A stretch of 64,000 bases of DNA from Polaromonas glacialis (GTDB taxonomy: Bacteria > Pseudomonadota > Gammaproteobacteria > Burkholderiales > Burkholderiaceae_C), in assembly GCF_000709345.1 (NCBI RefSeq), contig NZ_KL448323.1, positions 2,920,346 through 2,984,345 on the forward strand, given 5' to 3'. The notes beneath the pieces were generated by a model that saw only the letters and a list, made by a program, of their open reading frames with translations, did no database searches and was not told where the DNA came from. Numbering within the stretch: position 1 is the first letter of the stretch; each line of letters begins with the position of its first letter. The translations under genes were made by a program, and so were the position numbers. This document shows positions 1 through 64,000 of this stretch, piece by piece.

Positions 1-22
1 CATGCCAGGGGCCGCGTCAAGG

Positions 23-940
23 TTAAACCGTGCGCGCCAGCGTCACTGCCAGCGCAGAGCCCCGGCCGACTGCCATGCACCAGCCTGCCAACAGGGCGCC
101 GGGGGGATGCGCCAGATGCGCCTGGGCTTCGTCGCGGTGGGCCGCTTCGTCGCACTGACAGTCGACAAGGGTCTGACGCAGCGCTGCATGCCCGACCTGC
201 TCCGCGAGTGCGTCAATTTGATGCGCGTAATGCTGCACCACAAACGATTCCACGGCGGCAATGGTGGCAAACACCGCCCGGCGCCCACAGAGGGCCGGCA
301 GGGCGCCCGTGGCAAAACCGGCGATGCGCCAGGCGACAAGCAGCCAGCTGCGGCGCAGCGGCGGCAGCAGGGCTGACATTTTCTGCAGGTGCTGCAACTC
401 GGTGTGCAGGTGCTGCCTGGCAAACGCCCGCACGATTTCATCGCGCGTCACGCAAAGCATGCCCCGGTAAATCCAGACTGCACCTGTTTCGCCGGCATGG
501 TCGGAGCGCAGGTCTGCCACCAGGCCAGATGGCAAATGCGAGGTGTCGCCTGCCCGTGCCAGGCGCTGGATGACGGGCCGAACGCGCAGGAATCCACGGT
601 AGAGCTGCTCCAGCACCGGCGTGACACCGGGCAGCATGGCCAGACGCGCCAGCCAGCGCCAGCCCGGCATCACCCGCCAGAGCGCCACAAACGCGGCCGC
701 GCCGCTGAGCAGCGAGCCGTCTTGGCGGCGCACATGAAACCGCGCCAGGAAGCGCGCACGGTCGCCAGGCGTTAGCGCAACCGATGCCTGGCTGACGTCC
801 AGCCAGGCGACCGGCTGATCCGGTTTGAGCGACTGGTAAACGCCGACTTCGCGCCGGCACAGGGGGCAGGCGCCGTCGAACAGCACGGTGAGCGACTCGC
901 AAGACGTCTGGGTGCTGTCGGGTGTGATGGGCAGGGTCAT
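23..940 (-). CDS. coq7: DUF393 (DCC thiol-oxidoreductase-like) - Coq7 fusion, probable demethoxyubiquinone hydroxylase
   Basis: The 305-residue protein has two parts. Residues about 15-130 match DUF393, with the DGACPLC motif giving a CxxC pair at C25/C28. Residues about 140-275 match Coq7, the di-iron hydroxylase that converts demethoxyubiquinone in ubiquinone synthesis. All expected Coq7 iron ligands are visible: E151 in DHAGE, E181/H184 in ELQH, E231 with H237 nearby, and E265/H268 in DEAAH. The start is the ATG at 940, because its ATGA overlaps the stop of the upstream gene, implying translational coupling; the frame runs open further upstream but that part reads as non-protein. Coq7 is usually a stand-alone protein of about 180-210 residues, so the N-terminal fusion is unusual. 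Quinone hydroxylation is inferred from the ligand set; the role of the DCC domain is unknown. Confidence 0.85.
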   Translation of the reverse strand: MTLPITPDSTQTSCESLTVLFDGACPLCRREVGVYQSLKPDQPVAWLDVSQASVALTPGDRARFLARFHVRRQDGSLLSGAAAFVALWRVMPGWRWLARLAMLPGVTPVLEQLYRGFLRVRPVIQRLARAGDTSHLPSGLVADLRSDHAGETGAVWIYRGMLCVTRDEIVRAFARQHLHTELQHLQKMSALLPPLRRSWLLVAWRIAGFATGALPALCGRRAVFATIAAVESFVVQHYAHQIDALAEQVGHAALRQTLVDCQCDEAAHRDEAQAHLAHPPGALLAGWCMAVGRGSALAVTLARTV

Positions 941-1332
941 GCCGCGCCCAGGCTTTTGACCAGAATCCAGACAAACACCGCCAGTTGCAGCATATTGAGC
1001 ACCACGCTCAGGGTGTGCAGCTGTTTGAAAAGGCGGCCCTGGTGGTTGTCGCGCGCCCGGTTCACCAGCGGCGTCAGCCAGAAACGGCTCAAAAAAAACA
1101 CCAGCGCCACCGCCACCAGGCTGCCCTGCACCAGCGCCGCGCCGGCCAGCGCCGCCGCGCCGGCCGTGCTCAAACCAAGGAACAGATAATATTTTGGGAA
1201 AAACGAGCGAACATAGGCGCTTGCCCATTCCTGGGGCAGCACGACAAAAATGGTGGGCGCCACGGCCACAGTGAAAAACAGCATGATGCCGGCGTTGGCT
1301 GCGACGATCAGGTCGCTGAGGTGCGTCAGCAT
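937..1332 (-). CDS. DUF4149-like small membrane protein
   Basis: This 131-residue hydrophobic protein shows about four membrane segments (residues about 5-30, 45-70, 72-85 and 108-128) and the conserved-looking stretch FLSRFWLTPLVNRARD between helices. It resembles DUF4149/TMEM205-like proteins, which have no settled biochemical role. Its stop overlaps the start of the DUF393-Coq7 gene by four bases, so the two are very probably co-transcribed and may both act at the inner membrane in quinone or thiol chemistry; that link is inference from position only. Confidence 0.75.
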   Translation of the reverse strand: MLTHLSDLIVAANAGIMLFFTVAVAPTIFVVLPQEWASAYVRSFFPKYYLFLGLSTAGAAALAGAALVQGSLVAVALVFFLSRFWLTPLVNRARDNHQGRLFKQLHTLSVVLNMLQLAVFVWILVKSLGAA

Positions 1333-1355
1333 GGCCCGGGTCCTTCAAAGAAAAT

Positions 1356-1865
1356 TCAGGCAGCGCTCTTGCGCAGGACAAAGTCGCAGGAGTGCAACTG
1401 GAACACCGAGTTCGGACCGCGCGGGAAAACCGGCGACGGCAGCGGCCTGAAGGCAAAGCGCGGCCTGGCCACGGGAAGCGCAAGGTCGCTGGAGGCTGCG
1501 GCGCTCACCAGGTCATACAGGTTTTCCGAATTGAAGGCCTTTTTGCAGGCCTCGTGGAAGTCAACGGCAAAATCGTCGCCTGCGGACCTGCTGAGCGGCT
1601 TGGGCGGCGATGCCTCGAAAAACTTCACCACGTCCAGGACGGTGAATTTTTTCAGGTCGCCTTCCACCTGGTAGCCGCCTCCGGGTCCCTTGAAGGAGCA
1701 GACGAGGTGGTGTTCGCGCAACACCCGCAAGATGCTTTCCAGTCCGGCAAGCGACACGCTCAGCGCCTGCGCCACTTCCCGGGCGGGAATCGGCTGGCGG
1801 GCGCCTTTGGCGGCGATATACACCAGCGACTCGACTGCAACCCGCGTTCTTTTGGGAATCAACAT
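1356..1865 (-). CDS. Rrf2-family transcriptional regulator
   Basis: The 169-residue protein opens with an Rrf2-type winged helix: MLIPKRTRVAVESLVYIA, then a helix-turn-helix (IPAREVAQALSVS) and the wing LVCSFKGPGGGYQV. IscR-type regulators bind an iron-sulfur cluster through three closely spaced cysteines. Here the cysteines are far apart (about C56, C109 and near the C-terminus), so a classic IscR cluster is not supported. The C-terminal 50 residues are proline-rich and unlike the family core. It lies just upstream of the DUF4149/Coq7 pair on the same strand and divergent from a MerR-like regulator, so it may control either. The start at 1865 has a GAAGG ribosome site close upstream. Confidence 0.8.
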   Translation of the reverse strand: MLIPKRTRVAVESLVYIAAKGARQPIPAREVAQALSVSLAGLESILRVLREHHLVCSFKGPGGGYQVEGDLKKFTVLDVVKFFEASPPKPLSRSAGDDFAVDFHEACKKAFNSENLYDLVSAAASSDLALPVARPRFAFRPLPSPVFPRGPNSVFQLHSCDFVLRKSAA

Positions 1866-1950
1866 GATGGGCCTTCAGGTTTTTGAGTAGATATTGATGC
1901 GTAGCTTAACGCCAAATCTATACAAATAAAACAACTTCAACGAAGAAAAG

Positions 1951-1980
1951 TCGAAACAAATCGAATTTTTAAGTTATAAA
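1951..1980 (+). promoter_or_regulatory. Candidate promoter of the MerR-like gene
   Basis: TCGAAA at 1951-1956 and TATAAA at 1975-1980 are separated by 18 bases and sit in an AT-rich divergent region between the Rrf2 and MerR genes. Transcription would begin near 1987, downstream of the GTG at 1983, which favours the ATG at 2004 as the translation start. Confidence 0.4.
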
Positions 1981-2003
1981 CAGTGAAATCTACGCAAATA
2001 GCC

Positions 2004-3050
2004 ATGCAAAAAACTACTCAAAATGACCCTCTGGTGACCGATTCGCTTTTTCGCATCGGTGCGCTTGCAAAAATGACGGGCATCCCCGTCTCCACCCTGA
2101 GAATCTGGGAAGTCAGGCACCATGCCTTTTCGCCTTCGAAAACCGCCGGAAAGCACCGGCTCTACAGCCAGGAGGATGTGCACAAGGCCAGCCTGCTGAA
2201 GCAGCTCAGCCGGCAGGGCCATGCCATCAGCACGATTGCACCACTGCAGGCGGCGGCGCTGGAAGGAATGCTTGGACCACAAGAAACCTTGACGCGGCCG
2301 CCGGCGGCGCCAAGGCAAGCTGCCGGCACCGCGTCGCTGGCGGTGATTGGCGCCGGGATCGCGGACCGTATCGGCTCGAAAAAATTCAAACGCCAGTTCC
2401 TGGGCGCCACCCTGCGGGTGACCGACTGTTTTACAGACCTGGCGCAGGCATGCGCCGCCGATTTCCACGAAAAACCCCAGATACTGCTGGTCAAGGTCAA
2501 CACCCTGCACGACAGCATTCGCGGCGAAATTCAGGCGCTGGTCCTGAAACAGGGCGTGGTGCATACGGTGGTGGTGTACGGCTTTGCGCAGGAAGCAGTG
2601 GTGCAAGGGATGCGGGCGGCCGGCATGTTGGTTCGGCGCGGGCCGGTCTCGGACTACGAGTTGTCGGACCTGATCAGTTCGGTGCTGCTGGTCGATACGG
2701 CAAAAAGCCTGGGCGGAGTTCACGCCGAGTCGCTGATTCCGCCGCGCAAGTATTCCGATGAAACGCTGTCGCGCGTGGCGGGCATTTCAACCAACATGCT
2801 GTGCGAATGCCCCAGGCATGTCGCCGAGCTGATCGCGCAGCTGGCGAGCTTTGAGCAATACAGCCAGGAGTGCCTGAACAAGAATGAGGAAGACGCGCAT
2901 CTGCATGCCTACCTGCATGCCATTTCAGGCTCTGCCCGCGCGCTTTTTGAACGCGGGCTGGAAATGGTCGCCAGGCACGAGAACATCACGCTGGTGGCTG
3001 ACACCGCCCTCCCCGGCGGGCGGGTTCAAACGTCGTCTATCGAACCGTGA
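2004..3050 (+). CDS. MerR-like transcriptional regulator with C-terminal B12-binding-like fold
   Basis: Residues about 14-85 form a MerR-type DNA-binding domain (FRIGALAKMTGIPVSTLRIWE, then KTAGKHRLYSQEDV), the arrangement of CarH/LitR/MlrA regulators. The remaining 260 residues look like a Rossmann-type sensory region (GAGIADRIGSKKFK, then ILLVKVNTLHD, then VVVYGFAQ) similar in layout to cobalamin-binding domains. The cobalamin-ligating DxHxxG or ExHxxG motif is not visible, so it may bind another ligand or none. A GTG at 1983 is possible, giving seven more residues; neither start has a clear ribosome site. It is divergent from the Rrf2 gene. The target genes are unknown. Confidence 0.75.
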   Translation: MQKTTQNDPLVTDSLFRIGALAKMTGIPVSTLRIWEVRHHAFSPSKTAGKHRLYSQEDVHKASLLKQLSRQGHAISTIAPLQAAALEGMLGPQETLTRPPAAPRQAAGTASLAVIGAGIADRIGSKKFKRQFLGATLRVTDCFTDLAQACAADFHEKPQILLVKVNTLHDSIRGEIQALVLKQGVVHTVVVYGFAQEAVVQGMRAAGMLVRRGPVSDYELSDLISSVLLVDTAKSLGGVHAESLIPPRKYSDETLSRVAGISTNMLCECPRHVAELIAQLASFEQYSQECLNKNEEDAHLHAYLHAISGSARALFERGLEMVARHENITLVADTALPGGRVQTSSIEP

Positions 3051-3432
3051 CGCCAAAAGTAAAACAAGGCCAGGTTGTTCAGCAGCACGGCCCGGTCGGG
3101 ATGGTTCGCTCCAAGGGTCCTCTCAGAAACCTCCAGAGAGCGCCTGTAGAGCGGCTCGCCCGTTCGTAGGCGCCCGGGATGCTGTGCAGCGCGGCCAGGT
3201 TGTTCAGGCTGGTCGTCACGAAAGGATGGTCGGAACCTGCATTTTTCTCGGCGAATTCCAGCGCCTGCCCGGCCAGCAACAGCGCGCGCTCGTAGTGCCC
3301 CTGGCGATAAAGTTCCGAACCTGGGCATTGGGGGCTTTCCACTGCTTGTCCTGCGTCTGGGCGCCAGCAGGAACGCCAGTCGCCAGCAAGAAGCCAGACC
3401 AGACTGAACAACAGGACGATGCGTCCTTTCAC
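3026..3432 (-). pseudogene. Frameshifted TPR-repeat protein remnant
   Basis: The gene starts with a signal-like segment (MKGRIVLLFSLVWLLAGDW) and a kinesin-light-chain-type TPR (LYRQGHYERALLLAGQALEF, then HPFVTTSLNNLAALH). The repeat pattern then breaks near 3155-3163, where GAYER in one frame continues as EPLYRRSLEVSERTLG and NHPDRAVLLNNLALFY in the next frame. A single missing base there restores the consensus. The second-frame reading stops at 3026, overlapping the 3' end of the convergent MerR gene, so the C-terminus also looks truncated; TPR proteins of this type usually carry several more repeats. It could be a sequencing error, but truncation plus frameshift suggests decay. Confidence 0.65.
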
Positions 3433-3604
3433 GGTGTTCGCTCCTGTTGAGTTTCACGGTTAACCGCTTTGCCGAGGCGGCCAATGACTTTCAACTATAG
3501 GAATAAATGGACGGCCCGGGATGATCTGGCGCAAGCCGCAGAAGAATCGAAGCGCAGGAAAACGCGGCGGCCGAATGCATGCGGGGTAGCGGCGCACGGC
3601 CGCT

Positions 3605-5983
3605 TCACACGGGCGGTTCTCGCCTGCGCCCCAGCGTGAAAAAGAACTCGGCCCCTTCGTTGGGCGTGCTTTCTGCCCACACGCGGCCGCCATGGCGTTC
3701 AATGATGCGCTTGACGGTGGCCAGCCCGATGCCGGTTCCCGAAAACTCCTCGGGTGAATGCAGGCGTTCGAAGGTACCAAACAGCTTGGGGGCGAAAGCC
3801 ATGTCGAATCCCGCGCCGTTGTCCCTGACAAAAAAGACGGTGTTTCCGTCGAAACCCTGCTCGCTGCCGACCTCAATGCGCGCCAGCGGCTCGCGGGACG
3901 TGAACTTCCAGGCGTTGCCCAGCAGGTTTTGAAGGAGGAGCGACAGCAGGCGGGCGTCGCCCTGCGCGCTCAGGCCGTCCTGGATCTGAAACTCTGCCTG
4001 GCGCCCTGGCTCGCGCTCCCGGTGGTCGTTTCCGATGCGCCGGGCAATTTGCGAAAGATCGACAGGCTCTGACTCGATCTGCTTGCGCGTTACCTGGGAA
4101 AGGGTCAGCAGGCCTTCGATCAGATCGCCCATGTACTTGACGCCGACCCCGATGCGGCCCAGGTAATGCCTGCCTTTCTCGCTGACCTGGTCGCCATCGA
4201 TTTTCACCACCAGCTGGCTGAAGGCATGGATGGTGCTCAGGGGCGAGCGCAGGTCATGCGACACCGAATAGGCAAACGATTCCAGCTCCCGGTTCGCCAT
4301 CTCAAGCTCGAAGGTACGCAGCAGCACCCGCGCTTCGAGTTCGGTGTTCAGGCTGAGGATTTCCTGCTGCTGCTGCCTGCGCTCGGTGATGTCGCGCTCG
4401 ACCGCCACCCAATGGGTGAACTTGCCGGACTTGTCGGCGATGGGCGCTATGTCGGTTTCCAGCCAGCGCTCCCGGCCGTCCTTGGTATAGATCACAATTT
4501 CCGCGCGCACCACCTCCCACCTCGCCATGGCGGCGCGAATCCGGTCCAGTTCGGACCGCTGGGTGTTCGGTCCCCAGAGAAGCTGGGGGGTATGGCCCAG
4601 CGCTTCGGCGCGGCTGTAGCCGGTCTGGCGCTCGAACGCATCGTTCACGAAAACAATGCGCGGGCCGCCTTGTTCCAGGGCTACCGCTTCGGTGATGATG
4701 ACGATGTCGTTCAGGCGCGACACCGCCGTCTGCAGCAGCCGCAGTTGCGCCTGTTCCGCGCGCCGCTGGGTGATGTCCTGAAAGTAAACCGCCAGCCCGC
4801 CCGCCGTGGGGTAGACATGGAAATGAATGCACAGGTTCAGCGGCGGGTAAAAAACTTCAAAGCGCGTCGTGCGCTGCTCCTGGAGGGCCACGCGGCATTC
4901 GCGCTCCATGCGCGTGCCCAGGGACTCGGGAAACTCCTGCCACAGGGTTTTTCCCAGAACCTCTTCGCGCCGGCGCTGCAGCATGCGCTCGGCCTGGCCG
5001 TTGACAAAGGTGAACTTCCAGTCCTTGTCGATCAGGCAAAAGCCGTCGGTGATGCTTTCCAGCGTGGCGGTGAGCTGCGCTTCCAGCGCCAGCGCGCGGT
5101 CCTCGGCCTCCTTTTGCTCCGAAATGTCCTGGAACGCACCCTGGATGCGAATAATTTTTCCGCTGGCATCGCGCACCGCCTCGCCGATGGAACGCACCCA
5201 GATGCGCCGCCCCCTGGCCGTGTGCTTGGGCAGCACGAATTCATAAGGAATGCCGTATTCGGCGCAATCTTGCACATGGCGGATCACCAGCGGCCGATGC
5301 TCGGGGAAAAAGTAGCCGATGCCCTCGTCCAGCGTGGGCGTGTAGCCTGGCGCGACATCGTGGATCAGGCAGTTCTCGTCCGACCAGGTCAGCGTGCGCT
5401 CCGGCAGGTCGATCGTCCATCCGCCTAAACGAGCCACCCTGCCGGCAATCCGGCCCATGTAGAGATTTTTTTCCAGCAGTTCGGCGCGCTGCTTGAGTTC
5501 GTCAATATCGGTCAGCGTGCCCACCCAGCCAACAAGATGGCCTGCCGCGTCGCGCTGCGGGACCGTGTGGCCCAGCATCCAGCGGTAGCTGCCGTCGGCG
5601 CGGCGCAGCCGGCATTCCACCTCGCAGGCTTCGTTGCTGGCGTGCGCCTGAGCCCATTGCGCGGCCACCTGCGCGCGGTCATCGGGATGGATGAACGGGC
5701 TCCAGCCGTCGGCCAGGCTGCCCTGCAGGGACGCGCCGGAATAGTCGAGCCAGCGCTGGTTGAAATAAGTCTGCAGGCCGTCGGGCTGCATCATCCAGAC
5801 AATCTGGGGCAAAGCATCAGCCAGCAGGCGAAACGCTGCATCGCCCGGTTGTGAAGCGCCCAGCACATGCTGGCCGCCGGCGGGCTCCCGGACCGTGCTT
5901 GAGGGAGGAATCAGTTCGCTGCCTGCAATGCTCACGCGGTTTCCTTGGTTGCGTTCTGGCGGAATTTCCGGATGCGCCAGCAC
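3605..5983 (-). CDS. Multi-PAS sensor histidine kinase, soluble, orphan
   Basis: This 792-residue protein has four PAS/PAC modules in tandem (about 50-165, 175-295, 300-410 and 415-540). The pattern QRWLDYSGAS, FIHPDDR and GYRWMLG-like PAC segments mark them. A HisKA domain follows with the phospho-acceptor in SVSHDLRSPL near residue 573, then a HATPase_c domain with the N box LLQNLLGNAWKFT, G1 box VRDNGAGFD and G2 box GTGIGLATV. No membrane segment or signal peptide is visible, so it should sense an intracellular signal. No receiver domain is attached and no response regulator gene is adjacent. The kinase part resembles phytochrome-like and bacteriophytochrome-associated kinases, but no bilin-binding GAF domain is present. 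The signal is unknown. Confidence 0.9.
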   Translation of the reverse strand: MLAHPEIPPERNQGNRVSIAGSELIPPSSTVREPAGGQHVLGASQPGDAAFRLLADALPQIVWMMQPDGLQTYFNQRWLDYSGASLQGSLADGWSPFIHPDDRAQVAAQWAQAHASNEACEVECRLRRADGSYRWMLGHTVPQRDAAGHLVGWVGTLTDIDELKQRAELLEKNLYMGRIAGRVARLGGWTIDLPERTLTWSDENCLIHDVAPGYTPTLDEGIGYFFPEHRPLVIRHVQDCAEYGIPYEFVLPKHTARGRRIWVRSIGEAVRDASGKIIRIQGAFQDISEQKEAEDRALALEAQLTATLESITDGFCLIDKDWKFTFVNGQAERMLQRRREEVLGKTLWQEFPESLGTRMERECRVALQEQRTTRFEVFYPPLNLCIHFHVYPTAGGLAVYFQDITQRRAEQAQLRLLQTAVSRLNDIVIITEAVALEQGGPRIVFVNDAFERQTGYSRAEALGHTPQLLWGPNTQRSELDRIRAAMARWEVVRAEIVIYTKDGRERWLETDIAPIADKSGKFTHWVAVERDITERRQQQQEILSLNTELEARVLLRTFELEMANRELESFAYSVSHDLRSPLSTIHAFSQLVVKIDGDQVSEKGRHYLGRIGVGVKYMGDLIEGLLTLSQVTRKQIESEPVDLSQIARRIGNDHREREPGRQAEFQIQDGLSAQGDARLLSLLLQNLLGNAWKFTSREPLARIEVGSEQGFDGNTVFFVRDNGAGFDMAFAPKLFGTFERLHSPEEFSGTGIGLATVKRIIERHGGRVWAESTPNEGAEFFFTLGRRREPPV

Positions 5984-6172
5984 GGCTCAAATGGCTTGCG
6001 GGTTTGCACCGGACCTGGCATGCGGTATTGTGGACCATCGCGCATCGCGCACGCCCCTTTCCACGAGCGACGCATGCCTGCAAAAGAATACCGGATTCTG
6101 GCAAGCCCATGGGCTGGCCAGACCGGGCGCAGGCGGTTAAATTACGGCTTTGGCCACCGAAGGGAGACCGTC

Positions 6173-6835
6173 ATGCCCACCCCCCTCGATACGCGCGATG
6201 CCCGCCCGCCAGGCCAGCGCCGAACCTTGCTCGTCACTGGCGTCGCCGTTGTGGCCGCCGCGATGGCGCCCGCCGGCTTCAGCCCGGTGCGGGCGCAGGC
6301 CCGTTCGCTCCAGCCGACGCCCAGCCAGACCGAAGGGCCGTTCTACCCGGTGGCCCTGCCCGCCGACAGCGACTTTGACCTGCTGCGCAACGGCAACGCC
6401 AGCTACGCGCGCGGCCAGCCGGCCTGGGTGGAGGGCACCGTGCTGGACACGGCGGGCAAGCCGGTGTCGGGCGCGGTGGTGGAAATCTGGCAGTGCGACC
6501 AGGCGGGCCACTACCACCACCCCGGCGACGGCGACCGGGCCGACCCGGCTTTCCAGGGCTTTGGCCGCGTGACCGTGGACAGCGACGGACGCTACCGCTT
6601 TCGCACGCTGCGGCCAGCGCCGTACAGCGGGCGCACGCCGCACATCCATGTCAAGGTGCGTCTGGGGCGCCGCGAACTGCTGACCACCCAGCTTTACGTG
6701 GCGGATGATCCGGGCAATGAACGCGACTTTCTCTGGCAGCGGCTGAACGCGCCAGGCCGCGCCGCGCTGACCGTGCCGTTCGCGCCGGACACGGGCGGCC
6801 TGCGGGCGCGCTTTCCCATCATCGTGCAGGCCTGA
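6173..6835 (+). CDS. Secreted intradiol ring-cleavage dioxygenase-like protein
   Basis: The 220-residue protein resembles the catalytic subunit of protocatechuate 3,4-dioxygenase. The non-haem ferric iron ligands are all present at the expected order: Y114 (GHYHH), Y151 (RPAPYSG), H157 and H159 (PHIHV). The N-terminus carries a twin-arginine-like signal (QRRTLLV at about 15-21) followed by a hydrophobic stretch and an alanine-rich cleavage region near residue 42, so export in folded form by Tat is plausible. The ATG at 6173 is chosen because the signal peptide begins there; the frame is open upstream without protein-like content. No aromatic-degradation genes are beside it, so its substrate is not known. 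The next gene follows after 71 bases on the same strand. Confidence 0.85.
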   Translation: MPTPLDTRDARPPGQRRTLLVTGVAVVAAAMAPAGFSPVRAQARSLQPTPSQTEGPFYPVALPADSDFDLLRNGNASYARGQPAWVEGTVLDTAGKPVSGAVVEIWQCDQAGHYHHPGDGDRADPAFQGFGRVTVDSDGRYRFRTLRPAPYSGRTPHIHVKVRLGRRELLTTQLYVADDPGNERDFLWQRLNAPGRAALTVPFAPDTGGLRARFPIIVQA

Positions 6836-6906
6836 AGCCCTGCCCTTGGCCGGCCCATTTTGCGGGCCGCCGCCCTGGCCGGGCGCCGGGCGTTAAGCTG
6901 CGCGCC

Positions 6907-7911
6907 ATGGATTCACTGACGCAAATCGCGCTCGGCTCGGCCGTCACCGTGGCCGTGATGGGCCGGCGCACCGCCGTGTGGAAGGCCGCGCTCTGGGGCG
7001 CCGTGGCCGGCACCCTGCCCGACCTGGACGCCTTCATCGACCATGGCAATGCCATTTTGAACATGACGCGCCACCGCGCCGAAAGCCATTCGCTGCTCTA
7101 TGTGACGCTGGCGGCGCCGCTGCTGGCGTGGGGCGTGAGCCGGCTGCACGGCGAGCCGGCGCTGCTGCGGCGCTGGTGGCTGGCGCTGTGGCTGGCGCTT
7201 TTCACGCATCCGCTGCTCGACGCGATGACGGTGTATGGCACGCAGTTGCTCCAGCCGTTCAGCGACCATCCTTATGCCGTGGGCAGCATCTTCATCATCG
7301 ACCCGCTCTACACCGTGCCGCTGATCGTCGGCGTGGCGCTAGCGCTGCGCCTGAAAAGCCAGCGCGGCCTGCGCTGGAACGCGGCCGGCCTGCTGCTGAG
7401 CACGCTCTACCTGGGCTGGAGCGTCGGGGCGCAGCAGCAGGCCACGCAGGTCGCGCGCGCCTCGCTTGAAGCCCAAGGCATTGCCGCCAACGGGCTGCTG
7501 GTCACGCCCGCGCCGTTCAACACGCTGCTCTGGCGGCTGGTGGCGACCACGCCCACGCAGTACCTCGAAGGCCATTATTCGCTGCTGGACGACTCCCCGC
7601 GCATCCGCTGGAGCGCGCATGACCGGGGCGCAGCGCTCATGGACCGGCACGGCCACGAGCCGTCCGTCGCCCGCATCGCGGCCTTCAGCCACGGTTTTTA
7701 CCGTCTTTCGGAATCCGGTGGCCGCCTGTTCGTGACGGACCTGCGCATGGGCCAGGAACCGGCCTACACCTTCCATTTCAACCTCGGACCGCCTGCCGCA
7801 TTGGCCGGGCAGGCGCTGGCCCCGATGCTGCAAAGCCAGCGGCCCGACCTGGCCACGGCGCTGCCCTGGCTGTGGCGCCGCATGTGGGGCCAGGCGCCGT
7901 CGCTGCACTGA
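6907..7911 (+). CDS. YdjM/DUF457-type membrane-bound metal-dependent hydrolase family
   Basis: The protein opens with MDSLTQIALGSAVTVAVMGRR and PDLDAFIDHG, then carries RHRAESHSLLY and FTHPLLDAMTVYGTQ. These histidine/aspartate clusters are characteristic of the YdjM/DUF457 family, annotated as inner-membrane metal-dependent hydrolases. There are about five membrane segments in the first 190 residues. The C-terminal 150 residues form a soluble, probably periplasmic domain with no recognisable motif. In E. coli ydjM is LexA-regulated, but I see no LexA box upstream here. The substrate is unknown. Confidence 0.8.
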   Translation: MDSLTQIALGSAVTVAVMGRRTAVWKAALWGAVAGTLPDLDAFIDHGNAILNMTRHRAESHSLLYVTLAAPLLAWGVSRLHGEPALLRRWWLALWLALFTHPLLDAMTVYGTQLLQPFSDHPYAVGSIFIIDPLYTVPLIVGVALALRLKSQRGLRWNAAGLLLSTLYLGWSVGAQQQATQVARASLEAQGIAANGLLVTPAPFNTLLWRLVATTPTQYLEGHYSLLDDSPRIRWSAHDRGAALMDRHGHEPSVARIAAFSHGFYRLSESGGRLFVTDLRMGQEPAYTFHFNLGPPAALAGQALAPMLQSQRPDLATALPWLWRRMWGQAPSLH

Positions 7912-8036
7912 CAAGCGCGGGCTTGCAGCCCGCCGATTCCTGGCCAGCCGGCCCAAGTGTTGTAAATGCCTTGAGGTGAAAAACGCAAAGATGTGTTTGA
8001 ATGAAGTTCGGACGGCTCAACCACAAGGAGTGCTCG

Positions 8037-9044
8037 ATGGAATCCATTCAAGTCCTTCCCCAGGCGCCCACCTTCACCCTACCCGTGGCCAAGGTGCGCA
8101 GCGTCTACCAGATCACCGATGTCGAACGCAAGCTGGGCAAGCTGCAACACCACAGCGAGTCCCGCGAACACGACAGCCTGCGCGCCACCTACGAGCGCAT
8201 GCTGGAGCGCGGCCCGGAGCGTTTCCAGATGAAGCCCAGCGGCATTCCCGAGATGGCGCCGCTGTACGACGCGCTGCCCAACTTCACCGACGTGCTCGAC
8301 GACGTGCGCCGCCATGTCGCCCTGAGCCACGACAGCAGCGACGGCCTGGAGGTTACGCCGATGCTGCTGCTGGGCCAGCCAGGCATCGGCAAGACGCATT
8401 TTGCGCGGCAGGTGGCCGACCTGATCGGCACCGGCATGAACCTGGTGTCGATGGGCTCGCTGACCGCCGGCTGGCTGCTGTCGGGCTCGGCGTCGCAGTG
8501 GAAGGGCGCCAAGCCGGGCAAGGTGTTCGAGTCGCTGGTCGATGGCCGCTACGCCAACCCGGTGATCGTGATCGATGAGATCGACAAGGCCGCCAGCGAC
8601 GCGCAGTACGACCCGCTCGGCTCGCTGTACAGCCTGCTGGAGCACGACACGGCCTCGTCCTTCGTGGATGAGTTCGCCGAAGTGCCGATTGACGCCAGCC
8701 AGGTGCTGTGGATCACCACCGCCAACGACGAGCGCGCCATTCCAAAGCCGATCCTGAACCGGATGAATGTGTTCGAGATCCAGCCGCTCACGCCCGCGCA
8801 GGCCAGGCACATCGCACTGCGCCTGTACCAGTCGATACGCGCCGGCCACGACTGGGGCTCGCGCTTCGACGACGCGCCGCCGGGCGATGTGCTGGACAAG
8901 CTGTCTTGCTTGGTCCCGCGTGAAATGCGGCGCGCCCTGATGGCCGCCTTTGGCAATGCGCGGCTGGCCAGCCGGGGCCAATTGCAGGTCGATGACCTGC
9001 CGCGCGGCGCGGCCGGCAAGGGGCGGATCGGGTTCATGCAGTAG
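8037..9044 (+). CDS. AAA+ ATPase, Lon-like ATPase core without protease
   Basis: The 335-residue protein has Walker A GQPGIGKT at 113-120, Walker B VIVIDEID near 180, and a sensor-1 region VLWITTANDE near 230 followed by an arginine-finger-like RMNVFEI segment. The order and the downstream SCLVPREMRRALMAA helix resemble the ATPase module of Lon, but there is no Lon substrate-binding N-domain and no serine-lysine protease domain. The start at 8037 is fixed by an AAGGAG ribosome site at 8025-8030; an in-frame ATG at 8001 lacks one. It is monocistronic as far as visible. A role in protein remodelling is plausible but not shown. Confidence 0.8.
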   Translation: MESIQVLPQAPTFTLPVAKVRSVYQITDVERKLGKLQHHSESREHDSLRATYERMLERGPERFQMKPSGIPEMAPLYDALPNFTDVLDDVRRHVALSHDSSDGLEVTPMLLLGQPGIGKTHFARQVADLIGTGMNLVSMGSLTAGWLLSGSASQWKGAKPGKVFESLVDGRYANPVIVIDEIDKAASDAQYDPLGSLYSLLEHDTASSFVDEFAEVPIDASQVLWITTANDERAIPKPILNRMNVFEIQPLTPAQARHIALRLYQSIRAGHDWGSRFDDAPPGDVLDKLSCLVPREMRRALMAAFGNARLASRGQLQVDDLPRGAAGKGRIGFMQ

Positions 9045-9158
9045 CCGGGGCGCGCTTTTCAGGCGCACCTCTGTCTTCCGCGAGCCAGTCGGGGCATTCA
9101 CTTTGCTCGGCGCAATCCCTGGCGCAAAATCATCCGGCGCTTCAACCACGGCACGCAA

Positions 9159-9274
9159 GGCGCCTGACAGCTTTTTGCTACTGAATTTATAGCTGCTTGC
9201 GCAGACTGCGCATGCGCAAGCAGCCTATTTGAAGCTAAAAAATCTGTTTTCCGGTTAAACCAGATGCGCGCTAG
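9159..9274. repeat. Dispersed palindromic element, copy A
   Basis: This intergenic stretch contains TTGCTACTGAATTTATAGC, then the complementary pair TGCTTGCGCA and TGCGCAAGCA, then a T-rich tail GTTTTCCGGTTAAA. It aligns along its full length with copy B at 30952-31065. Its right end runs into the aldo/keto reductase gene and supplies that gene's stop codon and last few codons. Confidence 0.8.
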
Positions 9275-10340
9275 TCCCGCCGCCCGCCCCCAGGGCAAGC
9301 GCTGCGGCCATCTGGTTGCGCCGGTACTCGCCCTGCCGCTCCAACATCCAGCCGGGGTATTCGGCAGGCAGGCTGCTGGCGTCGCCGATCTGCTGGAGTT
9401 CGGCCTGGCTCAGCACCACCACTGTCGCGGCGATGTTGTCAGCCAGCTGCTCGGGCCGCTTGGCGCCGACGATCACGCTGGTGACCTGCGGCTGGTGCAG
9501 CAGCCAGGCCAGCGCCACCCGCGCCACCGACACGCCATGCGCATCGGCGATGGGCCGCATGGCGTCGATGCAGCCCCAGGCCTTTTCCTTGTTGACCGGC
9601 GGAAAGTCGAAGGCGATGCGCCGGCTGCCTTCCTCGGTTTGGCCGTGCTGGTCCCTGCCGTACTTGCCGCTCAAAAAGCCGCCGGCCAATGGGCTCCAGA
9701 CCATCAGGCCAACGTTCTCGCTTTTGAGCATCGGGATCAACTCGCGCTCCAGGTCGCGCCCGGCCACGCTGTAGTAAGCCTGCAGCGACTCGAAGCGCGC
9801 CAGGCCCAGGCGTTCGGAAATGCCCAGCGCCTTGGCAATCTGCCAGGCGGCCCAGTTGGACACGCCGATGTAGCGCACATGGCCGTGGCGCACCAGCTGG
9901 TCGAGCGCGCGCAGGGTTTCATCGATGGGCGTGGCCTCGTCGAAGCCGTGGACCTGGTAGAGGTCGATGTGGTCGAGCTGCAGGCGCTTGAGGCTGGCCT
10001 TCACGCCGTCCAGGATATGGCTGCGGCTCAAGCCGCGCGCATTCGGCCCCTCGCCCATGCCACCGAACACCTTGGTCGCCACCACCACGTTCTCGCGCGG
10101 AATCTTCAAATTTTTCAGCGCCTGGCCGGTGATCTGCTCCGACAGGCCTTCGGAATAGACATCGGCGGTGTCGATGAAGTTGATGCCGGCATCGACCGCC
10201 TGGCCGATCAGCTTTTCAGCGTCAGGCTGCTGCAGCGCGCCAATCTGGCGCCACATGCCTTCGCTGCCGCCGAAGGTCATGGTGCCCAGGCAAAGCTCGG
10301 ACACGAAAAGGCCGGTACGGCCGAGGGGGTTGTAGCGCAT
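9255..10340 (-). CDS. Aldo/keto reductase
   Basis: This is a 361-residue NAD(P)H-dependent oxidoreductase of the AKR superfamily with a TIM-barrel pattern. The catalytic tetrad is complete: D57 and Y62 (DTADVYS), K90 (ATKVFG) and H131 (YQVHGFD). The cofactor-binding C-terminal motif VIVGAKRPEQLADN is also present. The start at 10340 (MRYNPLG) is preferred over an ATG five codons upstream because GGAG lies nine bases before it, while the upstream ATG has no ribosome site. The stop codon lies within dispersed repeat copy A. The substrate cannot be told from sequence. Confidence 0.9.
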   Translation of the reverse strand: MRYNPLGRTGLFVSELCLGTMTFGGSEGMWRQIGALQQPDAEKLIGQAVDAGINFIDTADVYSEGLSEQITGQALKNLKIPRENVVVATKVFGGMGEGPNARGLSRSHILDGVKASLKRLQLDHIDLYQVHGFDEATPIDETLRALDQLVRHGHVRYIGVSNWAAWQIAKALGISERLGLARFESLQAYYSVAGRDLERELIPMLKSENVGLMVWSPLAGGFLSGKYGRDQHGQTEEGSRRIAFDFPPVNKEKAWGCIDAMRPIADAHGVSVARVALAWLLHQPQVTSVIVGAKRPEQLADNIAATVVVLSQAELQQIGDASSLPAEYPGWMLERQGEYRRNQMAAALALGAGGGTSAHLV

Positions 10341-10501
10341 GTCGATGGACTCCATGAAAGGGGTTGACGGCCGGGCGGCGAAGCCCGGTGCAGCCTTTCA
10401 GCATAAACGCCACCGGCCGATGCTGCAGGCGCCGAGAAATTGCAGGCGAACAAGTCCTGCAACCCTTCATTGGCTGTATGCCACTGCGAAACTAAACCAT
10501 G

Positions 10502-11251
10502 TCACAACTGGCTCATGCCGCCATCGACGATTAGTTCCGTGCCAACGATAAAAGCCGCATCCCGAGAGGAAAGGTAAACGACGGCGCTCGCCACCTCGTC
10601 GGGTGTGCCAAAGCGTTTCAGCGGGATCTGCGCCTGAATGCCTGCGGCCAACTCACCCAGTTGCTCGCTGGACATGCCGAGACGGCCGTAAAGCGGCGTT
10701 TGCACCGGACCCGGACTGACGACATTGACACGGATGCCTCGGCCGATCAACTCGGACGACAGGGTTTTGGCAAGCGAAATCAACGCCGCCTTGCTGGCCG
10801 CGTACACGCTGGAATTCGGCATGCCGATATGCGCATTGATCGAGCCATTGAGGATGATGGCCGCGCCCTGGTTAAACAAAGGCAGCAAGGCCTGGATGGT
10901 GAAGTAAGCGCCCTTCACATTGACGTTGAAGCTCTCGTCCCAGAGCGCTTCGTCAATTGCTTCCAGCGGCGCGAATTTGGCCACGCCGGCATTGATGAAC
11001 ACGGCGTCCAGCCTGATGCCTTGCTCGGTCAGCGCCGCAGCCAGTTTTTTGGCCGAAGTGGCGTCACCCGCATCGTTGCGCAGAGCGATGGCGTCAGGGC
11101 CGAGTTGCGCCGTGGCCTGGTCCAGTGTGGCCTGGTCGCGCCCGGTGATGACCACCCGTGCGCCACCTTTGGCGAACGCCAGCGCGGTGGCCAAGCCGAT
11201 GCCGCTGTTGCCGCCGGTGACGAGTACGGTTTTGTTGTCGAAGTTTGCCAT
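10502..11251 (-). CDS. SDR-family oxidoreductase
   Basis: This 249-residue classical short-chain dehydrogenase has the cofactor motif TGGNSGIG at 12-19, NAG at 87-89, catalytic S137, and Y150/K154 in YAASK. The residues after the first strand (TGRDQ) suggest NADP preference. It is the second gene of a two-gene SDR operon, 48 bases after the upstream SDR, and both are divergent from a LysR-type regulator that probably controls them. The substrate is unknown; its C-terminus IVGTELIVDGGMSQL is typical of the fabG-like subgroup. Confidence 0.9.
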   Translation of the reverse strand: MANFDNKTVLVTGGNSGIGLATALAFAKGGARVVITGRDQATLDQATAQLGPDAIALRNDAGDATSAKKLAAALTEQGIRLDAVFINAGVAKFAPLEAIDEALWDESFNVNVKGAYFTIQALLPLFNQGAAIILNGSINAHIGMPNSSVYAASKAALISLAKTLSSELIGRGIRVNVVSPGPVQTPLYGRLGMSSEQLGELAAGIQAQIPLKRFGTPDEVASAVVYLSSRDAAFIVGTELIVDGGMSQL

Positions 11252-11299
11252 GATGAATTCCTTAGGTTGAAATGAAAGGTGATGAAAAAATGAATCGGA

Positions 11300-12073
11300 T
11301 CAGGTCCGGGTGATCGACGCGCCGCCATCGACCAGCGAGGCCGTGCCGGTGACAAAGGACGAATCCTCCGAAGCCAGGTACAAAACCGAACGGGCCAGCT
11401 CTTCGGGCGTGGCAAGGCGCTTTAGCGCATGCAGGTTGGTCACGAATGACTGGGCTTCGGCGGTGCTGTTCATGCTGCGGTACATCTCGGTATCGACCGC
11501 GCCCGGCAGGATGGCATTGACCCGGATGCCTTGCGGGCCGTATTCCGCAGCCAGGGCCTGCGTCAGCCCGATCAGTCCAGACTTGCTGGCAGCGTAAGCG
11601 GCTACGCCCGGAAACGCAAAGGTGTGGCCGACAAAGGTCGAAGTGAAAATAATCGACCCGGCGCCGGTCTTGAGCATGGCCGCGAGCTGGTGCTTGGCGC
11701 CATAAAAAGCGCTGGTCAGGTTGGTGCTCAGGGCTTCATTCCAGCCGTCTGCCGAAATACCGGTGCTCGGGCCCATTTCGCCTAGCGTGCCTGCATTGTT
11801 GAAGGCAATGTCCAGCCGGCCAAACCTTGACTCGGCCAGTTCCACCAGCGCTTGCGCAAAGGCTTCCGACTGCACATCGCCGGCCAGCGCCACCGCAACG
11901 CCGCCTGCGGCTTCAATCTCGGCCACTAGGCTGTCCAGTTCCGCCTGGCGGCGAGCGGCGACCACCAGCCGGGCGCCTTCTGCGGCAAAAAGCTTGGCGG
12001 TGGCGCGGCCGATGCCGGAACTGGCGCCGGTCACGATGGCAACCTTGTTATGGAGTCTTGAGCTTGGGTTCAT
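11300..12073 (-). CDS. SDR-family oxidoreductase
   Basis: This 257-residue classical SDR has TGASSGIG at 15-22, NNAG at 92-95, catalytic S145, and Y160/K164 in YAASK. The start at 12073 has an AGGA ribosome site six bases upstream; an open frame continues to 12160 but its codons run through an inverted repeat and look non-coding. It is the first gene of the pair transcribed away from the LysR gene. Two SDRs in series suggest successive oxidation/reduction steps on related substrates, or recent duplication followed by divergence, since the two proteins are clearly different in sequence. Confidence 0.9.
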   Translation of the reverse strand: MNPSSRLHNKVAIVTGASSGIGRATAKLFAAEGARLVVAARRQAELDSLVAEIEAAGGVAVALAGDVQSEAFAQALVELAESRFGRLDIAFNNAGTLGEMGPSTGISADGWNEALSTNLTSAFYGAKHQLAAMLKTGAGSIIFTSTFVGHTFAFPGVAAYAASKSGLIGLTQALAAEYGPQGIRVNAILPGAVDTEMYRSMNSTAEAQSFVTNLHALKRLATPEELARSVLYLASEDSSFVTGTASLVDGGASITRT

Positions 12074-12138
12074 GATGATGTCCTGATTAGTTGAATTTGC
12101 CGGGAAGGCCTGGGCTCGGTCAGCTTCTGCGCCAGCCG

Positions 12139-12160
12139 ATGAATCCAATTTACGATTCAT
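12139..12160. promoter_or_regulatory. Inverted repeat in SDR-LysR intergenic region (left)
   Basis: ATGAATC and GATTCAT are exact complements separated by eight bases. The site lies between the divergent SDR operon and the LysR gene and is a possible second operator or a promoter-proximal regulator site. Confidence 0.4.
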
Positions 12161-12179
12161 TCTTTATTTGTGAAATGGC

Positions 12180-12208
12180 TAAAAGCTGTTTTAATAATTC
12201 AGCTTTTA
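12180..12208. promoter_or_regulatory. Putative LysR-type operator, perfect 9-11-9 inverted repeat
   Basis: TAAAAGCTG and CAGCTTTTA are exact reverse complements around an 11-base AT-only spacer, starting with T and ending with A. It ends 16 bases before the LysR start codon. LysR regulators commonly bind a T-N11-A dyad in the divergent promoter region, so this is the best candidate for the autoregulatory and activation site. Confidence 0.65.
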
Positions 12209-12224
12209 TGAACGATATAACGAG

Positions 12225-13124
12225 ATGATCGACCGACTGCGCGCTTTCGAGGTGTTTTCAGCGGTGGTGAGCCGGGGCAGCTTCACGCGTGCGGCCGACG
12301 CGCTGGAGACCTCGCCGGCCAATGTCACGCGCTATGTGAACGAGCTGGAAGCGTATCTGGGCACGCGTTTGCTGAACCGCAGTTCACGCAAGCTGTCGAT
12401 GACCGAAAGCGGCGAAGCGCTGTACGAGCGCAGCAAGACCATTTTGGCTGAGGTGGCCGAGGCGGAGGCGCTGGCGTCATCCGCCTCCCTGCAGCCGCGT
12501 GGGCGCTTGCGGATCAATGCGCCGCTCAGCTTCGGCGTGCTGCATCTGGCGCCGCTGTGGCCTCGCTTCATGCAACGCTACCCTGACATCGAGCTTGATG
12601 TTGCACTGAGCGACCGGGTGGTCGATATCGTCGAGGAAGGCTACGACCTGGCAATTCGGATCTCGCGCGCCGGGCCTGCCACCCATGCGGCGCGCAAGCT
12701 GGCGACCTCGCAAAACATCGTCTGCGCCTCGCCAGCCTATCTTGAGGCGTATGGGCAGCCCCGGACACCGGCCGACCTGCTGGCCCACCGCTGCATCGGC
12801 TACACCTATGCGGCCACCGCCGATGAATGGCATTTCATTGACGGGCATGGCCGGGACCATGCGGTGAAGGTCAGCTGCGTGATGCACACCAACAACGGCG
12901 ACACGGTCAGGGCAGCGGCCATCGCCGGCCAGGGAATCATCTGGCAACCGGGTTTTCTGATTGGCCAGGACCTGAAGGCCGGCCGGCTGGTGCCGCTGCT
13001 GCCGGGCTACCGGATGCCTGATATCGACGTGCTGGCCATCTACCCGACGCGCCGCCACCTGAGCACCAAGGTCCGGGTCATGGTGGACTTTCTGGTCGAG
13101 GCTTTCCAGGCCGCGCCCCCATGA
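12225..13124 (+). CDS. LysR-family transcriptional regulator
   Basis: The 299-residue protein has an N-terminal winged helix (LRAFEVFSAVVSRGSFTRAA, then NVTRYVNELEAYLGTRLLN) and a LysR substrate-binding domain from about residue 90. It belongs to the large CrgA/DsdC-like subgroup that often regulates a divergent oxidoreductase. Here the divergent partners are two SDR genes and a perfect dyad lies between them. The inducer is unknown. Confidence 0.9.
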   Translation: MIDRLRAFEVFSAVVSRGSFTRAADALETSPANVTRYVNELEAYLGTRLLNRSSRKLSMTESGEALYERSKTILAEVAEAEALASSASLQPRGRLRINAPLSFGVLHLAPLWPRFMQRYPDIELDVALSDRVVDIVEEGYDLAIRISRAGPATHAARKLATSQNIVCASPAYLEAYGQPRTPADLLAHRCIGYTYAATADEWHFIDGHGRDHAVKVSCVMHTNNGDTVRAAAIAGQGIIWQPGFLIGQDLKAGRLVPLLPGYRMPDIDVLAIYPTRRHLSTKVRVMVDFLVEAFQAAPP

Positions 13125-13142
13125 CCGGAACGTCGCACGCCG

Positions 13143-14114
13143 TCAGACCAGCCAGGCCACCGCAGCCGAAAAGCTGAAAAACGCCAGCACCGTGGACAGC
13201 AGGATGATTCGCGCAATCCGCCCGCTGTCGGCGCCAAAGCGCTCGGCCAGCAGGGCCACATTGCTGGCGCTGGGCAAGGCGGCTACCAGTACCAGCACGG
13301 TCAGGGTGAAGCGGTCCAGCGGCAGGCCCAGCGCGATGGCGCCCAGCCCCAGGCCGCCCACAAGCACCGGGTGAACAATCAATTTTATAAGCGCTATGGG
13401 CATATAGCGCCCTACTGGCGTGCGTGAGGCGCTATTCATTTGTGAGCGAGCCAGCACCGCGCCAATGGTGAACAGCGCGACCGGCGAGGCGGCGTCGGCC
13501 AGCAGGCTGAGCGTTCCCATGATCGGCTTGGGCAGCGCAAACTCCATGCCAGAGGCCAGCGCACCCAGGGCAATCGACCACGGCAGCGGATTGGCCACCA
13601 CGCTCTTGAGCGCCAGCCGCCCCGCCCTGGCCGCGCCGTGTTCATCGGCGCCATCCAGCCGCGACAGGGCAATGCACAGCGACGAGGTGACCAGCATGTC
13701 GATGACGATGGTCACAATCGCCGGCCCGGCCGCCTGCGCGCCGAGCAGCGCCACCAGCAGCGGCACGCCCATGAAGCCGGTGTTGGGAAAGGCGGCCACC
13801 AGCGCGCCGAACGCGGCATTGTTCCAGCCCGCGCCCTCGCTGGCGCCTTGGTCGCGGCGCAGCGTCACGGCCACGGTGAAGGCGACGATCAGCAAGGCGC
13901 ACAGCAGGTACACGGCAATCAGGCTGCCGTCGAGCAGCTGCGCAATCGGCGTGCTGGCGCCAAAACGGTAAAGCATGCAGGGCAGCGCGAAATACAGCAC
14001 AAAGGTGTTGAGGCCTGGAATCGCCGCCTGCGGTAGCAGCGCCCGGCGGGCGGCGACATAGCCGCAAAGAACCAGCGCAAAGAAGGGAAAGGTGACGGCG
14101 AGGATGTTGAGCAC
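13143..14114 (-). CDS. AEC-family transporter (auxin efflux carrier superfamily)
   Basis: The 323-residue protein has about ten membrane segments in two halves. The family signatures FVLYFALPCMLYR near residue 40, FPNTGFMGVPL near 110, and LPSASNVALLAERFGAD near 285 are present. AEC proteins export or import organic acids such as malate or malonate. The cytoplasmic connecting segment near residues 225-240 (QMNSASRTPVGRYMPIA) is encoded by an inverted repeat that looks like a short inserted element. It is convergent with the LysR gene, whose stop lies 18 bases away. Confidence 0.85.
   Translation of the reverse strand: MLNILAVTFPFFALVLCGYVAARRALLPQAAIPGLNTFVLYFALPCMLYRFGASTPIAQLLDGSLIAVYLLCALLIVAFTVAVTLRRDQGASEGAGWNNAAFGALVAAFPNTGFMGVPLLVALLGAQAAGPAIVTIVIDMLVTSSLCIALSRLDGADEHGAARAGRLALKSVVANPLPWSIALGALASGMEFALPKPIMGTLSLLADAASPVALFTIGAVLARSQMNSASRTPVGRYMPIALIKLIVHPVLVGGLGLGAIALGLPLDRFTLTVLVLVAALPSASNVALLAERFGADSGRIARIILLSTVLAFFSFSAAVAWLV
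13404..13435. repeat. Inverted repeat within the AEC transporter gene
   Basis: ATAGCGCC at 13404-13411 and GGCGCTAT at 13428-13435 are exact complements around a 16-base loop, flanked by further copies of GCGCTAT. It is read in frame as part of the transporter's central loop and resembles the palindromic elements found elsewhere in the window in size, though not in core sequence. Confidence 0.5.
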
Positions 14115-14267
14115 AGCGCGTATTGTCTCCGGCCGGGTCGGCCTTCAGGCGACTGGCTATGATGACCGCTGCTTCCGGCCTCCCTCTTGTTCGCCGGCCT
14201 GGTTCGCCGGCCTTTCCCGGCCTTTATTCCGGTACGCCTATTGGCACCCCTCAGACTCCCCGTCCGC

Positions 14268-16397
<2,130 letters not shown>

Positions 16398-16548
16398 GCC
16401 AGGGTTTTGGGCCTCCAGCCCGTGGCTAACCGCAAGAATCAGGTTTCAGATACCATTGCCGGCCCGGCATTGATGGCCGGGCAGCCACCGGGGAGTCTTC
16501 TTTTTCGACAGAACCGCCTTGCGCCGCGACCAGCGCCTTGACCGATCC

Positions 16549-17046
16549 ATGCATTCCAACATCTTCCGACTCGCTATTTTTTTAGTAGCATTCAGCGCTC
16601 TTGCAGCCTGCGCAAATGCCCAAAACAAGCCTGAACCCGCATGCCCGCCGGCGCACAGCATGAAAGCAGACCAGTTGCACGGCCGCTGGGCTGTTCGCTT
16701 TACCAATCCACCGCCCGGACTGCCCGAGCGAGCGACCTTGCTGCTCAAGCGCCATGCCGAATTCTCGGAAAGCCTGGCGGGCACGGTCAGCCGGTCGCTG
16801 GGCAGCGCGGCTGGCGCGCCCGCCATCGCCGGCCATTCCGCCATGGCGGCACTGGCCGGCGACCTGGACGAAGGCATCCTGCTGCTCGACGAATCCTCTG
16901 ACAATGTCAGCATCACCGGCACCTGGAACGGCGAAATGAAGGCCGGTTCGTGCGGCACCGTGTACCAGGGCCAGTGGAATGACACCAGCCGCAGCGCCGC
17001 ACCCGATGCACCCGGCATTCCCTTCACCCTGACCAAACTCCCCTGA
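16549..17046 (+). CDS. Small predicted lipoprotein
   Basis: The 165-residue protein begins with a lipoprotein signal: MHSNIFRLAIFLVAFSALAAC, with a lipobox LAAC and acceptor Cys at 21. The mature part is a compact domain with WAVRFTNPPPGLPERATLLL, ITGTWNGEM and GTVYQGQW that I cannot assign to a named family. The DNA encoding the signal peptide (16574-16621) matches the dispersed AT-rich palindromic element of this genome. It lies 38 bases upstream of pldA and is probably co-transcribed with it, suggesting an outer-membrane role. Confidence 0.7.
   Translation: MHSNIFRLAIFLVAFSALAACANAQNKPEPACPPAHSMKADQLHGRWAVRFTNPPPGLPERATLLLKRHAEFSESLAGTVSRSLGSAAGAPAIAGHSAMAALAGDLDEGILLLDESSDNVSITGTWNGEMKAGSCGTVYQGQWNDTSRSAAPDAPGIPFTLTKLP
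16574..16621. repeat. Dispersed palindromic element, copy within lipoprotein signal peptide
   Basis: The stretch GCTATTTTTTTAGTAGCA followed by CTTGCAGCCTGCGCAAATGC matches the left arm and core of the dispersed element seen between genes elsewhere. It is translated as part of the lipoprotein signal peptide, including the lipobox. Confidence 0.55.
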
Positions 17047-17084
17047 CCGCAGGACTCGCTCGCTTGTCCAAGGCCGCCAAAACC

Positions 17085-18275
17085 ATGCCCTTCAAACTCC
17101 TGCCCCTGAATCGCCTTCTGCTGACGGCCGGCCTGCTCATCGCCGGCTCGGCACAAGCCCAGACGGCCCCAGCCGCGCCGCTGCTTCCCGCCAACCGCCC
17201 CTCCAGCCTGGGCTGGCAGGCATGCCAGGCCCTCAAGAACGATGCCGGCGCCCAGCTGACGTGTTTTCAGCAATGGGCCGAATCGCAGCTGCCGGCCAAC
17301 ACGCCGCCAGCGTCAATGACCAGCGCACCGGCTGATCCGGCCACCGGCGCGCCCGCCACACAGATCCTGCTGCTGCCATCGCTCAATACCGAGGCGCCCG
17401 ACGGCAAGCCCATCGGCTGCCGCAACACGCAGTATTCCGAACTTTCCAGGTTCTGGGAGCTTCAGCGCGGCACCGATTGCGACACCTTTGCCATTCGCGG
17501 CTACCGGCCGATGTCGCTCGCGTTCGTCATGTCCGGCGGCGTCAATCCCCCGCCGCTGATCGGCGCAGGGACGCCACCGGACTACAAGCACGCGGAAACC
17601 AAGATCCAGCTGTCGGTACGCACCAAGGTGGCCAAGGGCCTGCTCAAGAGCGGCGACGCCGACGCGGACGACCAGGACTCGCTCTGGTTTGGCTACAGCC
17701 AGCAAAGTTACTGGCAGCTGTTCAGCGGCAACATCTCGCGGCCGTTTCGCACAACCGACCATGAGCCCGAAGTCATCTATATCTACCCGCATCAAATCGC
17801 CCTGCCCGGCGGCTGGAATTACCGGCTCTCGGGCGTCGGACTGATGCACCAGTCCAATGGCCAGTCGGATCAGCTGTCGCGCAGCTGGAACCGTACCTAC
17901 CTGATGGGTGCGGCCGAAAAGGTGCTGGGCCCCGAGTCCAGCCTGCGCCTGCAGGGCCGCATCTGGGACCGCCTGCGCGAGTCGGCAGTCGATGACGAAA
18001 ACCCGGGCATTGAAAACTACATTGGCCGCGCCGAACTCAATGCCACCTGGCAAATCAACAAGGCCAACACGCTGGGTGTCACGCTGCGGCACTCGCTGCG
18101 CAGTGAAGCCCGAGGCTCGACCCGGATCGACTGGATGATGGCGCCAGCGGCGTCGCCGAACTACACCGGCCTGCGCTACCACGTGCAGTTGTTCAACGGC
18201 TATGGCGACAGCCTGCTGGACTACAACAAAAGACGCAATGTGCTGAGCGTGGGACTGAGCCTGGTTGACTGGTGA
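17085..18275 (+). CDS. pldA: Outer membrane phospholipase A
   Basis: The 396-residue protein has an N-terminal signal peptide ending near SAQAQ at residue 26, and a C-terminal beta-barrel of about 270 residues ending in an aromatic residue (LVDW). The OMPLA active site is complete: H255 and S257 in GVGLMHQSNGQS, and N269 in SWNRTY, at the same spacing as the E. coli H142/S144/N156 triad. It hydrolyses phospholipids that appear in the outer leaflet. The ATG at 17085 is chosen over a TTG at 17064 because it starts the signal peptide. The 100-residue N-terminal extension before the barrel is longer than in E. coli. Confidence 0.93.
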   Translation: MPFKLLPLNRLLLTAGLLIAGSAQAQTAPAAPLLPANRPSSLGWQACQALKNDAGAQLTCFQQWAESQLPANTPPASMTSAPADPATGAPATQILLLPSLNTEAPDGKPIGCRNTQYSELSRFWELQRGTDCDTFAIRGYRPMSLAFVMSGGVNPPPLIGAGTPPDYKHAETKIQLSVRTKVAKGLLKSGDADADDQDSLWFGYSQQSYWQLFSGNISRPFRTTDHEPEVIYIYPHQIALPGGWNYRLSGVGLMHQSNGQSDQLSRSWNRTYLMGAAEKVLGPESSLRLQGRIWDRLRESAVDDENPGIENYIGRAELNATWQINKANTLGVTLRHSLRSEARGSTRIDWMMAPAASPNYTGLRYHVQLFNGYGDSLLDYNKRRNVLSVGLSLVDW

Positions 18276-18295
18276 AACAGCGCATGAAGATTCTT

Positions 18296-18336
18296 TCAAT
18301 GCTATATTTTTAGTAGCAATATATCCTTTACTGAAT
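18296..18336. repeat. Dispersed palindromic element, short copy
   Basis: GCTATATTTTTAGTAGCAA lies 25 bases after the pldA stop and matches the left arm of the dispersed element. The GC-rich core is absent, so this is a truncated copy. Confidence 0.5.
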
Positions 18337-18500
18337 TTCGCGTTCTGTCTTTTTCATAATAAAAATCTCCCTTGGCCTGGTGCAGCGGACCCGCCCCGAA
18401 ACCGCAGGCCGCACCGATGCGGAGAAGGCTGCGTGCTTTAAGCTAAGTGGGATGATTTCACTTGCTTTACGGCAGCCAGCCGGTCTCCCGTGGTTCTGTC

Positions 18501-19835
18501 ATGGCTGAAATAGACGCCTTTGCGCTGGGCGCCTTCATCATCGGCCTGCTGCTGATTGCCATGACGATGGGCAGCTCCTTCTTCTCCCGATTACCGCTGA
18601 ACGCAGCCATGCTCTACCTGGGCGTCGGTGTGGCGGTCGGCCCGATGGGACTGGGGTTGCTCCGGCTTGATGCCCTGGAAAACAGGGTGATGCTGGAGCG
18701 CCTGACCGAAATCGCCGTGCTCATCTCCCTGTTCACCGCCGGAATGAAGCTCGAACTGCCGTTGCGCGACCGACGCTGGCGCATTCCGGTGCAGCTGGCC
18801 ACGGTGTCCATGATCGTGACCGTCGCGGCCGTCACGGCGCTGGGCGTGTATGGACTTGGCCTGTCGCTGGGCGCTGCAGTGCTGCTGGGGGCCATCCTGG
18901 CGCCGACCGATCCGGTGCTCGCTTCGGATGTCCAGGTTTCCAATCCCGGTGACCGCGACCGCCTGCGCTTCGGACTCACCGGGGAAGGCGGACTGAACGA
19001 CGGCACGGCGTTTCCATTTGTCATGCTGGGTCTGGGCCTGCTGGGTGTGCACGAGTTGGGCGAAGCCGGCTGGCGCTGGTGGAGCGTGGATGTGTTGTGG
19101 GCGGTAGCGGGCGGCCTGGGGCTGGGCTACCTGCTGGGAACGCTGGTGGGCCGCGCCATCATCTACTTGCGCATGCGCCACCGGGAAGCGTTGCGGTCTG
19201 ACGAATTCATTGCGCTCGGCCTGATTGCGCTGGCGTATGGCGTCGCCCTGCTCTGCCACACCTACGGTTTTCTGGCGGTGTTCGCCGCCGGGCTGGCATT
19301 GCGCCGCATCGACGAGGGTTCTGCCCATGCACCGGCTGCGCAGACCGAAACCCAGAAGGCCGCCTCCGAACTGAGCCCTGACGAACAGGCAGCCTCAGGC
19401 GCCGAGGCGCCCGCCAACATGATGAATGCCGTGCAGCGCTTCAACAGCCAGCTGGAAAGTTTTGTCGAGGTCGGCATCGTGCTGGCCGTTGGCGTGTTGC
19501 TGGCAACCGTTGAATTTGAGCGCGACGTGCTGTGGTTTGTACCGGTGCTTTTCCTGCTGGTGCGGCCGGTGGCGGTCTATGCCGGATTGCTCGGCACGCA
19601 GGTCAGTGGTTCACAACGCAATTTGATGAGCTGGTTTGGCATACGCGGCATTGGCTCGCTGTATTACCTGCTCTACGCGATCAACCATGACATCCAGCCG
19701 GTGCTGGCAGAGCGCCTGCTGTCGATCACACTGGCGGTGGTGGTTGCGTCCATCATCGTGCATGGCATTTCAGTAACGCCACTGATGCAGCACTACGAAG
19801 CGCGCAAGGCTGCCAAAAAGAAACGGCAAAAATAA
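18501..19835 (+). CDS. CPA1-family cation:proton antiporter (NhaP-like)
   Basis: The 444-residue protein has about 12 membrane segments. The ion-binding region APTDPVLASDVQV and the following GEGGLNDGTAFPFV match CPA1 antiporters such as NhaP, where the aspartates carry Na+ or K+ against protons. A hydrophilic linker of about 55 residues near 280-335 precedes the last helices. The C-terminus is short and basic (RKAAKKKRQK), with no TrkA-C or CNMP domain. The start at 18501 (MAEIDAF) is preferred over an upstream TTG. It ends before a strong bidirectional terminator. Confidence 0.88.
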   Translation: MAEIDAFALGAFIIGLLLIAMTMGSSFFSRLPLNAAMLYLGVGVAVGPMGLGLLRLDALENRVMLERLTEIAVLISLFTAGMKLELPLRDRRWRIPVQLATVSMIVTVAAVTALGVYGLGLSLGAAVLLGAILAPTDPVLASDVQVSNPGDRDRLRFGLTGEGGLNDGTAFPFVMLGLGLLGVHELGEAGWRWWSVDVLWAVAGGLGLGYLLGTLVGRAIIYLRMRHREALRSDEFIALGLIALAYGVALLCHTYGFLAVFAAGLALRRIDEGSAHAPAAQTETQKAASELSPDEQAASGAEAPANMMNAVQRFNSQLESFVEVGIVLAVGVLLATVEFERDVLWFVPVLFLLVRPVAVYAGLLGTQVSGSQRNLMSWFGIRGIGSLYYLLYAINHDIQPVLAERLLSITLAVVVASIIVHGISVTPLMQHYEARKAAKKKRQK

Positions 19836-19859
19836 TTCAGGAAATAAAAGCCGGACAAC

Positions 19860-19886
19860 AAAAAGCCTGCTTTAAGCAGGCTTTTT
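19860..19886. terminator. Bidirectional rho-independent terminator
   Basis: AAAAAGCCTGC, loop TTTAA, GCAGGCTTTTT forms a hairpin with A-tract and T-tract on both sides. It serves the plus-strand antiporter gene and also the minus-strand ribosomal operon, whose last product is the initiator tRNA 25 bases away. Confidence 0.9.
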
Positions 19887-19910
19887 GTAATGGTTTTAAC
19901 AACCAGATGT

Positions 19911-19987
<77 letters not shown>

Positions 19988-20005
19988 GTATGTAATTATT
20001 ATAGC

Positions 20006-20404
20006 TTACTTTGCAGCTGCTTCGTCTTTAATTTCTTCCGAAACATCAGGACGATCAACCAGCTCAACCAAAGCCATAGGCGCATTGTCACCAACGCGGA
20101 AACCCATCTTTAGAATACGGGTGTAGCCGCCTGGACGCGTCTGGTACCTTGGGCCGAGTTCGGCAAACAGCTTGACCACCATGTCGCGATCGCGAAGGCG
20201 GTCAAATGCCAGCCGCTTGTTGGCCAGGGTCGGCGTTTTTGCCAGGGTGATCATCGGCTCAACCACGCGGCGCAGCTCTTTGGCTTTTGGCAGGGTGGTC
20301 TTGATGGCTTCGTGCTGGAGCAACGAATTCATCATGTTGCGCAGCATGGCGAGGCGGTGCTCGCTGGTGCGGTTGAGTTTACGTAGTCCGTGTCCGTGTC
20401 GCAT
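20006..20404 (-). CDS. rplQ: 50S ribosomal protein L17
   Basis: The 132-residue protein begins [20 protein letters not shown], the L17 signature, and contains [14 protein letters not shown]17 binds 23S rRNA near the tunnel exit. It is the last protein gene of the alpha operon, following rpoA, and the initiator tRNA follows it. The C-terminal tail after residue 115 is short and acidic/alanine-rich ([11 protein letters not shown]). Confidence 0.97.
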
Positions 20405-20459
20405 AGTGCTTCCTTTATGTAATATCGAAGCAGCCGTATCAGGTACTGCCCGTGCACTT

Positions 20460-20477
20460 CTTCATCGAAAGATGAAG
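20460..20477 (-). promoter_or_regulatory. Intercistronic hairpin between rpoA and rplQ
   Basis: CTTCATC and GATGAAG pair exactly around a four-base loop just after the rpoA stop. There is no T-run, so it is not a terminator; it could protect or separate the rpoA and rplQ message segments. Confidence 0.4.
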
Positions 20478-20490
20478 ATCTTAGTCAAAA

Positions 20491-21483
20491 TTAACGCTTG
20501 TCAAGGCCCGCAGGAGGCCAGCTTTCCAAACGCATCCCCAGTGTCAGGCCGCGGGAGGCCAGCACTTCCTTGATCTCGTTGAGAGATTTCCGGCCCAGAT
20601 TGGGTGTCTTCAGGAGCTCGTTTTCAGTGCGCTGGATCAGATCGCCAATGTAGTAGATATTTTCAGCCTTCAGGCAGTTGGCCGAACGCACCGTGAGTTC
20701 CAGCTCATCGACGGGGCGCAGCAAGATCGGATCGAATTGCTGCGAACTGCGGGGTGCCGGATCATTGATGATGGCGCCAAGCTCATTGCCTTCGAGCTGG
20801 GCAAACACCGCCAATTGCTCGACCAAAATCTTGGCCGAGGCACGCACCGCGTCTTCTGCGGAAACAGCACCATTGGTCTCGATTTCCAGAACCAGCTTGT
20901 CCAAGTCGGTACGCTGCTCGACGCGGGCGCTTTCAACGGTGTAGCTGACGCGCTTGACCGGAGAAAAGGACGCGTCGAGCACAATGCGGCCGATCGACTT
21001 CGGCGACTCATCGCCATAACGGCGGACGTTGCCAGGCACATAGCCACGGCCATTCTCGACCTTGATCTGCATGTCGATCTTGCCGCCGTGCGACAGATTC
21101 ATGATCACATGGTCAGGGTTGACAATTTCCACGTCATGGGGCGTCTGAATGTCGGCCGCCGTGATCGGACCTTCGCCGTCCTTGCGGAGACTCAATGTCA
21201 CTTCGTCACGGTTGTGGAGCTTGAAGACCACACCCTTGAGGTTCAGCAGGATATTGACGACATCCTCCTGGACACCGTCAATCGAAGAGTACTCATGCAA
21301 GACACCGGCGATGGTGACTTCAGTTGCGGCGTGGCCCACCATGGATGACAGAAGCACACGACGCAGCGCGTTGCCCAGCGTATGGCCGTAACCACGCTCG
21401 AAGGGCTCCAGAGTCACCTTGGCACGGTTGGTGCCAAGCTGCTCAACATTGATAGTTTTTGGTTTTAACAAATTTGTCTGCAT
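20491..21483 (-). CDS. rpoA: RNA polymerase alpha subunit
   Basis: The 330-residue protein shows the assembly domain ([18 protein letters not shown] near residue 30, and the dimerisation region through 235) and the C-terminal DNA- and activator-binding domain ([20 protein letters not shown], then [17 protein letters not shown]). Its length is typical of beta- and gammaproteobacteria. It sits between rpsD and rplQ as in the E. coli alpha operon. Confidence 0.98.
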
Positions 21484-21539
21484 GCAGTCTTCCTCTCAAT
21501 ACCCTCGGCTCGTTACACCGATAAGGCTGGCGAAGCACA

Positions 21540-21568
21540 CCTGGCGGCACGGCAAGCGTGTCGCCAGG
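21540..21568 (-). promoter_or_regulatory. Stable hairpin between rpsD and rpoA
   Basis: CCTGGCG and CGCCAGG pair exactly and continue inward through a G-T pair and CACG/CGTG, giving about 12 base pairs around a five-base loop. It lies 10 bases after the rpsD stop. No T-run follows, so a processing or attenuation role is more likely than termination. Confidence 0.55.
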
Positions 21569-21577
21569 AACGGAAAA

Positions 21578-22201
21578 TCAACGTGAATACAGCTCGACAA
21601 TCAACGATTCGTTGACATCGGCGGCGAATTCATCACGATCAGGCACTTTCTTGAAGGTGCCTTCACCCTTGTCAGCATTGACATCTACCCAGGCTGGCAA
21701 GCCGACCTGCTTGGCGAGTTCGAGCGCTTCAGCAATGCGGGTCTGCGTCTTGGACTTGTCGCGCACGGCAATCACGTCACCGGCCTTGACCATGTACGAC
21801 GGAATGTTCACCGACTGGCCATTGACCGTCATGGCCTTATGGGAAACCAGTTGGCGCGCTTCGGCGCGGGTCGATCCGAAGCCCATGCGGTACACCACAT
21901 TGTCCAGACGCGATTCCAGCACCGACAGCAAGTTCGCGCCCGTGTTGCCACGGCGGCGATCAGCTTCTTCGAAGTAACGGCGGAACTGCTTTTCCAGCAC
22001 GCCGTACATGCGCTTGACCTTCTGCTTTTCACGCAGTTGCAGACCATAGTCGGAAGTGCGGGTGCCCGAAGTGCGGCCATGCTGACCTGGCTTGGAGTCG
22101 AATTTGGCCTTGTCGCTGATCGAGCGGCGGGCGCTCTTCAGGAAAAGGTCGGTGCCTTCACGGCGGGAAAGTTTGGCCTTGGGGCCGAGGTAACGTGCCA
22201 C
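21578..22201 (-). CDS. rpsD: 30S ribosomal protein S4
   Basis: The 207-residue protein starts [20 protein letters not shown] and contains the S4 RNA-binding domain ([21 protein letters not shown]). S4 nucleates 30S assembly on 16S rRNA and in E. coli represses the alpha operon. It is the C-minus type, lacking the zinc cysteines near the N-terminus. It follows rpsK after an unusually wide 130-base gap that holds a strong inverted repeat. Confidence 0.97.
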
Positions 22202-22286
22202 TTGAATATCCTTTTGTCATCTGCTGCAATTTCTGCAGGAGCCTTCGGTTTGAACCTGATGGCGGTGGGCTTGGTGAAAATGCTGA

Positions 22287-22319
22287 CGCCCGACCGATTG
22301 CTGAGCAAGCGGCCGGGCG
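22287..22319 (-). promoter_or_regulatory. Near-perfect inverted repeat between rpsK and rpsD
   Basis: On the plus strand CGCCCG, then CCG, then TTGCT pair with AGCAA, CGG and CGGGCG around a single central base at 22303; only two positions mismatch. The transcript from the minus strand forms the same hairpin between the rpsK and rpsD coding regions. It could bind S4 for feedback, or mark an RNA-processing point; it lacks the T-run of a terminator. Confidence 0.6.
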
Positions 22320-22331
22320 AAACAACACAAA

Positions 22332-22736
22332 TTAAATGCGGCGACGCTTTTGTGGGCGGCAGCCGTTGTGCGGGACCGGTGTCACGTCGGCAATCGAATT
22401 AATCCGAATGCCAAGAGCGCCGAGGGCACGAACAGAAGATTCGCGTCCGGGACCAGGTCCCTTGATTTCAACATCAAGGTTCTTGATCCCCTGCTCGATG
22501 GCAGCGCGACCGGCAACTTCCGATGCAACCTGTGCGGCGAAAGGTGTTGACTTGCGCGAGCCCTTGAAGCCCTGACCACCTGACGAAGCCCATGACAGGG
22601 CGTTGCCTTGGCGGTCGGTGATCGTGATGATGGTGTTGTTGAAAGACGCGTGTACGTGGGCAATGCCATCGGCCACGTTCTTGCGAACTTTCTTGCGAAC
22701 GCGCTGGGCAGCGCTGTTATTGGGTGATTTTGCCAT
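22332..22736 (-). CDS. rpsK: 30S ribosomal protein S11
   Basis: The 134-residue protein contains the S11 pattern [22 protein letters not shown] and the C-terminal [19 protein letters not shown]11 forms the platform of the 30S subunit near the mRNA exit. It lies 13 bases after rpsM. Confidence 0.98.
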
Positions 22737-22749
22737 GACGACCTCTTAA

Positions 22750-23115
22750 TTATTTCTTCAACGACTGAGCAGCCTTGCGTGGCCCCTTACGGGTACGGGC
22801 GTTCGTCCGGGTGCGCTGACCACGCATGGGCAAGCCACGACGATGGCGAAAACCACGGTAGCAGCCGATGTCCATCAGGCGCTTGATGTTCATCGTGGTT
22901 TCACGACGCAAATCACCCTCAATGGTGAACTGAGCAATGTGGTCCCGGATTTTTTCCAGATCACCGTCGGTCAGGTCTTTGATTTTCTTGGCATAGTCGA
23001 TCTCGCAGGCTTCGCAGATTTTGCGAGCGCGCGTGCGACCAATGCCAAAGATTGCAGTCAAACCGATTTCGGCGTGCTTCTGCGGCGGAATGTTGATACC
23101 AGCGATACGTGCCAT
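22750..23115 (-). CDS. rpsM: 30S ribosomal protein S13
   Basis: The 121-residue protein begins [19 protein letters not shown] and has the C-terminal [20 protein letters not shown]13 lies at the 30S head and contacts the P-site tRNA and L5. It is the first gene of the classical alpha operon and follows rpmJ by 25 bases here, so the spc and alpha units are probably one transcript. Confidence 0.98.
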
Positions 23116-23140
23116 GTGCGTCCTCTAAATCTCTTAAAAA

Positions 23141-23254
23141 TCAGCCTTGACGCTGTTTGTGACGTGGGTCTGTGCAGATCACGCGGACAACGCCCTTGCG
23201 ACGGATGACCTTGCAGTTGCGGCAAATTTTCTTGACCGAAGCTGAAACTCTCAT
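23141..23254 (-). CDS. rpmJ: 50S ribosomal protein L36
   Basis: This 37-residue gene encodes [15 protein letters not shown] and continues through [10 protein letters not shown] to a basic end. The zinc-binding set is complete: C11, C14, C27 and H32, so it is the zinc-containing (C-plus) form. It sits between secY and rpsM as expected. No infA gene is present between secY and rpmJ, where many other proteobacteria have one. Confidence 0.96.
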
Positions 23255-23339
23255 TTTCTTCTCCTAAACTTTTACTCTGTGCTTACTTGGAACGGAACAC
23301 ACCATGTGCTCGCGATAAATCGTCAGGACATCCAAGACA

Positions 23340-24647
23340 TCACGTCTTGAAATTAGCCTTTTTCAGCAACGACTCATACTGCTGCGACATCATGTAGTTC
23401 TGAACCTGGGCCATGAAATCCATGGTGACCACAACAATAATCATCAACGACGTTCCACCGAAATAAAACGGCACGTTGTACTTCAAAATCAAAAACTCGG
23501 GCAGCAAACACACGAAGGTAATGTAGACAGCACCAGCCAGTGTCAGGCGAACCAAGATCTTGTCGATGTAGCGAGCCGTCTGGTCACCAGGCCGAATGCC
23601 AGGAATGAAAGCGCCACTCTTTTTCAGGTTGTCTGCGGTTTCACGGCTGTTGAATACCAGGGCCGTGTAAAAGAAACAGAAAAAGATGATCGCGCTTGCA
23701 TACAGCAACACATAGATGGGTTGGCCTGGCGTCAGCGTGCTGGCAATGTCCTTCAACCAACGCATGCTTTCACCGGTGCTGAACCAGCCCACGACCGTTG
23801 CCGGCAGCAAGATGATCGAGGAAGCAAAAATCGGGGGGATCACACCCGCCATGTTCAGCTTCAACGGAAGATGCGACGATTGTCCGCCATACACCTTGTT
23901 GCCAACCTGCCTGCGGGCATAGTTCACAAGAATCTTGCGCTGCCCCCGCTCGACAAACACCACAAAGTACGTGACAGCCACCACGACCGCAACAATCACG
24001 ATCGCAATCAGGATGCTCATGGCACCGGTACGCACCAGTTCAAGCAATCCACCCAAGGCGCTAGGCAAGCCAGCGGCAATGCCCGCGAAGATCAGGATGG
24101 AGATGCCGTTACCCAAGCCACGTTCGGTAATCTGCTCGCCCAGCCACATCAAGAACATGGTTCCAGCTGTCAGGCTGAACACCGCCGTCATCCGAAATCC
24201 GAAACCCGGATCAAGCACCAGACCGGGTGAGCTTTCGAGCGCCACGGCAATACCCATCGACTGGAACAGGGCAAGCCCGAGCGTTCCATAGCGCGTGTAC
24301 TGTGTAATCTTGCGCCTGCCGGCTTCGCCTTCCTTTTTCATCTGCTCGAATGTGGGAACCACATAGGTGAGCAGTTGCATGATGATGGAAGCCGAGATAT
24401 ACGGCATGATGCCCAGGGCAAACACCGTGAATCTTGACAGGGCGCCGCCGGAGAACATATTGAACAGGTTCAATATGCCGCCCTGCTGGCCCTTGAAAAG
24501 TTCTTTCAATTGACCGGGGTCAATCCCTGGAACCGGAATGTGCGCACCGACACGGTACACGACCAGCGCCAGCAGCAAAAACACAAGCCTGTTGCGCAAG
24601 TCGCCGAACTTGCCGGTTTTTGCTATTTTGACTGAGTTGGTTGCCAC
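23340..24647 (-). CDS. secY: Preprotein translocase subunit SecY
   Basis: The 435-residue protein has ten membrane segments and the conserved motifs [29 protein letters not shown] and [16 protein letters not shown], plus a cytoplasmic C-terminal basic tail. SecY forms the protein-conducting channel of the inner membrane with SecE and SecG. It lies 19 bases downstream of rplO within the spc operon, as in most bacteria. Confidence 0.98.
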
Positions 24648-24666
24648 TGATTGGTTCCGTCAAGTA

Positions 24667-25098
24667 TTAAGCGATGGAGCCGCCAGCGGCTTCAATGAGG
24701 GTCTTGGCGCTTGCCGAGGCAGAAATGCCCGTGAGCTTGACAGCCAGCGACAGCGAACCGGTGTTGATCACCTTGACGTTCTTGGCGATCTGGCCGACAA
24801 GGCCAGACTGCTTCAACGTCAACAGATCGACTTCGGCCAAGCCGAGCTGTTCCAATGCCGTGAGGGTGACCTCGGCATTGAATTTCAGCAGATGCGACTT
24901 GAAGCCGCGCTTGGGCAAGCGGCGCTGCATAGGCATCTGACCGCCTTCAAAGCCAACCTTGTGGTAGCCGCCCGACCGGGATTTTTGTCCCTTGTGGCCA
25001 CGACCAGCTGTTTTGCCCAAGCCAGAGCCGATGCCGCGACCGACACGCCGCTTGGCATGCTTGGCGCCTTCGCTAGGCTTGATTGTGTTTAATTCCAT
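24667..25098 (-). CDS. rplO: 50S ribosomal protein L15
   Basis: The 143-residue protein contains [22 protein letters not shown], the glycine-rich L15 N-terminal tail, and the globular domain to the C-terminus. L15 is a late-assembling 50S protein near the tunnel wall. It stands between rpmD and secY. Confidence 0.97.
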
Positions 25099-25164
25099 GA
25101 TGAGTCCTTAAGCCGTCGAGGAAAAAGTCTGGTTGCTAGGCAACCCGACCTGTCCCGCAAAGCC

Positions 25165-25347
25165 TCAAATAATTTTGACCAGATAGCTGATCTTGTTGAT
25201 CATGCCGCGCACTGCGGGCGTGTCCTGCAATTCGCTGACGCTGTTGACACCACGCAGGCCCAGACCGCGCACGGTGGCGCGATGGGATTCCTGGGTGCCA
25301 ATCGGGCTGCGAACCAGTTTAACTTTTACTTTGGTTTCTTGGGTCAT
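25165..25347 (-). CDS. rpmD: 50S ribosomal protein L30
   Basis: The 60-residue protein starts [18 protein letters not shown] and has the L30 pattern [19 protein letters not shown]. The start at 25347 matches the usual L30 length of about 60 residues; the open frame continues 15 codons upstream into the rpsE stop region. It is one of the few small ribosomal proteins missing from some lineages. Confidence 0.95.
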
Positions 25348-25360
25348 TTCACTGTCCGCC

Positions 25361-25879
25361 TTAGCCGAAGATTTCTTCGACTGATTTGCCACGCTTGGCC
25401 GCGATATCGGAGGCCGTGGTGGAATTTTTCAGTGCGTCCATGGTGGCGCGCACCATGTTGTACGGGTTGCTAGAACCATGGCTCTTGGCCACGATGTCGG
25501 TGATACCCATGACTTCGAACACAGCGCGCATCGGGCCGCCTGCAATGATGCCGGTACCCTTGGGAGCCGGCGCCATCATGACATTGGCTGCACCGTGGTG
25601 ACCGAACACATTGTGGTGCAGCGTGCCGTTTTTCAATGACACCTTGGTCATGTTGCGGCGCGCTTCTTCCATGGCTTTTTGCACGGCTGCTGGCACTTCT
25701 TTCGACTTGCCCTTGCCCATGCCCACGCGGCCGTCACCGTCACCGACCACCGTGAGTGCTGCGAAACCGAGAATACGGCCGCCCTTCACCACTTTGGTCA
25801 CGCGGTTGATCGCGATCATTTTTTCCTTCAGACCATCGTCTGGAGCGTCGTTTTGCGATTTAGCTTGAAACTTAGCCAT
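25361..25879 (-). CDS. rpsE: 30S ribosomal protein S5
   Basis: The 172-residue protein contains the S5 double-stranded-RNA-binding domain ([24 protein letters not shown]) and the C-terminal domain with [19 protein letters not shown]5 contributes to decoding accuracy and spectinomycin sensitivity. The motif [10 protein letters not shown] is wild-type for spectinomycin binding as far as can be read. Confidence 0.98.
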
Positions 25880-25896
25880 ACTTGATTCCAGTCTGC

Positions 25897-26262
25897 TTAG
25901 AACTGCAAACCAGCTTCGCGAGCCGCATCAGCCAGCGCTTTGACGCGGCCATGGTACGCAAAACCGGCGCGATCGAACGCCACTTTTTCTACACCCGCTG
26001 CTTTTGCCTTTTCGGCAATACGCTTGCCAATGGCCTGCGCAGCAGCAACATTTCCACCCTTGCCCGAGCCACCAATTTCGTTGCGCACTTCCACTTCAGC
26101 CGTGGAAGCAGACGCCAGAACCTTGGTGCCGTCGCCAGAGATAACACTGGCGTAAATATGCAGATTGGTGCGGTTCACGGACAGACGCGCAACGCCTTGA
26201 TTGGCAATGCGGATACGGGTCTGGCGTGAACGACGAAGGCGCTGCTCTTTTTTGGTCAACAT
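25897..26262 (-). CDS. rplR: 50S ribosomal protein L18
   Basis: The 121-residue protein has a basic N-terminus ([19 protein letters not shown]) and the C-terminal core [18 protein letters not shown] with [21 protein letters not shown]18 binds 5S rRNA. It sits between rplF and rpsE. Confidence 0.97.
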
Positions 26263-26273
26263 GATGCAGCTCC

Positions 26274-26807
26274 TTATTTCTTCTTGGTTTCTTTGATCGT
26301 GATTTTTTCATCCGAATAACGGATGCCCTTGCCTTTGTAAGGCTCGGGAGGACGGACTGCACGCACTTCAGCGGCAATCTGGCCTACACGTTGGCGATCG
26401 GAACCCTTGATGACCACTTCGGTGGGCGTCGGGGTGGTGACCGTGATGCCCGCAGGCATCGCCATGACCACAGGATGGGAATAGCCCACCGTGAGGTTCA
26501 GCTTGTCGCCTTGCGCTTGGGCCTTGAAGCCCACGCCGACCAGGTTCAGCTTTTTCTGGAAACCTGTCGTGACACCAACCACCATGTTGTTCACGAGCTG
26601 ACGCATCGTGCCGCTCATGGCATTGGCTTGACGGGAATCATTGGCCGGCACAAAAGTCAGCTTGCCGTCTTCACTCTTGATGACGACATGGGCATTTTGT
26701 GTCAGCGCCAAGGCGCCGAGGACACCCTTGACATTGATCTGGTCTTCTTTGATTGCGATGTCCACACCCTGGGGGATGGAAACCGGCATTTTTGCTACAC
26801 GAGACAT
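26274..26807 (-). CDS. rplF: 50S ribosomal protein L6
   Basis: The 177-residue protein has two copies of the L6 fold and the C-terminal signature [17 protein letters not shown]6 supports the factor-binding site of the 50S subunit. The order rpsH-rplF-rplR-rpsE is that of a normal spc operon. Confidence 0.98.
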
Positions 26808-26831
26808 TTCAGTTACTCCTCAATGCCGCCG

Positions 26832-27227
26832 TTAGGCCACGTAGCAGAGCACTTCGCCACCGGTACCGGTAGCGCGTGCTTTGCGATCGGTCATGACACC
26901 CTGGGGCGTCGTGACAATTGCCACGCCAAGGCCGTTCATGACCTGGGGAATGGCACCATGGCCCTTGTAAACACGAAGGCCGGGGCGGCTGACGCGCTCA
27001 ATGCGCTCAATCACGGGCTTGCCTGCGTAATACTTCAAGGCGATTTCCAGCTGGGGCTTGCCATCGTTGGGCTTGACGGAGAAGCCATCAATGTAGCCCT
27101 CATCCTTCAAAACCTGTGCAATGGCGACTTTGACTTTTGACGACGGCACCAGCACAACGGCTTTTTCAACCATTTGTGCGTTGCGGATGCGTGTCAGCAT
27201 GTCGGCGATAGGATCACTCATACTCAT
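26832..27227 (-). CDS. rpsH: 30S ribosomal protein S8
   Basis: The 131-residue protein begins [20 protein letters not shown] and ends with GEVLCYVA, the S8 signature. S8 binds the central domain of 16S rRNA and in E. coli represses the spc operon by binding near rplE. No obvious S8-site mimic was identified by eye here. Confidence 0.98.
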
Positions 27228-27245
27228 CTGGGGTTCTCCTATTGC

Positions 27246-27551
27246 TTACCAGCTTGCCTTGGTGATACCAGGGATATCACCAGCAAAAGCCAACTCGCGG
27301 ATCTTGGCGCGAGCCAGGCCGAATTGACGGAACGTGCCACGCGGGCGACCGGTGATCGCACAGCGGTTGCGCTGGCGCGTCGGGTTCGCATTGCGGGGCA
27401 ACTTTTGCAGCTCTTGACGGGCCAGGGCGCGCTCGTCATCGGTGCGCTTGAAATCATTGGCGATTGCCTTGAATTCAGCGTGCTTCTTGGCAAACTTGGC
27501 GACGAGCTTGTCGCGCTTCAGTTCACGTTGCAGTAGGGCTTGTTTTGCCAT
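27246..27551 (-). CDS. rpsN: 30S ribosomal protein S14 (zinc-independent form)
   Basis: The 101-residue protein contains [20 protein letters not shown] and ends [10 protein letters not shown]. It is the long C-minus type, with only one cysteine and no CxxC pairs, in contrast to L36 nearby, which keeps its zinc ligands. S14 lies in the 30S head. Confidence 0.97.
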
Positions 27552-27560
27552 CTTGCGCCT

Positions 27561-28100
27561 TCAGTTCTTGAACGGAAAACGGAAGGCGGTGAGGAGGGCT
27601 TTGCACTCTTCATCGGTCTTGGCCGTCGTGGTGATGCTGATATTGAGACCGCGCAAGGCATCGACCTTGTCGTACTCGATTTCAGGGAAAATGATCTGCT
27701 CTTTCACGCCGATGTTGTAGTTGCCGCGGCCATCGAAGGCACGGCCAGAAATACCACGGAAGTCGCGGACGCGGGGCAGGGCAACGGTCACGAAGCGGTC
27801 GAGGAATTCATACATCTGCACGCCACGCAGCGTGACCATGCAGCCAATCGGCAGGTCTTCGCGGATCTTGAATCCGGCGATAGCCTTCTTGGCCTTGGTG
27901 ACCACAGGCTTCTGGCCTGCGATCTTGGCCATGTCAGACACGGCGTTGTCCATGACCTTCTTGTCGGCGACCGCCTCGCTCACACCCATGTTGAGCGTGA
28001 TCTTGGTGATGCGCGGCACCTGCATGGGTGTCGTGTAGCCGAATTTTTCAATCAGGGCTGGCGCGATTTTCTCGCGGTATTGATCTTGCAAGCGTGCCAT
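27561..28100 (-). CDS. rplE: 50S ribosomal protein L5
   Basis: The 179-residue protein contains [16 protein letters not shown], the TLRG motif in [17 protein letters not shown], and the C-terminal [10 protein letters not shown] region. L5 binds 5S rRNA and contacts S13 in the intersubunit bridge. Confidence 0.98.
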
Positions 28101-28102
28101 GT

Positions 28103-28423
28103 TTATGCAGCCTTAATTTCTTCGCCGCTGGACTTGAAGACGCGCGTTTTCTTGCCGTCAGCCAACAACTTGATACCAACACGATCCGCCTTGCCCGAAG
28201 CCGCATTGAAAATGGCGACGTTGGATTGGTGAATCGGCATGCTTTTTTCAACAATGCCACCCGTGGTGCCTTTGAGCGGATTGGGCTTGGTGTGTTTTTT
28301 CACCAGGTTGATCCCGTCCACCAGCACATAGCTGTCATCGACGCGCTGCGTGATCGTCCCGCGCTTGCCCTTGTCGCGACCGGTGATCACGATGATCTCG
28401 TCGCCTTTGCGAATTTTGTTCAT
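28103..28423 (-). CDS. rplX: 50S ribosomal protein L24
   Basis: The 106-residue protein has the KOW motif [19 protein letters not shown] and [15 protein letters not shown]24 starts 50S assembly. It lies 12 bases after rplN and two bases before rplE. Confidence 0.97.
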
Positions 28424-28435
28424 TGCCTTTGGTCC

Positions 28436-28804
28436 TTACAGAACTTCAGGAGCCAGCGACACGATCTTCATGAACTTTTCAGTGCGCAGCTCGCGCGTCA
28501 CTGGTCCAAAGATACGGGTGCCGATAGGCTCCAGCTTGGCATTGAGCAGCACTGCTGCATTGCCGTCGAATTTGACGAGCGAGCCATCACCGCGGCGGAT
28601 GCCCTTGGCGGTGCGAACGACCACAGCACTGTAAACCTCGCCTTTTTTGACGCGGCCACGTGGAGCGGCTTCTTTGATGCTCACCTTGATGACGTCACCA
28701 ACGCTGGCGTACCGGCGCTTGGATCCGCCCAGCACCTTGATGCACATCACGGACTTGGCACCCGTGTTGTCAGCAACATCGAGTTTGGATTGCGTTTGAA
28801 TCAT
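28436..28804 (-). CDS. rplN: 50S ribosomal protein L14
   Basis: The 122-residue protein begins [19 protein letters not shown] and contains [16 protein letters not shown], the L14 signature. It is the first gene of the spc operon here; no rpsQ or other S10-operon gene is upstream. A strong promoter lies about 150 bases upstream, so this gene carries a structured leader. Confidence 0.98.
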
Positions 28805-28831
28805 TTAAATTGGTTCCCAACTTGCACCGGC

Positions 28832-28900
28832 ATTGGCAGATTGCTGTATGCAAACCACCTGCCAATCAGTCTTGGGCCCGTCGTCCACACTGCAAACCAC
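28832..28900 (-). promoter_or_regulatory. rplN leader: hairpin and 10-base direct repeat
   Basis: ATTGGCAG at 28832-28839 pairs with CTGCCAAT at 28859-28866. The decamer TGCAAACCAC occurs exactly twice, at 28849-28858 (in the loop) and 28891-28900, 42 bases apart. All lie in the transcribed leader of the ribosomal operon and may serve feedback control by a ribosomal protein. Confidence 0.45.
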
Positions 28901-28953
28901 TTGCAATGCTTCCGCTGGGCAGAAGTTCCTCGCCTTTTAGAGCGAAGCCCACG

Positions 28954-28982
28954 ATTATCACGAAAGTAAAAGCCAGTGTCAA
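28954..28982 (-). promoter_or_regulatory. Sigma-70 promoter of the spc/alpha ribosomal operon
   Basis: On the minus strand TTGACA (28977-28982) and GATAAT (28954-28959) are separated by 17 bases, eleven of twelve consensus matches. Transcription would start near 28947 and leave a leader of about 140 bases before rplN. The 28805-29222 intergenic region holds nothing else I recognise apart from a short GTAGCTATCAAAAACATAG fragment near 29137. Confidence 0.8.
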
Positions 28983-29222
28983 CAATGTTTGTAAAAATAA
29001 TCCTGTTGGACGGTATTTGATGCCAGGTTGAAATCCTCCGTCATTCTTGCGCCCGGCAAAACCACCGTGCCAGAATCGGGTCAGACAAAGAAATTCAGGA
29101 TCAAATTAGCCGTTTGCGCACTACCAAACTGCACAAGTAGCTATCAAAAACATAGTGCCCGGACAAAGCAATGCCGCGCAGCTTGCAGGGCAGGCTGTGG
29201 CATTCAACCAACGCGGACGCCC

Positions 29223-30818
29223 TCAAACCGGGGCCGGCACCGTCAGGTATTGGTCGCACAGCGTCAAAAACGAGGGCAGTTGCGCGTCGATGCCGTTCTC
29301 CTGCTGGAGCAACGCGGCCACTGCCGGCGCCAGGGTGCGCGCCAGTGCCGCATCCAGAAACAGCAGGCGCGAGCGCCGTGCCAGCACATCTTCCACGGTC
29401 CGGGCATATTCGTAGCGCGCGGCAAAGCGCACCATGGCTTCACTCAGGCCGCCGCCCAGTTCCTGGTCTGCGCCGCGCATGGCCTGGACCGCGCCCGCCT
29501 CGCTGCCGTACAGGTGCAGCCCGGGCGGGCTGCTGATCGGCACGCTGGAGCCTTGCGCCCCGACCAGCCGGAGATGGTCGGTCGCCAGCCCGGTGCGCGC
29601 CGGCAGCAGTCCGGCGGCAAAGCATTTTTCGAGCACGTCGCCGGCCATGGCGCGGTAGGTCGTCCATTTGCCGCCGGTCACCGTGACCAGGCCGCTCTTG
29701 CTGACCAGCACGGTGTGCTCGCGCGACAAGGACTTGGTGCGCTCGGCATCGTCATCGGCCGGCTTGACCAGCGGCCGCAGGCCGACCCAGAGGCTCCTGA
29801 TGTCGGCCAGCCCGGGCGCGCGGCTCAGGTAGCGGGCCGACTCGCGCAGGATGAAGTCGATCTCTTCACGAAACGGCAGCGGTTCGCGCGCCAGGTCGCG
29901 GCGCGGCGTGTCGGTGGTGCCCAGGATGGTCTTGCCCAGCCAGGGCACGGCGAACAGCACCCGGCCGTCGGCCGTCTTGGGAATCAGCAGGGCGTGGTCG
30001 GTGGGCAGGAACTCGCGGTCCACCACGATATGCACGCCCTGGCTGGGAGCGACCATCGGCTTGGCATCGCGGCCCGTCGCCTGGCCATCCTGCAAACGCA
30101 GGCGGTCCACCCAGACCCCGGTGGCATTGACCACGCAACTGGCATGCAACTCATGGGTGTGGCCCGTTTCCCGGTCCTTCACCCACAGGCCGGTGACCTT
30201 GCCGTCTTCATGGATCAGCCGGGTGGCGGCGCAGTAATTGACCAGCAGCGCGCCGTGCCGGGCGGCCGTGCGCGCCAGCGCCAGCGCCAGCCGCGCATCG
30301 TCGAACTGGCCGTCCCAGTACTTGACGCCGCCCTTGAGGCCTTGCGGCTGCAGCGTGGGCAGGCGCGCCAGGGTGTCGGCGCGGTTCAGGAATTCGGTAT
30401 CGCCCAGCCCGTCCTTGCCCGCCAGGGCGTCGTACAGCTTGAGCCCGACGCCATAGAAAGGCGACTCCCAGAATTTGTATGAAGGCATGACAAAAGGCAG
30501 CGGCTGCGCCAGGTGCGGCGCGATGGCCAGCAGCGTCGAGCGCTCATGCAGGGCTTCGCGCACCAGCGAGATATTGCCCTGCGCCAGGTAGCGCACGCCG
30601 CCGTGTACCAGTTTGGTGGCGCGCGACGACGTGCCCTTGGCAAAGTCGTGCGACTCGACCAGCACCACCGAAAATCCGCGCGCCGCCGCATCCAGCGCCA
30701 CGCCCAGGCCGGTGGCGCCGCCGCCGATGACGGCGACATCGTAATGGCGCGGTTCGGCGAGCCGGCTCAGCAGGTCCTTGCGCCGCGTGGGGGCAGGTAA
30801 TACCGGCTCAAACATCAT
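29223..30818 (-). CDS. glpD: FAD-dependent glycerol-3-phosphate dehydrogenase
   Basis: The 531-residue protein has an N-terminal FAD-binding motif VAVIGGGATGLGVALDAAARG with the following acidic residue (VLVESHDF), the GlpD signature GTSSRATKLVHGGVRYL, and the C-terminal alpha-helical cap domain. It oxidises glycerol-3-phosphate to dihydroxyacetone phosphate and passes electrons to quinone at the inner membrane. The start at 30818 (MMFEPVLP) precedes the FAD fold. It is downstream of the glycerol importer operon on the same strand, but a terminator separates them, so it has its own promoter. An AGTGAACA octamer upstream (30907-30914) also occurs in the glpS-glpR regulatory region. Confidence 0.95.
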   Translation of the reverse strand: MMFEPVLPAPTRRKDLLSRLAEPRHYDVAVIGGGATGLGVALDAAARGFSVVLVESHDFAKGTSSRATKLVHGGVRYLAQGNISLVREALHERSTLLAIAPHLAQPLPFVMPSYKFWESPFYGVGLKLYDALAGKDGLGDTEFLNRADTLARLPTLQPQGLKGGVKYWDGQFDDARLALALARTAARHGALLVNYCAATRLIHEDGKVTGLWVKDRETGHTHELHASCVVNATGVWVDRLRLQDGQATGRDAKPMVAPSQGVHIVVDREFLPTDHALLIPKTADGRVLFAVPWLGKTILGTTDTPRRDLAREPLPFREEIDFILRESARYLSRAPGLADIRSLWVGLRPLVKPADDDAERTKSLSREHTVLVSKSGLVTVTGGKWTTYRAMAGDVLEKCFAAGLLPARTGLATDHLRLVGAQGSSVPISSPPGLHLYGSEAGAVQAMRGADQELGGGLSEAMVRFAARYEYARTVEDVLARRSRLLFLDAALARTLAPAVAALLQQENGIDAQLPSFLTLCDQYLTVPAPV

Positions 30819-30906
30819 GAACTTCAATTCCCGTTTCCATAAAACCTGTTGTCCTGATTTGCTTGAACCTTGCACACGGGCTGTCTTGCGCGTTGGCGCG
30901 CGCCGA

Positions 30907-30914
30907 AGTGAACA
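30907..30914. promoter_or_regulatory. Possible GlpR half-site upstream of glpD
   Basis: AGTGAACA here is identical to 37283-37290 in the glpS-glpR intergenic region, the only two glycerol gene control regions in the window. An eight-base match is weak alone, but the shared regulon makes it worth recording. Confidence 0.3.
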
Positions 30915-30951
30915 GGGGGAAATCACACGCACCTTCCTTCACAGCAGTGAA

Positions 30952-31065
30952 GGCGCCTGATAGTTATTGCTACTTAATTTATAGCTGCTTGCGCATACTG
31001 TAACTGCGCAAAAGGCATATTTAATGTTGAAAACCTGTTTTCTGGTTAAAACGGTTGCGCGCTGG
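30952..31065. repeat. Dispersed palindromic element, copy B
   Basis: TTGCTACTTAATTTATAGC, then TGCTTGCGCA and CTGCGCAAAAG, then GTTTTCTGGTTAAAA and GCGCGCTGG match copy A (9159-9274) along their full length with scattered substitutions. The copy lies between glpD and the importer operon terminator, in a 343-base region without a gene. Confidence 0.8.
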
Positions 31066-31111
31066 CGCCACCCAGGAGCTGCTGCGGCGCCTGAAGCAGT
31101 CAGGCTTGGCG

Positions 31112-31151
31112 AAAAAAAACGGGCCGCATGAAGCAAACACCTCATGCGGCC
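31112..31151 (-). terminator. Rho-independent terminator of the glycerol importer operon
   Basis: GGCCGCATGA (31122-31131) pairs exactly over ten bases with TCATGCGGCC (31142-31151). On the minus strand the hairpin is followed by CG and eight T residues. It sits 10 bases after the stop of the last importer gene. Confidence 0.92.
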
Positions 31152-31161
31152 ACGGGGCAGC

Positions 31162-32892
<1,731 letters not shown>

Positions 32893-32986
32893 GACTTGTC
32901 TCCTCATTGGTTCGCTCCCCGTGAATGAAGGCTTTTCGGCTCCGGGAAGGATGAGCCGGTTTGCTCTTTTAAAAAACAGTTTTCGT

Positions 32987-33295
32987 TCAACCCTTGCGCA
33001 TGATCACGGCCAGCAAGGCCATCGACAGCACGAAGCTGATCCAGATGGACGGGTCGCCTTCCAGCCCCAGCCATTCGGCCAGCTTGCCGCTGATGCCGAC
33101 AAACGCCAGGTTCACATAGGCCGCGCTCAGCAGGCCGATGAACAGCCGGTCGCCGCGCGTGGTGGCTAGTGGCAAAAAGCCGCGCCGCAAACGGGTGGGC
33201 GACTTCATCTCCCAGACCGTCATGCCGACGAGCATCAGCACGATGCAGCTGAAAAATACCGCCACCGGCGTGGTCCAGGCCATCCACTCGAACAT
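32987..33295 (-). CDS. DUF2160 small membrane protein of the glycerol importer
   Basis: The 102-residue protein has about three membrane segments, at 8-28, 47-70 and 82-98. It matches the DUF2160 family, which occurs almost only inside glycerol/sn-glycerol ABC importer operons between a permease and the binding protein. Its role is unknown; an accessory to the permeases is the simplest idea. It is spaced 12 bases from the upstream permease gene. Confidence 0.75.
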   Translation of the reverse strand: MFEWMAWTTPVAVFFSCIVLMLVGMTVWEMKSPTRLRRGFLPLATTRGDRLFIGLLSAAYVNLAFVGISGKLAEWLGLEGDPSIWISFVLSMALLAVIMRKG

Positions 33296-33307
33296 GGTGT
33301 TTTCCTT

Positions 33308-34112
33308 TCAGACCCGGCCCATCGCGAAACCCTTGGCGATGTAGTTGCGGACAAACCAGATCACGATGGCGCCTGGCACGATGGTCAGCACCCCGGCAGC
33401 GGCCAGCGTCGCCCAGTCCATGCCCGACGCCGACACCGTTCGCGTCATGGTGGCGACGATGGGCTTGGCATTGACGCTGGTCAGCGTGCGCGCCAGCAGC
33501 AGTTCGACCCAGCTGAACATGAAGCAAAAGAAGGCCGCCACGCCCACGCCGGCCTTGATCAGCGGTAAAAATATCCGCACGAAGAAGCGCGGAAACGAGT
33601 AGCCGTCGATATACGCCGTCTCGTCGATCTCGCGCGGAATGCCGCTCATGAAGCCTTCCAGGATCCACACGGCCAGCGGCACGTTGAACAGCAGGTGCGC
33701 CAGCGCCACGGCAATGTGCGTGTCCATCAGGCCGACGGTGGTGTAGAGCTGGAAGAACGGCAGCAAAAAGACGGCGGGCGGCGTCATGCGGTTGGTCAGC
33801 AGCCAGAAAAACACGTGCTTGTCGCCTATGAAGCTGTAGCGTGAAAACGCATAGGCGGCCGGCAGCGCCACCGACACCGAGATCACCGTGTTGATCGCCA
33901 CATAGATCAGGCTGTTGATGTAACCCGAATACCAGGACGGGTCAGTGAATATCTTGATGTAGTTGTCCCAGGTGAAATGCTGCGGAAAGAACGAAAAGCT
34001 CGACAAAATTTCGGCATTCGTCTTGAAGCTCATGTTGACCATCCAGTAGATGGGCAGCAGCGCGAAGACGATGTAGCCGACTAGAAAGAACGTGCGCGCC
34101 TGAAACTTCGGC

Positions 34113-34120
<8 letters not shown>
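33308..34120 (-). CDS. glpQ: Glycerol ABC transporter permease GlpQ
   Basis: The 270-residue protein has six membrane segments typical of a MalG-type permease. The EAA loop that contacts the ATPases reads EIDETAYIDGYSFPRFFVRI. It overlaps the preceding permease gene by eight bases. It would form the channel with GlpP. Confidence 0.9.
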
Positions 34121-35002
<882 letters not shown>

Positions 35003-35006
<4 letters not shown>

Positions 35007-36082
35007 GCGTCCACCAGTTCTTCATGGCGGTAAAAACAGGTGTGCGGCCCGATGACGCGCAGCCAGACGTTCTGCCCGGCCACGGGCACGCTGGCCTCGG
35101 GCGGGAGCCGCACCTTGACGGTGTTGGCGTCCACGGTAGCGGTCAGCATGAAGTGGGTGCCGATGTCCTGCACCATCGTCACAGTGAAGGGCAATGCGGC
35201 CGGGTCGCCCTCTGTGCTTTGCGCCACATATTCAGGCCGAACGCCCAACTTGAGATCGCCTTCAGGCAGCAATCGGCCCGAAGGCAGTGCCAGGGCATGC
35301 CCGGCCACACGCAGCACGCCATTGGCCAGAATGGCCGGTAGAAAATTCATGCCGGGCGAGCCGATGAAATGGCCGACGAAGGTGTGGCGCGGACGCTCAA
35401 ACAGCGCATCGGCCGAGCCTGTCTGCACGGCGCGGCCACGCGTCATCACCACGACTTCCTCGGCGAAGGTCAGCGCCTCGACCTGGTCGTGCGTGACGTA
35501 GATCAGGGTGAGCTTGAGTTCATGGTGAATCTGCTTGAGCTTGCGCCGCAGCTGCCATTTCAGCAGCGGGTCGATCACCGTCAGCGGCTCGTCGAACAGC
35601 ACCGCCGACACGTCGGAGCGGACCAGCCCCCGGCCCAGCGATATCTTTTGCTTGGCGTCGGCCGCCAAGCCGGCGGCGCGCTGGTTGAGCTGGCCGCTCA
35701 TGTCGAGCATCTCGGCAATCTCGCCGACGCGCTTCTTGATCTGGTCCTCGGGAACCTTGCGGTTGCGCAGCGGAAAGGCCAGGTTTTGCGCCACCGTCAT
35801 GGTGTCGTAGATCACCGGAAACTGGAACACCTGCGCGATGTTGCGCTGCTGCGGCGTGGCGCGGGTCATGTCAACGCCGTCAAACCGGACGCTGCCCTGC
35901 GAGGGCGCGACCAGCCCGGAAATGATGTTGAGCAGCGTGGTCTTGCCGCAGCCCGAAGGCCCGAGCAACGCGTAGGCGCCGCCGTCGCGAAACGTCATCT
36001 GCAGGGGCAGCAGCGCATAGTCGGCGTCCTCGCGCGGATGGGGCCGATAGGCATGGGCCAGGTCGAGTTCAATGCACGCCAT
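35003..36082 (-). CDS. glpT: Glycerol ABC transporter ATPase GlpT (degenerate signature motif)
   Basis: The 359-residue ATPase has a normal Walker A (GPSGCGKTT), Q-loop region, Walker B (VLFDEPLTVID) and H-loop (VTHDQ), plus a C-terminal TOBE-like domain. The ABC signature is not LSGGQ: it reads LAADAKQKISLGRGL. In a dimer with GlpS, the site that uses this signature would therefore be impaired. This gene overlaps glpS by 14 bases. Confidence 0.92.
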
Positions 36083-37205
36083 GCGCAGCGCCCTCCTCTT
36101 GCGTTTTTCGCACTGGCTCGATTTGCCCGAGTGGCCGCAGCGGCGCGACCAGCAGCGCGCCGGCCGCGTCGAACAGATAGACCTGCGCCGGGTCCAGGTA
36201 GAGCGTCAGCGGCGCACCCAGGTCGAAGCGGTGCACGCCCGTCAGCTGGGCCACCAGTTCGCCGACCGCCGTCGCGACATGCACATACGTGCTGGAGCCG
36301 GAAATCTCGGCCAGCTCGACCCTGCCCGGCAGCGCCGCATCGCCCGGCCGTGCGGCGACGCGCAGCGAACTGCCGCGAATGCCTGCGGTTAGCGATGCCA
36401 GGCTTGGAGCCGGCGCTGCCGGCAGCGCCATGGCCAGCGCCGGGCCGTGGACCAGCTGCACGCCGTGGGCCGCCGGCAGCGCGGCGACCAGGTTCATTGG
36501 CGGGTCGCTGAACGCGCGGGCGACGCGCAGCGACAGCGGGTGGTGGAACACCTGCGCCGTCGGCCCGTACTGCAGCAATTCGCCGGCGTCCAGCACGGCG
36601 GTGTGGCCGCCCAGCAGCAAGGCTTCGCCCGGCTCGGTGGTGGCGTAGACCACGGTCGAGTCGCCGGCCGCGAACAGCTGCGTCAGTTCTTCGCGCAACT
36701 CCTCGCGCAGCTTGTAGTCCAGGTTCACCAGCGGCTCGTCGAGCAGCATCAGCGGCGCGCCCTTGGCCAGCGCCCGCGCCAGCGCCACGCGCTGCTGCTG
36801 GCCGCCCGACAGCTCGGCCGGGTAGCGGTCCAGGAACATCTCGATGTGCAGACGCGCCGCCAGAGCCCGGACCTTGGCGTCGATGTCCTTTTCGCCGCGC
36901 AGCCTGAGCGGCGAGCCAATGTTGTCGGCCACCTTCAGCGACGGGTAGTTGATGAACTGCTGGTACACCATGGCGACGTTGCGCTCGCGCACGGCGGTCC
37001 CGGTCACGTCCACGCCATCGACCAGTACCCGGCCCTGCGTCGGCACGTCGAGCCCGGCCATGATGCGCATCAGGCTGGTCTTGCCGGCCTGCGTGGCACC
37101 CAGCAGCACGGTGACTTCACCGGGAGGCGGCGCCAGGCTGATGCCATGGAGCCACTGCTCGGGGCCGACTTTCTTGCCGATGTGCTCAAGCGCCAGCTGC
37201 ATCAT
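36069..37205 (-). CDS. glpS: Glycerol ABC transporter ATPase GlpS (no H-loop histidine)
   Basis: The 378-residue ATPase has Walker A GATQAGKT, a perfect signature LSGGQQQRVALARAL, and Walker B LMLLDEPLVNLD. The H-loop position reads VYATTEPGEA, with threonine in place of the usual histidine. It also has a C-terminal TOBE-like domain. It is the first gene of the importer operon. The start at 37205 (MMQLALEH) fits the ATPase fold; the open frame continues upstream through the regulatory region. Confidence 0.92.
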   Translation of the reverse strand: MMQLALEHIGKKVGPEQWLHGISLAPPPGEVTVLLGATQAGKTSLMRIMAGLDVPTQGRVLVDGVDVTGTAVRERNVAMVYQQFINYPSLKVADNIGSPLRLRGEKDIDAKVRALAARLHIEMFLDRYPAELSGGQQQRVALARALAKGAPLMLLDEPLVNLDYKLREELREELTQLFAAGDSTVVYATTEPGEALLLGGHTAVLDAGELLQYGPTAQVFHHPLSLRVARAFSDPPMNLVAALPAAHGVQLVHGPALAMALPAAPAPSLASLTAGIRGSSLRVAARPGDAALPGRVELAEISGSSTYVHVATAVGELVAQLTGVHRFDLGAPLTLYLDPAQVYLFDAAGALLVAPLRPLGQIEPVRKTQEEGAAHGVH

Positions 37206-37278
37206 CGGGCTCCGGCATAAAGAGGCGGCAAGGCAGCCGGCCGCACAAAATGCGGGCGCGCAGCCATTCCTGGAAGTT

Positions 37279-37354
37279 GAACAGTGAACAAACAGAACAC
37301 TCCTTGCGCAGCGTTTTCGCCCCGCGAATATTTTCCATTCTGTTCTTTTGACAA
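37279..37354. promoter_or_regulatory. glpS promoter and putative GlpR operators
   Basis: On the minus strand TTGTCA (37349-37354) and AATATT (37327-37332), 16 bases apart, form a plausible glpS promoter. TGTTCT (37341-37346) lies in its spacer and is the complement of AGAACA at 37294-37299. Two more GAACA copies (37279-37283, 37286-37290) follow. This arrangement of repeated half-sites fits binding by the DeoR-type repressor encoded just to the right. Confidence 0.5.
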
Positions 37355-37446
37355 TGTTTTTATCTAATTGTTTTCCCTTATTCTTTTCCTTTTGCTTCGC
37401 TATAAAGTCAGCCCATGCGCCAATCTCCTGGCCTTCCCGCCGCCCC

Positions 37447-38214
37447 ATGAACGCCAATCCCCGGCAAATCAAGCTGCTCGACATGGTCCGCACGCACGGA
37501 TCGGCGTCCGTCGAACAGCTTGCCGACCAGCTTGGCGTCACGCTGCAGACGGTGCGGCGCGATGTCCAGCGGCTGGCCGAAACCGGCATGCTGACGCGCT
37601 TTCACGGCGGCGTGCGGGCTGCCAGCTCCACCGTTGAAAACCTGGCCCACCAGCAGCGCGAAAGCCTGAACGCCGAAGGCAAGGCGCGCATTGCCCGGGC
37701 CGTGGCCAGGCGCGTGCCCAACGGCTGCTCGCTGATCCTCAACATCGGCACCACCACCGAGGCGATTGCCAGGGCGCTGCTGCACCACAAGCGGCTGCGC
37801 GTGATCACCAACAACCTCAATGTGGCGGCCATTTTGTGCGGCAACACCGACTGCGAGGTGATCGTGGCCGGCGGCGTCGTGCGCCCCCGGGACCGCGGCA
37901 TCGTGGGCGAGGCGGCGCTCGATTTCATCCGCCAGTTCAAGGTGGACATCGCGCTGATCGGCATTTCGGGCATCGAGCCCGACGGCTCGCTGCGCGATTT
38001 TGATTACCGCGAGGTCAGGGTGGCGCAGACCATCATCGCGCAGGCCAGGGAAGTCTGGCTGGCGGCCGACAGCAGCAAGTTCAACCGGCCCGCCATGGTC
38101 GAGCTGGCGACCCTTTCGCAAATCGACTGGCTGTTCACCGACCAGGCGCCGCCCGAGCCTTTTCCGGCGCTGCTGGAAAAAGCCGGCGTCAGCTGCGACA
38201 TCGCCCACGACTGA
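37447..38214 (+). CDS. glpR: DeoR-family glycerol regulon repressor GlpR
   Basis: The 255-residue protein has an N-terminal DeoR helix-turn-helix ([20 protein letters not shown], then [10 protein letters not shown]) and a C-terminal sugar-phosphate sensing domain with [13 protein letters not shown] and [15 protein letters not shown]. In this context the inducer is presumably glycerol-3-phosphate. It is divergent from the importer operon and 46 bases upstream of glpK, so it probably controls both and itself. The start at 37447 (MNANPRQIK) matches the normal start of the helix-turn-helix. Confidence 0.9.
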
Positions 38215-38260
38215 ACCCTGTACTGCACCCGGCAACACTCCATTTCTGACCAACCCCACC

Positions 38261-39754
38261 ATGACCTATCTGCTCGCCCTCGACCAGGGCACCTCCAGTT
38301 CGCGCAGCATCGTGTTTGACGAACAAGGCCGCATCGTGGCGCAGGCGCAGCAGGAGCTGCCGCAAATATTCCCCCGGCCCGGCTGGGTCGAGCACGACCC
38401 GATGGAAATCTGGCGCGGCCAGCTGGCCACGACCCGGCAGGCGCTGGCCAGCGCGGAGCTGAAGGCGAGCGACATCGGCGCGCTGGGCATCACCAACCAG
38501 CGCGAAACCACGGTGCTCTGGAACCGCCGCACCGGCCAGCCGGTGCACCACGCCATCGTCTGGCAGGACCGGCGCGCCGAAGCGACCTGCGCGCAACTGC
38601 GCGAGCAAGGCTTTGAGGCGCTGATCCAGTCCCGGACCGGTCTGCTGATCGATGCCTATTTTTCCGGCACCAAGCTCAAGTGGCTGCTCGACCACGTGCC
38701 TGGCGCGCGCGCGCAAGCCAAACGCGGCGAACTCGCCTTTGGCACCATCGACAGCTGGCTGGTCTGGCAGCTGACCGGCGGCGCGGTGCATGCCACCGAT
38801 GTCAGCAATGCGTCGCGCACCATGCTGTTCAATGTGCGGACCAACCAGTGGGACGCCGAACTGCTGGGCCTGCTCGGCATTCCCGCGTCGCTGATGCCGG
38901 AGGTCAAGCCATCGAGCGCGCATTACGGCGAGGTGCGGCCCGAACTGCTGGGCCACGCCGTGCCGATCGGCGGCGTCGCCGGCGACCAGCAAAGCGCGCT
39001 GTTCGGCCAGGCCTGCTTCAAGGCCGGACTGGCCAAGAACACCTACGGCACCGGCTGCTTTTTGCTGATGCATACCGGCACGCAATTCCAGACGTCGAAG
39101 AACGGCCTGCTGACCACCAGCGCCGCGCAGACCACTGCTCAAGCAGAATTCGCGCTCGAAGGGAGCGTGTTTGTCGGCGGCGCGGTGGTGCAGTGGCTGC
39201 GCGACGGCCTCAACGCCATCCGGGGCAGCGCCGAAGTCGAGGCGCTGGCGCAAAGCGTTCCCGACTCGGGCGGCGTGATGATGGTGCCGGCCTTCACCGG
39301 TCTGGGCGCGCCCTACTGGAAGCCCGACGCGCGCGGCACCATCACCGGCCTGACACGCGGAACGACCGTGGCGCACATCGCGCGCGCCGCGCTCGAAAGC
39401 ATCGCCTACCAAAGCGCCGCGCTGCTGCTCGCCATGAGCCGCGATGCGGTGGCCGCCGGCGCCGCGCCGCTCGCCGAGTTGCGCGTCGATGGCGGCGCCT
39501 GCATCAACGACCTGCTGATGCAGTTCCAGGCCGACCTGCTGGGCATTCCGGTGATCCGCCCGGCGGTGACCGAAACCACGGCACTCGGCGCGGCCTGGCT
39601 GGCGGGCCTGTCCTGCGGCGTTTACCGCAGCGTCGAGGAGCTGTCCGGCTTGTGGCGTGCCGAACGCACTTTCATTCCAACACTGGGTGCCGAACGCGCC
39701 GCCGGCCTGATGGCGCAGTGGGAGCATGCGGTGCGGCAGACGGTGCAGACTTAA
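38261..39754 (+). CDS. glpK: Glycerol kinase
   Basis: The 497-residue FGGY-family kinase begins [20 protein letters not shown] and has the glycerol-binding residues in [11 protein letters not shown], the catalytic aspartate region [14 protein letters not shown], and the ATP-binding [18 protein letters not shown]. It phosphorylates glycerol to glycerol-3-phosphate, the GlpD substrate. With the importer and glpD it completes a glycerol catabolic module; no GlpF facilitator is nearby, so entry is probably by the ABC importer. Confidence 0.97.
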
Positions 39755-39845
39755 AGCCTGCGCCTGCGCCAGGGCCGTGGGGGACAATTCAGGACCCAGG
39801 CGCGCATTCCGATACCCTTCCTGGCCCATCAGCCAACACACCACC

Positions 39846-40685
39846 ATGACTTCCCATACTCCCGACAACAGCCACGAACACATCGCCTTCATCGGCGGCG
39901 GCAACATGGCCAGCGCCATCATTGGCGGCCTGCTCAAGCGCGGCCTTCCGGCCGGGCAAATCCAGGTGATCGAACCGTTTTCCGAGCAACGCGCCCGGCT
40001 CGCGCAGCAGTTCCAGGTCGAGGTCAGCGAAGCACCCGGCGCGTCGCTGAACTGTGCGGCGCTGGTCGTCTGGGCCGTCAAGCCGCAGACCTTTCGCGAA
40101 GCTGCGGAACAAAGCCGCGCCCACACCCAGAACGCGCTGCACCTGAGCGTGGCCGCCGGCATCCGTTCCGACACCATTGCCCGCTGGCTGGGTACCGAAC
40201 GCGTGGTTCGCGCCATGCCCAACACGCCGGCACTGATCGGCCAGGGCATGACCGCCCTCTTCGCCCGGCCCGCCGCCAGCGCCGCCGACCGGCTGGCCGT
40301 GGAGCGGGTGGTGCAGACCACGGGCGCGTATTTGTGGCTGGACCAGGAACAGCAGCTCGACGCGGTGACCGCCCTGTCCGGTTCCGGCCCGGCCTACGTT
40401 TTTTACTTCATCGAAGCCATGGTCCAGGCCGGCACCGAGATGGGCCTGAGCCCGGAACAAGCCCGTCACCTGGCGATTGGCACGTTTGTCGGCGCATCGG
40501 CGCTGGCGCAGGAATCGACCGAGCCGCCCGAGGTGCTGCGCGGCCGCGTCACGTCCAAAGGCGGAACGACCTACGCGGCGCTGACGTCGATGGAGCAAAG
40601 TGGCATCAAGGCGCGGTTCATCCAGGCCATGCAGGCCGCCCGCCAGCGTGCCAGCGAGATGGGCGATGAATTTGGCGCCAGTTGA
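39846..40685 (+). CDS. proC: Pyrroline-5-carboxylate reductase
   Basis: The 279-residue protein has the Rossmann motif IAFIGGGNMASAIIGGLL and the ProC signature RAMPNTPALIGQGMTALF, plus LSGSGPAYVFYFIEAM and LRGRVTSKGGTTYAAL. It reduces pyrroline-5-carboxylate to proline with NAD(P)H. The start at 39846 begins the fold; it follows glpK by 91 bases, so co-transcription is possible. Confidence 0.96.
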   Translation: MTSHTPDNSHEHIAFIGGGNMASAIIGGLLKRGLPAGQIQVIEPFSEQRARLAQQFQVEVSEAPGASLNCAALVVWAVKPQTFREAAEQSRAHTQNALHLSVAAGIRSDTIARWLGTERVVRAMPNTPALIGQGMTALFARPAASAADRLAVERVVQTTGAYLWLDQEQQLDAVTALSGSGPAYVFYFIEAMVQAGTEMGLSPEQARHLAIGTFVGASALAQESTEPPEVLRGRVTSKGGTTYAALTSMEQSGIKARFIQAMQAARQRASEMGDEFGAS

Positions 40686-40692
40686 GCACCAA

Positions 40693-40748
40693 ATCGCCCG
40701 TTTATGCATGTAGAACGGGCGCAAGCAGCTATTTATTTAATAGCAATC
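40693..40748. repeat. Dispersed palindromic element between proC and ubiA, with hairpin
   Basis: CGCCCGTT (40695-40702) pairs exactly with AACGGGCG (40714-40721), followed by GCAAGCAGCTATTTATTTAATAGCAA, of which the right part is the dispersed element. As the two flanking genes converge, the hairpin may act as a terminator for one or both, though the T-runs are weak. Confidence 0.6.
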
Positions 40749-41760
40749 AACGCACCGCGTAAGACAGCGCAATCCCGGCAAACACCGTGAAGCCCAGCCA
40801 GTGGTTCAGGCGAAAGGCCTTGAAACAGCCGTCGCGCTCACGTTTGCGGATCAACCAGCCATGCCACAGCGCCTGCAGCAGCGCCAGGCCAATTGCTATT
40901 ATAAAAATAGCTGACTGCACCCATCCAGCAAGCGTGAAAGCCCATATTGATATAAAAACCAGGTAGCTGATCATGACACCAGCCACGTCGAAGCGGCCCA
41001 GCGTGATGGCCGAGGTTTTCATGCCGATCTTCAGGTCGTCATCCCGGTCCACCATCGCGTATTCGGTGTCGTAGGCAATCACCCAGAACAGGTTGCCGAG
41101 CAGCAGCACCCAGGCCAATAGCGGAACGCGCGACTGCACGGCGGCAAACGCCATCGGAATGCCGAAGCTGAACGCCACGCCCAGCACCGCCTGCGGCATC
41201 GCCACATAACGCTTGGCAAACGGGTAAATCAGCGTGACGGCCAGCGCGGCAAACGACCAGGCGATGGTGACGGCATTGGTCGTCAGCACCAGGCCGAACG
41301 CCAGCAGCGCCAGCACGGCGCCCAGCGCCAGCGCTTCCTTGCTAGAAAGCGCGCCGCTGGTCACCGGCCGCTGCGCGGTGCGCTTGACGTGGCGGTCAAA
41401 ATCCCGGTCGGCCACGTCGTTGACGCAGCAGCCCGCGCTGCGCATCAGGAACGTTCCCAGCGTGAAGACGATAGTCAAATGCCAGCCCGGAAAACCGTGC
41501 GACGCCACCCACAGCGCCGACAGCGTCGGCCAGAGCAACAGCAGCCAGCCCGCCGGCCGGTTCCAGCGGATCAACTGCAGGTACAAGGCCCCCACGCTTG
41601 TCGCTTCGCGTACTGCGCTGCCCCCCGAGGGGGCTGCTGCGCCTGCGGCCCGGCGAAGCCGGTTCCGCGGCCCCTGCTGGTCTAGAGGGGGAGCCCCCGC
41701 GCCCGCTGGAGGGACTGTGCTGTCTTGGGACGGCTCGTCACAGTGCCGATCAGATCCCAT
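40747..41760 (-). CDS. ubiA: 4-hydroxybenzoate polyprenyltransferase with inserted N-terminal peptide
   Basis: The recognisable UbiA core starts at [21 protein letters not shown] and holds both aspartate-rich motifs: [11 protein letters not shown] and [13 protein letters not shown]. It attaches the polyprenyl chain to 4-hydroxybenzoate in ubiquinone synthesis; about nine membrane helices are present. The 55 residues before the core are proline/alanine/glycine rich (AGAAAPSGG) and come from a repeat element (41587-41693). The true start may be the ATG at 41760, eight bases after the dps stop, or a GTG at 41595 near the core. A second, AT-rich repeat fragment encodes part of a later helix. Confidence 0.9.
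40895..40916. repeat. Dispersed palindromic element fragment within ubiA
   Basis: TTGCTATTATAAAAATAGC matches the terminal palindrome of the dispersed element. It is read in frame as IFIIAIG inside a predicted membrane helix of UbiA. Confidence 0.5.
41587..41693 (-). repeat. GC-rich in-frame element, copy 1 (ubiA N-terminal extension)
   Basis: In the ubiA coding direction the element reads CAGGGGCCGCGGAACCGGCT, then GCCGCAGGCGCAGC, then CCCCCTCGGGGGGC and a GTGGGGGC end. It aligns with 50012-50117 over about 105 bases at roughly three-quarters identity, in the same coding frame and orientation. The CCCCC-TCG-GGGGG core is a short palindrome. Confidence 0.75.
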
Positions 41761-41768
41761 CTCTTTGG

Positions 41769-42293
41769 TTACTCTTCCAGCAGCGAGCGCAGCATCCAGG
41801 CGGTCTGCTCATGCACCGTCATGCGCTGCGTCAGCAGGTCGGCGGTCGGCTCGTCGCTGGCTTTGTCGGCCATGGGAAACAGCTCGCGCGCGGTGCGGGC
41901 GACGGCTTCGTGGCCCTGCACCAGGATGCGCACCATTTCCATCGCCTTGGGCGGCGTGACGGGCGCGTCGGGCACCGTGGCCAGCTTGCTGAACTGCGCG
42001 TAAGAGCCCGGCGCCGGATGACCGAGCGAGCGGATGCGTTCGGCCACAGGGTCCACCGCGTTCCACAGTTCGGTGTACTGCGCCATGAACATGACATGCA
42101 ACGTGTTGAACATCGGCCCGGTCACGTTCCAGTGGAAGTTGTGCGTCGTCAGGTAGAGCGTGTAGGTGTCGGCCAGCAGGCGGCTCAGGCCCTGGGCAAT
42201 CGCGGCGCGGTCTTTTTCGCTGATGCCGATGTTGATCGCCGGAGCGCCTCGAACCGCTGTGCTGGCAATGGTTTTAACCGGAGATTTGGCCAT
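41769..42293 (-). CDS. dps: Dps-family DNA-binding ferritin
   Basis: The 174-residue protein has the Dps ferroxidase pattern [17 protein letters not shown] followed by aspartate and glutamate ligands in [11 protein letters not shown]. Dps forms a 12-mer that oxidises iron with peroxide and protects DNA. The N-terminus is short with a lysine pair, suited to DNA binding. It lies 110 bases downstream of oxyR on the same strand, and OxyR is the usual activator of dps. Confidence 0.92.
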
Positions 42294-42328
42294 GATGTTT
42301 TCCTTTAAAAGTCAATTGGAGATCGATA

Positions 42329-42357
42329 ACCATACGCAATTGGCATTGACGTTGCAA
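42329..42357 (-). promoter_or_regulatory. Candidate dps promoter
   Basis: On the minus strand TTGCAA (42352-42357) and TATGGT (42329-42334) lie 17 bases apart, 36 bases before the dps start. Two CCAATTG heptamers flank the -10 region and could be regulator contacts; I cannot confirm an OxyR site by eye. The ribosome site AAAGGA precedes the start codon. Confidence 0.45.
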
Positions 42358-42403
42358 CAGTCAAAAGCTATGCAGGCCATAGGCCCTGCGCACCCGCGTC
42401 CCT

Positions 42404-43360
42404 TCAGGACAGCCGGATGACGCCCGGCAGTTCGCAGGCATAAATCGCATTGCGCAGCGCGGCAATCGCTTCATAGCGGGTAAAACTGCGGCGCCAGGCC
42501 AGCACCACGCGCCGCGTCGGCACATGGCCTTCGAACGGCAGGTAGCGGATGTAGGACGGCTGCACCGGCGACGTGTCCTGGCCGCTGAGCGCCAGCGCGG
42601 CCTTGGGCACGCCCAGGCGCGGCACCAGCGTGATGCCCATGCCGGCGGCGACCATGTGCTTGATCGTTTCCAGCGACGAGCCCTCGAAACTCTTGTTGAT
42701 GCCCTCGGCGCTGCTCGAAAACCGCGCGAATTCGGGGCAGACCTCCAGCACATGGTCGCGAAAGCAGTGGCCGGTCCCCAGCAGCAGCAGGGTTTCCTTC
42801 TTCAGCTCCTCGGCCGTCACGCTGGTGCGCGCGGCCAGCGCATGGCTGCTCGGCACGGCGGCCATGAAAGGCTCGTCGTAGAGCGGCGCAATCGCCAGGT
42901 TGGTGTCGGGAAACGGCTCGGCCAGGATCGCGCAGTCGATCTCGCCGGTGCGCAGTTCCTCCAGCAGCTTGACGGTGAAGTTCTCCTGCAGCATCAGCGG
43001 CATCTGCGGCGTTTTCTCGATGATCTGGCGCACCAGGTCGGGCAGCAGGTATGGCCCGATGGTGTAGATCACGCCCAGCCGCAGGCTGCCGGCCAGCGGG
43101 TCCTTGCCGCGCCGGGCAATCTCGCGGATGCTGTCGGCCTGCTCCAGCACACTCTGCGCCTGGCGAACGATTTCCTCGCCCAGCGGCGTGACGGTGATTT
43201 CGTTGGCATTGCGCTCGAACAGCTTGACCTGGAGTTCTTCCTCCAACTTCTTGATCGCCACGCTGAGCGTCGGCTGCGAGACATGGCAGGCCTCGGCGCC
43301 CCGGCCGAAGTGCCTTTCTCTGGCCACGGCCACGATGTATTTGAGTTCGGTCAGGGTCAT
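42404..43360 (-). CDS. oxyR: Peroxide-sensing regulator OxyR
   Basis: The 318-residue LysR-type regulator has an N-terminal winged helix (LKYIVAVARERHFGRGAEAC, then SQPTLSVAIKKLEEELQ). The redox cysteines C199 and C208 fall in GTGHCFRDHVLEVCPE at exactly the E. coli positions. It oxidises to a disulfide on peroxide and activates defence genes. dps lies directly downstream and is a likely target. Confidence 0.95.
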   Translation of the reverse strand: MTLTELKYIVAVARERHFGRGAEACHVSQPTLSVAIKKLEEELQVKLFERNANEITVTPLGEEIVRQAQSVLEQADSIREIARRGKDPLAGSLRLGVIYTIGPYLLPDLVRQIIEKTPQMPLMLQENFTVKLLEELRTGEIDCAILAEPFPDTNLAIAPLYDEPFMAAVPSSHALAARTSVTAEELKKETLLLLGTGHCFRDHVLEVCPEFARFSSSAEGINKSFEGSSLETIKHMVAAGMGITLVPRLGVPKAALALSGQDTSPVQPSYIRYLPFEGHVPTRRVVLAWRRSFTRYEAIAALRNAIYACELPGVIRLS

Positions 43361-43461
43361 GGGCCTATTGTGCGGCTTTCAATCGGAGGCATTTGTACGA
43401 AAAGCGGACGGCAGTCTTTTCCAACACCAAAGCCTTTCGATTCAAAGCCTTTGCGCGGCAA

Positions 43462-43965
43462 CTATTCAAGCTTTTTATCCTCGCTCTTGGCTTCCTTCAT
43501 GGCTTCCGGCTCCAGTTCCTCGGCAGCGCGATTGAACCAGATGAACGCGCCCCAGCCGGCCAGCAAAATCGCGACCGAGATCACGATGCTGGCCGCATAC
43601 GGCAGCTGCGACAGGTCGTCATGCAGCGCCTTGAAGGTGGCGACCAGGCCTTCCACCGCCAGCGCAATCACGATGACCACGAGAAAACGCGACAGGTAGC
43701 GCCGCACCCGCGTCGGCGCGCTGACCTGTGCCTCGCGAACGACCTCTTCCTCGACGATGGTCTGGGCGATTTGCAGCGCTACCACCGCCACGGCGATCAG
43801 CCCGATGGCCTCGATTATGCCCTGTGCCGCGCCGACATCCAGGCCGCTGGCCAGCGCGTGCCAGCCGGAATTCGCCGCGATGGCGATCAAGACCAGCGAA
43901 GCGCAGACGAATAGCATAGCGATCAGGGCGTGAAGGGAGGCGAAAAAACGGATGAGGATTTTCAT
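43462..43965 (-). CDS. Four-helix inner membrane protein of unknown function
   Basis: The 167-residue protein has four membrane segments (about 4-29, 49-72, 93-113 and 124-146) and a highly charged C-terminal tail (EELEPEAMKEAKSEDKKLE). It resembles conserved hypothetical membrane proteins of Burkholderiales. The start at 43965 precedes the first helix. It stands alone between oxyR and recG on the same strand; I do not recognise a function. Confidence 0.65.
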   Translation of the reverse strand: MKILIRFFASLHALIAMLFVCASLVLIAIAANSGWHALASGLDVGAAQGIIEAIGLIAVAVVALQIAQTIVEEEVVREAQVSAPTRVRRYLSRFLVVIVIALAVEGLVATFKALHDDLSQLPYAASIVISVAILLAGWGAFIWFNRAAEELEPEAMKEAKSEDKKLE

Positions 43966-44056
43966 ACTGCCATGGTAGCCGTGGCAGGGCAATGACCGGC
44001 GCTGCCGGTTGTGAATTGGTGTCGTCCCAGCAAGCTCAAGCACCCAATCCCTTGAC

Positions 44057-46180
44057 TCAAGCCTTCAAAAACTCAGCCTTACCCCCCAGCCAGCGCAGCA
44101 CATGCCGCTCGGCCAGATCAGGATATCGGTCCAGCATCAGCGGCGCCACCTCCCGCGCCCAGGCCAGCAAGCCCGCATCGGTCTGCAGATCGGCAAAGCG
44201 CAGCAGCGCCGCCCCCGACTGGCGCGCGCCCAGGAACTCGCCCGGCCCGCGAATCTCCAGGTCGCGGCGGGCAATCTCGAAGCCGTCGTTCGTCTCGGCC
44301 ATCGCCTTGAGCCGCGCCCGCGCCACCTCGCCCAGCCGGGGCGCGTCGCCGGTCGAATACAGCAGCACGCAGGCCGACGCCGCCGCGCCGCGCCCGACGC
44401 GCCCGCGCAGCTGGTGCAACTGGCTCAGGCCAAAGCGCTCGGCATGCTCGATCACCATCAGCGAGGCGTTGGGCACATCGACGCCGACCTCGATCACCGT
44501 GGTGCTGACCAGCACGGCCATCACGCCTTCGGTGAACAGGCTCATCACCGCCTTTTTCTCGGCCGGCGGCATGCGCGAATGCAGCAGGCCGACCATCACG
44601 TCGGGCAGGGCCTCGCTGAGCGCCACATGCGTCTGCGTGGCGTTGACCAGGTCGATGGACTCGCTTTCCTCGATCAGCGGGCAGACCCAGTAAATCTGCC
44701 GGCCTTCGGCGATCTGCGCCTGAATGCGGGCGATGACCTCGTCGCGCCGGGCATCGTTCACGACCTTGGTGACGATGGGCGTTCGGCCGGGCGGCAACTC
44801 GTCGAGCGTGGACACGTCAAGGTCGGCGTAATAGCTCATAGCCAGCGTGCGCGGAATCGGCGTGGCGGTCATCATCAAGAGGTGCGGCTCCTGCCCGCCG
44901 CCCGTCATCTTGCTGCGCAGCGCCAGGCGCTGGGCGACGCCGAAACGGTGCTGCTCGTCGATGATGGCGAGCGCCAGGTTCTTGAATACCACCTTGTCCT
45001 GGATCACCGCATGCGTGCCGATGACCAGCCCCGCTTCGCCGCTTTCGATCAGCGCCAGCATTTCGCGCCGCTCTTTCGTTTTCTGGCTGCCGCTAAGGCG
45101 GGCGGTCTTGATGCCCAAGGGTTCTAGCCAGCTGATGAGTTTGCTGAAATGCTGCTCGGCCAGGATTTCGGTCGGCGCCATCAGCGCGCACTGCCAGCCA
45201 GCGTCGATGCAGCGCGCCGCCGCGAGCGCCGCCACCACGGTTTTTCCGGCGCCCACGTCGCCTTGCAGCAGGCGGTGCATGGGAATGCTCTTTTTCAGGT
45301 CGGCCTCGATCTCCAGGCCAACCCGCTGCTGCGCGGCCGTCAGGCGAAACGGCAGGCGCTCCAGCAGTTGCTGCTGCAGCGTGCAATGCGTGCCGCGCAT
45401 CGCCAAGCCATTCAAGGCCGGGGCGCGCATCGCGGCACGCACGCGCCGGGCCTGCAACTGGGAGATTTGCTGGGCCAGCAGTTCTTCGGCCTTCAGCCGC
45501 TGCCAGGCCGGATGGCTGCGGTCTTCAAGCGTCTGCAGCGCCACATCAGGCGTGGGGTGATGCAAAAACTGTAGCGCCTCACGCAGGCTGGACAAGCGCA
45601 AAGGCAGGATTTTGCTTAAAAATTCGGTGGGAATCGTCTCCCGCAGGTCGGCGCGCGACAGGCCACTGAGCACGGCCTTGCGCAAATACACCTGCGGCAG
45701 GCCGGCCGAGGTCGGATACACCGGCGTCAGCGCGCCCGGCAGTTCGCCGCCGGCCAGCTTGAAGTGCGGATGCATCATCTCGCGGCCCAGGAAGCCGCCG
45801 CGCAACTCGCCGCGCACCCGCACGCTGCTGCCTACGCTGAGGGTTTTCTGGTGCGACGGGTAGAAATTGAGGAAGCGCAGCAGGCAGGTGTCGCTGCCGT
45901 CATCGACCGTGACCAGCAACTGGCGCCGTGAGCGGATCAGCACTTCGCTGTGCATGACCTCGCCCTCGATCTGCACCACCTCGCCGTCGCGCGCGTCGGC
46001 CAGGCGCACGATGCGGGTTTCGTCTTCGTAGCGCAGCGGCAGGTGCAGTGCCAGGTCGATGTCGCGGCGCAGGCCGAGCTTTTCCATGGCTTTTTGCGCC
46101 GGGGATTTGGCGGGCGCCTTGGCGGCAGGCCGGGCGGTGTTCGGCGCCGGGTCAAGGGCAGGAGCGGCCGGAAGCATCAT
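44057..46180 (-). CDS. recG: ATP-dependent DNA helicase RecG
   Basis: The 707-residue protein has an N-terminal OB-fold wedge domain and a C-terminal SF2 helicase: Walker [16 protein letters not shown] box IIDEQHRFG, motif [13 protein letters not shown], and motif [11 protein letters not shown]. The TRG motif region follows near the C-terminus. RecG reverses stalled forks and processes R-loops. Its start codon at 46180 lies only 19 bases from the queA start on the opposite strand, so the promoters must overlap or sit within the coding ends. Confidence 0.97.
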
Positions 46181-46199
46181 GGGACAATTGTGCCCTCCT

Positions 46200-47285
46200 A
46201 TGAAGACGACTTTCAGCCTCAGTGACTTTGATTTCACACTCCCCGACGAATTGATTGCCCAGCATCCCGCCGCCGAGCGCAGTGCCTCGCGCCTGCTCGA
46301 CGGCCGGGGCGGCGCCATCGCCGACCGGCGCTTTGCCGATTTGCCCGAGCTGCTTGAGCCCGGCGACCTGCTGGTGTTCAACGACACGAAAGTCGTCAAG
46401 GCGCGGCTGTTTGGCCAGAAGCTCAGCGGCGGCAGGCTTGAACTGCTGATCGAGCGCGTGCTTTCGCCCGATACAGACGCTGGCCATGAAGTCGCCGCGC
46501 ACATGAAGGTCAGCAAAAAACCGCTGCCCGGCGCGGTGCTGCAGATGGATGGCGGTTTCACGGCCACCCTGCTGGGCCGCTGGCCCGAGGCGCACGGGCC
46601 GCTGTACCGCTTCCGGCTCAGCAGCGACCCGTATGCGCTGATGGCGCAGCATGGCCACGTGCCGCTGCCGCCCTACATCACGCACACCGATTCGGCGGAT
46701 GACGAGCAGCGCTACCAGACGGTGTTCGCCAAAAACCCCGGCGCCGTCGCCGCGCCGACCGCCGCGCTGCATTTCGACGAGGCCATGCTGGCGCGGCTCG
46801 AAGCGCGCGGCATTGCCCGCGCCAGCGTCACGCTGCATGTCGGCGCGGGCACCTTCCAGCCGGTCAAGGCCGAGAACATCGCCGACCACGTCATGCACTT
46901 CGAGCGCTTCGACGTGCCGCCCGCCACTCACGAGGCGATTGCTGCGTGCAAGGCGCGCGGCGGGCGCGTGGTGGCGGTGGGCACGACGACGGTGCGGGCG
47001 CTTGAATCCGCCGCCAAATTTGGCCCGGATTGCATGGATACCAGCATCTTCATCACCCCAGGCTTTGATTTCAAGGTGGTCGATGTGCTGCTGACCAACT
47101 TTCACCTGCCCAAGAGCACGCTGATGATGCTGGTGAGCGCTTTTTCGGGCTACGGGCACATCATGGCGCTGTACCGGCATGCGATTGAGGCACGCTACCG
47201 CTTTTTCAGCTACGGCGATGCCATGCTGCTGGAGCGCACATCCTGCAACAGAGATGCGATCGACATGCCATCTGTTGCACGATAA
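46200..47285 (+). CDS. queA: S-adenosylmethionine:tRNA ribosyltransferase-isomerase
   Basis: The 361-residue protein matches QueA throughout, from [22 protein letters not shown] to the C-terminal [21 protein letters not shown] and [13 protein letters not shown]. QueA makes epoxyqueuosine from preQ1-modified tRNA. The last 15 residues after [10 protein letters not shown] are not QueA-like; they are encoded by the palindromic vapBC operator (47244-47279). The original stop appears to have been replaced. Confidence 0.95.
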
Positions 47286-47293
47286 AATTATCG
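47244..47293 (+). promoter_or_regulatory. vapBC operator-promoter embedded in queA 3' end
   Basis: TGCAACAG (47244-47251) and CTGTTGCA (47272-47279) are exact complements around a 20-base centre. Within it TCGACA (47260-47265) and TAAAAT (47283-47288) are 17 bases apart, ten of twelve consensus matches. CGATAA and TTATCG (47280-47293) form a second small dyad. Transcription would start near 47295, at the vapB start codon, so the message may be leaderless. Confidence 0.7.
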
Positions 47294-47295
47294 AT

Positions 47296-47511
47296 ATGCA
47301 AAACCAGACCGTCATTGTCTCGCCCAAGTACCAAGTCGTGATTCCGCGTGAAATCCGCGAAGCCGGCGGAATCAAGCCCGGCAGCCGGATGAGCGTGTTC
47401 GAGGTCAATGGCGTGATCCAGCTGGTGCCGGTCAAGTCGGCCGCCGACTGCAGGGGGCTGCTGGCCGGCCTGTCCAGCACTGACGTCCCCTCTGATCCCG
47501 AGCGGTTTTGA
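47296..47511 (+). CDS. vapB: VapB-type antitoxin (AbrB/MazE DNA-binding fold)
   Basis: The 71-residue protein has the AbrB-type swapped-hairpin domain: QTVIVSPKYQVVIPREIREA, then GSRMSVFEVNGVIQL. The C-terminal tail would wrap the toxin. It lies four bases upstream of the PIN toxin gene and downstream of a palindromic operator to which the complex would bind for autorepression. No ribosome site is visible before the ATG. Confidence 0.88.
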   Translation: MQNQTVIVSPKYQVVIPREIREAGGIKPGSRMSVFEVNGVIQLVPVKSAADCRGLLAGLSSTDVPSDPERF

Positions 47512-47515
47512 GTCC

Positions 47516-47908
47516 ATGGCTGTGAGCAAAGCGGCCAGGCCAGTGCCAGTCGTGCTCGATTCGTCGTGCTGGCTGGAATACTTCAGCAATTCACCGCGTG
47601 CGGACCTTTATGCCGAAGCCATCGCCAACACGGCCGCGCTGATTGTGCCGATCATCACGATTTACGAGGTGTACAAGGTGGCGTTGCGCGAGTTTGGCCT
47701 GGCCCATGCCAACCAGGCCGTTGCCCTGATGCGCGAAGGCGAGGTGATTGACATCAACCTCAACCTCGCGCTCAACGCGGCGGCCACCGGGCTGCCGATG
47801 GCCGACAGCCTGATCTACGCGACAGCGCAAACGCGCGGCGCGATACTCTGGACCCAGGATGCGCACTTCAAGGCTTTGGCGGGTGTGAAATTTTTCGCCA
47901 AAGAGTAA
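47516..47908 (+). CDS. vapC: VapC-type PIN-domain toxin RNase
   Basis: The 130-residue PIN domain has all four acidic metal ligands: D15 (VVLDSSCWLEYF), E51 (IYEVYK), D97 (MADSLIYATA) and D115 (TQDAHF). VapC toxins cleave tRNA or rRNA. Its start lies four bases after vapB, giving coupled expression. The pair interrupts the usual neighbours queA and tgt. Confidence 0.9.
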   Translation: MAVSKAARPVPVVLDSSCWLEYFSNSPRADLYAEAIANTAALIVPIITIYEVYKVALREFGLAHANQAVALMREGEVIDINLNLALNAAATGLPMADSLIYATAQTRGAILWTQDAHFKALAGVKFFAKE

Positions 47909-47967
47909 GCCGCATGGCCTTTCCTTCCCACGACCCTTGCCGCCAAGGCACTTTGATCCCTTACTAA

Positions 47968-49095
<1,128 letters not shown>

Positions 49096-49098
49096 ACC

Positions 49099-50451
49099 GT
49101 GAACATCGACCTGCAGCGATTCATTGACCGCTGGGCCGGCATTCCGCTGTGCGCGGCGGTGTCCGGCTTTGATGCGCTCAGGCGGCGTTTTCGGCCCGCG
49201 CCAGCCGTGGAGCCGGCGCCGCGCGCCATCGTGGTGATTTTGCTGTCCGAAATGGGCAGCCTGGTGTTGGCCAACGACATGTTCGCCCGCCTGAAAGCGC
49301 GCTACCCCGACGCGCCGCTGCATGCGCTGCTGTTTCGCAAGAACCGCGAGATTCTCGACCTGATGCAGGTGATGGACCCGGCGAATGTGCATACGGTCGA
49401 TGACCGCTCATTGACATCGTTGCTGTCCAGTTTGTGGCAGGCGATCAAGTCGCTGCGTCGGGCGAACGTCGATGTGGCGATTGACTGCGAGCTGTTCTCG
49501 CGTATCAGCAGTTTGCTGTCTTATGCCAGCGGCGCGGGCGTGCGGGTCGGCTTTCACCGGCACACGCAGGAAGGCCTGTACCGGGGTTCCCACATCAACC
49601 GGCCGGTGCCTTACAACCCTTATCACCACATCAGCGCCCAGTTCCTGACGCTGGCTAGGGCGATTGACTCGACGTCGGTACCCAAATCCAAGCTGGCGGT
49701 GGTGGCCAGCCCGAAGCCGCCGCCGCATGTGCGGCTCGATGGCGCGCTGATTCAAGGTATTCAAGTGCGGCTAGCCCAGGACTTCCCCGCCATCGCCGGC
49801 AAGCCGCTGGTGCTGGTCTATCCGGGCGGCGGCATATTGCCGATTCGCGCCTGGCCGCTGGCGGCCTACACCGCGCTGTGCGAAGGCCTGGTGGCCGACG
49901 GCTGCGCCGTGGCGGTGATCGGCCTGAAGGACGACCAGGCACTGGCGCGCCAGCTGGTGGCGCAAGTTCGAGCCAGCGCCGATATCGGTAGCGAAGGGAA
50001 TGATCTAGCGGACTCCCCATTCCAGCAAGGGCCGCGGGACTGGCTTTGCCAGACCGCAGGCGCAGCGGCCCCCTCGGGGGGCAGAGAGTTACAAGAAGTG
50101 AACGAACGTGGGGGCGCTATCATCGACCTGACCGGCTACACCCGCTCGATTTCCGAACTGCTGGCGCTGTTCCATGTGGCGCGCCTGCTGGTCACGAACG
50201 ACGGCGGACCGGGCCAGTTCGCCGCGCTGACGCCGATCTGGACGCTGATGCTGTTCGGCCCGGAAACGCCCGCTTTGTACGCGCCGCTGACGCCCAGGTG
50301 CCATTCGTTCTACAGCCAGTGGCCGTGCTCGCCCTGCCTCACCGCCTACAACCACCGCACGTCCTACTGCGACGGCGACAACCAGTGCCTCAAGGTGATA
50401 GCACCCGACGCCGTGCTGGCCAAGGCGCGCGAATGCCTGGCGGCGCCCTGA
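49099..50451 (+). CDS. Glycosyltransferase family 9 (heptosyltransferase-like) with in-frame element
   Basis: The 450-residue protein has the GT9 layout: an N-terminal Rossmann half (AIVVILLSEMGSLVLANDM), the phosphate-binding region LVLVYPGGGILPIRAWPL, and a C-terminal NDGGPGQFAALTPIWTLMLFGPETP. GT9 enzymes add heptose to the LPS core. A 35-residue low-complexity stretch (about 305-339, [18 protein letters not shown]) between conserved blocks is encoded by a repeat element. It starts with GTG three bases after tgt and is followed closely by gtrA-like and GT39 genes. Confidence 0.85.
   Translation: MNIDLQRFIDRWAGIPLCAAVSGFDALRRRFRPAPAVEPAPRAIVVILLSEMGSLVLANDMFARLKARYPDAPLHALLFRKNREILDLMQVMDPANVHTVDDRSLTSLLSSLWQAIKSLRRANVDVAIDCELFSRISSLLSYASGAGVRVGFHRHTQEGLYRGSHINRPVPYNPYHHISAQFLTLARAIDSTSVPKSKLAVVASPKPPPHVRLDGALIQGIQVRLAQDFPAIAGKPLVLVYPGGGILPIRAWPLAAYTALCEGLVADGCAVAVIGLKDDQALARQLVAQVRASADIGSEGNDLADSPFQQGPRDWLCQTAGAAAPSGGRELQEVNERGGAIIDLTGYTRSISELLALFHVARLLVTNDGGPGQFAALTPIWTLMLFGPETPALYAPLTPRCHSFYSQWPCSPCLTAYNHRTSYCDGDNQCLKVIAPDAVLAKARECLAAP
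50012..50117 (+). repeat. GC-rich in-frame element, copy 2 (GT9 gene)
   Basis: In the GT9 coding direction it reads CAGCAAGGGCCGCGGGACTG, then ACCGCAGGCGCAGCGGC, then CCCCCTCGGGGGGC and a CGTGGGGGC end. It aligns with 41587-41693 in the same frame and orientation. Both copies encode GPR followed by AGAAAPSGG. Confidence 0.75.
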
Positions 50452-50465
50452 ACACCCCCAAACCG

Positions 50466-50951
50466 ATGTCAAGACTCAGAACCTTTGCCGAAGCGCTGGT
50501 CCGCCTGCTGCCGCCGCGCTTCCAGCTGATGCTGCGCTGGCGCTTCATCAAGTTCGGCATGGTCGGCGCCAGCGGCACGGTGATCAACATCGTTGTGCTT
50601 TACCTGGCGCAGGAGCATTTGCTCCAAAGCATTGCCGACTTTCACACGCGGCTGAACTACTCGATTGCGCTGGCCATCAGCGTCGCCACCATCAGCAATT
50701 TTTACTGGAACCGGCGCCTGACCTGGCGCGACCGGACGCGCAACACGCCCCAACCGGCGCTGCGGCTGTTCGTCAAGTATGTGATGGCCGCCGCGCTGTC
50801 GATCATCCTGCAGTCGCTGCTGACCAAATGGCTGGCGCTGCACCTGCATTACCTCGTGGCCAACGTGATCGCCATCGTGCTGGCCAGCGTGGTCAATTTC
50901 ATCGCCAATGACAAGCTGACCTTTCGCCGGCACCGCAAGGCCACGCATTAA
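50466..50951 (+). CDS. GtrA-family membrane protein
   Basis: The 161-residue protein has four membrane segments and the GtrA pattern FIKFGMVGASGTVINIVVLYL near the start and NFYWNRRLTWR and NFIANDKLTFRR at helix ends. GtrA-like proteins flip or support undecaprenyl-linked sugars. It lies 14 bases after the GT9 gene and six before the GT39 gene, suggesting one glycan-modification operon. Confidence 0.85.
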   Translation: MSRLRTFAEALVRLLPPRFQLMLRWRFIKFGMVGASGTVINIVVLYLAQEHLLQSIADFHTRLNYSIALAISVATISNFYWNRRLTWRDRTRNTPQPALRLFVKYVMAAALSIILQSLLTKWLALHLHYLVANVIAIVLASVVNFIANDKLTFRRHRKATH

Positions 50952-50957
50952 TCCTTG

Positions 50958-52751
50958 ATGCCCATGACAAGCTTCGACGACACCACCCCACCCGCCCGCC
51001 GTTCATTCCACCGGGTCTGGATCGGCTTGGCGCTGCTGGTGGCGCTGGCCTACCTGTTCGGCCTGGGCGGCGATCATATTCCGCGCAACGGCGACGAACT
51101 CGTCTATGCCAACATCGCCCGCCTGACCGCCGCCAGCGGCCACTGGCTGCCGCTGCAAAGCGCCTGGGATTTCATGCGCAACACCAAGCCGCCGCTGCTG
51201 TTCTGGCAGGCCATGGTGGCCGGCGGCTGGGGCGAGCACTGGACGCTGCTGCGGCTGCGCCTGCCCAGCGTCGCCTACACCTGGGGCATCACGCTGATGG
51301 TGGCGCTGCTGACCTGGAAGACGGTTCGCGGCGATGCGCCCGCACCTGATCGCGCCACGGCCGCGCAGCAAAACCGCCACGCGCTGACCATGGGCGCCAT
51401 CGCCGCCCTCGTCTACCTGTCGTTCTTCACCACTTACCGCTACGGCCGCCCCTACCTGACCAGCGCGCCTGAGACCTTTTGGCTGTTCGGCGTGTTCTTT
51501 GCGCTGGCCTGGTCGCCCGCCAGGCTGCTGGCATCCAACTGGAAGTTCCCGCTGATCGCCGGCGTGGCGGTGGGCATCGGCTGCCTGTACAAGTCCTTCG
51601 TCATGGTGGTGCCGGTTGGCTTCGCGCTGGCGCTGTGCTACCAGACGGTAGGCGCGCAGATAGCGCCATGGAAGATTTTCCGGCCCGGCATGGTGAAGGA
51701 CGGCGTCAAGGTCGCGGTGATCTGCGCCCTGGGGCTGGGCATTTTCGGCCTGTGGTTCGCCCTGGACCCGCAGCCGGGCGAGGTCTGGCGCGAGTTTGTC
51801 GTCGGAGAGAACGCCGGCAAGATGAACAATGCCCGGGGCTACTTCAAGACCGCCTTCAGCGGCGGCAGCAGCATTTTGACGATCCTGACGGGCTACTTTT
51901 CCAATGCCCTGTTCCTGCTGCCACTGTCGATTGGCTGCTTTGTCGCCGCCTGGCGCGGCTGGCGGCAGCGCCGGGGCACTTTGCTAACCATCAGCCCCGC
52001 CGAAAAAATCATGTGGCTGTGGCTGCTGGCGCTGGCGCTGGTGTTCATGCTGCCGACCCAGCGCTCGACGCGCTACCTGATTCCGGCCATGCCGGCGCTG
52101 GCCATCATGATGGCGCTCTACTGGCAACGCATCGGCCGCATCTGGTTCAGCCTGACGCTGGCGGTCTGCATGATCGGCCTGCTGGCGATGGGTCTGATCG
52201 GCTACGGCGCGGTGCGGGCGACGCAGGACCCGTGGATCTTGTCGCCGCTGTTCTGGGTGTTCGTATCTAGCACTGCGCTGGCCTGCGGGGCCGGCATCGT
52301 CAAGAAAAACTGGACCCGCCCGGTGGCCGCCTTGTCAGCCTTCAGCGTGCTGTTCGCGCTGGCCTGGGTGACGAATCCCTTCAACGGCGAACTGGGCCGC
52401 TTCAAGCCGCAAACCAATGCGCTTCTCAAGGGCCAGACGGTTCAGGTGCCGAGCAACTTCAACGGCCATTTCGAGCGCTACGAATTCATCATTCCGGGGG
52501 CGAAGATCAAAGACTATTTCGCCGCCCAGCCGGTCGACTACGCCGATGTGGAAAGCCTTCTCGAAACCAGCCGCTACGTGCTGGTGCAGCGGCGCATCGG
52601 CCAGGCGCCCTGCGCTAAGTGCCGGATCATCGACGAGCGCTGGGACCTGCGTTCGCGCCAGGACGAAAATGACGGCTTCATGGCCGCCTTCAAGACGCCC
52701 GAAACCTACTGGTATGCCAAGGAATACCTGGTCGAGCCGCCGGCGCCCTGA
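50958..52751 (+). CDS. Glycosyltransferase family 39 (ArnT/PMT-like)
   Basis: The 597-residue protein has about 11 membrane segments, the N-terminal first-loop acidic motif GDELVYANIARL after helix 1, and NTKPPLLFWQA, as in ArnT-type lipid A or S-layer glycosyltransferases. The C-terminal 130 residues are periplasmic, with a CxxC pair (CAKC). Sugar from a polyprenyl phosphate is probably transferred to LPS or a protein. Its substrate is unknown. Confidence 0.85.
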   Translation: MPMTSFDDTTPPARRSFHRVWIGLALLVALAYLFGLGGDHIPRNGDELVYANIARLTAASGHWLPLQSAWDFMRNTKPPLLFWQAMVAGGWGEHWTLLRLRLPSVAYTWGITLMVALLTWKTVRGDAPAPDRATAAQQNRHALTMGAIAALVYLSFFTTYRYGRPYLTSAPETFWLFGVFFALAWSPARLLASNWKFPLIAGVAVGIGCLYKSFVMVVPVGFALALCYQTVGAQIAPWKIFRPGMVKDGVKVAVICALGLGIFGLWFALDPQPGEVWREFVVGENAGKMNNARGYFKTAFSGGSSILTILTGYFSNALFLLPLSIGCFVAAWRGWRQRRGTLLTISPAEKIMWLWLLALALVFMLPTQRSTRYLIPAMPALAIMMALYWQRIGRIWFSLTLAVCMIGLLAMGLIGYGAVRATQDPWILSPLFWVFVSSTALACGAGIVKKNWTRPVAALSAFSVLFALAWVTNPFNGELGRFKPQTNALLKGQTVQVPSNFNGHFERYEFIIPGAKIKDYFAAQPVDYADVESLLETSRYVLVQRRIGQAPCAKCRIIDERWDLRSRQDENDGFMAAFKTPETYWYAKEYLVEPPAP

Positions 52752-52765
52752 GCCTTCGCAGATGG

Positions 52766-52830
52766 ATTTTGCTACAAAATAAATAGCAACTTGCGCACGT
52801 TCAGCATGCGCAAAGCATCTATTTAACTCA
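52766..52830. repeat. Dispersed palindromic element after GT39 gene
   Basis: TTGCTACAAAATAAATAGCAA, then CTTGCGCA and TGCGCAAAG, then CATCTATTTAACTCAG. It lies between the convergent GT39 gene and the exported repeat-protein gene. Confidence 0.75.
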
Positions 52831-52844
52831 GAAAGCGCGTGTCA

Positions 52845-54182
52845 TCAGCGCTGCTTCTGGAACAGCACCAGCCGGGACTCGGTGCTCAGGTCGGCCTTGT
52901 TGGAAACCATCGTCACTTCGTAGCGTGTGCCCGGCAGGGGCAGTTGCGGCGCAAAGTTGAAGGAAAAGTTGCCGTTTGCATCGGCCTGCACCCGCTGCGT
53001 CAGCACGTCCTGGTTCACGCCGAACAGGCCGGCAATGGGCGCCACCGCATGCACCTTGATGTCCACCACCGCGCCCGGCGCCGTGCGGCCGCGAACCAGC
53101 GTCGTGCCACCCTCAACGATGGCGTTGTTGGCATGGCTGGTGATTTGCAGCGGCACTGTGGCCGGCACAGCGCCCACCGGCACGACCACGTCGAAGCTCC
53201 AGGTCTTGCGCACGGCATTGCCGGCCCGGTCCCTGGCGCTCACGTCCACCGTGTGGCGCCCGAGCGGCAGGTCGGCGCGGTAGGTGAAGAACTGGGCAGT
53301 GATGTCGCTGTCGGCGGTGACATTGCGGCCGGACACCACGACCTGGACGGTCTTCGGATCGACGCCCACGCCGCCGGCGTCATCAAAGGTCGCTGAAATG
53401 GAAATGGTGGCGCGGTCGATGATGGCTTCGCCCTCGCGCGGCGCCAGGTTGCGCAGCACCGGCGGCTTGGCATCGGCGGTCAGGGCCTGGGTCAGATTGG
53501 TTTTGACGGTCTGGTCGCCCACCCGCAGGCTGGCCACCATGGGGCGCGAGGGCATCAGGTTGTCGTTGCGGCGGATGGTGTAGGCCGCCTCATAGACGCC
53601 GGGGCGCACTTCACGCATGGGGACACGGCTGACGCCGGGAATTTCGATTTCAGCGCTGCCGCCCGGCGGGCCATTGAGCGAAAACTTCAGCTCGGCGCCC
53701 GGCTCGATCTTCTCTATCGGCGCGACGCTGAAGCGCTCGATCTTCAGCACCGCAACCGGCGGCACCGGCGCGGCCGCCTGCGAGTTCGCCATGCCGGCCG
53801 GAAAGCTGTAATTGACGGCGATGTTGCGGTTGCGCAAGCGCAGGGTGGCGCGTATCGGATTGGCCGGCAAGATACGGTCCTGGCGCTTGATGGTGTAGCT
53901 GCCGGTGTAGACGCCGCGCTCGGTTTCCATCAGCGCAATGTCCCGTCGTATACCGTTGATGCGCAGATTGACCCGTGCCCGAGGCGTGCCTTCGACGGTG
54001 AACTCCAGCTCGGCGCCGGCCCTCAAGCCATCATCCGAAGTGACTTCGAGGGAGCGCAGCGCGGGCGCCGCAGGCTGCGCCATGACTGTGGCGGGCAAGG
54101 CGACCAGCGCCGTGGCAACCGGCAACAGAAAAAAGAGTGCAGCGACCTGGTTGCGCAGGTGGGCCTGTAGGTGAGCCTTCAT
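52845..54182 (-). CDS. Exported protein with two duplicated Ig-like domains
   Basis: The 445-residue protein has a signal peptide (hydrophobic core LFFLLPVATALVALP, cleavage near AQ at 36). Two similar domains follow: GAELEFTVEGTPRARVNLRI through YTIKRQDRILPANPIRATLR, and GAELKFSLNGPPGGSAEIEI through YTIRRNDNLMPSRPMVASLR, clearly a duplication. Two further Ig/CARDB-like regions follow. It is probably periplasmic or surface-exposed and may bind the envelope. I do not recognise a named family. The start at 54182 precedes the signal peptide. Confidence 0.75.
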   Translation of the reverse strand: MKAHLQAHLRNQVAALFFLLPVATALVALPATVMAQPAAPALRSLEVTSDDGLRAGAELEFTVEGTPRARVNLRINGIRRDIALMETERGVYTGSYTIKRQDRILPANPIRATLRLRNRNIAVNYSFPAGMANSQAAAPVPPVAVLKIERFSVAPIEKIEPGAELKFSLNGPPGGSAEIEIPGVSRVPMREVRPGVYEAAYTIRRNDNLMPSRPMVASLRVGDQTVKTNLTQALTADAKPPVLRNLAPREGEAIIDRATISISATFDDAGGVGVDPKTVQVVVSGRNVTADSDITAQFFTYRADLPLGRHTVDVSARDRAGNAVRKTWSFDVVVPVGAVPATVPLQITSHANNAIVEGGTTLVRGRTAPGAVVDIKVHAVAPIAGLFGVNQDVLTQRVQADANGNFSFNFAPQLPLPGTRYEVTMVSNKADLSTESRLVLFQKQR

Positions 54183-54318
54183 GATGGGGAAGCCTTTGTA
54201 AATTAGATTTCCCAATGTAAATCTGCTTTTTCAAGGGCGTGTAGGCTAACGCAGCCGGGCCGGGTAGGCCTGCAACGGCGGGCAACGCGGCCCCGCCCGC
54301 CGCGAATCCGCCGCAGCT

Positions 54319-55392
54319 TCAGGCCTGACCGGCCACCGGCTGGGCCGGCAGGTGCTCATGCTTGCCGCTGGCACCGCAGGCATGGCAAAACTTGGCAAAC
54401 GCGCCCTTGCGGGTGCTGCAGACCTGGCAATGGTCAAACAGGCCGATGCCGCAATGCGGGCAAAAGTCGATTTCCGGATTCTTCAGGTCCACCGGCCGCT
54501 CGCAGCCGGGGCACACGCCCTTGGACAGCCGCGCCAGCGCCGTGTCGTAGCTCAGTTCCTCGCGGCGCTGGGCGTCGGGCAGCTGCTCGGCAAGCTTTTG
54601 CCTTTCCAGGTAGCGGTTCAGCGCGATGATCGCCTGGCGCCCGACCGCCACCGTCAGCACGATGCCGACGATGTAGCGCACATAGCCGCCGTAGCTGGGC
54701 AGGTAAGGCACCAGCTCGACGAAAAAGGCAAACAGCGCAAAGAAAATGAAACCCCAGACAAACGGCCACCATGTGCTCTGGCGCTTTTTCGCGAAAAGCC
54801 AGCCGGCCGCCGCCAGCAGCGGCAGGGTCAGCGCCAGGCGGTACAAAAACACCCGCAACTCGATGCGGCGGTATTCGGCGTTGAGCAGCTTTTGCGCCGC
54901 CTGTTCCAGGTCGGCCAGCTTGCGGCGTTCGCGCACCGTGCCTTGCTGCGCATCGAGCGCCGCCTGCTGCTGGGCCTCGACCGCCATGCCGGCGGTGCGC
55001 TCCTTGTCCTTCAGGCCATCGAGCGCGCGGGTGCGCGCCACCAGTTCGGGGTCTTGCTCCGACAGTTGCGTGGCGCGGCGGGTGGACAGCCAGTTGTTGA
55101 AGGTTTCACGCGCGGCGGCCGAATCGGCCTGCGCCACACTGCGCTTGAGCCGGGCCTGCTCCAGCGCGGCATTGGCGTCTTGCTCCGCGCGTTCATTACT
55201 GCTGATGCCATTGCGCAGCGCCGTGACCGCCGCCTTGTCCATGAAATCGTCCAGCGACAGCGGCTGCTCCACCTTGGGCAAATCGCCAACCAGCGTGCCG
55301 CCCAGGCCGATCAGAAAGCTGGCGAACACCAGCGCCACCAGCCACAGGCCGCGCTGCATCCATTTTTCTGTCAATCGCAGGGTTTTGCTCAT
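54319..55392 (-). CDS. Membrane protein with double zinc-ribbon C-terminus
   Basis: The 357-residue protein has one N-terminal membrane segment (LVALVFASFLIGLGGTLV), a long coiled coil (about 70-180, rich in R, E, Q, A), three more membrane segments, and a C-terminal double zinc ribbon: CPGC, then CPHC, then CQVC, then CHAC. It could tether a complex to the membrane through the coiled coil. It belongs with the YiaAB and TelA genes on the same strand, though a plus-strand gene lies between. Confidence 0.75.
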   Translation of the reverse strand: MSKTLRLTEKWMQRGLWLVALVFASFLIGLGGTLVGDLPKVEQPLSLDDFMDKAAVTALRNGISSNERAEQDANAALEQARLKRSVAQADSAAARETFNNWLSTRRATQLSEQDPELVARTRALDGLKDKERTAGMAVEAQQQAALDAQQGTVRERRKLADLEQAAQKLLNAEYRRIELRVFLYRLALTLPLLAAAGWLFAKKRQSTWWPFVWGFIFFALFAFFVELVPYLPSYGGYVRYIVGIVLTVAVGRQAIIALNRYLERQKLAEQLPDAQRREELSYDTALARLSKGVCPGCERPVDLKNPEIDFCPHCGIGLFDHCQVCSTRKGAFAKFCHACGASGKHEHLPAQPVAGQA

Positions 55393-55449
55393 GGGAACTC
55401 CGTGGGGTAGCCGGAACAACTCCAGGCGGCGCTGTTCAGGCAAATTTAT

Positions 55450-55512
55450 GACAAAAATAACTGTTTCCGCACAGTGTATAAGCACATGCAGCTATGTATT
55501 TAATAGCAAATT
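55450..55512. repeat. Dispersed palindromic element upstream of zinc-ribbon gene
   Basis: ATGACAAAAATAACTG and GCAGCTATGTATTTAATAGC, with a diverged CCGCACAG core. The 276-base intergenic region around it holds no gene I can support. Confidence 0.55.
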
Positions 55513-55668
55513 GTCGAATTCATGGCCACGGGCTTTCCTTGCAGCTGCTGAAAAAACGCAACGTGGCGCAAGCGCAAGCACCGCAATGGCCGCAGCCCTT
55601 CAAGGCCCGGCGGTTTCAATTTCATAATCCACTCCTTGCACTGAACCGAACAAGACCAACCCCACGCC

Positions 55669-56481
55669 ATGCCTGAACCCAAACCCGATTCCCGGCGCGC
55701 CTACGCCAGCGCGCCCGTCAACCAGCGCACCGCGCCACGGGAAGCGGCCAAACCGGCGCCGGTGCATGCATCGCTCAGGGCGCGGGTGCAAAAAGCCAGG
55801 CAGCGCCAGTTGCTCGGCCCGCCGGTCAGTGAACTGCTGGCGCGTGGCACGCCGGACGCAACCCAGCGGCAGGGCAAGCTGCACCCGGGCGTGATTGCCG
55901 CTGCCGTGTGCGCCGTGGCGTCGGTCAGCGCCCTGGTGCTGCTGCGCTCGGACGCCGGGCTGGCGCTGGCAGCCGCCTTGGGGACACTTGGCGGAGCTGC
56001 CTGGCTGTGGCAGCGCCGAAGCCAGCGCACTGCTGGCGAAACCATGCCGCCGCCTGCCGGGCCGCCACTGTTTGACGCCCAAGCCCTGCGCCGGATCGAC
56101 GAGGCTTTTGAAGCCACCGCCACCACCGCGCCCGAGCCGGCGCTAGCCGCGCTGCTGTCGCTCAAGGCCGCTGCGGTGCGCATGGCGCAGGCACTGGGCA
56201 GCACGCCGGTCGATGGCGATTTCACCCTTGAAGACCGCATGTACGTGGTCGAATCCCTGCGCCGCTACATTCCCGACACGCTGGGCGCCTACCTGCAGGT
56301 GCCTGCCGCGCAACGCGCCGTGCCAGGCGCCGACGGCCCTTCAGCCAATGCGCTGCTGCTGGACCAACTGGCGCTGCTGCAGTCCGAACTGGAGCAGCGC
56401 GAGCAGCGCCTGCATGGCAGCGCGGTTGAGGCCTTGCGGCGCCAGCAGCGCTTTTTGCAATCCAAGGCAACGCGCGGCTGA
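55669..56481 (+). CDS. Hypothetical protein with two membrane segments
   Basis: The 270-residue protein has a proline/alanine-rich N-terminus, two membrane segments close together near 75-110 (GVIAAAVCAVASVSALVLL and AGLALAAALGTLGGAAWLW), and a helical, probably cytoplasmic C-terminal domain with a coiled-coil end (DQLALLQSELEQREQRL). The C-terminal half resembles 5-bromo-4-chloroindolyl-phosphate-hydrolysis-like or TelA-associated helical proteins only loosely. Its stop is 23 bases from the convergent YiaAB gene, in a tight cluster with TelA and the zinc-ribbon protein. Confidence 0.65.
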   Translation: MPEPKPDSRRAYASAPVNQRTAPREAAKPAPVHASLRARVQKARQRQLLGPPVSELLARGTPDATQRQGKLHPGVIAAAVCAVASVSALVLLRSDAGLALAAALGTLGGAAWLWQRRSQRTAGETMPPPAGPPLFDAQALRRIDEAFEATATTAPEPALAALLSLKAAAVRMAQALGSTPVDGDFTLEDRMYVVESLRRYIPDTLGAYLQVPAAQRAVPGADGPSANALLLDQLALLQSELEQREQRLHGSAVEALRRQQRFLQSKATRG

Positions 56482-56504
56482 GTCCGCTTTCAACCAACCA
56501 GCGC

Positions 56505-56954
56505 TCAGCCCGGCCGGGTTTCAAGCGCAGGCTCGTTGCTGCGCGTCATCAGGTCGGCTTCATGGCGGTCGCGAATCGTCTTGGCCAGCGTGAAGGTGCT
56601 GCTGACCAGAAACATCCAGCTCACCACCATGTAGCCTTTTTGCCAGTCGCCGATGTTCATGCGCCACAGGCCCCAGGCCGTCAAAAACACCGCCGCCGCA
56701 AACGACACCCAGACGGTGATGATCCAGCCGTTGGTATCGACCCGGCCGTCGCGGTTGTCGCGCACCGTCTTGGCCGTGGCGAAAGCCGCGAACAGGCAAA
56801 AGAAAAACCCGATAGCCAGAAAAGCCCGGTCCAGCTCCTGGCTGGGCAGCTGCATCACGCCCGTGCCGCTGGCCAGCACCGCCAGCGTGAACGAAATCCA
56901 GACCTGCGCGCGCCAGCCGCCGGTGTCGCGCTGCATCACATATTGAGTGGCCAT
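56505..56954 (-). CDS. YiaAB two-helix domain membrane protein
   Basis: The 149-residue protein carries two copies of the YiaA/YiaB two-helix unit: WISFTLAVLASGTGVMQL with AKTVRDNRDG, and WVSFAAAVFLTAWGLWRM with AKTIRDRHEA. Function is unknown. It lies 33 bases after telA and is probably co-transcribed with it. Confidence 0.8.
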   Translation of the reverse strand: MATQYVMQRDTGGWRAQVWISFTLAVLASGTGVMQLPSQELDRAFLAIGFFFCLFAAFATAKTVRDNRDGRVDTNGWIITVWVSFAAAVFLTAWGLWRMNIGDWQKGYMVVSWMFLVSSTFTLAKTIRDRHEADLMTRSNEPALETRPG

Positions 56955-56987
56955 TTTCAAATTCCTTTTGCGTTAAAAAAATCGGGT

Positions 56988-58208
56988 TCAGAGGGCGACC
57001 GGCCCGCCGAGAGTGCGTTGCGTCACCTCACGCGCCTTTTGCTGGCGCACCCGGTCGATGTACTGGTCGGCGCGCGCCAGTTGCTCCTGCAAGATGGTGT
57101 TGTTCTGCCCCATCACCTCGACCATCTTGCCGCGAAAGGTGTCCATCGCGTCCATGGCCTTGAAGGTCTGGTCGAACATTTCCTTCATTTTCTCGATGCC
57201 GATCAGCGGGTTGCTGGCGAACTGGGTGGTTTTCTCGACATGCGTGTTGAGCTGGCGGCCGGTCTCGGCGATCAGGCTTTCAATCGTGCTGTTCACGCCG
57301 CCCAGCATCTCCATCACCTTGACCTGGTTGCCGGTGGCGCGCGCCACGGTCTGCGCCACGGCCAGCGCGCTCATGCCGGTGGTGGCCACGCGCGAGCAGC
57401 CGTTCATCATCTCGCGCCCGGTCTTTTTCAGCACGTCGAGCGCCAGGTAGCCGCTGGTGCAGACCGATTGCTGCGTCAGGATGTCGGCCAGGTTCTGGCG
57501 CACGTAGAACAGCACTTCCTGCTCCAGCGCCCGGGCGCGCTCGGGGTCGGTGGCCTTCAGCGCATCCACCTTGGCGGCCAGCTGGCGGTCCAGGCTTTGG
57601 GCAAACTGCGCGGCGGCGGCAAGCTTTTGCAGGCCGTCCCACATCTTGGTGCGCGTGGCCTCGATCTCGACCACGTCGCGCTGCATGTCGTCGCGCGCGG
57701 CATAGAGGGCTTGCATGCTTTTTTGCATCTGCTCGCCGGCGTTCTGAAACTTGCGGAAGTAGCTTTGCAGCTTGTTGCCAAAGGGAATGAGCCCCAACAG
57801 CTTTTGCGGCTGCAGCAGGTCGCCGTCCTTGCCAGGGTTGAGCGCATCCAGGTGGCCGCGCATTTCCTGCACCGCCTTGAAGGCCGGGCTGTCTTCCAGG
57901 CCGACAAAATTGCGCTGCATGAAGCGCCCCTGCATCAGGCCGGCGGCCAGCGAAATCTCCTCGCGCCCCAGCGCAAAGGCGCTGTCGAGCCGGGCCTTGA
58001 AGGCGTCGCTTTGCAGGTCTTCGGACAGCAGGCCGTCCATGAAACGCGCCACCTGGTCTTCGACGGCGGCAACGGTCTGCGCCGGCAGGGGCACGGCCGT
58101 GCGGGCCACCGCGTCGCTGAGCGGGCGCAGCAGGTCGGGCGGCGTCAGCTGAAAGCTGTCGGGCGGTGTCAGCGGCGCGCGGCTGGCCTCATCGGTGGGC
58201 AGGGACAT
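56988..58208 (-). CDS. TelA/KlaA-family toxic anion resistance protein
   Basis: The 406-residue protein is mainly helical and matches the TelA family: LGLIPFGNKLQSYFRKFQ near 140, then DGLQKLAAAAQFAQSLDRQL, ALEQEVLFYVRQNLADIL and AVAQTVARATGNQVKVMEML. The family is tied to tellurite resistance and to membrane-stress protection. The start at 58208 has AAGGA upstream. It heads a small minus-strand cluster with the YiaAB gene. No TerC/TerD genes are present, so a general envelope role is as likely as tellurite resistance. Confidence 0.88.
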   Translation of the reverse strand: MSLPTDEASRAPLTPPDSFQLTPPDLLRPLSDAVARTAVPLPAQTVAAVEDQVARFMDGLLSEDLQSDAFKARLDSAFALGREEISLAAGLMQGRFMQRNFVGLEDSPAFKAVQEMRGHLDALNPGKDGDLLQPQKLLGLIPFGNKLQSYFRKFQNAGEQMQKSMQALYAARDDMQRDVVEIEATRTKMWDGLQKLAAAAQFAQSLDRQLAAKVDALKATDPERARALEQEVLFYVRQNLADILTQQSVCTSGYLALDVLKKTGREMMNGCSRVATTGMSALAVAQTVARATGNQVKVMEMLGGVNSTIESLIAETGRQLNTHVEKTTQFASNPLIGIEKMKEMFDQTFKAMDAMDTFRGKMVEVMGQNNTILQEQLARADQYIDRVRQQKAREVTQRTLGGPVAL

Positions 58209-58369
58209 GGTTTTTTTCCTTGACATTGCAAACAGGTGGATACGCAAGTTACAAAAGCTGAAGTTTGGCATAAGCCAGGCGGACTTCCGGGGAAAAAAAG
58301 ACGCAGCGCCCCGGCAGGCCGGCGATCGGCCAAAGCACTCCAGGCCCGCCGCCTGGACTAAAACTGTGT

Positions 58370-58425
58370 ATTAAAAATGGCTCTTGCGCACGACTGTATT
58401 GCGCAGGCAGCTATTAAAAAAAGAG
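58370..58425. repeat. Dispersed palindromic element between telA and acyltransferase gene
   Basis: TATTAAAAATGGCTCTTGCGCA and TGCGCAGGCAGCTATTAAAAA flank a short centre. It lies in a 229-base gap with nothing else recognisable. Confidence 0.65.
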
Positions 58426-58437
58426 TAACAAAGGCGT

Positions 58438-60420
58438 TCAAGCCGTCATCAACGCCGCCACCCGCGCCTGCAATGCCCCGGGCTGCACATCGGCCGGCGC
58501 CATGGCGGCACCGGCGTTCAGCCCCACGCGGCTGAACGCGCCGCGCCGGAACGGACGCACCATGGCGACGCTTTTGCCATCGACCTGCTCGACGCGGCTG
58601 AAGAACGAGCCCCACAGGTTGGTCAGCGCCATCGGCACCACAGGCACGCTCAAGCCGTCGCGCCCGGCGTTTTCCAGGATTTTCATGATGCCGCCCTTGA
58701 AGGGCTGGAGCTGGCCGTCGTGGGTGATGCCGCCCTCGGGGAAAATAGCCAGCAAATCGCCGTTGCGCAGCACTTTCGCTGCGGCTTCAAAGGCCGCTTC
58801 GTAGGCGGCCGGGTCTTCGGCGCGCGGTGCGACCGGAATCGCCCTGGCCAGCCGGAACAGCCAGCCAAGCACTGGCATCCTGAAAATCCGGTGGTCCATC
58901 AAAAAGTAAATGGGCCGCGAACTTGCCGCCATCAAGAGCACCGGGTCGATGAAGCTGACATGGTTGCAGACCAGCACCGCAGCGCCCTGCGCCGGAATGT
59001 TCTCGTCGCCCGTGACCCGGAAGCGGTAGATGCAGCGCGACGCGATGAACGCCACGAAGCGCAGCAAATACTCGGGCACCAGCATGAAGATGTAGAACGC
59101 CACCACCGCATTGGCCAGGCCGGTGAACAGGAAAATCTGCGGAATGCTGAAGTTCGCCTTGAGCAGCGCGCCGGCCAGCACGGCGCTGACGATCATGAAC
59201 AGCGCGTTCAAGATGTTGTTGGCGGCGATGATGCGGGCGCGGTGCGTGGGCTGGCTGCGCAGCTGGATCAGCGCGTACATCGGCACGCTGTACAGGCCGG
59301 CGAACAGGCTGAGCAGCGCCAGATCAAGCATCACGCGCCAGTGCGCCGGGTGGCTGATGAAACTGCCCACGCCCATGAGGCTTGAGGCCGGCAGGCCGCG
59401 CGAGGCAAAGTAAAGGTCAATGGCAAACACGCTCATGCCGATGGCGCCCAGCGGCACCAGGCCGATCTCGACATGGCGCCGGCTCAGCACCTCGCACAGC
59501 AGCGAGCCGGTGGCAATGCCGATGGAAAACACCACCAGCAGCAAGGACGCGACATGCTCGTCGCCGTGCAGCACTTCCTTGGCCAGGCTCGGGAACTGGC
59601 TCAAAAACACCGCGCCGAAAAACCACATCCAGCTGATGCCCAGCATCGAGCGAAACACGACGATGTTGCCGTGCGCCAGCTTGAGGTTGCGCCAGGTTTC
59701 GCTGACCGGATTCCAGTTGATCGTCAAGCCCGGATCGGTCGCCGGCGCGGCCGGGATGAACTGCGCCACCATGCGCCCCACCAGCGCCAGCGCCACGCAC
59801 GACACCGCCACATACTGCGGCCCGACACCGGGCACCGCCACCATCAGCCCGCCGACGATGTTGCCCAGCAAGATGGCGACAAAGGTGCCCATCTCGACCA
59901 TGCCGTTACCGCCGGTCAGCTCGCGCTCGGCCAAAGCCTGCGGCAAATAGGCAAACTTGACCGGGCCGAACAGCGTCGAATGCAACCCCATCAGGAAGGT
60001 ACACCCGAGCAACACCGGCACCTGGACGTTCACATCGCCACTCACAAAGCCCACGGCAGCAATCCCCATGATGGCCACTTCGAGGTTCTTGACGAAGCGG
60101 ATGATGCGCGTCTTCTCGAACTTGTCGGTCAGCTGACCGCTGGTCGCCGAGAACAGCAAAAACGGCAGGATGAACAGCGCGCCGATCACCAGCCCGGCCA
60201 GCGCCGGCGGCAGCCAGCCGACGCTGAGCTGGTAGGTCACCATCACGGTGAAGGCGAACTTGAACAGGTTGTCGTTGGCCGCGCCCGAGAACTGCGTCCA
60301 GAAAAACGGCGCGAAGCGGCGCTGGCGCAGCAGCGCGAACTGGTTGGGATGCGCATTGGCGGACGGTGCAGGCATGGCGGCCGGCAAAGCATGCGCCGTG
60401 GACAGATGATCAACACTCAT
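58438..60420 (-). CDS. MFS transporter - 1-acylglycerol-phosphate acyltransferase fusion (LplT-Aas-like)
   Basis: Residues about 25-420 form a 12-helix MFS domain (FFWTQFSGAANDNLFKFAF, then LTDKFEKTRI). Residues about 445-650 form a PlsC-type acyltransferase with the catalytic NHVSFID (H and D of the NHxxxxD pattern) and FPEGG. This is the layout of LplT joined to the acyltransferase part of Aas, for lysophospholipid import and re-acylation. No AMP-binding acyl-ACP synthetase domain follows, so the acyl donor must come from elsewhere. The start at 60420 has GAGGA eight bases upstream. Membrane-lipid repair links it to pldA at 17 kb. Confidence 0.9.
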   Translation of the reverse strand: MSVDHLSTAHALPAAMPAPSANAHPNQFALLRQRRFAPFFWTQFSGAANDNLFKFAFTVMVTYQLSVGWLPPALAGLVIGALFILPFLLFSATSGQLTDKFEKTRIIRFVKNLEVAIMGIAAVGFVSGDVNVQVPVLLGCTFLMGLHSTLFGPVKFAYLPQALAERELTGGNGMVEMGTFVAILLGNIVGGLMVAVPGVGPQYVAVSCVALALVGRMVAQFIPAAPATDPGLTINWNPVSETWRNLKLAHGNIVVFRSMLGISWMWFFGAVFLSQFPSLAKEVLHGDEHVASLLLVVFSIGIATGSLLCEVLSRRHVEIGLVPLGAIGMSVFAIDLYFASRGLPASSLMGVGSFISHPAHWRVMLDLALLSLFAGLYSVPMYALIQLRSQPTHRARIIAANNILNALFMIVSAVLAGALLKANFSIPQIFLFTGLANAVVAFYIFMLVPEYLLRFVAFIASRCIYRFRVTGDENIPAQGAAVLVCNHVSFIDPVLLMAASSRPIYFLMDHRIFRMPVLGWLFRLARAIPVAPRAEDPAAYEAAFEAAAKVLRNGDLLAIFPEGGITHDGQLQPFKGGIMKILENAGRDGLSVPVVPMALTNLWGSFFSRVEQVDGKSVAMVRPFRRGAFSRVGLNAGAAMAPADVQPGALQARVAALMTA

Positions 60421-60686
60421 GCCGGATTCCTCTTTTGGTGGCTTTGCAGCGCGCATGTAACAAGGCGTGCGCCTGCGCAGCCTGTGGATTCTGCCCTGAT
60501 TTTCAGCGCGGCCGCGCCATATGGCGCCGCCGCAGGAATGAAGGCGGGCAGCGGCGAAAAGGAAGGGAGCGAACAGGTCGATGGCATGAAACTCCTTGCG
60601 GACATGGACAGGGAATGCCTGGACTGTGCAGCCCAGCAAAGCCCGAAAGCCGCTTTTTTCAATACAGTGGCTTCATTTCAATCGCC

Positions 60687-60707
60687 GGGTATTGATAATC
60701 GATACCC
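60687..60707. promoter_or_regulatory. Palindrome at the start of the HTH regulator gene
   Basis: GGGTAT and ATACCC pair around TGATAATCG, symmetric about 60697, and end directly before the ATG at 60708. GATAAT (60694-60699) could be the -10 element, which would give an almost leaderless message. Autoregulation by the gene product is the simplest reading. Confidence 0.55.
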
Positions 60708-61439
60708 ATGAGCACCACTGCCGACCTTGTCGCCGTCCTGAAAAAAGAACTGAAAACCGCGCGGATGACCTACGCCGACCTGGCGCTGGCGCTGGGCATG
60801 GCCGAGTCCAGCGTCAAGCGCATGCTGGCCAAAGGCGACATGCCACTGTCGCGCATCGACGCGATCTGCCGCGCATTGAAACTGGACTTTGCCGACCTGG
60901 CGCGCAAGGTGGCCGATGATCAGCCGCTGCTGGCCCAGCTGACCGAAGCGCAGGAAAAGGCCGTGGTGGCCGACAAGAAACTGCTGCTGGCCGCCATCTG
61001 CGTGCTGTCGCAGTGGACGCTGGAGCAGATCACCGCCCGCTACCGGCTGACTGAGGCCGAATGCATCGCCTACCTGGCGCAGCTGGACCGCATCGGCATC
61101 ATCGAACTCAAGCCACAGAGCCGCTACCGGCTCAAGCTGGCCAAGACCTTCCGCTGGCGCCCGCATGGCGCGGTGATGGACTACTTTCGGGACCATGCGC
61201 TGCTTGACTATTTTTCCGGCGGATTCAACGGCGCCGGCGAGGGCCTGCTGCTGGTGCATGGCTCGATCAGCCGGGGCCTGGCGCCGTCGTTCATGGAACG
61301 CATGCAGCGCGTGGCGCAGGATTTTGCCCAGCAGCATCAGGCCGACCAGAAGTTGCCAGAGAAGGACCGCGAAGGCTACACGCTGCTGCTGGCGATGCGC
61401 AGCTGGGAATTCGGGGCTTTCGCGGCACTGCGGCGCTGA
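60708..61439 (+). CDS. XRE-like helix-turn-helix regulator with C-terminal domain
   Basis: The 243-residue protein has an N-terminal XRE-type HTH (YADLALALGMAESSVKRML, then ISRIDAICRALKLDFADLAR-like segment near 45-65). The remainder, with TLEQITARYRLTEAECIAYL and a possible second winged helix, has no named domain that I recognise; it is like uncharacterised HTH regulators of proteobacteria. It is divergent from the MFS-acyltransferase gene with 287 bases between them and may control it. The rest of that gap holds nothing I recognise. Confidence 0.75.
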   Translation: MSTTADLVAVLKKELKTARMTYADLALALGMAESSVKRMLAKGDMPLSRIDAICRALKLDFADLARKVADDQPLLAQLTEAQEKAVVADKKLLLAAICVLSQWTLEQITARYRLTEAECIAYLAQLDRIGIIELKPQSRYRLKLAKTFRWRPHGAVMDYFRDHALLDYFSGGFNGAGEGLLLVHGSISRGLAPSFMERMQRVAQDFAQQHQADQKLPEKDREGYTLLLAMRSWEFGAFAALRR

Positions 61440-61461
61440 AGGCGGTGGGGTCGGGGCAAGT

Positions 61462-61553
61462 GCCTGTCAGTTTTTTTGCTATTTAATTCATAGCTACTTA
61501 AGCAAGCGGAGTATGCGGAAAATGGATATTTGATAGCAAGAAACTGCCAACAG
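61462..61553. repeat. Dispersed palindromic element, copy C
   Basis: GTCAGTTTTTTTGCTATTTA, ATTCATAGCTACTT, then GCAAGCGG and TATGCGGAAA, then GGATATTTGATAGCAA. It resembles copies A and B in order but has a diverged core. It lies in the 472-base region 61440-61911 without a supported gene. Confidence 0.65.
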
Positions 61554-61725
61554 TGCCTGAAGCACAAAAGAAACGATCAGGCAGAGCGTGAAGCTGTTGG
61601 CGAACGAGCGGTAGAACCGGCCAGCCACCTGCATGGGCCACTGGCTGCGGATGAAAGAACCCAGGGCCAAGCGAAGCGATGGCCCGTCAGAGCGCTCAGC
61701 TCTAACCCGCTCCCGACCCCTGGGC

Positions 61726-61769
61726 AACTTTCTTTGGTGGGCTTTCTTTTTTGCCCAGAAAAGAAAGTT
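61726..61769. repeat. Nested inverted repeat
   Basis: AACTTTCTTT pairs with AAAGAAAGTT (ten bases), and inside it GGGC pairs with GCCC. The same AACTTTCTTTG...AAAGAAAGTTA pattern is a common intergenic repeat in this bacterial family as I recall it. It follows a stretch of unassigned sequence and may be a terminator or a REP-like element. Confidence 0.5.
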
Positions 61770-61911
61770 ACCCCCCGCCGGGAAGGCGCTCAGCCCTCAA
61801 ATAAAAGAAGAACACGCCAAGCCAAAGGCCATCAACAAAAACCGCAGCCATCAAACCCGAAACGTCAGCAGTTACCCAAAAAGGCCGTTGACTGGCCAAG
61901 TCGAATGCGTT

Positions 61912-62676
61912 CTAGCCTCGGGACTGGAAGGTTCGGGGAAACGTGACGGGCTGAAGATGCTTGACCAGCCGGTAGCCCATCGGGGCGCGCGGCGCGCCAG
62001 TGGCCTGCAGCCCCGCTTCTTCCAGAAAATCCGGCGCGGCCAGTGCGCGGGTGCGAAAGGCGCTTTTATCCAGGGGACGGCGCAGCACGATTTCATAAAC
62101 CTGCTGCAATTGCGGCAGCGTGAACGGCTCGGTCAGCAGGAAGGCCGGCAGCGAGGTGTATTCGACCTTCGATCGCAACCGCTCCACGGCAGCCGCAAGG
62201 ATAAGTCCATGGTCAAACGCAAGCCCGTCGGCCGTTTGCGCAGCGTTTGCCGCATCGACCGGAAACCAGCGCACATCGGCGGCATTGGAGCCTTTGCGCG
62301 GCTGCAGGCTGGCCCATGGCAGCAGCGCGAAATAAACCTGGGTCACCGACCAGCCGCGCGGATCACGCGTGCGTCCACCCCAGCTTCCCAGCTGCTCCAG
62401 GTAAGGGCTTTCAACTGCGGTTTTGTCGCGCAGCTTGCGCAGCGCGCAGGCGCGCAGGTCCTCGTCGTGCGCCACGTCCACAAAACCGCCCGGTAGCGCC
62501 CATTGCCCCGGAAACGGCTCCCTGGCGCCGGATGGACGCTGGACCAGCAACACCTGTAGCGCGTCGGCTATGAGCGTGAAGATCACCACGTCCACCGTCA
62601 CCAGCGGCCGCTCGATGTCTTTTACCCGGGCCGCATACGCAGTGCGCCGGGCGGGTGAATCGGAAGGGTCGGTCAT
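61912..62676 (-). CDS. NrtR-like regulator: degenerate Nudix domain plus winged helix
   Basis: The 254-residue protein has an N-terminal Nudix fold (TVDVVIFTLIADALQVLLVQR and FPGQWALPGGFVD) in which the Nudix box reads ALRKLRDKTAV, so the catalytic RExxEE glutamates are replaced by K, D and K. The C-terminus (TEPFTLPQLQQVYEIVL, then FRTRALAAPDFL) is the winged helix typical of NrtR, a repressor of NAD metabolism that senses ADP-ribose. The start at 62676 has AAGGAG. It is divergent from an ADP-ribosylglycohydrolase gene, a typical partner, with a palindromic operator between. Confidence 0.85.
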   Translation of the reverse strand: MTDPSDSPARRTAYAARVKDIERPLVTVDVVIFTLIADALQVLLVQRPSGAREPFPGQWALPGGFVDVAHDEDLRACALRKLRDKTAVESPYLEQLGSWGGRTRDPRGWSVTQVYFALLPWASLQPRKGSNAADVRWFPVDAANAAQTADGLAFDHGLILAAAVERLRSKVEYTSLPAFLLTEPFTLPQLQQVYEIVLRRPLDKSAFRTRALAAPDFLEEAGLQATGAPRAPMGYRLVKHLQPVTFPRTFQSRG

Positions 62677-62705
62677 TCAATCTCCTTGCGCTTTGATTTC
62701 AAATG

Positions 62706-62738
62706 TGTATTATCCAACTTTGAAAGTTGCCCTATACA
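62706..62738. promoter_or_regulatory. Putative NrtR operator: 33-bp symmetric palindrome
   Basis: CAACTTT-G-AAAGTTG (62715-62729) is a perfect palindrome centred on 62722. TGTAT (62706-62710) and ATACA (62734-62738) form a second exact pair at symmetric positions. It overlaps TATTAT (plus) and GATAAT (minus) -10-like hexamers of both divergent genes, so one bound repressor could shut both. Confidence 0.7.
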
Positions 62739-62764
62739 ACTCATCAACACAAAGGAACCGCCTC

Positions 62765-64000
62765 ATGTCCCCAGCCACCCTTCTCACCAGTTTCAACCGC
62801 CCGCTGCGCGTGGCACAGGTTCACGCCGGCCCGGCGCTGGGCAGCGTCGGCATCACGCTGTGCCCCGGAAAATGGCAGTCGGTGTCCGTCTCGGGCGTCT
62901 GGCAGCGCGACCTGGCCACCGACCTGGACGCGCTGCAGGGCTGGGGCGCCGCCGCCGTGGTCACGCTGATGCCGCTGGATGAACTCAAGGCGGTGCAGGC
63001 GGGCGGCATCGGCGGGGCCTGCGAGGCGCGCGGCATGGAATGGCACCATCTGCCGGTTCAGGATGTCGATGTGCCCGACGCCGCTTTTGAAACCGCCTGG
63101 CTATATGCCGGGCTGCGCCTGCGCGCGCACTTGCGTGCCGGGCGCAAGGTGCTGCTGCACTGCCGGGGCGGCCTGGGGCGCAGCGGCACCATTGCGGCGC
63201 GCTTGCTGGTCGAACTGGGCTGGGACGCGCAACAAGCCATCCGCGCAGTGCGTGCGCAGCGCCCCGGCGCCATCGAAACCCGTGCCCAGGAGGCGCATGT
63301 GCTGAACACGCAAGTTGCGCCCGCCGACGAAAGTGCCGCCGCCCGGGCACTGGGCTGCATTCTGGGCGGTGCGGTCGGCGATGCGTTTGGTTATGCCATC
63401 GAATTCGACCGCTGGGACGCCATCTGCCGCCAGCACGGACCGCGCGGCCTGTGCGAGCCGGTGTTGCGGCATGGCAAGCTGGTGGTCAGCGACGACACGC
63501 AAATGACGCTGTTCACGCTGGAGGCCATGGCCGTGACGCTGTCCGGCCAGTTGCCGCCGCTGTTTGCCGAAACGCTGGCACGCCCGCTCCAGGCTGCCTG
63601 CCGGCGGGCTTACCTGCGCTGGGGCACCACGCAGGGCATCCATGCAGCGGGCAAGGATGCTGACAACGCCACCTTGCACCTCAGCCCCGCCATGCGCCAG
63701 TCACGCGCACCGGGCAACACCTGCCTGTCAGCCGTGCGCGCAGGCGCCACCGGCACCGTGATGAGCCCTGACAACCAGTCCAAAGGCTGCGGCGCCGTGA
63801 TGCGCACGGCGCCCATCGGATTGATCGAACAGATCAGCCCGGAACTGGCGATGGCGCTGGGCGACGCGGCCGGGGCGCTGACGCACGGCCATATCGACGG
63901 CTGGCTTCCCGGCGGCGCCTTGAGTGCGATGGTTCGGTTGATTGCCCAGGGGGAAGACCTCGTTCCGGCCGCATGCCACGCGCTGCGCCTGCTGACCGAA
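62765..64000 (+). CDS. Dual-specificity phosphatase - ADP-ribosylglycohydrolase fusion (3' end beyond window)
   Basis: The visible 412 codons encode two domains. Residues about 20-180 are a CDKN3-like cysteine phosphatase: the P-loop HCRGGLGRSG holds C133 and R139, and D100 or D102 in VQDVDVPD is the likely general acid. Residues about 193 onward are a DraG/ARH-type ADP-ribosylglycohydrolase: LGCILGGAVGDAFGYAIEFD, then SDDTQMTLFTLEA with the magnesium-binding DDT at 243-245. The second metal motif near the C-terminus is not reached. ARH enzymes remove ADP-ribose from proteins or nucleic acids. The gene is divergent from a NrtR-like regulator that may respond to the ADP-ribose released. Confidence 0.88.
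   Translation, partial: MSPATLLTSFNRPLRVAQVHAGPALGSVGITLCPGKWQSVSVSGVWQRDLATDLDALQGWGAAAVVTLMPLDELKAVQAGGIGGACEARGMEWHHLPVQDVDVPDAAFETAWLYAGLRLRAHLRAGRKVLLHCRGGLGRSGTIAARLLVELGWDAQQAIRAVRAQRPGAIETRAQEAHVLNTQVAPADESAAARALGCILGGAVGDAFGYAIEFDRWDAICRQHGPRGLCEPVLRHGKLVVSDDTQMTLFTLEAMAVTLSGQLPPLFAETLARPLQAACRRAYLRWGTTQGIHAAGKDADNATLHLSPAMRQSRAPGNTCLSAVRAGATGTVMSPDNQSKGCGAVMRTAPIGLIEQISPELAMALGDAAGALTHGHIDGWLPGGALSAMVRLIAQGEDLVPAACHALRLLTE

Follow-up and report, generated by a model that had tools for sequence, protein, structure and literature searches.

A divergently oriented gene pair of an NrtR-family regulator and a phosphatase-ADP-ribosylglycohydrolase fusion with tandem putative operators in Polaromonas glacialis

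Results

Near the end of the window, the 64,000 nucleotide stretch of Polaromonas glacialis DNA analysed here, nrtR and a gene fusing a PTP-type phosphatase to an ADP-ribosylglycohydrolase (PTP-ARH) form a two-gene pair, divergently oriented and separated by 88 bp. On balance, we favour the view that this pair is a self-contained eraser of ADP-ribosyl adducts that is derepressed by ADP-ribose and probably serves defence or the reversal of damage. Sequence alone shows both genes, the intact catalytic motifs, operator-like sites that recur, fusion-linked NrtRs belonging to more than one clade and a patchy accessory distribution. The interpretation given in the earlier note is partly supported by these data.

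The nrtR gene (61912..62676, minus strand) encodes a protein of 254 aa with a Nudix-fold sensor domain and an NrtR winged-helix DNA-binding domain, as assigned by Pfam and by the match to the PDB. Scores for the Pfam families NUDIX (58.8 bits) and NrtR_WHD (56.2 bits) were both above the gathering cut-off. Since the Nudix box reads RKLRDK, the catalytic glutamates are gone, as the earlier note had recognised. The best match in the PDB was SoNrtR (3gz5/3gz6; E 4.1e-48 for 3gz5), for which loss of DNA binding on ADP-ribose was reported (PMC4666351). R47, which by alignment appears equivalent to Arg41 of SoNrtR, is kept in 39 of the 41 NrtRs compared. Against the NCBIfam model for the ADPR-responsive repressor (NF050029) the protein scored 208.3 bits, below the equivalog cut-off of 400, and it is therefore a relative of this family rather than an equivalog. 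With the NrtRs of NAD metabolism (SoNrtR, MsNrtR and NrtR of P. aeruginosa) it shares the Nudix and winged-helix domains, the degenerate Nudix box and palindromic, here putative, sites within the divergent region, but the divergent gene encodes an ADP-ribosylglycohydrolase fusion and not a protein of NAD metabolism.

The fusion gene starts with the ATG at 62765 on the plus strand, and its part within the window extends to 64000. It ends at window coordinate 64411, 411 bases beyond the window, and the complete gene (L002:3111-4757) encodes 548 residues in which a KAP-like cysteine phosphatase is joined to an ADP-ribosylglycohydrolase; the earlier note had described a cysteine phosphatase joined to an ARH domain. 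The phosphatase domain (62918..63301, plus strand; residues 52-179) matched PTP-SAK with 45.5 bits (cut-off 27) and contains the sequence HCRGGLGRSG, in which C133 and R139 form the CX5R signature of PTP/DSP enzymes. The ADP-ribosylglycohydrolase domain (residues 197-508; window part 63353..64000, plus strand) matched PF03747 with 186.4 bits. It was feared that the C-terminal metal motif might be missing, but HDGDSDST (H483-D-G-D486-S-D488-S-T490) lies just past the window end, with residues 484-490 at L002:4560-4580. Together with DDT at 243-245, D486, D488 and T490 complete the paired metal motifs of the ARH/DraG superfamily. C133, R139, D243, D244, T245, D486, D488 and T490 were identical in 27/27 aligned fusions, that is the window protein and 26 others, with L056, which reads in two frames, left out. 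D100, the candidate general acid by its role in the PTP/DSP family, is present in the window protein and absent in five of these 27 fusions (L050, L052, L053, L054, L057).

The predicted model of the fusion had a mean pLDDT of 91.6 and a pTM of 0.92. Its ARH part resembled ARH3 (2qty, Z 36.3) and ARH1 (6g28, Z 34.2), and its phosphatase part KAP (1fpz, Z 22.2, 27% identity). The structure alignment did not include L056 and L059. The fusion shares its fold and its aspartate metal motifs with DraG, ARH1 and ARH3 (VIA-align Z 30.9 to 36.3), from which it differs by the N-terminal phosphatase. Scores remained below the equivalog cut-offs of DraG (TIGR02662, 71.1 versus 337 bits) and Tri1 (NF041672, 61 versus 490 bits). 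Likewise, the phosphatase shares the CX5R loop, the position of D100 and the fold with KAP (CDKN3), PRL, archaeal PTPs and Pfam PTP-SAK, but is fused to ARH, unlike KAP, PRL and the archaeal enzymes.

The divergent control region of 88 bp (62677..62764) contains two tandem NrtR-type sites to which the regulator may bind. Putative operator 1, AATGTGTATTATCCAACTT (62702..62720), has two mismatches to WAGTKKN7MMACTW and putative operator 2, AAGTTGCCCTATACAACTC (62724..62742), which starts 22 bp past the start of operator 1, has one. Operator-like sequence had been placed at 62706-62738 in the earlier note and is indeed found there, but as two sites rather than as a single palindrome. Where the inner halves of both operators meet, at about 62715-62729, they form the perfect CAACTTTGAAAGTTG. 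Two comparable sites were present in 14 of 17 comparable intergenic regions, and no site was found in that of L042. Sites with at most one mismatch numbered 25 in the 17 regions versus a shuffle mean of 0.34 (maximum 3), with a pattern picked after the sequences had been seen and several of the 17 rows being near-copies; equal lengths inside the adjoining genes had no site at up to two mismatches. Recurrence of the sites across homologous loci is beyond chance, as judged from these sequences, unlike the window pair on its own, since at least two sites occurred in 37 of 100 shuffles.

A genome-wide search with AAGTTGTN5ACAACTT at two mismatches returned 6 places versus 9 for the backwards control, and therefore no regulon can be read from this pattern. 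The scan for a consensus promoter in 62600-62900 gave no match. Within the 3.5-kb locus that carries the pncB-like gene of the window genome, no site with up to two mismatches lies upstream of the gene, and two weak 2-mismatch sites are located within the gene match and downstream of it, respectively.

Within the window genome the fusion gene is flanked by an HTH-type and a FIST gene, and the neighbouring genes in the window look ordinary by reading of the ORFs (the sole profile scan was of the FIST gene). The same ORF reading and Pfam scan revealed neither an effector nor a chaperone nor a partner ADP-ribosyltransferase in the window, and inspection by eye of 15 kb around the fusion gene, where the profile scan covered FIST only, showed no ADP-ribosyltransferase or sirtuin.

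One scan for close relatives in genomes of 84,980 species yielded 27 further fusion loci. The architecture is therefore uncommon, as the earlier note had assumed, though not undescribed (PMC9503650). The ORF calling missed genes in L008, L034, L056 and L059. A divergent nrtR was found at 15 of the 27 loci and no adjacent nrtR at 12, among them L053, whose contig begins too near the gene for adjacency to be judged; NrtR control is therefore not essential to the enzyme. The L053 genome has an NrtR 88% like that of L052 elsewhere in the assembly. Full-length fusions were present in 3/87 genomes of the genus, and the window genome alone had one among 200 in the family sample, where others matched a single domain. 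One member of this sample (G061) has the phosphatase part (51%) with two stops. The flanking HTH-type and FIST genes adjoin directly in 4 of 27 fusion-less loci examined, and at most examined genus loci lacking the fusion other genes lie next to FIST, so that clean empty sites are in the minority. The distribution of the fusion is patchy and accessory, as far as these genomes allow it to be read.

Two plasmid copies lie in operons of the order AAA-WYL-fusion-(HEPN in one)-PD-(D/E)XK-UvrD, and in one further case about 3 kb separate the fusion from a phage integrase. The flanks of the scanned chromosomal loci were mostly ordinary. In a phage collection, 10 records matched the ARH part only, none covering 80%. 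None of the PADLOC (2023) models matched either protein at E 0.1. A partnership with KptA as a rule was rejected (0/27 fusion genomes, with completeness told for one only; KptA adjoins one unfused relative locus), as was a partnership with RES, which was not enriched (12/27 fusion genomes versus 8/20 genomes lacking the fusion, the latter all of the same genus and most fusion genomes being from other genera).

A tree in which all fusion-linked NrtRs form one clade was rejected (p-AU 1.1e-6; the test omitted L038, a long-branch row, the hypothesis was set after a tree had been seen, the rows included a phosphatase-only neighbour, L185, and an ARH neighbour, L190, and L141 was counted as fusion-linked with adjacency assumed). 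The NrtR-fusion pairing therefore probably arose more than once. Two NrtRs of the same genus (64% and 63% identical) are divergent from a gene for a QNDF-motif protein that is followed by pncB (L080, L081). Two similar sites lie 25 bp apart in L081; in L080 the score gives one site, and a weaker one can be made out by eye. We do not use the name pncA, which had been considered, for the gene lying between nrtR and pncB: by eye its product looks like a QNDF-motif protein, and that of L080 had no Pfam match. In other genomes NrtRs are linked to nadA (L193, L194). One cluster in L192 comprises a DSP phosphatase (only 28% like that of the fusion), KptA and PARG, which are oriented divergently to NrtR and ARH. 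In L191 a phosphatase gene 51% like that of the fusion has the same orientation as NrtR and overlaps it, and no ARH was seen; the phosphatase itself can therefore travel with the sensor. NrtR loci exist with the phosphatase only (L191) and with ARH only (L196).

Discussion

Systems centred on an ADP-ribosylglycohydrolase (ARG) were treated in 2022 by Iyer, Burroughs, Anantharaman and Aravind. Section 3.8 of PMC9503650 describes an ADP-ribosylglycohydrolase and a rhodanese-phosphatase, either in one polypeptide or as neighbours, with a regulator of the Nudix or WYL type, and predicts that such systems counter viral ADP-ribosylation of host proteins; a phosphatase is found in a little over 55% of the neighbourhoods and a Nudix or WYL factor in over 42%. 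The fusion architecture has thus already been described, and our locus is a further case, with an ARG core (PF03747), a fused phosphatase (PTP-SAK, KAP-like fold) and a divergent NrtR. WYL genes lie near other fusion members. Common to this locus and the systems of PMC9503650 are the two enzymes on one polypeptide and the Nudix or WYL regulator. Those systems have no genomically coupled ADP-ribosyltransferase or sirtuin, and by eye none was recognised near our fusion gene. Our locus differs in its bare two-gene form, which lacks a chaperone, nuclease or ARPP partner, and in its tandem putative operators, section 3.8 holding no operator description. Among the matches listed in the literature searched, which was mainly open-access, no experimental test of any member was found.

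We infer for this locus that ADP-ribose is the ligand, that NrtR represses, what the substrate is and that the role is defensive. NrtR bound to both operators would repress its own gene and the fusion gene. ADP-ribosylation by a phage enzyme or a competitor's toxin, or as damage, would lead to free ADP-ribose, which would take NrtR off the DNA and allow the fusion to be made. The ARH domain would then strip ADP-ribose off its targets and generate more inducer, and the phosphatase domain may act on the phosphate of the released product or of the same target. Such a feedback, already proposed in the earlier note, fits NrtR biology, with ADP-ribose as the presumed ligand.

Alternatively, the pair could serve NAD turnover as a housekeeping salvage arm and play no part in conflict. 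NrtR would then signal NAD breakdown by way of ADP-ribose, and the fusion would recycle O-acetyl-ADP-ribose or small molecules that carry ADP-ribose. The closest NrtR kin next to pncB-type salvage genes with similar sites, the nadA-linked NrtRs and the mostly ordinary chromosomal flanks are consistent with this, but its occurrence in so few genomes of the genus, its carriage on two plasmids alongside WYL, nuclease and helicase genes and the phage integrase close to one copy argue against it, as does the genome's own pncB-like locus, and we consider it unlikely. Somewhat less probable still is that the phosphatase dephosphorylates ADP-ribose-1''-phosphate, from RES NAD phosphorylases or the KptA route, or 2'-phospho-ADP-ribose, from NADP, to ADP-ribose, which NrtR would sense. 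PMC11535050 reports that NatT makes ADPR-1P and raises the question whether NrtR can distinguish this compound from ADP-ribose. The cluster with DSP phosphatase, KptA, PARG, NrtR and ARH, the phosphatase gene overlapping NrtR and four RES-domain matches in the window genome would suit such a pathway, yet KptA was found in none of the 27 fusion genomes, with completeness told for one only, RES is not enriched in them relative to the same-genus controls, and both fold and sequence place KAP and other PTP-type protein phosphatases nearest among solved structures. To the same degree doubtful is that one of these two compounds, of which ADP-ribose-1''-phosphate is the boldest candidate, has its missing phosphatase in the fusion, which would turn a form possibly not recognised by NrtR into ADP-ribose, which the regulator does recognise.

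The KAP-like fold could also mean that the phosphatase dephosphorylates the very host proteins that carry ADP-ribose, so that two phage-imposed modifications would be undone. Joint retention of Cys, Arg and the ARH motifs in every aligned fusion (27/27) fits this idea, which we nevertheless regard as the least probable: no protein kinase was among the Pfam matches of those neighbours that were scanned, and the phosphatase-only and ARH-only NrtR loci (L191, L196) fit a shared small-molecule pathway at least equally.

If our favoured reading, an eraser derepressed by ADP-ribose, is true, the pair would be a compact test case for the 2022 prediction of dedicated inducible systems that undo ADP-ribosylation by viruses or rivals. 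With its tandem putative operators, complete enzyme and size of two genes, it lends itself readily to testing. It is also relevant to the question raised in PMC11535050, whether ADP-ribose-1''-phosphate has a role of its own and whether NrtR discriminates it from ADP-ribose. Should the fusion instead act on phosphorylated ADP-ribose, one gene pair would clear the product of NAD-phosphorylase toxins or of RNA-end repair, and the same pair would report that product by means of a regulator from the NAD-salvage family.

Organization of the Gene Pair and Its Published Prediction

The nrtR ORF (61912-62676, minus strand) and the phosphatase-ARH fusion gene (plus strand, ATG at 62765) are divergent and separated by a gap of 88 bp; the window corresponds to C1:2920346-2984345 of the 5.28-Mb genome. 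DNA fetched past the window showed that the fusion gene extends 411 bases beyond the window end, where it overlaps the terminal part of a FIST-domain gene that converges on it. The full-length protein of 548 aa has a phosphatase domain at residues 52-179 (PTP-SAK; CDKN3 and Tc-R-P match as well) and a Pfam match to ADP_ribosyl_GH, the ARH domain, at residues 197-508. Both ORFs with their domains confirm the back-to-back arrangement described in an earlier note, and the C-terminal metal motif, whose absence the note named as refuting its reading, is present beyond the window edge (HDGDSDST). The nearest named fusion proteins in the genome scan are from Polaromonas (89% and 82%). An inverted-repeat-like element, CTTTCTTT...AAAGAAAG, occurs as a single copy in the window at 61728-61767, in the gap of about 470 bp that separates nrtR from an HTH-type gene (placed by eye at 60708-61439).

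Section 3.8 of PMC9503650 describes ARG and a rhodanese-phosphatase, in one polypeptide or in adjacent genes; slightly more than 55% of the neighbourhoods include a phosphatase and more than 42% a Nudix or WYL regulator. TY chaperones occur too, as do nucleases and helicases. It proposes induction by released ADP-ribose and a defence against viral ADP-ribosylation. The window pair has the domain and regulator features of this architecture; inspection by eye of 15 kb surrounding the fusion gene showed no recognisable coupled ADP-ribosyltransferase. The earlier interpretation is partly supported: the regulator/fusion pair with intact enzyme motifs holds, and its main idea was already published as a prediction. 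An experimental test of such systems was not found among the literature matches listed.

Enzyme and Regulator

Residues were compared in the window fusion and 26 of the 27 fusions from the genome scan; L056 was omitted because its frame is broken, and the 3′ end of L034 is cut off by the contig. C133, R139, D243, D244, T245, D486, D488 and T490 are identical in 27 of 27 aligned proteins. D100, likely the general acid of the phosphatase, is absent in five of them (L050, L052, L053, L054, L057), and all of these except L050 also have an altered phosphatase loop. In this branch of the fusion, which keeps the Cys and Arg, the phosphatase domain perhaps acts on a different substrate or serves only for binding. 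In VIA-align comparisons of an AlphaFold2 model (26 aligned rows; mean pLDDT 91.6, pTM 0.92), the first domain matched KAP (1fpz; Z 22.2, rmsd 1.9, 164 aligned), and the second matched ARH3 (2qty; Z 36.3, rmsd 2.6, 303 aligned), ARH1 (6g28; Z 34.2) and DraG (2woc; Z 32.4). By identity the ARH part is closer to ARH1 and DraG (~25%) than to ARH3 (~20%), values too low to name the cleaved linkage.

The window's genome has one NrtR, which scores 208 bits, below the NCBIfam equivalog cut-off of 400. Among solved structures, Shewanella NrtR (3gz5/3gz6, E 4.1e-48) is its closest relative. According to PMC4666351, ADP-ribose suppresses DNA binding by SoNrtR, and PMC6800001 reports release of MsNrtR at a high 50 mM. 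R47, which by alignment appears to be the counterpart of SoNrtR Arg41, is kept in 39 of 41 NrtRs compared. The Nudix box is dead in all four Comamonadaceae NrtRs beside a fusion (L002, the window's locus, L033, L034, L035), whereas RExxEE is kept in the 12 others (L038, L042, L043, L044, L045, L047, L048, L050, L052, L054, L057, L060), and also in L141, which is provisionally grouped with the fusion-linked regulators. Some fusion-linked regulators outside Comamonadaceae may therefore hydrolyse their own signal, ADP-ribose.

Candidate Operators

All four Comamonadaceae intergenic regions contain two tandem 19-bp pseudo-palindromes, with starts 22 bp apart. The search set for the pattern WAGTKKN7MMACTW was 17 intergenic regions, of which 16 lie next to fusions and one next to an ARH-only gene (L008). 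The pattern gave 25 candidate sites with at most one mismatch, compared to 0.34 on average and at most 3 over 300 dinucleotide shuffles, an excess that is overstated because the pattern was picked after the sequences were seen and several rows are near-copies. Equal lengths within the adjoining genes had no site at two mismatches. With up to two mismatches, 14 of 17 regions have two sites, L038 and L047 have one, and L042 has none.

L080 and L081, from two genomes of the same genus, each have an NrtR (64% or 63% identity) that is divergent from a gene pair whose second member is pncB (by Pfam match in L081; the L080 gene start reads nearly alike). Two window-like sites 25 bp apart occur in L081; in L080 one site is recognised by score, and a second, weaker one is visible by eye. 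The pncB-like gene of the window's genome has no upstream site at two mismatches within its 3.5-kb locus.

Distribution and History of the Pair

The genome scan returned 46 loci, 27 of them with phosphatase and ARH together, and nrtR is immediately divergent in 15 of these 27. Genes in the scanned flanks are mostly ordinary and differ among lineages. A tree built from 40 NrtRs requires at least two state changes for the fusion-linked regulators (16 rows), and the four from Comamonadaceae cluster with same-genus regulators linked to pncB (99/92). A single clade of fusion-linked NrtRs was rejected (p-AU 1.1e-6). In the tree of fusions, loci with and without a linked NrtR are intermixed, with at least four changes. 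Taken together, these trees suggest that the ADP-ribose sensor was probably acquired by the fusion enzyme more than once, or exchanged. In one Magnetospirillum assembly (L036, L037) two fusion copies are each divergent from a related 220-aa protein, and a Pfam scan of the L036 protein gave no match.

Of 87 genomes in the genus, 3 have a full-length fusion and 79 have a match to the FIST neighbour. The fusion adjoins FIST in three of 30 FIST loci inspected. The HTH-type gene that flanks the window module adjoins FIST in four of the 27 fusion-less loci (L111, with a distance of 5 bp, L115, L116, L117), and the remaining ones have other neighbourhoods. Either the pair was inserted as an accessory element, or it was lost elsewhere.

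Three of 72,556 plasmid records match the query over 80% or more of its length. Two contain an operon of AAA ATPase, WYL regulator, fusion, HEPN (in one), PD-(D/E)XK nuclease and UvrD helicase; the third copy has a divergent hypothetical gene. WYL regulators also neighbour the fusion in L056 and the ARH-only gene in L058. Both domains are covered in 3 of 61 viral-contig loci. In L199 (732-7052), from a putative viral contig of 42 kb, a phage integrase is encoded about 3 kb away from the fusion, which is possibly prophage cargo; the fusion ORF reaches 685 aa and has additional C-terminal sequence.

Mechanism and Phosphatase Substrate

The likeliest mechanism is that ADP-ribose would derepress the NrtR-controlled enzyme, which would remove adducts and thereby make more ADP-ribose. 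A bolder and unlikely reading is that the phosphatase itself forms the sensed ADP-ribose from ADP-ribose-1′′-phosphate or 2′-phospho-ADP-ribose. Unfused loci bear on this. In L191 (3813-5692; G410:C1) NrtR overlaps a gene for a phosphatase alone, with 51% identity to that of the fusion; no ARH match was found in the 10.5 kb covered, and a TY-Chap3 gene, of a kind named among the chaperones in PMC9503650, is divergent from NrtR. In L192 (1295-5232; G407:C11) a DSP phosphatase, KptA and a microbial PARG form an operon-like row divergent from NrtR and ARH, which ties phosphatases of this type to ADP-ribose-phosphate chemistry. By the evidence of L191 and, less strongly, of L192, these phosphatases would be part of the sensor's pathway in their own right. 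In L196 NrtR faces ARH alone, and in L074 PARG precedes ARH. KptA, a source of phosphorylated ADP-ribose, was found in none of the 27 fusion genomes, most of them of unstated completeness, and RES was found in 12 of 27 versus 8 of 20 same-genus genomes without a fusion. Neither tracks the fusion by genome, which speaks against an obligate partner making phospho-ADP-ribose. According to PMC11535050, a RES toxin makes ADP-ribose-1′′-phosphate, and the same paper asks whether NrtR distinguishes this compound from ADP-ribose; the phosphatase reading is thereby directly testable. The window's genome has four RES-domain matches outside the window (G000 C1 and C3), candidate NAD phosphorylases.

By its domain and regulator features, the window pair belongs to a known, predicted kind of system, for which the candidate operators and the probable separate origins of the regulator are new evidence.
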